Part shown: positions 1-36,217 of the stretch, one piece after another | How positions within the stretch are numbered: the first letter of the stretch is position 1 | Layout: each line of letters opens with the position of its first letter | From: Streptococcus sp. DD13 | Lineage (GTDB): Bacteria; Bacillota; Bacilli; Lactobacillales; Streptococcaceae | Assembly: GCF_001578875.1 (NCBI RefSeq) | Contig: NZ_KQ969506.1 | Location: forward strand, 802,122 to 838,338 | DNA: 36,217 nucleotides | Direction of reading: 5' to 3' | Notes under the pieces: model-generated | Database searches by the model: none | Told to the model about the DNA's origin: nothing | What the model saw: the letters and a program-made list of their open reading frames with translations, nothing else | Position numbers and translations under genes: made by a program

Positions 1-378
1 GTAGCGCTTCATATCAGAAACATTGTCAAAATCAAGGCGTGATACATCTAGATAGGACTTATCCAGGGGCTCCGAAAGCACCATATCCACCTTTAGCAAA
101 TCTCCATCTTTTAGACTATAATGGCGTGGAAAAGCGTGTGCTACTTCATCATTTAGACCGCAACAAGTCGCATACGGATAATCCATCAAGGATCCCTCTA
201 CTCCAATCTGAAGAGGAAGGACATTGGCTTCTTTACACCGTTTTCGGACGTATTCTTCCACTTCCCACAGATCTAAGCCAGGCCGAATCAGATCTCTTAG
301 TCCAATATGAATACTGGCTAAAAAATCTCCGGCACGATCCATCGCTTCAATTTCTCTTTGTGATTTAATCGTTATCAT
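1..378 (-). CDS. map: Methionine aminopeptidase type I, N-terminal 126 residues (cut by window edge)
   Basis: Reading the minus strand from an ATG at 378 gives an open frame of 126 codons that runs off position 1. It starts MITIKSQREIEAMDRAGDFL and contains QIGVEGSLMDYPYATCC, LNDEVAHAFP and DGDLLKVDMVL. These match the N-terminal half of streptococcal methionine aminopeptidase, which removes the initiator methionine from nascent proteins and uses two metal ions. The VDMVL segment carries the first metal-binding Asp of the family; the remaining ligands lie outside the window. The family is about 285 residues long in streptococci, so more than half is missing here. AAGGA stands 6-7 nt before the ATG, and the gene follows the acetyltransferase stop by only 9 nt, so it is probably in the murA operon. 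An antisense reading frame over the same bases (39-368, plus) is a shadow. Confidence 0.9.
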   Translation of the reverse strand, partial: MITIKSQREIEAMDRAGDFLASIHIGLRDLIRPGLDLWEVEEYVRKRCKEANVLPLQIGVEGSLMDYPYATCCGLNDEVAHAFPRHYSLKDGDLLKVDMVLSEPLDKSYLDVSRLDFDNVSDMKRY

Positions 379-387
379 GTTTTTTCC

Positions 388-957
388 TTACTCTAATAAA
401 TCTTCTTCCAGGTGATACTCTTTCCGGGCCAGGCGAAAGCTCAGGTAGTCCCGAACCTGATGCGTGTAGCGATCGCTCCCTTTGTACTGTCTAAAGCGAC
501 GAAAGCCCGCTTTTTGAGCGACCCGCTGACTGGCCTTGTTTTCCAAATGGGTGACAATCACTAGCTCCTGTAATTCCAAATGGTAAAAGGAAAGATAGAC
601 CAAATTCTGCACGACCTGCGTCATGATCCCTTGTCCCCAGTAGTTCTTATTTAAGAAGTAGCCCAGTTCTGCCTGCATTTTCCCTTCGACTATTTTTTCA
701 AATCGAATGGCTCCAATTAGCTCATGATTCACTTTTTGAACAATTGCCCACGTTCCCAAGGGTTCTCTTAGAAAACTGGCTACAAAAAGCTCCTCCGCTT
801 CAGTTTTAGTAGAAAGAGGAGGAAATAAAAAAGGGATATTTTCTTCACTTGACACCATATGATAAAAAGAATCTAAATCTTCATAGCTAAATGGCCGAAG
901 GAGCAGGTTTTCTAATTCAAAATTTGAAAATCTCGCTAATGCCGTCAATAAACTCAT
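388..957 (-). CDS. GNAT family N-acetyltransferase (RimJ/RimL-like)
   Basis: This 189-residue protein has the layout of the GNAT fold of the RimJ/RimL type (Acetyltransf_3). It has an N-terminal LRPFSYEDLDSFYHMV strand-helix, a central ELGYFLNKNYWGQGIMTQVV segment equivalent to the acetyl-CoA binding loop (the family's Q/R-x-x-G-x-G/A region, here WGQGIM), and the later LELQELVIVTHLENKASQRVAQKAGFR, which corresponds to the N-x-x-S-x-x-x-x-x-K-x-G-F motif. Such enzymes transfer acetyl from acetyl-CoA to an amine, either a protein N-terminus or a small molecule. The substrate cannot be told from sequence. It starts 3 nt after the murA stop with only a weak purine-rich site (AGAAGAG), so it is likely translated as part of the murA-GNAT-map transcript. 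Confidence 0.85.
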   Translation of the reverse strand: MSLLTALARFSNFELENLLLRPFSYEDLDSFYHMVSSEENIPFLFPPLSTKTEAEELFVASFLREPLGTWAIVQKVNHELIGAIRFEKIVEGKMQAELGYFLNKNYWGQGIMTQVVQNLVYLSFYHLELQELVIVTHLENKASQRVAQKAGFRRFRQYKGSDRYTHQVRDYLSFRLARKEYHLEEDLLE

Positions 958-960
958 GAA

Positions 961-2220
961 TTACTCTTCTATCAGTTGGATATCTGCCCCTAAGTCTGTC
1001 AATTTTTCGATGATATTGGAATAACCCCGAAGAATAAACTCGATATTGGTAATCTCCGTTCTTCCCTTTGCCATCAATCCTGCAATGACCATCGCAGCCC
1101 CCCCACGGAGGTCAGTAGCTTTCACAGCTGTTCCTGTTAATTGATTCGGACCTTGGTAGGCGATATAGTTACTACGGGTTTCAATCGTTGCTCCCATGGA
1201 TGCCAACTCTGCCACGTGTCCAACACGCTTTTCATAGATCGTATCCGTGACACTTCCAATCCCTTTTGCGAGAAGCAACAAAGGGGTTAATGGTTGCTGC
1301 AAATCCGTCGCAAAACCAGGATAAGGAGCGGTCTTCACATGCACAGCCTTTAATTGGTCTTGCTTTTCGATATAGATACTATCTTCAGAAATGGTCATTC
1401 GAACTCCCATTTCTTCTAATTTAGCGATATAAGACTCCAAATGCTCATAGAGGACGTTATCAACCTTGATCCCTTCCCCAACCGCTGCTGCAAGAGCGAT
1501 GTAGGTACCGGCCTCAATCCGGTCTGGTATCACTTGATGGCGGGTTCCATGCAGATGCTCTACTCCATCAATCGTAATCATATCTGTACCAGCACCCCGT
1601 ACACGAGCCCCCATATTGTTCAACAAGGTTGCAATATCAATAATTTCTGGTTCACGCGCCGCATTTTCAATAATCGTCCGGCCTTTGGCTTTAACAGCTG
1701 CTAACATGGTGTTGATCGTCGCTCCCACACTGACGGTGTCCATGTAGATTTGAGCCCCGTGCAAGTGGCGATCTTTTGCGGTAAAGACCATCGCACTTTC
1801 ATGAGTGGTGAGAGTAGCTCCCATGGCTTCAAAAGCTTTCAGATGCAGATCAATAGGACGTGGGCCGAGATCACACCCACCTGGAAGACCTACTTCTGCT
1901 CGTCCAAAACGTCCTAGGAGAGAGCCATAGAAATAATAAGAGGCACGTAAACTATTAATTTTGCCAAACGGCATCGGCATATCCTTTAAGCCCCTCGGGT
2001 CGATCGTAAGAGTATCTCCCTGACGGTCAATCTTAGCCCCCATCGTCTCCATGATATCAATCAAACTATCGACATCTGAAATTTCAGGGACCCCATCTAG
2101 GGTCACGATACCATCTGCCAAGATCGCGGCGGGCATCAAGGCGACAACCGAATTTTTTGCACCACTGACAGTCACGGTTCCTTTCAGTTTGCGACCACCG
2201 TTAATAACAATTTTTCTCAT
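961..2220 (-). CDS. murA: UDP-N-acetylglucosamine 1-carboxyvinyltransferase (MurA family)
   Basis: The 419-residue protein is full length for MurA, which transfers enolpyruvate from PEP to UDP-GlcNAc in the first committed cytoplasmic step of peptidoglycan synthesis and is the fosfomycin target. It shows the N-terminal [17 protein letters not shown] with the conserved Lys at about 22 and Asn at 23. The [15 protein letters not shown] loop carries the catalytic Cys at about 116, so a fosfomycin-sensitive enzyme is predicted. Later motifs include DRIEAGTY and the C-terminal [13 protein letters not shown]. Low-GC Gram-positives carry two paralogues (MurA and MurZ); which one this is cannot be settled without the other copy. 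The start has a weak Shine-Dalgarno (AAAGAGAA, about 8 nt upstream). It is transcribed from a promoter around 2267, with the acetyltransferase and map downstream. Confidence 0.95.
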
Positions 2221-2266
2221 TCCAACATTCTCTTTTCAAGTAGTGAGCCAAATAGGCATTCATTTG

Positions 2267-2275
2267 ATTTTACCA
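2267..2275 (-). promoter_or_regulatory. Putative murA promoter, extended -10
   Basis: On the minus strand TGGTAAAAT lies about 46 nt before the murA ATG: a TAAAAT -10 with a TG motif one base upstream. No good -35 is visible 17 nt further up. The position between the metK terminator and murA makes it the best candidate for driving murA, the acetyltransferase and map. Confidence 0.45.
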
Positions 2276-2390
2276 TAACTAGACCTAAAAGGCTAGCTCG
2301 TTTGTCTATGAACTGTGATTTGTCATCTTTGAAATAGTTCTGAAATCCTCCCTTAACCTTTATCCCCTTCTTTCTCACCTTGAGCACTCA

Positions 2391-2421
2391 AAAAAACTGA
2401 ATGGGGACCATTCAGTTTTTC
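2391..2421 (-). terminator. Intrinsic terminator after metK
   Basis: A perfect inverted repeat, AAAAACTGAATGG and CCATTCAGTTTTT around a 3-4 nt loop, ends 4 nt downstream of the metK stop. The arms finish in A/T runs on both sides, so it could stop transcription in either direction. For metK the U-run lies at 2391-2396. Confidence 0.9.
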
Positions 2422-2424
2422 AGT

Positions 2425-3615
2425 TTATCCTAAAGCATCCTTCAATGCGTCGACTTTATCCAACTTTTCCCAAGGAAGATCAATATCTGTCCGTCCTACG
2501 TGGCCATAGGCTGCTGTTTGTTTGTAAATAGGCCGTTTCAAATCCAACATCTGAATAATACCAGCTGGACGAAGGTCAAATACTTGACGTACAGCTGCCT
2601 CAATCTGCTGTTCGGCAACTGTGTTGGTCCCAAACGTATCCACTCGAACCGAAACGGGATGAGCTACCCCAATCGCGTAGGCCAACTGTACTTCTGCTTT
2701 TTTCGCTAAGCCAGCTGCAACGATGTTTTTGGCAATATAACGAGCGGCATACGAAGCTGAACGGTCAACCTTTGTCGCATCCTTCCCAGAAAAGGCCCCA
2801 CCACCATGACGAGAATAGCCACCATAAGTATCTACGATGATTTTCCGGCCTGTCAAACCAGAATCTCCTTGAGGTCCTCCGATGACAAATCGGCCTGTCG
2901 GATTGATGAAATAGTTCGTCTTTTCATCTAAATAGTGAGCTGGAATCACCTCACGAATCACCTGCTCGATGACATCCTTGTGGATCCGATCATTGGAAAC
3001 ATCCGGATCATGCTGTGTTGAAATCACGACGGTATCAACACGGACGGGTTGGTCTTGTTCATCATATTCTACTGTCACTTGCGATTTGGCATCTGGACGG
3101 AGATAAGAAAGCTCTCCAGATTTCCGTAAATCTGCCAACCGTTTTACTAGCTTGTGACTGAGAGAAATCGGCAAGGGCATGAGTTCAGGCGTCTCGTCCA
3201 CAGCAAAGCCAAACATCAACCCCTGATCTCCAGCTCCGATCAAATCTAGTGGATCCCGATCTTGGCTTCCTCTAACTTCCAGTGCTTCATTCACCCCTTG
3301 GGCAATATCTGGAGACTGCTCTACGAGGGATGGATGGACACCGACAGATTCGGCTGCAAAGCCATACTCAGCATTGGTATAGCCGATTTCAGCGATGGTA
3401 TCCCGAACGACACGATTAATGTCCACATAAGCATTGGTTGAAATCTCTCCAAACACATGAACCGACCCTGTATAGACAACCGTCTCTGCTGCCACATGGG
3501 CATCTGGATCTTGCTCCAGGATGGCATCTAAAATCGCATCTGAAATTTGGTCTGCAATCTTATCGGGATGTCCTTCTGACACCGACTCGGATGTAAATAA
3601 TTTTCTTTCTGACAT
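2425..3615 (-). CDS. metK: S-adenosylmethionine synthetase
   Basis: The 396-residue protein makes S-adenosylmethionine from methionine and ATP, releasing phosphate and pyrophosphate; it works as a cytoplasmic tetramer. It is full length and carries the family signatures: [17 protein letters not shown] at the N-terminus with the ATP-binding His, the [12 protein letters not shown] hexapeptide region (methionine-binding loop) around residue 115-125, and the glycine-rich [17 protein letters not shown] motif around 260-275. The ATG at 3615 is preceded by the Shine-Dalgarno AAGGGGGGA, which is part of the riboswitch described at 3620-3704. A strong terminator follows the stop, so the gene is probably transcribed alone and controlled by its own product, SAM, at translation initiation. 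Confidence 0.97.
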
Positions 3616-3619
3616 AAGA

Positions 3620-3704
3620 ATGTCCCCCCTTATTCAAATTGTTATAGAGTTACAAAGAACTGACAGAAAATAGCAGATGGCTTTCCTGTCACCTTATCGG
3701 GACT
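3620..3704 (-). promoter_or_regulatory. SMK box (SAM-III) riboswitch of metK
   Basis: The metK leader matches the layout of the SMK box known from Lactobacillales metK genes. In transcript order it has GTCCCGATAAGG (3703-3692), then a hairpin TGACAGGAAA/TTTTCTGTCA around 3690-3661, then CTTTGTAAC (3657-3649, the conserved CUUGUAAC element with one extra U), a linker, and GGGGGGAC (3629-3622), which holds the Shine-Dalgarno. GTCCC can pair with GGGAC, hiding the ribosome-binding site when SAM is bound. Seen directly: the motifs and pairings. Known from the family: SAM stabilises the sequestered form. The helix order and conserved blocks agree with the E. faecalis example as I remember it; the linker before the G-run is longer here. 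Confidence 0.85.
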
Positions 3705-3717
3705 ATATAACCTACTA

Positions 3718-3726
3718 AGTATACCA
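3718..3726 (-). promoter_or_regulatory. metK promoter, extended -10
   Basis: TGGTATACT on the minus strand gives a TATACT -10 with the TG extension, just upstream of the riboswitch. The -35 region is poor. It predicts a 5' leader of about 95 nt, long enough to contain the whole SMK box. Confidence 0.6.
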
Positions 3727-3805
3727 TATTTTTTTCTTACAAACTAGCGACTACTTGTGAAATAATCGGAGATACCTTCTCAAGGCTCTTCTCCTAGATC
3801 ACCGT

Positions 3806-4273
3806 CTAGAACAATGCCGTCCCACGCATGGCTGCTTGCACATCCTCAAGAGGCAACTGAACCAGCTCTACTTCCTTGGTCTGATAGAGATACTGCGCAT
3901 ACTCATCCATCCGATAAGGGTGAATATAGACGACACGCTTACAGCCTACTTGTAACAACTGCTTTGAACAATTAAGACAAGGAAAGTGAGTGACATAAGC
4001 CGTAAATCCCTTAGGAATTCCTCTTTCTGCCCCTTGCAAAATCGCATTGACCTCGGCATGGATCGTTCGAGCACAATGTCCATCTATCATTAAACAGCCA
4101 TCTTCTAGACAGTGCTGCGTTCCCGACACCGAACCATTGTAACCTGTTGCGATTACCTTATTGTCCTTGACGAGGACAGCCCCTACTTTCGCACGATTAC
4201 ACGTTGCCCGGTTTGCAATCAAAAGACTTTGCGCAGCAAAATACTGGTCCCATTCTAAACGTTTTTCAACCAT
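3806..4273 (-). CDS. Deoxycytidylate (dCMP) deaminase family protein (ComEB-like)
   Basis: This 155-residue zinc-dependent deaminase of the CDA superfamily would convert dCMP to dUMP, feeding thymidylate synthesis. Zinc ligands and the catalytic Glu are visible as HAE in TIHAEVNAIL and PCLNC in THFPCLNCSKQ. The N-terminal SLLIANRATCNRAKVGAVLV and GYNGSVSGTQHC are the family's substrate-side motifs, and HCARTIHAE adds the nearby Cys/His characteristic of dCMP deaminases. It is the family to which B. subtilis ComEB belongs. Here it is separate from the comEA/comEC pair at the other end of the window, so a competence role is not implied. AGGAGG stands 6 nt before the ATG. It lies upstream of metK, but the metK promoter between them suggests separate transcription. 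Confidence 0.93.
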   Translation of the reverse strand: MVEKRLEWDQYFAAQSLLIANRATCNRAKVGAVLVKDNKVIATGYNGSVSGTQHCLEDGCLMIDGHCARTIHAEVNAILQGAERGIPKGFTAYVTHFPCLNCSKQLLQVGCKRVVYIHPYRMDEYAQYLYQTKEVELVQLPLEDVQAAMRGTALF

Positions 4274-4293
4274 AATATCCTCCTGTTTTCCCT

Positions 4294-4322
4294 ATTATAT
4301 CCTTTTTAGGAGAGAGCGACAA
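4294..4322 (-). promoter_or_regulatory. Promoter of the dCMP deaminase gene
   Basis: On the minus strand TTGTCG (4322-4317), a 17-nt spacer and TATAAT (4299-4294) form a good sigma-A-type promoter. The -10 lies 20 nt before the start codon and the AGGAGG site. Confidence 0.7.
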
Positions 4323-4646
4323 GGTCTGTCTCATTCAGATAAGTCCCTACTCCTTGACTTCCCATTTTAACCAAGCGCGATCCTGTCGAATCCCCTCTTG
4401 AAGGACTCGCTTTCAAATAGGAGACTATTCCATCTGGAACAAGCTTTCTTAACTTTGTGAAATTCTCATTCCTTAACCCGTCCAGGCATATAGTCGCTAA
4501 AAGGTAATTGTATCAAGCGTTTCAGTAAGTTACCTTTCCATTACAATATGGTAACAATCCATTATTTCACTTTATTATTTTCTTGAAAAAAATTATAATA
4601 GAATTAAGCAAGATAACTGTTCTGCCTTATCAAGAAATGGAGTGTG
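4323..4646. other. Intergenic region with nested inverted repeats and a plus-strand -10
   Basis: No gene is visible. Three copies of a GGTAA-type half-site sit close together: AAAGGTAA at 4500-4507 and TTACCTTT at 4530-4537 form one inverted repeat, and GTTACC at 4529-4534 with GGTAAC at 4550-4555 forms a second that shares the middle arm. A TATAAT at 4594-4599 (plus) probably serves the small HTH-like gene. The arrangement could be an operator for that protein or for another regulator, which is inference only. The rest of the stretch shows nothing recognisable. Confidence 0.4.
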
Positions 4647-4859
4647 ATGAAAATGAAAATCGATATCGATAAAATTAAATGGCTATTTGATAACTCAACT
4701 TCCTATCAAATTAGCAAGCGGTGTGCCATCTCGGCTCAGTCTGTCGATCGGTACAAACATGGGCAATACGACTTACTCAATATGAAACTTAAAACAGCGA
4801 TTGAACTAACAGAGTTTGCCAACCAGTTGATGAAAGATCAAAAGGCCTCACTCTCTTAA
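4647..4859 (+). CDS. Small helix-turn-helix-like protein, function unknown
   Basis: This is a protein of about 70 residues. The segment TSYQISKRCAISAQSVDRYKHGQYDLLNMKLKTAIELTEFANQL looks like a helix-turn-helix, with a first helix ending ISKRC and a recognition-like helix SAQSVDRYKHG, as in small XRE/phage Cro-type proteins. I do not recognise a specific family. Two in-frame starts are possible: ATG 4647 and ATG 4653. The GGAG at 4639-4642 lies 4 nt from the first and 10 nt from the second, so the start is uncertain by two codons; a GTG at 4644 is less likely. The gene has its own TATAAT at 4594-4599. It is followed 11 nt later by the hairpin of repeat copy A, which would terminate it. A small DNA-binding regulator is plausible but unproved. 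Confidence 0.65.
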   Translation: MKMKIDIDKIKWLFDNSTSYQISKRCAISAQSVDRYKHGQYDLLNMKLKTAIELTEFANQLMKDQKASLS

Positions 4860-4870
4860 ACCTATTGTTA

Positions 4871-4903
4871 GAGGCTGGGACAAAAGTCCTAGCCTCTTTT
4901 TTG
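4871..4903 (+). terminator. Terminator hairpin at the left end of repeat copy A
   Basis: GAGGCTGGGAC-AAAA-GTCCTAGCCTC followed by TTTTTTG forms a strong intrinsic terminator 11 nt after the small HTH-like gene. It is part of the repeat, so the element appears to bring a ready-made terminator. Confidence 0.85.
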
Positions 4904-5045
4904 TTTTTGGCTTGTCGAGCAAGAGGCAGTGGTTGAGTGGGCTCTACTAGACTGATTTCATCCGCTTTTACAGCTCGACTCAACGGTGCGGAGCTGGGAC
5001 CACGAAATCGACTTCTAACCAATGACCGATTTCTGTCCCACTCTC
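4871..5045 (+). repeat. MITE-like intergenic repeat, copy A (175 bp)
   Basis: This element recurs at 16586-16762 with roughly 85% identity by eye. Its ends are imperfect inverted repeats: the left end reads GAGGCTGGGACAAAAGT, and the right end read from the other strand is GAGAGTGGGACAGAAAT. The first 26 bp also fold on themselves as a hairpin. It carries no convincing gene; an open frame on the minus strand (4789-5022) only reads through the repeat. It occupies the space between the small HTH-like gene and the birA promoter. The combination of terminal inverted repeats, small size and dispersed copies fits a non-autonomous mobile element. Confidence 0.75.
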
Positions 5046-5073
5046 TTTTTATTGGTCGTTTACACGGATTTTA

Positions 5074-5082
5074 TGCTATAAT
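5074..5082 (+). promoter_or_regulatory. birA promoter, extended -10 placed for a leaderless mRNA
   Basis: TGCTATAAT (TG at 5074-5075, TATAAT at 5077-5082) ends 6 nt before the birA ATG at 5089. Transcription starting about 7 nt after the -10 would begin at or next to the A of the ATG. There is no Shine-Dalgarno in the 6-nt gap. A weak TTGGTC lies 19 nt upstream. Confidence 0.7.
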
Positions 5083-5088
5083 TTATGC

Positions 5089-6027
5089 ATGAAAACATAC
5101 GAAAAAATCTACCTGCAACTGCACCATCAAAAGGATTATGTCAGTGGGGAAGAACTAGCCAAGGAAATGGGGATTTCTCGGACGTCTATCTGGAAAGCCA
5201 TTCAGCAGCTAGAAAAACAAGGAATCATCATTGACTCCATCCGCAATCGAGGATACCGTATTCAGAAGGGAGATCTTCTGATACCGGAACTCCTCTCAGA
5301 AAAGCTACAGCTCCCTGTTTATTATAAGGAGTCCAGTTTATCGACACAACTTGATGCCAAGCTAGGATTAGAACAAGGGAACCCTGCTCCTGCCTTGTAC
5401 CTGGCAGGCAACCAAGAAGCTGCTAAAGGACGATTTGGGCGCTCGTTTTTTGCTTCTCCTCATGGAGGAATCTATATGTCCCTACATCTTAAGCCCGCAC
5501 TTTCCCCGAGAGATTCAATTGTCCTCTACACCCTCTATATCGCCGCAGCCCTGGTGAAGGCCATTTATCGTCTTACAGGTATGGATACAAGCATTAAGTG
5601 GGTCAATGATATTTACCTTGGAGACAAAAAGATTGCTGGGATTTTAACAGAAGCGATCTCTTCCGTAGAACTTCAAACCGTCACAGACCTTATTATTGGA
5701 ATAGGGATCAATTTCCATCTCGACAACTTTCCGGATGACTTGAAAGACAAGGCCACTAGCCTCTTTCAAGAACAGCCTAGTATTAGTCGGAATCAGTTGA
5801 TTTATGAGACTTGGAGAATCTTTTTTGAATCCGATCCCCAAGAGCTCTTGCGTTTCTACAAAACGCACTCGCTACTACTAGGACGTAGAGTGACCTTTCG
5901 TCAAGATCACACCCACTATCAAGGGATCGTGCAAGAAATTAATGACCAAGGGGAGCTCATCGTCCAGCTAGACGATGGAAAAGAAAAAATCCTCTCCAGT
6001 GGAGAGGTCAGTCTTAGTTCTTGGTAG
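5089..6027 (+). CDS. birA: Biotin-[acetyl-CoA carboxylase] ligase / biotin operon repressor
   Basis: This 312-residue bifunctional BirA activates biotin with ATP and attaches it to the biotin carboxyl carrier protein; the long form can also bind DNA as a repressor. Residues about 1-65 are a winged HTH (YVSGEELAKEMGISRTSIWKAIQQLEKQG). The catalytic domain follows with AKGRFGRSFFASPHGGIYMSL (the biotinyl-AMP loop, GRGRxGR-like) around residue 118-138 and KWVNDIYLGDKKIAGILTE (the KWPND-I motif, here with Val for Pro) around 170-188. A C-terminal SH3-like domain follows (LLGRRVTFRQDHTHYQGIV). Length is typical of the HTH-containing class. The stop overlaps the convergent DUF3272 gene by 14 bp. 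The start codon lies 6 nt from the -10 box with no ribosome-binding site, so a leaderless message is predicted. Confidence 0.95.
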   Translation: MKTYEKIYLQLHHQKDYVSGEELAKEMGISRTSIWKAIQQLEKQGIIIDSIRNRGYRIQKGDLLIPELLSEKLQLPVYYKESSLSTQLDAKLGLEQGNPAPALYLAGNQEAAKGRFGRSFFASPHGGIYMSLHLKPALSPRDSIVLYTLYIAAALVKAIYRLTGMDTSIKWVNDIYLGDKKIAGILTEAISSVELQTVTDLIIGIGINFHLDNFPDDLKDKATSLFQEQPSISRNQLIYETWRIFFESDPQELLRFYKTHSLLLGRRVTFRQDHTHYQGIVQEINDQGELIVQLDDGKEKILSSGEVSLSSW

Positions 6028-6202
6028 ACTTTTCGACAGAAGCAATAAAACGTGTCACCCGCAAGGCAAAACGTAATTGTTGATAGACAAACAAGGCTGC
6101 CAATAAGCCAAATAAAAAGTCACCAGATAGAAAGAAGTCATTCATTAAAAAAGTCATCCCTAATGTGAAAAACATCAAGATTAAAAATTGTGAAAGTCTC
6201 AT
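6014..6202 (-). CDS. DUF3272-type small membrane protein
   Basis: From the ATG at 6202 this is a 62-residue protein starting MRLSQFLILMFFTLGMTFLM. It has two hydrophobic segments (about 3-20 and 25-40) and a basic C-terminus (RFALRVTRFIASVEKSTKN), so a small protein spanning the membrane twice is expected. It resembles the streptococcal DUF3272 family, whose function is unknown. A longer upstream reading (MIQKTAFGLFFWY...) would run through the dnaX terminator and is not credible. TGGTATACT lies 6 nt before the ATG with no Shine-Dalgarno, so this is a second leaderless candidate. The last 14 bp overlap the end of birA on the other strand. Confidence 0.75.
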   Translation of the reverse strand: MRLSQFLILMFFTLGMTFLMNDFFLSGDFLFGLLAALFVYQQLRFALRVTRFIASVEKSTKN

Positions 6203-6208
6203 GACACT

Positions 6209-6217
6209 AGTATACCA
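6209..6217 (-). promoter_or_regulatory. DUF3272 promoter, extended -10 abutting the dnaX terminator
   Basis: TGGTATACT on the minus strand begins in the U-run of the upstream terminator and ends 6 nt before the ATG at 6202. The spacing predicts a transcript beginning at the start codon. Confidence 0.6.
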
Positions 6218-6243
6218 AAAAAACAGCCCAAAGGCTGTTTTTT
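6217..6243 (-). terminator. Bidirectional terminator after dnaX
   Basis: AAACAGCC-CAAA-GGCTGTTT (6221-6240), flanked by an A-run on the left and a T-run on the right, forms a hairpin with a U-tract on either strand. It ends dnaX (minus) and could stop read-through from birA (plus). Confidence 0.9.
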
Positions 6244-6277
6244 GTATCATTTCACAGCAAATCAGCCTTTAGACGGA

Positions 6278-7960
6278 TTAATCCTCTACAATTTTCAGCT
6301 GATCCTCTAAAAATTCAAACCCTTCCGGAGCCAGCCTGTCCTTTTGTTCTTCACCAGCCGCATCGACTGCTTCTCCCTTGGTGCGATTTGAAAACTCTGC
6401 ACGAACTTCCAACCATTCATCATGTGAAATAGCCAAAATTTGTGGGGAAAAACCGGCTGCGCTACTCAAAATGTTCCCAAACATCGCATTTAAATTATCC
6501 CGCTTCATCGTTTGTTCTGCATTAAAAGCCGATTCAAAGGCTAAGATCGCATGATTTTCGTTCGCAGCAACTGGCTGTGACCCTGTTAACAGAGCTTTAT
6601 CCGCTCCATCCAGACTTTCAATCACTTCCCCCCAGGCATTTTGCAAGCGAATTAAGTTCTCTCTGGCTAGTTGAGGATTTTCAACTGCCTCCTGCAAGAT
6701 TCGATTGACACGATTGCGATCGACTGTATAACGTTTCTTCCCTTGCGGGCGTTTTGTAGTAGTTGCACTTCCTTGACTAGAGGTTTGCTTGTTAGGAAGC
6801 TGTCGCAATTGCTCCTGTAACTGGGCTACTTCCTCTTGTAACTGGGAGATTGTAGCCAATAAATTCGCCGGAAGAGCTTCTTCTTTTACCTGTGCGTTCC
6901 ATTCTTCTGCTAGACGTAAGGTCATCATTTCTGCATAAATCTTAGGGAGGGGACTCGTTTTCATCTCTTGGTAGGAAGCCGTCACCTCATCAATCAGATG
7001 ATAGAGGTGGTCTTGCTCAAAAGCTAGATTTTCAGTGAATCCATCTGAAAAATGAGTATTTTCACCCCCCGCTTTGACCAGTAGCAAATCTCGTAAATAA
7101 TAGAGTAGATCTGTCGCAAAGCGCACTATATTTTTACCACTCTCAAAAATGGTTTCAAGATTTTCTAATGCTTGAGTTGGCTCATGGGTTCGAACCGCTG
7201 TTACATAGGCATCCAGGGCTAGTTGGCTAATGGAACCCGTAATCTCCTCAGCAATAGCTAAACTCACCTTTTGATCGGCACTAAGGCTCAGAGCCTGGTC
7301 CAAGATAGATAAAGCATCCCGCATCCCGCCTTCCGCACGACGAGCAATCATGTCCACGGCCGCTTGCTCATAGCGGATACCTTCCTGATCCAAGATCCGC
7401 ATCAGGTGCTCGCGAATATCTGCTACCTTAATGGACTTGAACTCAAATCGTTGCACCCTTGATAGAATGGTCGCAGGAATCTTGTGTAACTCGGTTGTTG
7501 CCAAGATAAAGACGACATTAGCCGTTGGTTCTTCTAATGTTTTCAAAAGAGCGTTAAAGGCTCCTGTTGAAAGCATGTGCACCTCGTCAATAATGTAGAC
7601 CTTGTAGGTGGCAATACTTGGGGCATAGGTCGACTTGTCCCGGATATCTCGGATTTCATCTACCCCATTATTGGAAGCTGCATCAATCTCGATAACATCC
7701 TCTAGGCTTCCTTCCGTAATCGCCTGACAGATATAGCATTCATTGCAGGGCTCTCCATCGACTTGGTTGGGGCAATTCATACTTTTGGCAAAAATTTTAG
7801 CAGCCGAGGTCTTCCCCGTCCCACGTGGTCCAGAAAAGAGATAGGCATGGCTGATTTTCCCTTGAGCGACTGCCTGTTTGAGCGTTGTTGCAACAACTTC
7901 TTGACCGACCATTTCGCCAAAGGTCTGACTTCGATATTTTCGATATAAGGCTTGGTACAT
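6278..7960 (-). CDS. dnaX: DNA polymerase III subunit gamma/tau
   Basis: This 560-residue clamp-loader ATPase assembles the sliding clamp on DNA and tethers the replicase. The AAA+ domain has Walker A GPRGTGKT at 44-51 and the zinc-binding cluster CPNQVDGEPCNECYIC at about 63-79. It also has Walker B IIDEVH, the sensor region ILATTELHKIPATILSRVQRFEF, and the lid and domain III helices after that. The C-terminal third is lower in complexity (QLQEEVAQLQEQLRQLPNK, coiled-coil-like) and then forms the tau-specific region. No slippery sequence giving a shorter gamma form was noticed. The ATG shares its A with the stop of the upstream methionine sulfoxide reductase (TAATG), implying translational coupling. 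A strong terminator follows. Confidence 0.96.
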   Translation of the reverse strand: MYQALYRKYRSQTFGEMVGQEVVATTLKQAVAQGKISHAYLFSGPRGTGKTSAAKIFAKSMNCPNQVDGEPCNECYICQAITEGSLEDVIEIDAASNNGVDEIRDIRDKSTYAPSIATYKVYIIDEVHMLSTGAFNALLKTLEEPTANVVFILATTELHKIPATILSRVQRFEFKSIKVADIREHLMRILDQEGIRYEQAAVDMIARRAEGGMRDALSILDQALSLSADQKVSLAIAEEITGSISQLALDAYVTAVRTHEPTQALENLETIFESGKNIVRFATDLLYYLRDLLLVKAGGENTHFSDGFTENLAFEQDHLYHLIDEVTASYQEMKTSPLPKIYAEMMTLRLAEEWNAQVKEEALPANLLATISQLQEEVAQLQEQLRQLPNKQTSSQGSATTTKRPQGKKRYTVDRNRVNRILQEAVENPQLARENLIRLQNAWGEVIESLDGADKALLTGSQPVAANENHAILAFESAFNAEQTMKRDNLNAMFGNILSSAAGFSPQILAISHDEWLEVRAEFSNRTKGEAVDAAGEEQKDRLAPEGFEFLEDQLKIVED

Positions 7961-8457
7961 TAAGCTTTCTCCCCAAACATACTAAAATCCCAGTCACAGC
8001 TATCTACGAGAAGCTGGGAAAACTCCTCCAGATAGGCTTGATCGATAGCATCATAATCAGCGGCCACTTCCGAGTCTAAGTCCAAAACGCCTAGTAAACG
8101 TCCCGCTTTGACCAAGGGTACCACAATTTCAGAGCGCGCACGACTATCGCAAGCGATATAATTTTCATGTTGTCTCACATCGTCTACGATGAGCGTGCGC
8201 TGCTCATTTGCAGCCTGTCCGCAGACGCCTTTCCCTAGGGGAATATGAACACAAGAGACACCCCCTTGAAAGGGTCCCAAAATCAGCTCTTTCCCATCAT
8301 AGAGGTAAAAGCCTGCAAAAACTGAGCGTGGTAACGCCACGTTGAGTAAGGCAGAGGCATTCGATAGATTGGCAAGGATATTGTCCTCCCCCTCTACCAG
8401 AGCCTGTAATTGCTCTAATAAAAGAGTATAATTGGCTATTTTTTCGTTTGTCGTCAT
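7960..8457 (-). CDS. Free methionine-R-sulfoxide reductase (GAF domain protein)
   Basis: From the ATG at 8457 the protein has 165 residues, [14 protein letters not shown]..., and is a single GAF domain. The three cysteines of the fRMsr family are present: [19 protein letters not shown] and [17 protein letters not shown], with the typical GPFQG before them. In E. coli and yeast homologues these cysteines reduce free methionine-R-sulfoxide, so a role in repairing oxidised free methionine in the cytoplasm is expected. A longer upstream reading ([10 protein letters not shown]...) would translate the leu operon terminator and is rejected. The start codon is 7 nt from an extended -10 (TGCTATAAT) with no Shine-Dalgarno. 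The stop overlaps the dnaX start by one base, so the two are probably one transcript. Confidence 0.88.
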
Positions 8458-8464
8458 ATTTCTT

Positions 8465-8473
8465 ATTATAGCA
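8465..8473 (-). promoter_or_regulatory. Promoter of the fRMsr-dnaX unit, extended -10 placed for a leaderless mRNA
   Basis: TGCTATAAT on the minus strand follows directly on the U-run of the leuD terminator and ends 7 nt before the ATG at 8457. Only AAGAAAT separates the -10 from the start codon. Confidence 0.7.
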
Positions 8474-8502
8474 AAAAAGAAGATTCCGACGAGAATCTTC
8501 TT
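8473..8502 (-). terminator. Terminator of the leu operon
   Basis: On the minus strand AGAAGATTC (8501-8493), a 6-nt loop, and GAATCTTCT (8486-8478) are followed by a run of T. It lies 29 nt after the leuD stop and immediately before the promoter of the next gene. Confidence 0.9.
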
Positions 8503-8530
8503 ATACCAGATCATAAGCGGCTAAACACAG

Positions 8531-9124
8531 CTAATCCTGCCAGTAGACGGGTCTATTTTTTTCATAAGCAGCAATCTTATCCGCATACTCCAGGGTAATT
8601 CCGATATCATCCAGACCCTTGAGGAGTTTATTTTTCCAATCCGCATCGATATCAAAAGGAAAGTCCCCAACTGGTGAGAGGATTTTTTGCTCGTAGAGGT
8701 CGACGGTCACGGGATCTGTTGGATCAAGGCCAGCTAGTTTTTCCCGCACCTCTCGAGGTTGCACAATAGGCAAGATTCCATTGTTGAGGTCATTGTTGTA
8801 GTGAATATCTCCAAATGAACCGGCAATAATCACCTTAAAACCATAATCAGCCAAAGCCCAGGCTGCATGCTCCCGAGAGGAGCCTGCCCCGAAGTTATCA
8901 CCGGTGATGAGGATAGTGGCCTTCCGGTAAGGAGCTGTGTTAAAGATAAAGTCTGGGTCTTCGGTGTAGTTGTCGTCCAAGTATCGCCATTCATACATCA
9001 GGTACTTGCCAAAGCCCTTTTTGTCGATCAGCTTGAGAAATTGCTTGGGCAAAATCTGGTCCGTATCAATATTGTCATTCATCAAAGGAACCGTCGTCCC
9101 CGTATAGATTGTAAAAGCATCCAT
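8531..9124 (-). CDS. leuD: 3-isopropylmalate dehydratase small subunit
   Basis: The 197-residue small subunit pairs with LeuC to isomerise 2-isopropylmalate to 3-isopropylmalate in leucine synthesis. It begins [31 protein letters not shown]. It carries the swivel-domain signature [17 protein letters not shown] with the substrate-binding Ser-Arg around residues 75-85, and INNG-like [11 protein letters not shown] further on. Length is normal. It follows leuC by 54 nt with no obvious strong Shine-Dalgarno (GGA about 18 nt upstream), so translation may be weak or may depend on leuC. It is the last gene of the operon, closed by the terminator at 8473-8502. Confidence 0.95.
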
Positions 9125-9178
9125 ATATTCAGATACCAGGCCGTCCTGAATAGGTGAAGACGGCTTCCTTTCTATCGA

Positions 9179-10564
9179 TTATGAAGCACTGTGAGCTTCT
9201 ATCTCTCGCACGTCCACAAAGCGACCGGCTATGGCAGCAGCAGCCGCCATGGCTGGGCTACATAGGTGGGTTTTTGACCCAACCCCTTGTCGGTCCTCGA
9301 AATTGCGGTTGCTCGTAGAAGCACAATGAACACCAGGAGGTACCTTGTCCGGATTCATCCCCAAACACATGGAGCAGCCGGGATCTCGCCATTCAAATCC
9401 TGCCTCTAGGAAAACTTTATCCAAGCCCAACTCCTCTGCAGCTGCTTTCACAGGCCGGGAACCTGGGACAACGATAGCTGTTACCCCATCTGCTACTTTT
9501 TTACCTTTGACAAAACGCGCGGCTACTTTGAGGTCGGAGAGGCGAGCATTGGTACAGGATCCCAAAAAGACATAACCAATCTCGATATCTGCTGGCCTTT
9601 GTCCTGCTTCCAGTCCCATGTACTTATAAGCCCGCTCATCATTCATGTCCCGAATCTCTGGGAAAGCCTCATCAAAGGAAACCCCCATAGAGGGATTGGT
9701 CCCCCAGGTGACCATAGGAGCTAAGTCGGAAACATCCATTTCGATTATTTTGTCATAGGAAGCATCTGGATCAGAGGCTAAGGTCTTCCAATCAGCCACA
9801 GCTGCCTCAAAGTCTTTGGGACGTTTTTCCTTATCCGATAAGTAGTCAAACGTCGTCTGGTCTGGATTCATAATCCCCATTTTTGAGCCAAACTCGATGG
9901 ACATATTGCAAATGGTCATTCGTTCTTCCATGGTAAGAGTGTCAATCGCCTCTCCCACATACTCCACCACATAACCAACCCCCAGAGCCACACCGTGCTT
10001 GGCAATCAAGGCTAGGATATAGTCTTTGGAATAGACTCCTTTTCTGGGTTTTCCCGTAAAGCGGACCAAAAGTTTTTTAGGTTTAACTTGCCAGATGGTC
10101 TGGGTCGCAAAGACATGCTCGACCTCCGTCGTTCCAATCCCAAAAGCTATCGCTCCAAAAGCTCCATGGGTAGCCGTATGGCTATCCCCACAGACGATGA
10201 ATTTTCCCGGCTGGGTTAGGCCTGTTTCTGGTCCAACCATATGGACAATTCCTTGATTTTTCGAACCATGTGGAGCGTGAGGAATGCCAAATTCCTTGAC
10301 ATTGCGGGCTAAGGCATCCATCTGAGCCTTGGAAATAACATCTCGAATATCATAGATATTGACCGTCGGCACATTGTGGTCAAAGGTCCCAAAAGTCAAG
10401 TCTGGACGACGAACTTGTCGTCCTGCTTCGCGCAAGCCATCAAAGGCCTGAGGACTCGTTACTTCGTGAATATAGTGCTGGTCCACATACATCAGCTGAG
10501 GTTCGCCTTCTGTCCCTGTAATGACATGGCGGTCCCATAATTTATCAAAGATTGATTTTCCCAC
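9179..10564 (-). CDS. leuC: 3-isopropylmalate dehydratase large subunit
   Basis: This is the iron-sulfur subunit of isopropylmalate isomerase, an aconitase-family enzyme. The start is taken as the GTG at 10564, giving a protein of 461 residues beginning [23 protein letters not shown] stands 4 nt upstream. A longer frame exists, but its extra residues overlap the preceding gene and are not seen in the family. Cluster ligands are visible as GSCTNAR and, about 60 residues later, [13 protein letters not shown]. Other motifs are [13 protein letters not shown] and [12 protein letters not shown] starts are common for this gene. The stop codon of the preceding DUF1294 gene lies 2 nt before the GTG and overlaps its ribosome-binding site. 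Confidence 0.95.
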
Positions 10565-10566
10565 TT

Positions 10567-10836
10567 TTACCTCCAAATCATCCAAAAGAGAGCCAGGTCC
10601 ACCAAGAGACCTAGGCACCATGTCGCAACAAAGTAGACCTTACGTGTCTTGTGGTGGAAAAAATACCCCGCTAAGATTGCTCCCATCCCCCCACCACAGA
10701 GGGCCATGAGCAGCAAGGTTTTTTCAGGAATTCGCCAAGCCCCTCGTCTAGCCTTGCCCTTGTCAATCCCATACGTGACAAAGACAACTAGATTCCAAAA
10801 AAGAATGAAGCAATTCAGGATTTGTGCTACTGTCAT
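10567..10836 (-). CDS. DUF1294 family small membrane protein inside the leu operon
   Basis: The protein has 89 residues with hydrophobic segments at about 8-22, 43-60 and 68-86. It contains the family pattern [43 protein letters not shown], with the RIPE and GG-GA/HHKT motifs of DUF1294. The function of this family is not known. Its ATG overlaps the leuB stop by 4 nt (ATGA). Its last codons, ATTTGGAGGTAA, contain the ribosome-binding site of leuC. It is therefore locked into the leucine operon at the translational level, though nothing in the sequence links it to leucine synthesis. A membrane role accompanying amino-acid supply is conjecture. Confidence 0.85.
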
Positions 10837-11876
10837 ATCGCGATATTCCTTATAATGGCTTCCGTCATCTCATCTGTCGAAGCATGTCCACCTAAATCTC
10901 TCGTTAAGATCCCTTCAGACAGTGTCTGCTCAACAGCTTGCTCAATCAAGTCTGCACCGGCATGTTCACCAAAAGACTCTCGTAGCATCATCGCTACCGA
11001 TAGAATCATAGAAATCGGATTAGCTACACCTTGACCTGCAATGTCTGGTGCAGAGCCATGGATGGGCTCATAAAGACTCGGACCCTCCGTAGAATGGCTA
11101 GCTGAAGGCATGACCCCAAGTGTCCCAGGAAGGACTGAAGACTCATCTGATAGGATATCTCCAAAAAGATTTTCCGTCACGACGACATCGAAACGACTCG
11201 GATTGGTAATCAGGAGCATGGCTGCACTATCGACCAGCTGGTGCTCGAGGGTTACGTCCGGATACTCTTTAGCGACTTCATCTGCTACTTGTCGCCAAAG
11301 CTTCGAAGTAGCAAGGACATTTTGCTTGTCGATACTCGTAACCTTCTTGCGACGTGTCCGAGCAATTTCAAAAGCCTTGACCAAAATCCGACGAATTTCC
11401 TCTGCTGAATAGTCGTTCACATCCCGAGCTGCTTCCTCTGTCAAGGTATGTTCACCAAAGTAAATCCCACCGGTCAGCTCTCGAACCATCACAAAGTCCA
11501 CTCCTTCAATGCGATCCGCTTTCAACGGAGATAGGTGCTTGAGGGCATCAAAAATCTTTACTGGACGAATATTTGCAAATAAATTGAGTTCCTTGCGAAT
11601 GGCTAAAAGTCCTTGTTCTGGCCGGATTGGAGCTGCATCATACTGAGGACTTCCAATCGCCGCCAAAAGAATGGCATCGGCATTTTTAGCTGCTGTCAAG
11701 GTGTCCGCGGGTAGGGGGTGGCCACAGGCATCAATCCCTGCTCCGCCAAATGCTTTTTCTTCGACGATATAATCAAATCCGATCCTTTCAGCAAGGACAG
11801 ACAAGACCTGAAGTCCAGACAGCATAATTTCTGGTCCAATCCCATCGCCGGCTAAGGCTACGATTTTTTTGGCCAT
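10833..11876 (-). CDS. leuB: 3-isopropylmalate dehydrogenase
   Basis: This 347-residue NAD-dependent enzyme oxidises and decarboxylates 3-isopropylmalate to 2-ketoisocaproate, the third step of leucine synthesis. It shows the family start KKIVALAGDGIGPEIM and AILLAAIGSPQYD. The RPEQGLLAIRKELNLFANIRPVK arm carries the substrate arginines, followed by VRELTGGIYFG and DSAAMLLITNPSRFDVVVTENLFGDILSDE with the metal-binding aspartates. The nucleotide loop is PIHGSAPDIAGQGVANP. GAGAACCCT precedes the ATG, with AAAGGAGA about 6 nt upstream. It starts 11 nt after leuA and overlaps the downstream DUF1294 gene by 4 nt. Confidence 0.97.
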   Translation of the reverse strand: MAKKIVALAGDGIGPEIMLSGLQVLSVLAERIGFDYIVEEKAFGGAGIDACGHPLPADTLTAAKNADAILLAAIGSPQYDAAPIRPEQGLLAIRKELNLFANIRPVKIFDALKHLSPLKADRIEGVDFVMVRELTGGIYFGEHTLTEEAARDVNDYSAEEIRRILVKAFEIARTRRKKVTSIDKQNVLATSKLWRQVADEVAKEYPDVTLEHQLVDSAAMLLITNPSRFDVVVTENLFGDILSDESSVLPGTLGVMPSASHSTEGPSLYEPIHGSAPDIAGQGVANPISMILSVAMMLRESFGEHAGADLIEQAVEQTLSEGILTRDLGGHASTDEMTEAIIRNIAI

Positions 11877-11887
11877 AGGGTTCTCCT

Positions 11888-13450
11888 TTAACTTTGTGGT
11901 ATATCACGGTACGAAACAATGCGCCCAATTTCACCAGCGTTTTCTTTTTGGACCAATGTATTCGCATTAATGTAGGCGATAGCTGAGGCTTTTAGCACAT
12001 CAAAGTCCAAACCAGAAGCATTGAAAATCGTCTCAGTATCCACATTTTCAACCGTTACTAGTACACGGGCTTGGGCATCAATACCGTCAGTAACGGCATC
12101 AATAGTATACGAAATCAAGCGAACTGTTTGATGGAAGAAACGATCAATCGCATTGAAGATTGCTTCTACCGAACCTTGACCATTGGCCAAGAATTCGACC
12201 TTTTCTCCATCGCCATTGACCAAACTCACACGAGCCGTAATGGTCTCATCCGCATTGGTCATCAAAGCAAGATCATCAAAATGGAAGCCTTCTGGATTTT
12301 CAACGTTCGTTCCAGCCACCAGTGCACGAATATCTGTATCGGTAATATCATGTTTTTTCCCAGCCAAGACTTTAAATTTAGCAAAGAGTGGTTTAATATC
12401 TTCTTCAACAAAGTCAAGCTTCAGTTCTTTTAATTTCTCAACAAAGGCATGACGTCCTGACAATTTACCAAGAGGCAGACTGTTGCTCTTGACACCCACC
12501 AATTCTGGAGTAAAGATTTCATACGTTTGAGGATTCTTAAGAACACCATCTTGGTGGATACCTGATTCGTGAGAGAAAGCATTGCCACCGACAACCGCTT
12601 TATTTTTAGGAACTGGAATGCCTGAGAAGCGAGAAACGAGCTCTGATGTATTCATTGTTTCATTCAAAACAATATCACTTGTTGCTTGGAAGAAATCTTC
12701 ACGAATCTTCAAAGCGACAGCAACTTCTTCAAGGGCGACATTCCCCGCACGTTCTCCAATGCCATTAACAGTTCCCTGAACACGTCCAGCACCGTGTTTA
12801 ATGGCGGTCAAAGTATTGGCAGTTGCCATACCGAGATCATCGTGACAGTGAACACCAAAGACAACTTTGTGGTCTGATGTAATCGTTTCAGTCAAATGAT
12901 CAAAAATACGTGCAAACTCTTCTGGAGTCGTAAAACCTACCGTATCAGGAATGTTAATATAGGTTGCCCCTGCATCAACTGCTGTTTGAACCACTTCCGT
13001 CAAGAAATCAAGCTCCGTACGCGTCGCATCTTCCGGTGAAAACTCGACAATTTCAAATTTTGAGCGGGCATAGGACACATGCTCTTTTACAATTTCAAGA
13101 ATTTCTTCTTTTGATTTCTTCAATTTGAACTCACGGTGAATGGGGCTTGTTGCGATAAAGACATGAATTTGTGGATACTTCGCATCTTTCAAAGCCTCAT
13201 AACAGGCATCAATATCTGATTTGACAGAGCGAGCCAAACCAGTAACAGCCGTTTTTGTCATTGCTTCCGCAATTTGTTTTACTGCCTCAAATGAATCTGG
13301 GCTAGCCGCAGGAAAACCGGCTTCGATAACAGAAATTCCCCATTTTTCTAGTTGCTTAGCAATGGTGACTTTTTCTTTGATGGAGAAGTTCACCCCAGGT
13401 GTTTGTTCCCCATCACGAAGACTTGTATCAAAAAATTCAACTGTACGCAT
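11888..13450 (-). CDS. leuA: 2-isopropylmalate synthase
   Basis: This enzyme makes 2-isopropylmalate from acetyl-CoA and 2-ketoisovalerate, the committed step of leucine synthesis. The start is placed at the ATG 13450 (MRTVEFFDTSLRDGEQTPGV) because AGAAAGAGGA lies 6 nt upstream; a TTG two codons earlier is less likely. The protein has 520 residues. The N-terminal TIM barrel contains SLRDGEQTPG with metal ligands and the catalytic Arg, GVHCHDDLGMATANTL with the HxH ligands, and GTVNGIGERAGN. The GGNAFSHESGIHQDGVLKN motif links to the C-terminal LeuA regulatory domain (about 385-515), where leucine normally binds as a feedback inhibitor. It is the first structural gene after the leader at 13489-13612. 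Confidence 0.97.
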   Translation of the reverse strand: MRTVEFFDTSLRDGEQTPGVNFSIKEKVTIAKQLEKWGISVIEAGFPAASPDSFEAVKQIAEAMTKTAVTGLARSVKSDIDACYEALKDAKYPQIHVFIATSPIHREFKLKKSKEEILEIVKEHVSYARSKFEIVEFSPEDATRTELDFLTEVVQTAVDAGATYINIPDTVGFTTPEEFARIFDHLTETITSDHKVVFGVHCHDDLGMATANTLTAIKHGAGRVQGTVNGIGERAGNVALEEVAVALKIREDFFQATSDIVLNETMNTSELVSRFSGIPVPKNKAVVGGNAFSHESGIHQDGVLKNPQTYEIFTPELVGVKSNSLPLGKLSGRHAFVEKLKELKLDFVEEDIKPLFAKFKVLAGKKHDITDTDIRALVAGTNVENPEGFHFDDLALMTNADETITARVSLVNGDGEKVEFLANGQGSVEAIFNAIDRFFHQTVRLISYTIDAVTDGIDAQARVLVTVENVDTETIFNASGLDFDVLKASAIAYINANTLVQKENAGEIGRIVSYRDIPQS

Positions 13451-13488
13451 AGACAATCCTCTTTCTAAAAGTAAAAACGATAGTAGTA

Positions 13489-13574
13489 AAAAAACATCTC
13501 ACTCAGAAACCCAAGCGAGATGTTTTTACTCCCGCTTGGTAAGCCAAACAGGACTAATGCTTTTGCACTAGCCC
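13489..13574 (-). promoter_or_regulatory. leuA attenuator: mutually exclusive terminator and antiterminator
   Basis: On the minus strand four pairings overlap. Hairpin 1: GGGCTAGTGC (13574-13565) with GCATTAGTCC (13560-13551), including the leader stop codon. Hairpin 2: CCTGTTTGG (13552-13544) with CCAAGCGGG (13539-13531), loop CTTA. Antiterminator: CCAAGCGGGAG (13539-13529) with CTCGCTTGG (13519-13511). Terminator: AAACATCTCGCT (13525-13514) with AGTGAGATGTTT (13503-13492) followed by a run of T. Antiterminator and terminator compete for CTCGCT. Hairpin 2 competes with the antiterminator. This is the layout of amino-acid attenuation; how ribosome position selects the fold is inference. Confidence 0.75.
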
Positions 13575-13612
13575 TTACTCCTCAACAAGAACTGAACTTT
13601 TGTTGACATCAT
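13568..13612 (-). CDS. Leucine leader peptide (14 aa)
   Basis: The leader frame MMSTKVQFLLRSKG begins at ATG 13612, with GAGGAG nine nt upstream, and ends in a TAG inside the first attenuator hairpin. It has two adjacent leucine codons, TTG TTG, at positions 9-10. It sits between the leuA promoter and a transcription terminator, as expected for a leader whose translation senses leucyl-tRNA supply. Too short for ordinary gene finders. The second ATG (13609) is an alternative start. Confidence 0.72.
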   Translation of the reverse strand: MMSTKVQFLLRSKG

Positions 13613-13643
13613 GGTCGGCTTCTCCTCAAGTTTTATAAGAGTT

Positions 13644-13672
13644 ATTGTATCGTAAAAAAGAGGAGATGTCAA
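13644..13672 (-). promoter_or_regulatory. Consensus promoter of the leu operon
   Basis: TTGACA (13672-13667), exactly 17 nt, and TACAAT (13649-13644) on the minus strand give a near-perfect sigma-A promoter. The TGA inside TTGACA is the stop codon of the upstream DUF1275 gene. About 30 nt separate the -10 from the leader peptide start. Confidence 0.88.
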
Positions 13673-14400
13673 GAATTTTCAGAATATTTAGGAGATAAGC
13701 CCTCATTTCGAACGTGATTCGGACCTTCATCCTGGAAAAGTCGGATCGGAATAAGAAAGGGAAGAGCTAAAAATAAAAGAAGCACCAGTGCAGCAAACCA
13801 GATCGTCTGTAGATGAAAATAGCTTCCCAACCAAGCCGAAGACAGTGCTCCTGTCCCAAAACTAGCCACGAGACAAACAAAAAATACCGCTTCTTTCCAG
13901 TAAATCGGCTCTCTGGTTCGTGCAAACTGTCCAAATGCCACCATCATTTTCTTGATATTTCCTGTCATAAAGGAATTGTTATAAACGAGACCCTTGACTT
14001 CACTGAAAGCTGTCGCACAAAATCCCATACAAAAAGACAAAGGAGGAACAATCCACAAATTGCTGACCTCAGTGGGTAGAAATCCAATCACAAGACACAA
14101 AAGCAACATCGGAATCAAGCTAATCAACCGCCAACGCACACGGGCTAACAAGGGTTGGACGACACTTAATAAAAAGATTCCAAACATAAACGAGACCATC
14201 GTAGCTACCTTTACCTCGATCTCATTGGTATGATGCTGCACAACTTCGACAGACAAAAAGACGACATTTCCTGTTTGTCCAGCTACCAATGTCCCTCCTC
14301 TTTCAATAAAAGTATAGGCATCGATAAACCCTGCGCATAGACTCAAAAGACAAGCAGCTGTTTTCGATTGATAAACCTGTCTGACGCGATTTTTTTCCAT
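13669..14400 (-). CDS. DUF1275 (YoaK-like) integral membrane protein
   Basis: The 243-residue protein has about six hydrophobic segments and the family's features: LLSLCAGFIDAYTFIERGGTLVAGQTGNVVFLSV near the N-terminus and YNNSFMTGNIKKM in the middle. DUF1275 proteins such as YoaK are membrane proteins of unknown function. The start is placed at ATG 14400 because AAGGAG sits 4 nt before it; an ATG four codons earlier overlaps that site. There is no room for a promoter between the hairpin after udk and this gene, so expression probably comes from read-through of udk. Its stop codon is embedded in the leuA -35 box. Confidence 0.88.
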   Translation of the reverse strand: MEKNRVRQVYQSKTAACLLSLCAGFIDAYTFIERGGTLVAGQTGNVVFLSVEVVQHHTNEIEVKVATMVSFMFGIFLLSVVQPLLARVRWRLISLIPMLLLCLVIGFLPTEVSNLWIVPPLSFCMGFCATAFSEVKGLVYNNSFMTGNIKKMMVAFGQFARTREPIYWKEAVFFVCLVASFGTGALSSAWLGSYFHLQTIWFAALVLLLFLALPFLIPIRLFQDEGPNHVRNEGLSPKYSENS

Positions 14401-14414
14401 TTTCTCCTTCATCG

Positions 14415-14450
14415 AAAAGAGACCGAAATCGTCATTTCAAGTCTCTTCTT
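14415..14450. terminator. Hairpin between udk and the DUF1275 gene, probably a leaky terminator
   Basis: AAGAGAC-C-GAAAT-CGTC-ATTTC-AA-GTCTCTT forms a 12-bp stem with a small interior bulge. On the minus strand only four T follow, so termination after udk may be partial; the opposite strand has the better U-tract. Confidence 0.6.
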
Positions 14451-14462
14451 TTTCCGTATCCT

Positions 14463-15101
14463 TTAGTTCATTTCGGTGGCTTCTTCCAAAATCTTTGCAA
14501 TTTTTGTATTGATCAAGTCAATCGCCACCGTATTGCTGACTCCCTCAGGGATGATGACATCTGCATAGCGCTTGGTAGGCTCGATAAATTGGTGGTACAT
14601 GGGCTTAACCACTCCTAGATACTGGTCAATTACACTATCTAGGCTACGACCACGCTCCTCCATATCCCGCTTGATCCGACGAATAATTCGAACATCATCA
14701 TCTGTATCTACAAAGATCTTGATATCCATCAAATCACGAAGACGTTGGTCCTCAAGTACCAAAATCCCCTCTACAATAAAGACATCTTGTGGTTCTTGGC
14801 GATACGTCTTCTCACTACGCGTATGCTCGGTATAATCATAGGTCGGAATATCAACCGGACGACCTGCTAGCAACTCCTTAATCTGCTCAATCATCAAATC
14901 TGTATCAAAGGCGAAGGGATGATCGTAGTTGGTTTTGATCCTTTCCTCAAAAGTTAAATGGGATTGATCTTTATAGTAGGAATCATGCTCGATCATGGCA
15001 ATTTTTTCATTTGGAAAATTTGATAAAATCGCCCGTGAAACACTGGTTTTTCCCCCTCCAGATCCACCAGTGACACCGATAATGATAGGTTTTTTGGACA
15101 T
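14463..15101 (-). CDS. udk: Uridine kinase
   Basis: This 212-residue enzyme phosphorylates uridine and cytidine using ATP or GTP in pyrimidine salvage. The P-loop [14 protein letters not shown] is at 9-22. The family's [26 protein letters not shown] and YDYTEHTR substrate motifs follow, then [28 protein letters not shown] and the [13 protein letters not shown] arginine segment. Full length. AAGGAGA is 5 nt before the ATG. A TGGTAAAAT extended -10 lies about 30 nt upstream (around 15131). The helicase gene on the other strand begins 390 bp away. Confidence 0.96.
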
Positions 15102-15492
15102 ATTCTTCTCCTTCTATTCAAAACCTATTTTACCATGAAACATGATATAATGAAAGATAAGAAAACAAGATAATCTGAGAGAACCCTCTATTATCTCCAA
15201 ACGGAGCGTCATTGAAAAGGGACAGCCAAGCGAAACGAGGCAATCATCGGTATCGGATCGTTTTCTTGCTTTTTTCTGGAAGCCTAGCTTTGGACATGGT
15301 TTATCCGGTCCTGACTGTCTATCTTAGTAAATAAAAGACGGACGAAATTTTCTAAAGGACCTCCCGAATGCCCAGGCAATGCAGCAAAAGCAAACAGAAG
15401 GTGTGACCTATTGTTTCTAGTGATGCCAACAATACTCCGAACTCCCTACCAATGCGCTTAAACGCAAATATTTATTTAAAGGCGGACCAGTT
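15102..15492. other. Divergent intergenic region udk / helicase
   Basis: It holds a minus-strand promoter for udk and a plus-strand extended -10, TGATATAAT (TATAAT at 15146-15151). The plus-strand promoter precedes the membrane-protein remnant at 15212-15334. Downstream, open stretches in the helicase frame (KDGRNFLKDLPNAQAMQQ..., then CQQYSELPTNALKRKYLFKGGPV) are interrupted by TAG TGA near 15418. I do not recognise these; they may be decayed coding sequence. Confidence 0.4.
15212..15334 (+). pseudogene. Remnant of the N-terminus of a membrane transporter, possibly MFS
   Basis: A 40-codon frame reads LKRDSQAKRGNHRYRIVFLL and continues FSGSLALDMVYPVLTVYLSK before a TAA. Basic residues followed by one hydrophobic helix ending in YPVLTVYLSK resemble the first transmembrane helix of major facilitator transporters. 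No transporter sequence follows. A good plus-strand -10 (15146-15151) lies upstream. Interpretation as a decayed gene is inference. Confidence 0.35.
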
Positions 15493-16581
15493 ATGATCAA
15501 TCTTTCTTTTCCAGACACCTGGAACCCTCTACTCGAAACAGAACGCATCTCGGAACTCTCTCCAATCCAGGAAGAACTCTTCCCTCTGATCCAGGAGAAA
15601 AAATCCGTCGTCGGTATCAGCCCTACAGGTACTGGAAAAACCTTAGCCTATTTGTGGCCTTGTCTGCTCAACCTACAACCCAAAAAAGCCCAACAACTGC
15701 TCTTATTAGCCCCCAACACCGAATTAGCCGGACAATTATTCGAAGTCTGCAAAACCTGGGCTCAGCCTTTAGGACTTGAAGCCCAACTTTTCCTATCTGG
15801 CTCCAGTCAAAAGCGACAAATTGAACGCCTGAAAAAAGGGCCTGAAATTTTGATCGGAACCCCTGGTCGAATCTTCGAGCTAATCAAGCTGAAAAAGATT
15901 AAAATGATGAATGTTTCCACGATTGTTTTAGATGAGTTTGATCAATTGCTAGGAGACTCACAATATCACTTTGTGTCCAAAATCACCCATTATGCGCCAA
16001 AAGACTACCAGATGATCTACCTTAGTGCCACGGCTGATTTAGACCATCAAAAAGTCAGCGATCAAGCTATTTGGATCAATCTATCCCACCAAAAATTGGA
16101 GACCATCCAGCACCTCTATCTTCAAGTGGATCGAAGGGATCGTCTTGAACTATTGAGGAAGTTTTCCAATATCCCTGATTTTCGTGGCCTTGTTTTTTTT
16201 AATAGTTTATCAGATTTGGGAGCTGCAGAAGAAAAGCTGACTTACCACCATTCCAATACCTTCTCTCTAGCCTCTGATGTCAACGTCAAGTACCGCAAGA
16301 TAGGGCTAGAACGATTCAAAAACCACCAAGTGACGCTGTTACTAGCGACCGACCTTGTAGCACGAGGGATCGATATTGACCGATTAGAATGTGTCCTCAA
16401 CTTTGAGGTCCCTAGAGACGTGGAGTCCTATACACACCGGGCAGGTCGAACAGGCCGAATGGGTCAACAGGGTGTCGTCATCACCTTTGTGAGCCACCCT
16501 AATGACCTCAAGCGACTGAAAAAGTATGCTCCTGTATCCGAGGTTGTTTTAAAACAGCAAGAACTCTATATCCAATCATAA
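15493..16581 (+). CDS. DEAD-box family ATP-dependent RNA helicase
   Basis: This 362-residue compact helicase has all core motifs: ISPTGTGKT (motif I) at about 39-47, APNTELAGQ (Ia), IGTPGR (Ib), VLDEFDQ (motif II, DEFD instead of DEAD), SATAD (III), FNSL and ATDLVARGIDID (V), and HRAGRTGRMG (VI). It lacks the C-terminal RNA-binding extensions of CsdA-type helicases. Such proteins unwind short RNA duplexes in ribosome assembly or mRNA turnover. AAAGGCGG stands about 7 nt before the ATG. The gene faces away from udk. Its stop is followed 4 nt later by the terminator end of repeat copy B. Confidence 0.92.
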   Translation: MINLSFPDTWNPLLETERISELSPIQEELFPLIQEKKSVVGISPTGTGKTLAYLWPCLLNLQPKKAQQLLLLAPNTELAGQLFEVCKTWAQPLGLEAQLFLSGSSQKRQIERLKKGPEILIGTPGRIFELIKLKKIKMMNVSTIVLDEFDQLLGDSQYHFVSKITHYAPKDYQMIYLSATADLDHQKVSDQAIWINLSHQKLETIQHLYLQVDRRDRLELLRKFSNIPDFRGLVFFNSLSDLGAAEEKLTYHHSNTFSLASDVNVKYRKIGLERFKNHQVTLLLATDLVARGIDIDRLECVLNFEVPRDVESYTHRAGRTGRMGQQGVVITFVSHPNDLKRLKKYAPVSEVVLKQQELYIQS

Positions 16582-16585
16582 AAAT

Positions 16586-16620
16586 GAGGCTGGGACAAAA
16601 GTCCTAGCCTCTTATTTTTG
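16586..16620 (+). terminator. Terminator hairpin at the left end of repeat copy B
   Basis: GAGGCTGGGAC-AAAA-GTCCTAGCCTC followed by TTATTTTTG, 4 nt after the helicase stop. The stem is identical to that in copy A. Confidence 0.8.
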
Positions 16621-16762
16621 TTTTTGGAGTGTCGAGCGAAACGCAGTGGTTGAGTGGGCTCTACTAGGCTGATTTCATCAGCTTATAAATCCCTACTCAA
16701 CCGTGCGGAGGTGGGACGACGAAATCGAATTCTAACGAATGACCGATTTCTGTCCCCCTCTC
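16586..16762 (+). repeat. MITE-like intergenic repeat, copy B (177 bp)
   Basis: This is the second copy of the element at 4871-5045. Both share the left hairpin GAGGCTGGGACAAAAGTCC and the internal blocks GCAGTGGTTGAGTGGGCTCT and CTGATTTCATC. They also share the right end GACCGATTTCTGTCCC. It fills the gap between the convergent helicase and pgdA genes. The left hairpin (16586-16611) followed by TTATTTTTG would terminate the helicase transcript. From the other strand the right end reads GAGAGGGGGACAGAAATCGG. Confidence 0.75.
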
Positions 16763-16768
16763 ATTTTT

Positions 16769-18190
16769 TTATTGGGAAGCCGGACCATAATTTTGCCGAT
16801 CATAGTAAATCTTCCCTTTTTTAAGCTTATTACCATATAGTTCACTAACTGTCACAAAGCGATAGCCTTGACTCTTTAGGTATTCAATCACTTGGGGAAC
16901 CGCCGCAACAGATGTCGCATGGATATCATGCATGAGGATGATTCCTCCCGGAGCAGACTGGGCTTTCACCTGAGACATGATAGCTGGCGTACTGTGGCTC
17001 TTCCAATCTTCTGAGTCAACAGACCAGTAAATCGCAGGGATATCCAAAGCATTTAAAATCGCTTGGTTCACATTTCCATAAGGAGGACGGAAATTCTTCG
17101 GCGTGTAGCCCGTCGCCCCTTTAATGGCCTCTTGGGTCTTGGTGATCTCAGCCACCGCATCTGAGGTCGACAATTCCAATAAATTGGGATGACTCCAGGA
17201 GTGGTTGGACAATTCATGGCCTTCTGCCAGCTCCCTTTTCAAGATGGCTTCATTGCCAGCAACATGTTTTCCGACAATAAAGAAGGTGGCTTTGACTTGG
17301 TACTTCTTCAATATATCGAGTAATCCTGGCGTCGTTTCTGCACTTGGACCATCATCGAAGGTCAAGGCAATCACCTTTTCTCCGCCACCAGCATTGGCCT
17401 GAGCTTCTTGTTGTCGTTTGATTTCCTGGGCTTGCTGATAAGAGGTCTGATCCTTATCTGTCAGATATTGCGAATGGATACAATCAAACAACTGCCCGAT
17501 TGGAATCTGGACAGTAGCGAGACCAACTGTCTTTTCCGGCAGGGAGATGACTAGCTGGCTATCCTTGTAAGTAAAATCCAAATCAGCTAGTTTTAACTGT
17601 TTGGCTTGGGCTAATTTTTCCTGCTTGTCCGTATCTGATAGACTCGTCTTGTTTAGCTCTTCTTGGATTCGAGTCAACAGTACCTCTTGGGCCAGGTCTG
17701 TATGTTCAAACAAGTCTGCAAAACTAAAGCGCTTCATGTTGGAGGTGAAGTAAACAGGTGAATGAGTCACCCGCTCTCCTTTTTCGATTGATTGGCCTTT
17801 TTTCTGATCCTTGACAGATACAAGCTGGTAGGCTGTGATGTCCTTGAGGTCACTGCTTGTCGTTTGAGCCGTAATATAATAAAAATCCGTTACCTTATCT
17901 TTGGGCTTGGTTTGACCAAGATCAGCATGGACCTGCGACAGAATGATTTCTTTCAAAGCTGGGATTTCTTCGTTGGCCTTATTTTTTGGGATATAGGCTG
18001 TCACATAGGTCGTTCCGACCTTTCCCTCCTGACGTACCGTCTGATCTCCCGCCAACTCCTCCTGTCGACTGCTCAAATAAGTTTCCACTTGATGAGTTTG
18101 CCATACAGTATACAGCTGATAGGCGGTAAAAACTAGTACGATAAAAGCAATAATGTCAAATAAAATGATAAAAGTATTTTTTCTTAGCAT
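16769..18190 (-). CDS. pgdA: Peptidoglycan N-acetylglucosamine deacetylase
   Basis: This 473-residue surface enzyme removes acetyl groups from peptidoglycan GlcNAc, which protects against lysozyme. A single membrane anchor lies at about 8-27 (IILFDIIAFIVLVFTAYQLY). An extracellular region of about 240 residues follows. The NodB/CE4 catalytic domain lies at about 270-460. All five CE4 motifs are visible: ALTFDDGP, NHSWSHPNL (the metal His pair), FRPPYGN, SVDSEDWKSH and IILMHDIH. The layout matches pneumococcal PgdA. The Shine-Dalgarno is weak (GAAGAG about 8 nt before the ATG). gloA ends 78 nt upstream with no clear terminator, so the two may be cotranscribed. Confidence 0.93.
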   Translation of the reverse strand: MLRKNTFIILFDIIAFIVLVFTAYQLYTVWQTHQVETYLSSRQEELAGDQTVRQEGKVGTTYVTAYIPKNKANEEIPALKEIILSQVHADLGQTKPKDKVTDFYYITAQTTSSDLKDITAYQLVSVKDQKKGQSIEKGERVTHSPVYFTSNMKRFSFADLFEHTDLAQEVLLTRIQEELNKTSLSDTDKQEKLAQAKQLKLADLDFTYKDSQLVISLPEKTVGLATVQIPIGQLFDCIHSQYLTDKDQTSYQQAQEIKRQQEAQANAGGGEKVIALTFDDGPSAETTPGLLDILKKYQVKATFFIVGKHVAGNEAILKRELAEGHELSNHSWSHPNLLELSTSDAVAEITKTQEAIKGATGYTPKNFRPPYGNVNQAILNALDIPAIYWSVDSEDWKSHSTPAIMSQVKAQSAPGGIILMHDIHATSVAAVPQVIEYLKSQGYRFVTVSELYGNKLKKGKIYYDRQNYGPASQ

Positions 18191-18268
18191 GGTGTACTCT
18201 TCAATCTAGTGCATACTCTTTCGATCCATTCTCAATAATAGGAATCCCTCAACGCCCCGTCACCAGCT

Positions 18269-18652
18269 TTAATCGGCACGAATGACTTCCATCCGATATC
18301 CATCTGGATCTGTCACAAAGTAATAGTGACCTGGGTTCCCCGGAAGACCAGAAATGTCCGTAGTAGGATACCCTAAAGCTTTATGCTTGGCATGGTCTCC
18401 TTCTAAGTCATCTGAGGACAAGGCTAAATGCGAAAAGCCATCCCCAATCGTATAGGGTCCATGACCATCGTTATAGGTCAATTCAATCTCAAACGACTCC
18501 CCAGGAAGGGCCATGTAAACCAAGCTAAATCGATGCTCTGGATATTCTTTTCGACGTGTTTCTTTAAATCCAAAAGCTTTCTCATAAAAAGCAATCGAGG
18601 CTTCTAAATTCTCTACTCGTAAACAAGCATGTAACATATGAACTGCACCCAT
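18269..18652 (-). CDS. gloA: Lactoylglutathione lyase (glyoxalase I)
   Basis: From the ATG at 18652 the protein has 127 residues; GGAGA lies 6 nt upstream, so the longer frame from 18706 is rejected. Glyoxalase I converts the hemithioacetal of methylglyoxal and glutathione to S-lactoylglutathione. The four metal ligands of the GloA type are recognisable: His in VHMLHACLRV, Glu in SFEIELTYN, His in GFSHLALSS and Glu in YRMEVIRAD. The sequence FVTDPDGYRMEV is typical. A TGATATAAT extended -10 (TATAAT at about 18676-18681) precedes it. It probably detoxifies methylglyoxal produced by high glycolytic flux. Confidence 0.93.
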   Translation of the reverse strand: MGAVHMLHACLRVENLEASIAFYEKAFGFKETRRKEYPEHRFSLVYMALPGESFEIELTYNDGHGPYTIGDGFSHLALSSDDLEGDHAKHKALGYPTTDISGLPGNPGHYYFVTDPDGYRMEVIRAD

Positions 18653-18782
18653 ATTTGTCTCCTTTTTTCCTTTAATTATATCATATTTACAAGTAACGAC
18701 CAGCAATATTATCGTTTTGTTACAGAAAAATTCGGGATTGGTGTAACAGCTGATTAAAAGCTATTCTCAAGCTGTTTTCCCT

Positions 18783-18801
18783 ATCTTTCAAAGCCGGCGC
18801 A
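18783..18801. repeat. Short near-copy of an internal gpmA sequence
   Basis: ATCTTTCAAAGCCGGCGCA here matches gpmA at 19040-19058 with one difference; extended to 28 bp the two agree at 25 positions. It lies downstream of gpmA between its terminator and gloA. It may be a relic of a partial duplication. Confidence 0.4.
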
Positions 18802-18839
18802 TCTCCAATTGATCCATTCTCTCCACGCAAGGGAAAAAT

Positions 18840-18862
18840 AAAAAGGTTCATGGAACCTTTTT
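18840..18862 (-). terminator. Terminator after gpmA
   Basis: AAAAAGGTTC-ATG-GAACCTTTTT, a perfect 10-bp stem, lies 3 nt after the gpmA stop. On the minus strand it is followed by TATTTTTCCC. Confidence 0.92.
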
Positions 18863-18865
18863 ATG

Positions 18866-19558
18866 TTATTTGCCGAGGTAGTACTCCGCAGTCACATTCA
18901 ATTTTTCGTCGAATTCGAAAACCAATGGTGGGAAGTTTGGAATTTCAACATCCATAATCTCGTCATCAGACAATTGTTTGATGTGCTTCACAAGAGCGCG
19001 GATAGAGTTTCCGTGTGCGCCTACAAATACGTTTTTCCCATCTTTCAAAGCTGGCGCAATTTTATCTTCCCAGAAAGGAAGGGCACGTTCCAAGGTTACT
19101 TTCAAGTTTTCTGCATCTGGAATAACAGAGTCGTCCAAGGATGCATAGCGACGATCCGCATGAGCAGAGTTTTCGTCATCACGTGGCATTGCTGGTGGCA
19201 ATGTATCATATGAACGACGCCAGATATGAACTTGTTCATCTCCAAATTCTTCTGCTGCTTCTGCTTTGTTTTTACCAGTCAAGCCACCATAATGACGTTC
19301 GTTCAAGCGCCATGATTTTTCAACTGGAACCCACAATTGGTCAGCAGCTTCAAGAGCCAAGTTTGTTGTTTTGATCGCACGTTTCAAGACTGAAGTGTAA
19401 GCTTGGTCAAATTCGATCCCAGCTTCTTTGATCAATTTACCAGCGTCGATCGCTTGTTGTGTCCCTTTTTCAGACAAATCAACATCAGCCCAACCAGTGA
19501 AAAGGTTAGCTTTGTTCCATTCAGACTCACCGTGGCGAGCAAAAACCAATTTTACCAT
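18866..19558 (-). CDS. gpmA: 2,3-bisphosphoglycerate-dependent phosphoglycerate mutase
   Basis: This 230-residue glycolytic enzyme interconverts 3- and 2-phosphoglycerate through a phosphohistidine. The catalytic His is residue 9 in [51 protein letters not shown] and the second His in [13 protein letters not shown] follow. Length is standard for the dPGM class. AAAGGAGA stands 8 nt before the ATG. The leader also contains a small hairpin, GGGC-AAAG-GCCC, near 19580. It is a single gene with its own terminator. Confidence 0.97.
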
Positions 19559-19856
19559 TGTAAAAGTCTCCTTTATATTTTGGGCCTTTGCCCATTTACT
19601 GTTCTATTTTACCCAAAAAAGGGAAAAAAGCTAGCCGAATCTACCTCTGTTTGCGTTTTCATTTCCCTCATAGAAAATTCAGCCTATAGACCTATTTCAA
19701 CTTCCTGCAAAAATCCTTAAAAATGGTATAATAAGGAGATTGAATTAGAAACATCAAATCATTCAAGGATGAGTAGCTTGTTTGCTTAAAGAAAATAGAA
19801 GCTTCTATTTCTGACACAACCAGTCAAAACCTTGAATTTATCAAAGGAATAAACTC
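19559..19856. other. Divergent intergenic region gpmA / mvaS
   Basis: This region carries the gpmA leader on the minus strand and an extended -10 for mvaS on the plus strand, TGGTATAAT (TATAAT at 19727-19732). The mvaS transcript then has a leader of about 115 nt described in the next entry. No gene is seen. Confidence 0.55.
19761..19837 (+). promoter_or_regulatory. Structured 5' leader of mvaS
   Basis: ATTCAAGG (19761-19768) pairs with CCTTGAAT (19830-19837), enclosing a perfect 18-bp palindrome AAATAGAAGCTTCTATTT (19793-19810). The two together make a long-armed structure ending 19 nt before the mvaS ATG. It does not match a riboswitch class I know. A regulatory role is a guess. Confidence 0.4.
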
Positions 19857-21029
19857 ATGAATATTGGCATCGATAAGATTGGTTTTGCCACTTCGAATAC
19901 TTATCTAGACTTAGCGGACCTTGCCCAAGCCAGAGGTGTAGATCCGGAGAAATATACAATTGGGCTTTTACAGCACCACATGTCTGTCACTCGGGTCACC
20001 GAAGATATCGTGACCCTCGCTTCACGCGCTGCAAAGGATATATTGACTGAGGAAGACAAAAAGGCCATCGACATGGTGATTGTCGGGACCGAATCTGGCA
20101 TCGACCAAAGCAAGGCCAGCGCTGTCTTTGTCCACCACTTGTTGGGGATCCAGCCCTTTGCCCGTTCTATCGAAATCAAAGAAGCCTGTTATGGAGCCAC
20201 TGCTGCTCTTAGTCTTGCGAGAGCTCATATTGAGCAGTCTCCACAGTCTAAAGTCCTGGTCCTAGCCAGCGATATCGCTCGTTATGGCCTTCATTCAAGT
20301 GGAGAACCGACACAGGGAGCTGGCGCCATTGCCATGCTGGTTTCAGCTGATCCACGCATTTTACAACTTCAGACGGACAATGTCTGCCTAACGCGGGATG
20401 TTATGGACTTTTGGAGACCGAATTATGCTGCCTTTCCAGAGGTGGATGGAAGGTTTTCAACTGTCCAATACATTGACTGCCTTAAAACCAGCTTTGCGGA
20501 GTATCAAAAGCGGACTGGCCGAACCTTGTCGGATATTGATGCAATGGTCTTTCATATTCCATTTTCCAAGCAAGGACTCAAAGGCCTCCAAAAGATTGCT
20601 CGAAAGGAAAAAGAAAACTTGGAGCGTTTGACTGACCGCTTTATGGAAGCCATTCGATACAACCAGCTCGTCGGGAATATCTATACCGGTTCCCTTTTCC
20701 TTTCTTTGCTGTCTTTACTTGAAAACAGCCAGGAGTTACATGCTGGTAACCATATCCTCTTTTACAGCTACGGTTCTGGAGCTGTCTGTGAAATTTTTAG
20801 CGGGCAATTAGTAGAAGGATATGAAAAACACTTATCGACCACCCGCTTGCAAGAACTTCAGAATCGCAGACGGCTCAGTATCGAGGAATATGAAACAAGC
20901 TTCTTTGAAGAAATTCAACTAGATGCAACTGGGACTTCTCCACTGCTAAGCCAAGAACCATCTGACTATGAATTAGTGCAGATCATCGAGCATAAACGAA
21001 TCTACCATCACCCCCTATCTGATCGATAG
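19857..21029 (+). CDS. mvaS: Hydroxymethylglutaryl-CoA synthase
   Basis: This 390-residue enzyme condenses acetyl-CoA with acetoacetyl-CoA to form HMG-CoA, the entry step of the mevalonate route to isoprenoids used by Gram-positive cocci. Catalytic residues fit the family by count: Glu79 in VGTESGIDQSK, Cys111 in KEACYGATAAL and His233 in VFHIPFSKQGLKGL. The NYTGSLF-like segment IYTGSLFLSLLSLLEN and the final GSGAVCEIFSGQLVEGY are also present. AAAGGA lies about 9 nt before the ATG. It is followed by mvaA on the same strand, with a terminator-like hairpin between them. Confidence 0.96.
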   Translation: MNIGIDKIGFATSNTYLDLADLAQARGVDPEKYTIGLLQHHMSVTRVTEDIVTLASRAAKDILTEEDKKAIDMVIVGTESGIDQSKASAVFVHHLLGIQPFARSIEIKEACYGATAALSLARAHIEQSPQSKVLVLASDIARYGLHSSGEPTQGAGAIAMLVSADPRILQLQTDNVCLTRDVMDFWRPNYAAFPEVDGRFSTVQYIDCLKTSFAEYQKRTGRTLSDIDAMVFHIPFSKQGLKGLQKIARKEKENLERLTDRFMEAIRYNQLVGNIYTGSLFLSLLSLLENSQELHAGNHILFYSYGSGAVCEIFSGQLVEGYEKHLSTTRLQELQNRRRLSIEEYETSFFEEIQLDATGTSPLLSQEPSDYELVQIIEHKRIYHHPLSDR

Positions 21030-21040
21030 GACCATCCTTC

Positions 21041-21090
21041 AGAGATCTTGACTACCTCCGATCAGCATGAGGTCGCAGATCTCTATTTTT
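21041..21090 (+). terminator. Terminator-like hairpin between mvaS and mvaA
   Basis: AGAGATCT (21041-21048) pairs perfectly with AGATCTCT (21077-21084), with a second inner stem ACCTC/GAGGT, and ATTTTTC follows. It begins 11 nt after the mvaS stop and ends about 28 nt before the mvaA start. It could reduce mvaA expression relative to mvaS. Confidence 0.6.
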
Positions 21091-21117
21091 CTATCAAAAA
21101 CCCGAAAAGGAATTGGA

Positions 21118-22377
21118 ATGAGCAAATTTTCAGGATTTAGTAAAAAATCGAGGGTCGATCGACTCCAGATTTTACGACAAATCGGTGGGCTTTCCGAAGA
21201 GAGTCAAGCGACCTTAACAGAAGACCGAAATTTATCCCCAGACATCGCGGAAAATATGGTTGAAAACCAAATCGGAACCTTTAGTCTTCCCTATGCCCTT
21301 CTCCCAGAAATCACTATTAATGGCAAAGACTATCTGCTTCCTATGGTTACTGAGGAACCTTCCGTAGTCGCGGCTGCAAGCTTTGCTGCAAAGATAATCT
21401 CTCGTTCTGGTGGATTCACCTACCAGCAAGAATGTAGGCAAATGATTGGGCAAATCCCTCTTTATCAGATTTCTGACAAGATGAAAGCAAAGAGAGCCAT
21501 TCAAAAACAGGCCCAAGAGCTAATAAATTATGCCAATCTGGCCTACCCATCCATCCAAAAGCGGGGAGGCGGATGCCGTAGCCTTCATGTAGAAGAAAAG
21601 GACCTCTTTTTGATTGTGTACCTTCATGTAGATGTCCAAGAGGCTATGGGAGCGAACATCCTCAATACCATGCTTGAAGCACTCATCCCCCATTTAGAAT
21701 CCCTAACTGGTGGAAGAGCCTTGATGGGGATTCTCTCTAATTACGCAACGGATTCTGTCGTCAGCGCCTCCTGTCGTCTTCCCCTTCGACGCTTACATGC
21801 CAATCCCAAGGAAGCTCAGCAACTAGCAGAACGGATCCAACTCGCCAGTCATCTGGCCCAAATCGATCCTTACCGAGCTGCGACGCACAACAAAGGGATC
21901 TTCAACGGCATAGACGCCCTCGTCCTCGCTACTGGTAATGACTTCCGAGCTATTGAGGCTGGCGCCCATGCTTTTGCTAGCAGAGATGGTCAATACCGTG
22001 GTCTTTCGACATGGTCCATTGAAGGTGAGGAGTTAGTCGGTCAACTTTCCCTTCCTATGCCCATCGCTACAGTTGGAGCATCGATTGGACTGAATCCGAA
22101 AGTCAAGTTATCTTTGGAATTACTTGGCTTCCCAGACGCTCGAACATTAGCAGGAATGATTGCCTCTTTAGGTCTTTGTCAAAACTTTGCGGCTCTACGG
22201 GCCTTGGTCAGCACGGGCATCCAAGCTGGTCATATGAAATTGCAGGCACGCTCTTTAGCAATGCAGGCTGGAGCTGCTCCACACGAGGTAGAGGTCCTTT
22301 CCAAACAGCTCCTCCAATCTCCCCATATGAACCTGGCAACCGCCCAAGAACTCCTGGCTAATCTTCGGAAATCTTAA
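21118..22377 (+). CDS. mvaA: Hydroxymethylglutaryl-CoA reductase, class II
   Basis: Starting at ATG 21118 (MSKFSGFSKKSRVDRLQ, with AAAAGGAA 6-7 nt upstream) the protein has 419 residues. It reduces HMG-CoA to mevalonate. Motifs include ENMVENQIGTFSLP with the substrate loop, MVTEEPSVVAAASFAAK with the catalytic Glu and HNKGIFNGIDALVLATGNDFRAIEAG with the catalytic Lys and nucleotide-side Asp. The later ISTGIQAGHMKLQAR-like segment STGIQAGHMKLQARSLA carries the catalytic His. It lacks the membrane region of eukaryotic enzymes, as expected for class II. An upstream extension to 21067 would run through the hairpin after mvaS and is not favoured. A terminator follows. Confidence 0.95.
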   Translation: MSKFSGFSKKSRVDRLQILRQIGGLSEESQATLTEDRNLSPDIAENMVENQIGTFSLPYALLPEITINGKDYLLPMVTEEPSVVAAASFAAKIISRSGGFTYQQECRQMIGQIPLYQISDKMKAKRAIQKQAQELINYANLAYPSIQKRGGGCRSLHVEEKDLFLIVYLHVDVQEAMGANILNTMLEALIPHLESLTGGRALMGILSNYATDSVVSASCRLPLRRLHANPKEAQQLAERIQLASHLAQIDPYRAATHNKGIFNGIDALVLATGNDFRAIEAGAHAFASRDGQYRGLSTWSIEGEELVGQLSLPMPIATVGASIGLNPKVKLSLELLGFPDARTLAGMIASLGLCQNFAALRALVSTGIQAGHMKLQARSLAMQAGAAPHEVEVLSKQLLQSPHMNLATAQELLANLRKS

Positions 22378-22391
22378 ACATAGATTGAACA

Positions 22392-22431
22392 AGTGGTTTA
22401 CTCGACTTCTGATAGTAAACTGCTTTTTTTG
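22392..22431 (+). terminator. Terminator after mvaA
   Basis: AGTGGTTTACT (22392-22402) pairs with AGTAAACTGCT (22414-22424), 11 bp with two G-U pairs, followed by TTTTTTT. It starts 15 nt after the mvaA stop and marks the left edge of the accessory island. Confidence 0.85.
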
Positions 22432-22566
22432 CGCTTTCTTGGACTCTTTTGCTACCAGGCCGGTCACTTCTTCTTGAGTGAATGTCCTGGTTTGTTCTGT
22501 GCTTTCTTGCACTTGGTTTTCTCCAGGGTCAACTGCCTGGTCAGTAGGTTGAATTTTTTCTGCCAC
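22430..22566 (-). pseudogene. Truncated phage scaffold-like gene (DUF4355-like N-terminus)
   Basis: From a GTG at 22566, with AGGAGG 6 nt upstream, the minus strand reads about 45 plausible residues: MAEKIQPTDQAVDPGENQVQ, then ESTEQTRTFTQEEVTGLVAK and ESKKAQKKQ. The acidic N-terminus followed by FTQEEVxxLVAKxxKKAQKK is typical of phage capsid-scaffolding proteins of the DUF4355/gp20 type. The frame then runs into the mvaA terminator and the end of mvaA, so everything after about 22430 is not the original gene. It lies in the phage late-gene order expected after a minor capsid gene (23355-23843). Confidence 0.65.
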
Positions 22567-22617
22567 GATAGGCCTCCTGACTTTTGATATTCCCTTCTTT
22601 ACCGACTGCCGATAAAG
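22530..22617. repeat. 88-bp direct repeat, copy 1 (scaffold gene start)
   Basis: Identical to 22947-23034 at 83 of 88 positions. It covers the ribosome-binding site, GTG start and first codons of the truncated scaffold gene plus about 50 bp upstream. The two copies are 417 bp apart in the same orientation. Confidence 0.9.
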
Positions 22618-22685
22618 GCAAAATAAAAAGCCGTATTACTACGACTTCATATTGATTTTAAATAAAAAAGATGTATAATTTAGAT
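22618..22685. promoter_or_regulatory. Promoter of the first RNA candidate
   Basis: On the plus strand TTGATT (22652-22657), 16 nt, TATAAT (22674-22679). Transcription would begin near 22686, just before the first hairpin. Confidence 0.55.
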
Positions 22686-22761
22686 AAGATAAGTGATATT
22701 GACACTCTGCACCTATGGCCAGTTGGCTGTGCGGGACTGAGCAATATCGCTTATTTTTTTC
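22686..22761 (+). ncRNA. Candidate structured small RNA 1
   Basis: After a good promoter the sequence folds into a rod. The outer stem is AAGTGATATTG (22691-22701) with CAATATCGCTT (22742-22752). Inside it CTGCAC pairs with GTGCGG, and the tip is GGCC-AGTT-GGCT. A run of seven T follows immediately, so the rod is also the terminator and the RNA would be about 70 nt long. No convincing gene lies inside. The tip and its flank (ATGGCCAGTTGGCTGTG) resemble those of candidate RNA 2, suggesting related genes. I do not recognise a known family. Confidence 0.55.
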
Positions 22762-22804
22762 TTTTAAAAATATTAATAAACTCATTGTGAATTATAATTA
22801 AGTT

Positions 22805-22870
22805 AAGTAAAGGTGGTCTAACGCCCATGAAGCAGTTTGCTGTGGAGGCGGTGGGTCACCTTTATTTTTT
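22805..22870 (+). ncRNA. Candidate structured small RNA 2
   Basis: A TATAAT at 22793-22798 precedes a rod with the same three-tier plan as RNA 1: outer stem TAAAGGTG (22808-22815) with CACCTTTA (22857-22864), middle stem ACGCC with GGCGGT, tip AGCA-GTT-TGCT, then TTTTTT. The tip region ATGAAGCAGTTTGCTGTG aligns with ATGGCCAGTTGGCTGTG of RNA 1. The -35 region is poor. Function unknown. Confidence 0.55.
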
Positions 22871-22945
22871 ATTCGGTTTTAAAATATCTATCAATTTTTC
22901 GCCGTCTTTTATAATTGCGAACCCTAACCCACCTGAACTTCGTTT
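22862..22945 (-). pseudogene. C-terminal fragment of an unidentified protein
   Basis: The minus strand is open for 27 codons ending KRSSGGLGFAIIKDGEKLID then ILKPNKK and a TAA. It reads like the natural end of a protein but has no start; it is fused to the beginning of scaffold copy 2 in another frame. The parent gene was not recognised. Confidence 0.4.
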
Positions 22946-22983
22946 TCAACTGCCTGGTCAGTATGTTGGATTTCTTCTGCCAC
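22924..22983 (-). pseudogene. Second scaffold gene start, truncated after 19 codons
   Basis: From a GTG at 22983 with AGGAGG upstream, the frame reads MAEEIQHTDQAVENEVQVG and stops. It is the start of copy 2 of the 88-bp repeat with different codons after the repeat. It shows that two alleles of the same phage gene start were brought together here. Confidence 0.6.
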
Positions 22984-23034
22984 GATAGGCCTCCTGCCTT
23001 TTGATATTCCCTTCTTTACCGACTGCGGATAAAG
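22947..23034. repeat. 88-bp direct repeat, copy 2
   Basis: Partner of 22530-22617; five differences, all single bases. Confidence 0.9.
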
Positions 23035-23039
23035 TCTAA

Positions 23040-23112
23040 GCGCCCTGCAGGACTCGAACCTGCTCAGAGTGGAGAAGACACAAATCAAAATCCCTCTGTT
23101 CCTTTTGAGCGC
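23040..23112 (-). other. tRNA-like fragment (T-arm and acceptor-like ends)
   Basis: On the minus strand the 3' part reads GCAGG-TTCGAGT-CCTGC, a perfect T-arm, followed by AGGGCGC. At 73 nt distance the 5' end reads GCGCTCA, which pairs with AGGGCGC at six of seven positions (one G-U). The part between lacks a normal D-arm and anticodon arm; instead CAGAG pairs with CTCTG over a long loop. It may be a decayed tRNA, a phage-borne tRNA-like element, or an attachment-site scar. It is probably not a working tRNA. Confidence 0.45.
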
Positions 23113-23113
23113 A

Positions 23114-23144
23114 TAAGAAAAGCACCTAGATCGAACTAAGTGCT
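23114..23144 (-). terminator. Terminator after the putative immunity gene
   Basis: AGCACTTAG-TTCGAT-CTAGGTGCT followed by TTTTCTT on the minus strand; the stem overlaps the stop codon of the gene at 23143. Confidence 0.75.
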
Positions 23145-23358
23145 AATTGATTACTTGGATTGAAATGATGTCACTCTCAAAGAGGGAGACCTCTGTGGGG
23201 CCATCAGTACTAGGATTGTCAATGAGGATAGTGATTTCGTCTTGTTCATCATTGTCCATTTCATCAACAAAATCTGTGACAACACCCTTGATGATTTCGC
23301 CATCGCTATTGACTGCCTGAACTTTTGAGCGTAGGTAGTTCCAAAGTCGCTTACTCAT
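23143..23358 (-). CDS. Small acidic protein, putative immunity partner of the Ntox50-like toxin
   Basis: This 71-residue protein is strongly acidic (DFVDEMDNDEQDE in the middle) and apparently rich in beta strands (ITILIDNP, EVSLFESDIISIQVIN). No family is recognised. Its ATG overlaps the stop of the upstream toxin-domain gene by 4 nt (ATGA), the usual arrangement for a toxin and its immunity protein, and a terminator closes the pair. An acidic small protein directly after a basic RNase-type toxin domain fits an immunity role, but this rests on position and composition only. It could instead be an unrelated phage late gene. Confidence 0.7.
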   Translation of the reverse strand: MSKRLWNYLRSKVQAVNSDGEIIKGVVTDFVDEMDNDEQDEITILIDNPSTDGPTEVSLFESDIISIQVIN

Positions 23359-23843
23359 TTACTGTTTCCTTTCCCTTTGATAGTTGGCACAATATGAGCG
23401 CCAGTCTTACTGTAATGAATACGGAAATCAGTAACGTTCTCAATAACTTCACCAGTTCTAGGGTCTATATACGTCCCTATAGGTTTGATTTGTGAGATGA
23501 TTTCCTGCATTTTGGTTGATTTCGGATTGTACTTGAATTGTCCAGTACCTGCGTATCTGTCAATAAGTGCTTGGCACTCCTCTTTAGTGATTGTCAGATA
23601 GCTTGGTGGATGCTTGCCATTGGATAGGTTTTGAGCTAAGTACTCCTCATAGCCTTTGGTGCCTCTGATGTGTCTTTCAAAATGCTCGCTATTTATTTCT
23701 GTCTTAATTATACCACTTTTGACGGATGAAATAAATTTTTCACGCATTTCTTTTTGTTCCGCCCTGTGCTTTTCCAGTTTAGCTAGTTCACGGTAAGCAC
23801 GCATAATGGTTGTTTTGATGACTGATCTAGCGTAGTTATCCAC
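23355..23843 (-). pseudogene. 5'-truncated phage minor capsid (MuF-type) protein with C-terminal Ntox50-like toxin domain
   Basis: The frame gives 162 residues from a GTG at 23843. The N-terminus DNYARSVIKTTIMRAYRELAKLEKHR looks like the inside of a phage minor capsid/MuF protein. The same frame continues upstream as NGLEV before a stop, and there is no ribosome-binding site, so the front of the gene has been lost. The C-terminal 75-80 residues (LTITKEECQALIDRYAGTGQ, PIGTYIDPRTGEVIENVTDF, RIHYSKTGAHIVPTIKGKG) match the pattern I know for polymorphic toxin type 50, a predicted RNase domain. Toxin domains fused to MuF proteins of temperate phages are an established class. Whether the remnant is expressed is unknown. 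Confidence 0.68.
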
Positions 23844-23885
23844 TTCTAATCCATTCTAGTTAGCAACCAGAAAAAATAAGTCCTA

Positions 23886-24056
23886 TTGGAAGCTACCAAG
23901 AACCTCATCAAATTCATCAAGTAAATACCTTTGGTTTCCGCAACTTTGACAACTTTAACACTAGAATTCTCATCGCTCTCAACATCAAAAAGGAGAAAAC
24001 CAACTTGGTCATCTCCAGATGTTAACTTTTTCTAACCACTATAGTTGGCAAAGAGC
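23886..24056 (+). mobile_element. ISL3-family (IS1167-like) transposase tail and right end
   Basis: LEATKNLIKFIK (23886-23921) and, after a one-base frame change, NTFGFRNFDNFNTRILIALN and IKKEKTNLVISRC (23924-24022) reproduce the C-terminus of ISL3/IS1167-type transposases. The following CACTATAGTTGGCAAAGAGC resembles the terminal inverted repeat of that family. Only this last part of the IS remains. It sits between the phage remnant and the distal end of the CRISPR array. Confidence 0.7.
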
Positions 24057-24162
24057 GAAAAAAAGCCTTGCTTCTGATATAGAAGCGAAAGCGGTGTGAT
24101 TTTATTTTTAGCTAGTATCCTAGTCTTTCTCCAAACTCTATTTTCCATTTTTAACAAAAACT
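24057..24162. other. Short spacer between IS remnant and CRISPR array
   Basis: About 100 bp of AT-rich sequence with no recognisable feature. It borders the leader-distal end of the array. Confidence 0.5.
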
Positions 24163-24855
24163 ATTTCAATCCACGCACCCGTGAAGGGTGCGACAACATT
24201 TCTATTTTTACCCGTCTTAAATACCTTATTTCAATCCACGCACCCGTGAAGGGTGCGACTCCGAGTTTGGACCCTGTAGGACGGAATCCAGATGATTTCA
24301 ATCCACGCACCCGTGAAGGGTGCGACTTTCACCAGGGATATATTCCTTGGGGATTGTTCCATTTCAATCCACGCACCCGTGAAGGGTGCGACCGGAGCTT
24401 CCAAGGCCTCGGACGGGACCCCTCAAGATTTCAATCCACGCACCCGTGAAGGGTGCGACGGAACAATAATTGACCCTAAATTCTTTAAAAATATTTCAAT
24501 CCACGCACCCGTGAAGGGTGCGACCACTGTATATGTTTTGAAAACGTCTAAGACGGTAATTTCAATCCACGCACCCGTGAAGGGTGCGACCAGCGGAGAT
24601 CCCTGTTCCAATCCTAAGTAAAACATTTCAATCCACGCACCCGTGAAGGGTGCGACATTGGAGCATGATAACCAGATTGTAAATCAACTTGATTTCAATC
24701 CACGCACCCGTGAAGGGTGCGACTGACACTCACGGCATACCGTGATATAATATAATCAATTTCAATCCACGCACCCGTGAAGGGTGCGACAACTTCAAGG
24801 TTGAATGTGAGGTTAAATAACTAATTTCAATCCACGCACCCGTGAAGGGTGCGAC
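24163..24855 (-). CRISPR. Type I-C CRISPR array, 11 repeats and 10 spacers
   Basis: Eleven 32-bp repeats, all identical by eye, start at 24163, 24228, 24295, 24361, 24428, 24493, 24559, 24625, 24692, 24759 and 24824. In transcript orientation (minus) the repeat begins GTCGCACCCTTCACGG and ends GTGGATTGAAAT, with the GCACCC/GGGTGC hairpin of type I-C repeats. The spacers are 33-35 bp. Transcription is taken to run from the cas2 side (high coordinates), since the leader-like sequence at 24856-25000 lies there and the operon points towards the array. Even the distal repeat is intact, which suggests little decay. No spacer was seen to match other parts of this window. Confidence 0.98.
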
Positions 24856-25000
24856 GGCGCGATATTGCACCGTTTGTGACAAAATTCAAAGTTTTATTCC
24901 CCACATCTCGTAATAAAACATAGATTTTCATCACTATAACAACATTTTTTCGCGCGAATCTCCCAAGGTTTGATGTTTAACCTAGATTCGCACTTAATTT
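24856..25000 (-). promoter_or_regulatory. CRISPR leader with conserved hairpin
   Basis: The sequence between cas2 and the first repeat contains an inverted repeat GCGAATCT (24954-24961) / AGATTCGC (24984-24991) with an inner AGGTT/TAACC, and then a TATAGT -10-like box (minus strand, 24938-24933). Similar GC-rich palindromes occur in other type I-C leaders as I recall them. It would contain the promoter of the pre-crRNA and the sequences read by the Cas1-Cas2 integrase. Confidence 0.6.
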
Positions 25001-25294
25001 TCACAAAAGTAAAACTCCAACATCAGGATCATAGCTGTCATCTCGACCAAGCGTCTCAACCCGATTCTGCCAATTTTTACCAAGTAAGTAAAAACGAATA
25101 CTGTCAGATTCTGAATCAATAATTGACAAGAGTTCACTTTTTATTTCAACAAATTCGGCAGGAGTGACTGAACATTCAAAAACGGAGTTTTGAACACGCT
25201 GTCCATAATCCACACAAACTTTTGCGACCTGACGCAGTCTTTTCCTACCTTTTACAGTTTCCGTATTCACATCATACGTTACTAATACCATCAT
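25001..25294 (-). CDS. cas2: CRISPR-associated protein Cas2
   Basis: This 97-residue protein starts MMVLVTYDVNTETVKGRKRL, the ferredoxin-like Cas2 fold with the conserved Asp at about 8 after the first strand. VQNSVFECSVTPAEF and SIRFYLLGKNW are typical of the I-C branch. With Cas1 it forms the adaptation complex that inserts new spacers at the leader end. AGGAG lies 7 nt before the first of two ATG codons. It is the last gene of the operon and ends at the edge of the leader, 145 bp from the first repeat. Confidence 0.95.
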   Translation of the reverse strand: MMVLVTYDVNTETVKGRKRLRQVAKVCVDYGQRVQNSVFECSVTPAEFVEIKSELLSIIDSESDSIRFYLLGKNWQNRVETLGRDDSYDPDVGVLLL

Positions 25295-25304
25295 ATAGCA
25301 ACTC

Positions 25305-26330
25305 CTATATTAAAAATGGAGGATAGGATTCCAATTCCCCGCGAATCGCTTTAGCCAATAACTGAGCCTGAACATAAGGTAATAACATCAATTTTACCTT
25401 TTCCTTCGTAAAAGGATGTTCAACCTCTGTGTGTTTTCGTTTTTGCCAGGCTTCAATAAAGGTTGCACGGCCTTTTTCTGTTAATATAACACTACCATTT
25501 TCCTTGTAGTCAAAATCTTTCTTGGTTAATTGTCCCTTATTAATCAGAGAAAAGACAAAGCGGTCAACGATAAAAGAACGAAATTCCTCCACCAAATCCA
25601 GTGCTAAGCTCGCACGACCAGGTCTATCTGTGTGAAAGAAACCGACATAACTATCTAAGCCAACCGCTTCTAGAGCTGACTGGCATTCATTCGTTAATAA
25701 GCTATAACCAAATGAGAGAAGGGCATTGACACAATCCATTGGAGGCCGTCTGGTGCGACCTTTAAACTGAAAGGTTTCCTTATCCGTCAATACTAAATCA
25801 TTAAAAATCCGAAAGTATTGATTAGCTGCCTGTCCTTCTATTCCCAACAACGAGTCCTTGTCTGAGGCTGCTTGAACTTCTTCTAATGCCCAGGTCAACT
25901 CTGTGTTTATCTCTTCAAAAAGTTGAGAGTCGACCCTATCTCTATGATCTCGCTTGAATCGTAGAAGGTACTTTCTGGAATTTGAAATCTTTGCAAGAAT
26001 AAAGCGCTTTGCATAGTCTAGTGATTGTTCATCATCTGCCAAACGATAATGAAGTCTCCGCAATAAAACGCTCCCATTTGTGCGTCCTACATAACGCCCG
26101 CAAAAACGTCCTTGTGGGGTGTGGAAAGACAAATTGATTTGATGTTCTGTACAAAGCTCTATAAGTGCCGGTGAGGCGCCCAAATACGAAAAGCAAACAA
26201 TACCATCAATAATGCGATAAGGAAATCGATGAACCACTTTTCCTTCTTGCTTAATAACAATATTATCCCTTTCACGCGTTAAATAAAAGTTATCTTGTGT
26301 CAAATATAAAGTATTCAACAGCTTTTTCAT
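25305..26330 (-). CDS. cas1: CRISPR-associated endonuclease Cas1
   Basis: This 341-residue integrase inserts spacers into the array. It shows the N-terminal beta domain (MKKLLNTLYLTQDNFYLTRE) and the catalytic helical domain with GIEGQAANQYF (conserved Glu), GFFHTDRPGRASLALDLVEEFR (conserved His and downstream Asp/Glu metal ligands) and a C-terminal SYPPFLI. Length and motifs fit type I-C Cas1. Its ATG overlaps the cas4 stop by 4 nt (ATGA), and cas2 starts 10 nt after its stop, so the three adaptation genes are translated together. Confidence 0.96.
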   Translation of the reverse strand: MKKLLNTLYLTQDNFYLTRERDNIVIKQEGKVVHRFPYRIIDGIVCFSYLGASPALIELCTEHQINLSFHTPQGRFCGRYVGRTNGSVLLRRLHYRLADDEQSLDYAKRFILAKISNSRKYLLRFKRDHRDRVDSQLFEEINTELTWALEEVQAASDKDSLLGIEGQAANQYFRIFNDLVLTDKETFQFKGRTRRPPMDCVNALLSFGYSLLTNECQSALEAVGLDSYVGFFHTDRPGRASLALDLVEEFRSFIVDRFVFSLINKGQLTKKDFDYKENGSVILTEKGRATFIEAWQKRKHTEVEHPFTKEKVKLMLLPYVQAQLLAKAIRGELESYPPFLI

Positions 26331-26998
26331 AAGCTTTCCTCACTTTTCAGCGCTTGGAAAATGTAATTGTCAATATTGCGTGTCTTTTTGCTTAAACGGG
26401 GCATGCAAATATCAACCAAAGAACACAGTTGGCAATTTTTAAAATACTCAGCTTTTGGAATCAACTTTTTATCATAATATTCATGCATTTGACAAGCTAG
26501 CTCAGCTACTTCTTGACGCAAATCAGAAGTCATCACAATTAGCTTTTTTTGATTGACACTATGATAATAAAGATACCCCTTTTCAATATGACAACCTAAT
26601 GTTTCTTCAAGGCAAATTGTTTGGGCAACCAGCTGAACAATATCACGATTGTCTCTTTTCGGTTTTCCTCGTTTGTATTCCACAATGACAGGTAACCATT
26701 TCCCACGTTTTCCTTTTAGAGAGATACCTTCTTCATCTTTGTAAAATTCAACTACATCTAAAATCCCATATAGTCCAAGTTCCTTTGATGAGACATGCAT
26801 GGCTCGTGAGGTGATGATATCTTTGCGCTTTTCTTTTATATAGGGATTATCTGCTTTTTGATGCAAAATTTGCCCATGAGCTGTCGCTTCGTTTTCAGCC
26901 CACTGTTGCTCAATATGAATCAAACTCCATTGGCGCTTGCAGAATTGGAAATGCTGAATACCAGACAACATCAAATAGTCACTTTCAGCATAAGCCAT
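26327..26998 (-). CDS. cas4: CRISPR-associated exonuclease Cas4
   Basis: This 223-residue RecB-type nuclease has a [4Fe-4S] cluster and helps select PAM-bearing, correctly oriented prespacers. The first cluster Cys is at about 20 (IQHFQFCKRQW). The other three are clustered near the C-terminus in NCQLCSLVDICMP. Nuclease residues include the LGLYGILDVVEF Asp and the VIVEYKRGKPK Glu-x-Lys motif. All key residues are in place. It starts one nt after the cas7 stop and overlaps cas1. Confidence 0.95.
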   Translation of the reverse strand: MAYAESDYLMLSGIQHFQFCKRQWSLIHIEQQWAENEATAHGQILHQKADNPYIKEKRKDIITSRAMHVSSKELGLYGILDVVEFYKDEEGISLKGKRGKWLPVIVEYKRGKPKRDNRDIVQLVAQTICLEETLGCHIEKGYLYYHSVNQKKLIVMTSDLRQEVAELACQMHEYYDKKLIPKAEYFKNCQLCSLVDICMPRLSKKTRNIDNYIFQALKSEESL

Positions 26999-26999
26999 C

Positions 27000-27848
27000 T
27001 TACAGTCCTTCTAAAACATCAACTTTCAGTCCTTTAGTTTCATATTCTGACAATTTTTCTTGATTGAGATGAATACCATAATCTTCGTAACTATCCTTAT
27101 CTTGTTTTTCTTCGTCAAATTCAAACAAGTCAAAAACACGCGCGCTGGAGACATTTCCTAACTTATTAGAATGAGTAAACCAGAATACTTCTCTTACCCG
27201 CATAGAACCTTCAGGGCGTGCAGAAGATGCGTCATTTTCAAAAAGACTGATGAGGGCTTCCTTAATGACCTCGGCATCTTCATTAGAGAATCCTGTTTTT
27301 TCAGCAAAATTTGGATTAATCGAACCTTTGATGACATAAACACCATAGTCTACGAAATGTTTAGTTCCCATGGTATCAGATGAACGCCCGCTTTCATTTT
27401 TAGCTTCCATACCATTAGTGCTACGGGTGATTTGCAGACTGGAGATGACGATTGGGTCTAGGGACTTCGCCATACTGATGGAAACTGGACCGCGTACGCC
27501 AATTGATTTTTTTAAATAAGTAAAGACTTGACCAAAAGAACGGACATCTAACCATAATTGATTGGCTTTTTCTTCAATTTCACTGTCAGGGGTTTTTGCT
27601 TCAAATTGATTTGAGAAACGTTTTTCCAAAGACTTAAAATCGTCTTCAATACGATCTCCTGCCTGTACAAATATAGACTGCCCCATGTCTTGCATACGAT
27701 TTCTGATTTTGCGTTTAATTGAAACATCACTCATCAAACCATAACCTTTGGCATCTGTTCTAGGCATATTTCCCGATAAGGGATCACCATTTGCATTAGC
27801 TTCTTTCACTTCAACTGTTACCATGAAATCAATTTTGTGTTCCAACAT
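27000..27848 (-). CDS. cas7: Type I-C Cascade backbone protein Cas7 (Csd2)
   Basis: This 282-residue Csd2 protein coats the spacer part of the crRNA along the Cascade filament. The N-terminus KIDFMVTVEVKEANANGDPLSGNMPRTDAKGYGLMSDV is the family signature, followed by IKRKIRNRM. Central motifs include RSFGQVFTYLK, GVRGPVSISMAKSLDP and the glycine-bearing TRSTNGMEAKNESGRSSDTMGTKHFVDYGVY. Length is normal. The ATG follows the cas8c stop by 3 nt. A short frame antisense to it is a shadow. Confidence 0.95.
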   Translation of the reverse strand: MLEHKIDFMVTVEVKEANANGDPLSGNMPRTDAKGYGLMSDVSIKRKIRNRMQDMGQSIFVQAGDRIEDDFKSLEKRFSNQFEAKTPDSEIEEKANQLWLDVRSFGQVFTYLKKSIGVRGPVSISMAKSLDPIVISSLQITRSTNGMEAKNESGRSSDTMGTKHFVDYGVYVIKGSINPNFAEKTGFSNEDAEVIKEALISLFENDASSARPEGSMRVREVFWFTHSNKLGNVSSARVFDLFEFDEEKQDKDSYEDYGIHLNQEKLSEYETKGLKVDVLEGL

Positions 27849-27851
27849 ATC

Positions 27852-29738
27852 TTATCCCTCGTTTTCTTTAGTTTGTTTAGTGTAATAAAATTGTTTTTCA
27901 GCATAGTAGCCAAAGATAAATTTATAATCTAATGGCTGTGTAAAGTCCTTATGAGCAAACATTGGTGTCAAGAGTTGAATAATTTCTTCTCTTTCCTTTT
28001 CCAGTTTATGCCAAAGGCCTGGTCTATTCAGCTTCAACACTTCCTCATAAGTCTTAATTTTATTTTCTAAGTGATTCATCATCTTAGCTGGTTGACCTGT
28101 ATAAGCATTCCAATACCGCTCAGCATTTGTGATACGTTCTTGACTGCCACCATCTAAAGCATAACGCTGTGCTTCGAACAGTTCATAAATTGCAAGCAAG
28201 CGCCCAAATAAATAAGAACGGTCTGTTTCTTGATGGTCTAACATTGGAGTAAACTCCCTTCCATATTGTTTGTGTAAAATCGCTAAACTAACTTGTTGCA
28301 CTTGATACCAGTGTTTAGAATATTTTTGTCTTTGCTTGATGTTGTCTTCTATTTTTTTAACAAGAGTATTTGGTATTGGTTTTCCATCAATCAAAGCAGT
28401 TACTAATTTCTGATATTGATCACTTCGAAAAGCATCATTGTCTAATTCTAAATAACGTTCTCTATCAACACCGTATGCAACATTGATTATTTCATTAAAA
28501 GTTGGTGTTTTTAATTTATAGTTTCCTGCCTTAGTTCTGACTTCCCAAGAATAATTTTCTTGCCAAGTTTTCAGATTTTTCAATAATTGGGAAGCTTGTA
28601 ATTGGCGGAAATATTTTAATGCAATACGGCCATTGCTTGTTTTATTCAGTATTGCAACATTGTAGGTTGCTTCTTCACCAAATAATTTTCGCCCCTTGAT
28701 AAATGAAGAACCTATTTGTCTATTTTCTTCATTTGGTTTGATGGAAACCAGAGCGTCTTCTTCGTCTTCAGCATCTTCAAACAAATCATTAAAAGCTGGA
28801 TTTACAATATCCAATTGGCTCTCATTCACTAAATCATCACTAAACCAATTAATCAAGTATTGTGACGAAGCAATCCAGGCGTTGCTATTATTATTCTCCA
28901 ACAGATACTTAATCATCAAATGGATTTTTTCTGAAGTTTCATAGCCAACACTAAAAACATCTTCCCGCTCCTTAAAACGTCCTTTATAGGCTTCGCCTTT
29001 ATTACTAACCGAAATGATTTTAGCATTTCCCATCAGTCCTCGATGTTTATTGGTAATTTGCTCCGTTTGTCCACTAATATTACAGGTCCCCAAATTGTCA
29101 CGATTAGCTGTTACTAACGAAATAAATGATTGATGCAATGCTTTATAACTAGTTACTGATTCATCTTTAAAACCATGAAATTGTACAACTGTAAACTCTA
29201 AGAAATAAGCTGATAAATCAATCGTTTTGTTTTTTCCAGTAGAGTCAGGATAGGTAATTTTCAAACCTTCTCTTTGATATTGCCTACCAAATAAAGAGTG
29301 AAGAATATGACTTAAAAAATCCGGTCGAAGAATAAATTGTTGAATCCTTTTCAAAAATCCTTTAACCTCATCCTCTTCGCAAACATCAATCCAATTGGAT
29401 AATTGATCATGAAATTTATCATACTGCGATTGGCTTTCTTCAGACACATAATAAGAAAACTTATCCACCAGCGGATGAGGAGCAGGACTAGAACCTGACC
29501 TTGCAACAGAATCTGAAGTTACCGGAAAGATAATGGTTTGATTTTCACCCATGACTTCCGCCTTATAAAAACTACCATCCTGATTTAATTTTACCGAGAT
29601 AATATTCTTCCCATTTGACTTCAAACTAGTATGATAAATCGGCAACAAAACAGTCCCACTGTTTCCATCTTGTTGATCAACTAAACCTGTTTCTTCTGCT
29701 TTTTCATAAGCATGTAAGAGAGAAGTAAAAAAATCCAT
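27852..29738 (-). CDS. cas8c: Type I-C Cascade large subunit Cas8c (Csd1)
   Basis: This 628-residue Csd1 protein is the large subunit that reads the PAM and stabilises the R-loop. It begins MDFFTSLLHAYEKAEETGLV, the typical start, with a N-terminal beta-rich domain (LLPIYHTSLKSNGKNIISV). Later segments such as NKHRGLMGNAKIISVSNKGEAYKG, ALKYFRQLQASQLLKNLKTW and LGRLLAIYELFEAQRYALDG-like FGRLLAIYELFEAQRYALDG are family hallmarks. In type I-C the 3' part of this gene often yields a separate small Cas11 subunit by internal initiation; no candidate start was chosen here. Its ATG shares a base with the cas5 stop (TAATG). Confidence 0.94.
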   Translation of the reverse strand: MDFFTSLLHAYEKAEETGLVDQQDGNSGTVLLPIYHTSLKSNGKNIISVKLNQDGSFYKAEVMGENQTIIFPVTSDSVARSGSSPAPHPLVDKFSYYVSEESQSQYDKFHDQLSNWIDVCEEDEVKGFLKRIQQFILRPDFLSHILHSLFGRQYQREGLKITYPDSTGKNKTIDLSAYFLEFTVVQFHGFKDESVTSYKALHQSFISLVTANRDNLGTCNISGQTEQITNKHRGLMGNAKIISVSNKGEAYKGRFKEREDVFSVGYETSEKIHLMIKYLLENNNSNAWIASSQYLINWFSDDLVNESQLDIVNPAFNDLFEDAEDEEDALVSIKPNEENRQIGSSFIKGRKLFGEEATYNVAILNKTSNGRIALKYFRQLQASQLLKNLKTWQENYSWEVRTKAGNYKLKTPTFNEIINVAYGVDRERYLELDNDAFRSDQYQKLVTALIDGKPIPNTLVKKIEDNIKQRQKYSKHWYQVQQVSLAILHKQYGREFTPMLDHQETDRSYLFGRLLAIYELFEAQRYALDGGSQERITNAERYWNAYTGQPAKMMNHLENKIKTYEEVLKLNRPGLWHKLEKEREEIIQLLTPMFAHKDFTQPLDYKFIFGYYAEKQFYYTKQTKENEG

Positions 29739-30466
29739 TAGTTTTCCCCTTTCTCTATGGCTTCATATTCTTTATATTCTTCGTCAACTGATTTAATATG
29801 ACCAGGCGTTTTAAATACGTAACTAGACAGAGTATTTTCAATCTCACACTCAGACTGAGGCTTAAACTTAATCACACCATTGTTCATTACTGTCTTAGAA
29901 AAATATGACTTCAAAGGCGTTTCTTTATCAGTCGGATAGGCAAACGAATGAAACATAATGCCTAAATCGATTGAAATTCCATCGTAGTAAGAAGGAATCG
30001 TTTCATATTCTTCCTGACTAATTTCATCTACCAAACCAAAGCACTCTCTTGTACCAAGAAAAACATCTCGCCGTCCACCTTTTCGAATCGAGCGTTGCAT
30101 AATGGCCTCGTGTTTGTTAGGTAGCCTATCTTGCATTAAATCTTCACGATTTTCATTCCATATAAAATGAAATTTTACAAGGTACTCCACATCACTCAAA
30201 TAGGACACATAGCTCAAATCGGCACTATAGTCATGCAACAAAGCACGGACACCGTGTAGCTCTGTCTGAATCTGATTGACCACCTTAACCTCAGTCACAA
30301 TATTTGTAAATGTTGGCTTATGATAGATGCTATCAATCATGCCTTGCAGTGCTTGTCTAGTTGGAACTGAGTACGATGATCTTTCGCTTCCGCCTTTAGT
30401 GGCAGGACTCGTGAAAAGCGCCCGATCTCCACGAACTCTAACATAGAAATTTCTTGACCTGTACAA
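29738..30466 (-). CDS. cas5: Type I-C crRNA-processing nuclease Cas5c (Cas5d)
   Basis: This 242-residue protein cuts the pre-crRNA within each repeat and holds the 5' handle in Cascade; type I-C has no Cas6. It reads MYRSRNFYVRVRGDRALFTS with the glycine-bearing KGGSERSSYSVPTRQALQGM segment and SIRKGGRRDVFLGTRECFG. The start is a TTG at 30466, supported by AGGAGG 8 nt upstream and by the expected N-terminal sequence; no in-frame ATG fits. The gene is separated from cas3 by 110 nt, unlike the tightly packed genes after it. Confidence 0.94.
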   Translation of the reverse strand: MYRSRNFYVRVRGDRALFTSPATKGGSERSSYSVPTRQALQGMIDSIYHKPTFTNIVTEVKVVNQIQTELHGVRALLHDYSADLSYVSYLSDVEYLVKFHFIWNENREDLMQDRLPNKHEAIMQRSIRKGGRRDVFLGTRECFGLVDEISQEEYETIPSYYDGISIDLGIMFHSFAYPTDKETPLKSYFSKTVMNNGVIKFKPQSECEIENTLSSYVFKTPGHIKSVDEEYKEYEAIEKGEN

Positions 30467-30576
30467 AGTGAAAACCTCCTTCTGTAATTTTATAATCTTA
30501 GCACTAAAAATTTTAAAAGTTAGTAATTTTTCCCATCATAACGAAATTCTCTACTGACTCGTTGGCCTATTTCATT
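30467..30576 (-). promoter_or_regulatory. 110-nt gap between cas3 and cas5, possible internal promoter
   Basis: The gap is AT-rich and contains TATAAAAT (about 30488-30495, minus strand) roughly 20 nt before the cas5 TTG and its AGGAGG. No terminator is seen. A weak second promoter for the Cascade and adaptation genes is possible. Confidence 0.3.
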
Positions 30577-32991
30577 TTATAGTAGAAAACTTCCTCTTTC
30601 TAAGGTAATACCTTTCTTCTCATCATAATAGCCATCTGACAATATCCGGATTTGCCCATCCAGATAGGTTTTTGTAGCTTCTAAAACAGGATCATGTTCA
30701 CGAACACTAACTGTATAGGGTTGCAGTTCTCTCAAGAAAGTTTTTATTGTTTGATACTCTTCGTCCGAGGGGTAATCTGACAAACATAATTCCTCTAAAA
30801 ACTGTAGTTTCTCAATAGCATCTCCATAAGGAACCAAGACACCTATCGTATCATTGTTGATTAGGTTCATTTTTAAACCGGCACACTTGAAGGCCTGTTT
30901 TAATTTCCCTTTAAATTTTGTTTTTCTCTGGTAATAATTACTGCTTAGATAGTCATAGACTGATTCATTGTCATTATTTAAGGGATAATCCATCATAGAC
31001 TGGTTATTCGCATAGTAATATTCAAAGAAATTATGGTTTAGAGATGAAATCTCAATAGGAGATGAACTTTTATCAAGAATGACCTCTGTTGCATCCTTCT
31101 TAGCTTTTATTTCTTTCAGTCGAGAAATATTTTCTTCTTCATTTGTGAGATTAATTAAGGTGACTTGACCTTTATCAAGTTTACCCTCACGATTGCAACG
31201 ACCACTAGCCTGTACAATGGAATCAATCCCTGCATAAGATCGAATAACACGATTAAAATCAACGTCAACACCGGCTTCAATTAATTGTGTGCTAATACAA
31301 ATAATAGGTAGACCATCTTTTAATTGTTGTTTCATCGCCGAAATAACATCCAATCTGTGTTGCGCACACATATTGGTCGAAAGCTGATAGATTGGTCTAT
31401 TTGTCAATCCTTCAATCAAGGTATAAAATTTATCAACTGTCTTTTTTGTATTGAAAATTGCAAGAATAGACTCATCATTTTCTAAAACATAATCTACTAA
31501 ATCTGAAAGCCTTGATTTTTGATTAGTTTCATCAAACTTTCTTAGCTCGGTTCTCGAAAAGACTTCCCTTTCTTCAAGGGTTAACTCAACAATATCAACA
31601 GTTTCACCAGATTTTCCACCATAAGAGATTTTATGGGTGATTGTGTTAGAATCATAGGCGGGTTGTGTTGCAGTACATAGAATAATGGTTGTATTCATGA
31701 CTTTATTTAAAAAATTCATGGTTAAATTAAATAACGTTGTCACTTCAATGGGCAGAGATTGAACTTCATCTAAGACCAGAACAGCATTTGCTAAATTTGA
31801 AAATCGACGAATATTTGCAGATCTAGTTTTAAATAAGGTTTGAAAAAATTGTACCATGGATGTCAGAACAACGGGACTATCCCATGTGTCAACGAGATAG
31901 TCTGATAGCAATCTCTCTTTCTCATCGGCGTTTTTATCGTCATCGTCTTTTTGCGTCACTACATTAGAATGGTGTTCCAACACGCCTTTATCTCCAGTTA
32001 CCTTTTTTATTTCAGATGCATTTTGTTCCAAAACAGATAAAAAAGGAGTTACATAGAAAAATCGCGACCTGTTCTGATAAACTAATTGATGGAAAGCATA
32101 TCTCATACTGAGATTTGTTTTTCCAGCACCAGTCGGCAAATCTAAACGATAGATACCTGTCGAATCATTTTCTCCCCGAAATTTTACTCGTTCAGCAATT
32201 TGTGAACGAACTTCATTCAATCTTGTCGTCGGGTGGCTGAAACTAAGATACTTTTTTTCAATGGCTTCCAAATAGAAATTAATGAGGTCGCTCTTTTCTT
32301 TTTGGCTTAGAGGATTAACAATTACACCATAAGCATTTATCGTATCCAGAATATCTGCATTTTTTAAAAGAGATAAGTATAATCGAACAAAGCACCCTCT
32401 ATAAAAATCTTTTTCAGAATCATCTGAGCATGAAAGTTGAGTCCAGGCTTGCTGATAATTACCAAAAGCTTTTTGAATCAAGTCATTTAAATCAACATAG
32501 CCATAATCAGGAAGTGCTTTTTCTAATATCTCCGCATTAGCAATAATATCCTCTCGATAGATTTTATCTTCAATACCACTCATTATTCTTTGCCTTAATT
32601 TATTATAAGAAAAAGAACTTGGATCAGAAGCTTCATCAGTTAAAGGTATATCATACACCCCATGGTGGGCGGAAATGACATAGGCCACTATCTCTTGAAA
32701 AACAATTCTTTCTTCCTTAGGGATAGTTAACATTTTTAAACAATCCTGAATTCTTTCAAATAAATACCTTGATCCAGCAGAAGAATGATTAACATGTTTT
32801 TTAGGTGAGTTCATTAATTTCTCTTGAAATTCCCTATTTGCCTTACCCAAATCATGATACAAACCTATCAAAAAAAGAACGTCTCCTTGTTCTATCACTT
32901 CGGCCTGCTCTTTTCCCTGTATAGCTACTTGGCATAGATGGTCTTTTAAAGATTGTTGCTGTCCAAATTTATTAATATGAGCTATTATCAT
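30577..32991 (-). CDS. cas3: CRISPR-associated helicase-nuclease Cas3 (type I-C)
   Basis: This is the effector that unwinds and degrades target DNA after Cascade binds. The start is placed at ATG 32991 (MIIAHINKFGQQQSLKDHL; AGGA 8 nt upstream), giving 804 residues; a frame from 33066 adds 25 atypical residues. The N-terminal HD nuclease has GLYHDLGKANREFQEKL (HD), HSSAGSRYLFE and AHHGVYD. The SF2 helicase has LPTGAGKTNLSMRYA (Walker A), VLDEVQSLP (DEVQ box), TATQPAYDS, STQLIEAGVDVDF and QASGRCNREGK (motif VI). All catalytic motifs are intact. It is the first gene of the operon, behind the promoter and palindrome near 33055-33083. Confidence 0.95.
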   Translation of the reverse strand: MIIAHINKFGQQQSLKDHLCQVAIQGKEQAEVIEQGDVLFLIGLYHDLGKANREFQEKLMNSPKKHVNHSSAGSRYLFERIQDCLKMLTIPKEERIVFQEIVAYVISAHHGVYDIPLTDEASDPSSFSYNKLRQRIMSGIEDKIYREDIIANAEILEKALPDYGYVDLNDLIQKAFGNYQQAWTQLSCSDDSEKDFYRGCFVRLYLSLLKNADILDTINAYGVIVNPLSQKEKSDLINFYLEAIEKKYLSFSHPTTRLNEVRSQIAERVKFRGENDSTGIYRLDLPTGAGKTNLSMRYAFHQLVYQNRSRFFYVTPFLSVLEQNASEIKKVTGDKGVLEHHSNVVTQKDDDDKNADEKERLLSDYLVDTWDSPVVLTSMVQFFQTLFKTRSANIRRFSNLANAVLVLDEVQSLPIEVTTLFNLTMNFLNKVMNTTIILCTATQPAYDSNTITHKISYGGKSGETVDIVELTLEEREVFSRTELRKFDETNQKSRLSDLVDYVLENDESILAIFNTKKTVDKFYTLIEGLTNRPIYQLSTNMCAQHRLDVISAMKQQLKDGLPIICISTQLIEAGVDVDFNRVIRSYAGIDSIVQASGRCNREGKLDKGQVTLINLTNEEENISRLKEIKAKKDATEVILDKSSSPIEISSLNHNFFEYYYANNQSMMDYPLNNDNESVYDYLSSNYYQRKTKFKGKLKQAFKCAGLKMNLINNDTIGVLVPYGDAIEKLQFLEELCLSDYPSDEEYQTIKTFLRELQPYTVSVREHDPVLEATKTYLDGQIRILSDGYYDEKKGITLERGSFLL

Positions 32992-33054
32992 TACTGCAAT
33001 CCTATTATTATTCCAACTCAAAAGATAGCGTTTACAAGAATATGTTACCATGTT

Positions 33055-33071
33055 CTTGTATGACATACAAG
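33055..33071. promoter_or_regulatory. Palindrome at the cas operon promoter
   Basis: CTTGTATG-A-CATACAAG is a perfect 8-bp inverted repeat with a one-base centre, starting 4 nt downstream of the -10 box and about 64 nt before the cas3 start. A further half-like copy (TTACAAGAA) lies at 33032-33040. It has the form of an operator; which protein binds it is unknown. Confidence 0.55.
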
Positions 33072-33074
33072 TCT

Positions 33075-33083
33075 TTTATATCA
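33075..33083 (-). promoter_or_regulatory. cas operon promoter, extended -10
   Basis: TGATATAAA on the minus strand (TATAAA at 33080-33075). The -35 is not convincing. It would give a 5' leader of about 75 nt for cas3. Confidence 0.5.
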
Positions 33084-33120
33084 TCCGAATCAAACATTAT
33101 CACAAGATGAATTTATCTCA

Positions 33121-33156
33121 AATAAAAAATAGGACAACGAATTCTATCGTTATCCT
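33121..33156 (-). terminator. Terminator between comEC and the cas operon
   Basis: On the minus strand AGGATAACGA, a 6-nt loop and TCGTTGTCCT are followed by ATTTTTTATT. One mismatch in a 10-bp stem. It lies about 150 nt after the comEC frame ends and just before the cas promoter. Confidence 0.7.
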
Positions 33157-33303
33157 TCATTATATTAAGAATGCATTATTGTACAAATAAGAGCGAACCA
33201 AACTTATAAAAAAACTTTTTCGTTTCTAGACTCGGTTACAACGATCTTTACACTCCTACTCTAGTCTTTTAAAATTCATTCTCCGTTTTCTTTATGATTG
33301 GAT
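33157..33303. other. Region downstream of comEC
   Basis: About 150 bp of AT-rich sequence with no gene. Weak hairpins only. It is the right-hand edge of the CRISPR-Cas island. Confidence 0.4.
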
Positions 33304-33672
33304 TTACTTCTCATGCACAGTTTCCAGTTGCCATTGGTTCCAGCCTTTGAGGCGAATGGCTCCATCCTGGTCTGTCCGATAAATACTGATGCCACGAGAC
33401 GTGAGCCGTTGTAAGGTCTCCTCATGCGGATGTTTGTAGCGATTGTTCAAACCGACAGACACAAGGGCAATTTTGGGCTTCAACTGATCTAAAAAGGCTT
33501 CTGATGAGGAGCCTTTCGACCCATGATGACCCAGCTTTAAGACATCGACCTGGAGCTGAGGATAACGTTGCAAAAGCTTGATTTCCCCTTCTTCTTCTAA
33601 ATCTCCCGTAAACAAAAAGCGGGTCCCAAAGAATCTGCCATAAAGAAGGATGGAATCATTATTTTTTCCCAT
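33304..33672 (-). pseudogene. comEC: ComEC C-terminal fragment (metallo-beta-lactamase-like domain)
   Basis: This 122-codon frame starts MGKNNDSILLYGRFFGTRFL and continues with FTGDLEEEGEIKLL, VDVLKLGHHGSKGSSSEAFLDQLKP and YRTDQDGAIRLKGW. These are the last third of the metallo-beta-lactamase domain of ComEC, including the metal-site GDLE and GHHGSK motifs. In an intact protein this would follow directly on the 5' frame at 33681-35549. The separation is caused by two apparent single-base insertions (see that entry). The ATG at 33672 has no credible ribosome-binding site, so this part is probably not made on its own. Confidence 0.85.
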
Positions 33673-33680
33673 CTCCCTTT

Positions 33681-35549
33681 TCAGAAGGTCCTAAAAACCT
33701 GTAAATAACTGTCAAAGATAGGAAGTCGCTCCCCTTCTTTTGCAACATGAATTGCACGATTCCCTTTCTTTAACTGCTGTACAAATTGCTCTTGCGTCAA
33801 ACTCCCAGAACTCACCCATATTTCTCGAACATCGATGGATTCAGCGACCTCTAGCAAGTCTCCCACATGATCCGTATCGGTATGCGTCACAATCAGCTGG
33901 TCGATGCGGTCGATCCCCCTGCTATGCAAATAAGGGATCAGAGTTCGCTCGGCATTGCTGGTCGTTGACCCAATTTTCCACTCATCCTTCTCAAAGGTGA
34001 CTTTCCCCCCTGTATCAATCAATACCGTATGCCCTCGCCAGTCTCTCAGTAAAATACTATCCCCTTGGCCAACATTCACAATGGTGACTTCATTTTCCAA
34101 GGGATATTTGGTCAGCACGATACTCAGTACAAATAACAGACTCGCCACGATTCGTATCTTCTTCTCCTTATAAAAATCATGCAACAAAACCAAAGCAGTG
34201 ATCATCAGGAAGAAACAAAGGATAGATGGTTTGCCAAGAATCCAGGGTCGTGGAAACAACCGTGCCAGCAGTTGAATCACCCCCTCCAGCAGTTGAAAGA
34301 AAGGATTGACCCAGCTACAGTTGAAGACAGGAGACAGAAGAAAAATGAACAAGAGACCTGGAAGGATCAGTACGTCAAATAAATAAGAAAATACCAGTGT
34401 TAATGGAATAGACAGTATTTGAAAACTGGAGAAAAAATAGATCAAGATCGGAAACGTTCCGAGAGGAATCAGGAAAATTTCCACCATTTTTTTCCTCTTT
34501 GCCTGGAGATGTGAAAAATCAACAACCGTTAACAAAAAGGAAAACGCAAACGTCAGAACTCCTCCGACAGTCAGTAGCATCCGATAATCTAGAAGGAGAC
34601 AAAAGAAAAGCGTACAAGCAAAACTTTCATGCTTTCCAAGACCTAATTCCCGAAACACCGACTGGACCAGGGCTCGAATCACAGAGATCGAAAAACCAGT
34701 TAAGCCCGCGTAAACGACAGAAAAAGGGAATTGTAAGAAACGAACGATCTCCTGACGGACACCCAAGCGCAGAAGACTCCCACGGAATAGACCTAGAAAA
34801 AAGCCGACCTGCATACCGGATAAAGCAAAGAGATGAATGATCCCTAAACTGGTATAGAGATTGCTCATCTGGTCAAAGTCTTTGCCTAAAAAGCCAAAGA
34901 GCAAACCGGTCATATAGTGTCGCATCGGATCCGGAAAGCGCTCCGAAATAGAAACGATAAAGATTCTTCTCCACGATCTCAGATGATCCAATAAATTCCA
35001 AGTTCGGACCGGCCTCATCGATCGAATACGTGAAATCGTTAGTATCCGAAAAATCCCTTGGTGGCGGAGATACTCCTGATAAGAAAAGCCCTCAAAATTT
35101 CCTTCCTGACTGGGCATTGTTAGCTCCCCATCTATTTCCAATTCTATGAGACCAGTCAATGTTTGGTAGTGCTCTTTCTCTTCTTTTGACAAAATGCGAT
35201 AAAAAGCCCGGTACAGATGATCCCCATTTTTTGCTTTAAAACTCAGTTGATCCCCATCCACCTGGAGACTATCCATTTGAACTTGAACCGTCTGTGGCGT
35301 GCTCTCGCTGGTCGCCTCTGCCTCACGGTCCATCCCTTCTCGAAAGACGAGGAACCCGAGAAAAGCCAGTAATGCTACACTGACAAACAAAGACATTTTG
35401 ACCCCATAATTGCGGACAAGCTGAATAAGTAGGAACAAGAGCCCACCTACTAATAAAAAGGAAGGGAAAAAGTAGCTATAATAAAGACAGATACCAAGCA
35501 CTGCGACCTGAAGGAAGGGGAGAGGACATTTACGAGCCCACTGTAACAT
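33681..35549 (-). pseudogene. comEC: Competence DNA-uptake channel protein ComEC, frameshifted
   Basis: ComEC forms the membrane channel for single-stranded DNA in transformation. This part has 622 residues from ATG 35549 (MLQWARKCPLPFL; GGAAAG upstream). It contains the N-terminal OB-like region, many membrane helices (LFGFLGKDFDQMSNLYTSLG begins the competence domain) and the start of the metallo-beta-lactamase domain, DRIDQLIVTHTDTDHVGDL. It ends early at QVFRTF. Reading through as QVL-GPSEKGDGK-NNDS requires removing one T from TTTTT near 33694-33698 and one A from AAAAAA near 33662-33667. Then the frame joins the fragment at 33304-33672 and gives a normal ComEC length. Either comEC is inactive in this strain or both homopolymers are sequencing errors. 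It overlaps comEA by 20 nt. Confidence 0.88.
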
Positions 35550-36192
35550 GGTCTTTCCATTTCTCAATCGTCTTTTGACCGATCCCTGATACTTTACTTA
35601 AGTCTTCGATAGACTGAAAGGGACCATTTTCCTCCCTATAGGCAATAATATCCGATGCCTTTTTCTGACCAACTCCTGTCAATGTTTGCAGTTCTTCAGC
35701 TGTGGCGGTGTTGATATTAACCCGTTCTTCCTTGGAAGAGGATATCTGATCGGAACTAGCAGCATTAGGAGATGGAAGGGCCGAGATGCCTTCTTCCTTG
35801 GTCGCTACATACACTACACCTTCATCAGTTAGCTTTTGCGCTAAGTTGACCGATTTGATATCTGCCTGCTGCGTAAATCCTCCCGCCAACTGAATGGCAT
35901 CATTAACCCGGCTATCTGCGCTTAGTTCATATAGGCCAGGTGATTGAACAGCTCCCTTCACGTCCACCTGTATCCTTGTGCTCGCAAGCTCCGTCTCTGC
36001 TTCCTGCTCTGTTTGACTGGAAGAGGCTATCTGTGTCGTCTCCGCTGTCAACACCTGATCAAGGGACTCTGCTTGTTTCTGTGATCCGGTTCCTAAGAGA
36101 ATGACTAGAACAATCAGCCCCAAAATTAGAAGACCTCCACCTACCCAACAACTCGTTCGATTTTTCTTATAAAAACTCATGATTTGCTCCAT
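35530..36192 (-). CDS. comEA: Competence DNA-binding receptor ComEA
   Basis: This protein of about 220 residues binds double-stranded DNA outside the membrane and hands it to ComEC. It has one N-terminal membrane helix (VGGGLLILGLIVLVILLG, about 18-35), then a SLBB-like domain (RIQVDVKGAVQSPGLYELSADSRVNDAIQLAGG). A Ser-rich linker and a C-terminal helix-hairpin-helix DNA-binding domain follow (VNINTATAEELQTLTGVGQKKASDIIAYREENGPF, then KVSGIGQKTIEKW). The ATG at 36192 is preferred (GGAGGT 4-5 nt upstream); ATG 36180 is possible. comEC begins within its last codons. Transcription in competent streptococci is usually driven by ComX. Confidence 0.92.
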   Translation of the reverse strand: MEQIMSFYKKNRTSCWVGGGLLILGLIVLVILLGTGSQKQAESLDQVLTAETTQIASSSQTEQEAETELASTRIQVDVKGAVQSPGLYELSADSRVNDAIQLAGGFTQQADIKSVNLAQKLTDEGVVYVATKEEGISALPSPNAASSDQISSSKEERVNINTATAEELQTLTGVGQKKASDIIAYREENGPFQSIEDLSKVSGIGQKTIEKWKDHVTVGS

Positions 36193-36206
36193 CTCTACCT
36201 CCACTT

Positions 36207-36217
36207 ATTTAATTCGC
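36207..36217 (-). promoter_or_regulatory. Possible ComX (CIN-box-like) site before comEA
   Basis: At the window edge the minus strand reads GCGAATTA, 6 of 8 matches to the streptococcal CIN box TACGAATA, at a suitable distance from comEA. The rest of the promoter is outside the window. Confidence 0.3.

Follow-up and report, generated by a model that had tools for sequence, protein, structure and literature searches.

Introduction

In the txpA/RatA and bsrG/SR4 pairs, which are often found in prophages, a convergent RNA is encoded at the 3' end of the toxin gene, and RatA acts on the txpA mRNA as an antisense silencer or destabiliser. ToxIN and AbiQ belong to a different class, the type III toxin-antitoxin systems. 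A further group of phage-borne toxins, the MuF toxins, is confined to temperate phages; by hypothesis they are carried inside the head and delivered together with the DNA (PMC5576092, as excerpted). According to the same excerpts these toxins are expected to need an immunity protein, a small ORF lies behind 89.4% of 191 muf toxin genes, and the immunity factors of polymorphic toxins are described as proteins. Among the matches listed from the full text of open-licence PMC papers, none described an RNA immunity factor for a polymorphic toxin. Small RNAs of prophages have been listed (PMC2765633), and 19 prophage ncRNAs have been reported (PMC6431027).

Here we describe a family of rod-shaped RNAs, encountered as two neighbouring units in a genomic locus of Streptococcus sp. 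DD13. They are structured plus-strand RNAs with promoter-like and terminator-like ends, linked with CdiA_C toxin tips in Streptococcus and orphaned in satellites.

Two rod-shaped RNA units in a decayed phage locus

The window, a stretch of 36,217 nucleotides, holds two successive plus-strand units (Table 1), which had been proposed from the sequence as a TATAAT box, a rod fold and a U-run each. This description was borne out, with TATAAT 6 nt before the rod and a U-run after it in both units, and folds that go far beyond those of shuffled sequences (z = -5.8 for unit 1 and -4.3 for unit 2, 0 of 200 shuffles as good in each case; z = -5.4 for the two units folded jointly). The minus strands of units 1 and 2 also fold (z = -3.5 and -4.0, respectively, 1 of 200 shuffles each), less stably than the plus strands, as expected from the G-U pairs on the latter. 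The -10 box of unit 1 (22674-22679) is accompanied by a -35-like TTGATT. A promoter scan returned two promoter-like sites in the rod region, against 2.2 in shuffles; the TATAAT of unit 2 was missing from its output, and the -35 position of this unit is poor by eye. Relatives L032 and L033 show TTGAAA at 17 nt by eye, and the -10 box of relatives is TATAAT or departs from it slightly, for instance as TATACT or TACAAT.

Table 1. Position of the rod units and neighbouring features in the window, and rod content of satellites and of one genome locus.
Feature	Position	Strand	Basis
Unit 1 promoter-like site (TTGATT, 16 nt, TATAAT)	22652..22679	+	Consensus match only
Unit 1 rod RNA, type U1	22686..22757, U-run to 22760	+	Folding; promoter, rod and U-run scan
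Unit 2 -10 box TATAAT	22793..22798	+	Sequence; comparison with relatives
Unit 2 rod RNA, type A	22805..22867, U-run to 22870	+	Folding, homologues, covariation
3' remnant of CdiA_C toxin tip, GLGFAIIKDGEKLIDILKPNKK, stop within rod end	22862..22930	-	Translated frame against Javan345 tip
94-nt repeat copy 1, phage-gene-like remnant	22529..22622	-	93% identical to 22946-23039
94-nt repeat copy 2, phage-gene-like remnant	22946..23039	-	93% identical to copy 1
ORF with Ntox50 toxin domain (PF15542)	23355..23843	-	Profile match, E 2.9e-21
Satellite Javan267 (L139): rods A, B, C, D			
Satellite Javan368 (L134): rods C, B, F			
Satellite Javan265 (L131): rods E and A/C intermediate			
Satellites Javan620 and Javan634: rods A and E			
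Satellite Javan243 (example): single rod			
Genome locus L071: rods B, C, A, D in a row			

The original prediction, which knew of no family for these units, is matched by Rfam 15, where no family reached the gathering threshold anywhere in the window and no convincing match to the rods appeared up to E 10. It had also noted a kinship between the apices of the two rods. The start regions of units 1 and 2 share 80% identity over 20 nt and such a kinship is plausible, but the alignment is short and unit 1 had no homologue in 284 Streptococcus genomes or in phage records (50,697), nor did its 24-nt core occur in IMG/VR.

Both rods sit between the two copies of a 94-nt phage-like repeat and, as had been stated, run opposite to the phage remnants. 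The end of unit 2 overlaps the stop codon of a 22-residue remnant, 19 residues of which match the end of the toxin tip of phage Javan345 (counted by eye), which suggests that here, as in satellites, the toxin was lost and the RNA kept. The window is thus best explained as a decayed phage locus that lost its toxin and retained unit 2 (type A) together with unit 1. By analogy with the arrays of different rods carried by satellites, unit 1 may be a further immunity type. The same genome contains a second pair elsewhere (C1:227096), consisting of a tip fragment below the family cut-off and a type E rod.

Other features of the surroundings deserve mention in their own right. The Ntox50 ORF is a second toxin-like remnant near the rods, outside the rod pair; it is followed by a 71-aa ORF without Pfam match (23143-23358, minus strand), and the two are possibly a tip and its protein immunity gene. 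Further on, a type I-C CRISPR-Cas system occupies 24163-24855 and 25001-33066 on the minus strand, with 11 repeats, cas8c, cas7, cas4, cas1 and cas2 (NCBIfam), and ORFs recognised by eye as cas5 and cas3.

A covarying RNA family in Streptococcus phages and satellites

Relatives of unit 2 were found in 17 of the 284 Streptococcus genomes, its own included (two of the matches are short), and in 43 of the 50,697 phage records, all of them from Streptococcus and corresponding by name to 24 phages and 19 satellites. Relatives also occur in 15 stretches from IMG/VR and in seven named contigs of Streptococcus genomes. Plasmids gave no rod match, and in the searches made the relatives are confined to phages, satellites and genomes of Streptococcus.

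We aligned 26 rods chosen from those found (types A and C and A/C intermediates). In this subset 95.3% of the cells pair, 13 of the 20 pairs have changed on both sides, and the covariation score of 0.531 exceeds both the 0.234 of shuffles and the maximum of 0.184 reached on sliding. The central part of the rod (UCUAACGCC...GGCGGUGGG) hardly varies, whereas the outer stem has drifted with compensation. That outer stems differ in sequence while keeping their pairing, proposed at first from units 1 and 2, was therefore confirmed with true homologues of unit 2. Moreover, the plus strand contains 94 G-U cells versus three A-C cells, which argues for selection on the plus-strand RNA and not on a DNA hairpin or on the late mRNA. 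The view of the rods as a conserved RNA structure and not a coding sequence accordingly stands for unit 2, on covariation and G-U excess. A k-turn seen by eye in type A was rejected because the related type C does not keep it.

Beyond type A, scanning for promoter, rod and U-run and later reading yielded types B, C, D, E and F, then G and H; the type names are our own and were assigned by eye. Type H resembles type B by eye. The satellites that were read carry one to four rods each, and where there are several they are of different types (Table 1), with no fixed gene context or strand. In satellite Javan620, the last 28 residues of a toxin tip adjoin the A rod, which suggests that this rod was taken from a phage.

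Three observations were made alongside. Satellite Javan286 (L142:497-556) bears another promoter-rod-U-run unit, unassigned as to type. A chromosomal cluster behind gpmA (L077:9463-10230) consists of a type A rod, a pair of genes resembling by eye ribbon-helix-helix and RelE proteins, and an A/C rod. Finally, the Rfam sRNAs SpF01 and skipping-rope adjoin rods at two loci (L007:1183-1262 and L003:1628-1720).

Rods adjoin CdiA_C toxin tips

Nine annotated phages were read, and in each a single rod runs antisense to the minor head protein gene at its 3' end, a place where types A, C, D and E interchange. The head proteins tested all end in a CdiA_C domain (PF18451, 8 of 8, E 5e-13 to 3e-21), preceded by PF04233 (MuF) at the N-terminus in six and by PF06152 (Phage_min_cap2) in two. 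All eight hence join a phage head N-terminus to a C-terminal toxin domain, as MuF toxins do, and the occurrence of CdiA_C on two N-terminal families indicates that the rod goes with the toxin and not with the phage.

Searching the 284 Streptococcus genomes with PF18451 gave nine domains in eight genomes, one of them a fragment below the cut-off. An antisense rod with U-run is present at the stop codon of every one (9/9; types F, G, A, A, C, E, E, E and E), preceded by TATAAT in seven cases and TATACT in two. At these nine loci the end of the best-folding stretch falls anywhere from 4 nt short of the stop codon to 20 nt inside the gene, the latter being the limit of the stretch read, and the rest lies in the downstream spacer. 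An RNA gene therefore stands next to a nuclease-type toxin gene in 9 of 9 cases, as in type III systems; for the tips, 'nuclease' is taken from the Pfam name and a motif.

The same association holds in phages. A tblastn search with one tip as query (E 1e-3; more divergent tips could be missed) against the 50,697 phage records matched 31 records of Streptococcus phages, in addition to a remnant in one satellite and two records of mycobacteriophages. All 31 Streptococcus phage records have an adjacent rod (A in 24, C in one, D in one, E in two, F in one and H in two), 28 of them by position comparison, and SMP (one of its two records) and IPP24 by reading. The SMP rod is of type H and that of IPP24 of type F; the IPP24 tip is 80% identical to another type F tip, encoded in a bacterial genome. 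Conversely, each of the 24 phage records that carry a type A or A/C rod belongs to the 31 that bear a tip. In the 19 satellite records with such a rod, the tip query finds only one 28-residue remnant. In IMG/VR the tip accompanies the A core in 13 of 15 stretches, and the other two are contigs of satellite size (10.5 and 12.4 kb). Type D adjoins a tip in one phage only, and type B and unit 1 in none.

The tips share the invariant pattern PDYL...D.K...G.K..D. By eye, this motif and the Pfam name make the tip a putative PD-(D/E)xK nuclease; structure prediction gave a poor model of the tip (mean pLDDT 60), and comparison with the PDB by sequence returned repeat-like chance matches only.

Rod types go with tip groups

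Among 19 tips, some of them near-identical so that pairs are not independent, those sharing a rod type have a mean identity of 78% (47 pairs; the lowest, 47%, involves a fragment), versus 50% for tips of different rod types (124 pairs; highest 63%). Rod types thus go with tip groups. A finer correspondence was not detected: a Mantel test of rod against tip distances was not significant (r 0.34 for nine pairs, 307/5000; r 0.13 for six types, 220/720), and the type A tip of Javan345 is 60% identical to a type C tip versus 54-58% to other type A tips.

Downstream ORFs in Streptococcus and in other genera

At 17 tips from Streptococcus, 89-348 nt separate the tip from the start of the first ORF behind it that has a ribosome-site motif, with the exception of a GTG ORF at 6 nt (109751). 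Identical ORF families occur behind A and F, A and E, and C and H tips, and no immunity protein gene both directly downstream and following the toxin type was found at these 17 tips. A hydrophobic ORF of 37-38 aa lies behind four of eight A tips (P9, Javan273, Javan17 and MGAS5005), where it could be a protein partner.

As a control we took 295 genomes from the order, part of which belong to Streptococcus itself. Outside the genus they hold five CdiA_C domains, distributed over four genomes and scoring more weakly (E 1e-7 to 1e-9). No antisense rod accompanies any of these five tips (best folds between -9 and -13.5 kcal/mol). Instead, an ORF of 76-84 aa bearing the pattern C-x-C...C-x-x-C starts 10-15 nt after the stop of each (5/5, L240-L244) and likely encodes the immunity protein in these genera.

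Rods as proposed RNA immunity, and alternative readings

The reading that we prefer, with a probability of roughly 0.6, is that the rods are RNA immunity factors (antitoxins) which would neutralise phage-delivered CdiA_C tips, and that satellites carry orphan copies of them. The rod would be a small RNA of about 50-75 nt, made from a single transcription unit of promoter, rod and U-run. In phages, its gene converges on the toxin gene and reaches up to or across the stop codon of the latter. Its own promoter points towards the late operon, so that the RNA could be made in a lysogen while the late genes are silent. The tip would enter a new host together with the phage DNA, and in a lysogen or satellite carrier the pre-existing RNA would bind it through the conserved rod core and block it. 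The one to four rods of satellites would likewise act as orphan immunity RNAs. A nearly invariant core within a covarying outer stem fits an RNA that a protein recognises through its core, and binding by a protein explains at once the constant core, the free outer stem and orphans acting in trans. We infer that the rod is expressed, binds the tip protein and neutralises it, and that the tip is delivered. For the more elaborate version, a polymorphic toxin system in which each tip has its type-specific rod and satellites and decayed prophages collect orphan rods as a library against the tips of competing or helper phages, we see an even chance.

The original prediction had named as possible roles a stand-alone regulatory RNA and the antisense control of a phage or toxin gene since lost. 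The link with a toxin proved stronger than it had guessed; antisense control is now less favoured and constitutes the main rival. According to this unlikely alternative, the rod would be a type I-like antitoxin, pairing with the toxin mRNA immediately after the stop codon in the late transcript to silence or destabilise it, and satellite rods would act in trans against late mRNA of phages of the same type. A 3'-antisense antitoxin would likewise be convergent with its toxin gene, as the rods are at the stop codon of all nine loci, and the only site in its own genome complementary to the A core is its own locus (up to 3 mismatches over 19 nt or 2 over 16 nt); at the same thresholds a search for host RNA targets gave no second site there. 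However, an antisense RNA acting in cis needs no conserved core, yet the core is near-invariant while the outer stem drifts; the G-U to A-C ratio of 94 to 3 on the plus strand also speaks against it, and silencing an mRNA would give no protection against a tip that arrives as protein. The conserved core, the covarying outer stem, the orphan satellite copies and the lack of a downstream protein gene consistently following the tip type together favour a toxin-neutralising RNA over antisense control.

That the rods act on the phage late operon, as regulatory RNAs or as convergent terminators, with no immunity function, is considerably less probable. Such a role would account for the rod lying within the head operon of the inspected phages and facing it, but satellites have rods without a head operon, in either orientation, and rod type goes with tip group.

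We give very little credence to the rods being RNA anti-CRISPRs (Racr) that would mimic I-C repeats (unit 1 and type E) or I-E repeats (type D) and sequester Cas proteins. A I-C system adjoins the rods in the window. Mimicry of CRISPR repeats looked promising by eye; it was weak in a two-arm alignment test and failed with covariance models. In the alignment test, whose background was 400 of 3002 hairpins after exclusion of those holding rod or repeat words, type D matched I-E at p 0.005 and E2 and unit 1 matched I-C at p 0.015 each (14 x 6 comparisons, uncorrected). Reversed and antisense controls scored equally, however (unit 1 with reversed I-C, p 0.005; type C with antisense I-C, p 0.015; D with reversed I-E, p 0.025), and types A, B and C were mostly within background (one A variant at p 0.042). 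The covariance models were built from 13 (I-C) and six (I-E) distinct Streptococcus repeats, three of 39 loci having yielded none. Over 42 sources, with filters off on six, the I-C model recovered the full set of 11 repeats in the window but no rod, and the I-E model, for which the sources hold no positive control, found no rod either. Furthermore, the 17 genomes with unit 2 relatives and the 27 with a I-C cas1 match overlap in the DD13 genome only.

Finally, that the rods are orphan relatives or mimics of AbiF/Abi_2 RNA antitoxins is barely credible, as the shared layout of promoter, hairpin and U-run, seen by eye upstream of many streptococcal Abi_2 genes, comes with no sequence kinship by blastn (best match in 30 Abi_2 loci no better than E 0.32), Rfam (abiF absent from matches up to E 10) or local alignment against shuffles (0 of 9 rod cores above the null with 60 non-redundant of 90 Abi_2 upstream regions). 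The Abi_2 upstream hairpin units (L040-L069 and L171-L230) fall by eye into several unrelated sequence classes. Rfam recognised one unrelated sRNA only in 12 Abi_2 loci, and these hairpins are perhaps undescribed AbiF RNA regulators.

If the rods are indeed RNA immunity factors, one kind of immunity gene escapes protein-based annotation, toxins without an evident immunity gene deserve re-examination, and satellites would come to be seen as carriers of RNA immunity genes. Rod and tip would also offer a direct, small and testable toxin-RNA pair.

Comparison with known systems

The rods differ from the abiF RNA motif in having neither sequence kinship with it nor an abi_2 gene next door. With RNA anti-CRISPRs (PMC10651486, as excerpted) they would have in common that small structured phage RNAs are used in conflict, but covariance models of Streptococcus I-C and I-E repeats detect no repeat match in them. 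Like the RNAs of type I systems with 3' overlap, such as txpA/RatA and bsrG/SR4, they are convergent with the toxin gene and lie at its 3' end. The type I toxin is a small membrane peptide, whereas here it is a CdiA_C tip and not a hydrophobic peptide of this kind, and the rod core is conserved in copies elsewhere.

The proposed mode of action brings the rods closer to the type III systems ToxIN and AbiQ and to AbiF-RCd22 (PMC12373285, as excerpted), where an RNA is likewise proposed to neutralise a nuclease-type toxin directly. Type III RNAs are tandem motifs upstream of the toxin on the same strand, in contrast to the rods, which are downstream, convergent and single in the phages read. The rod toxin is moreover the tip of a virion protein, and orphan rods occur in satellites, which sets them apart from both type III systems and AbiF-RCd22.

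On the toxin side, the likeness is with MuF toxins, also minor head proteins with a C-terminal toxin domain in temperate phages of Streptococcus, although the MuF domain is absent from the head proteins of two of the eight tips, where Phage_min_cap2 takes its place. In both cases the presumed immunity factor has its place directly behind the toxin gene. In the excerpts of PMC5576092 that place is assumed to belong to a small downstream ORF, whereas here it is occupied by a convergent RNA gene.
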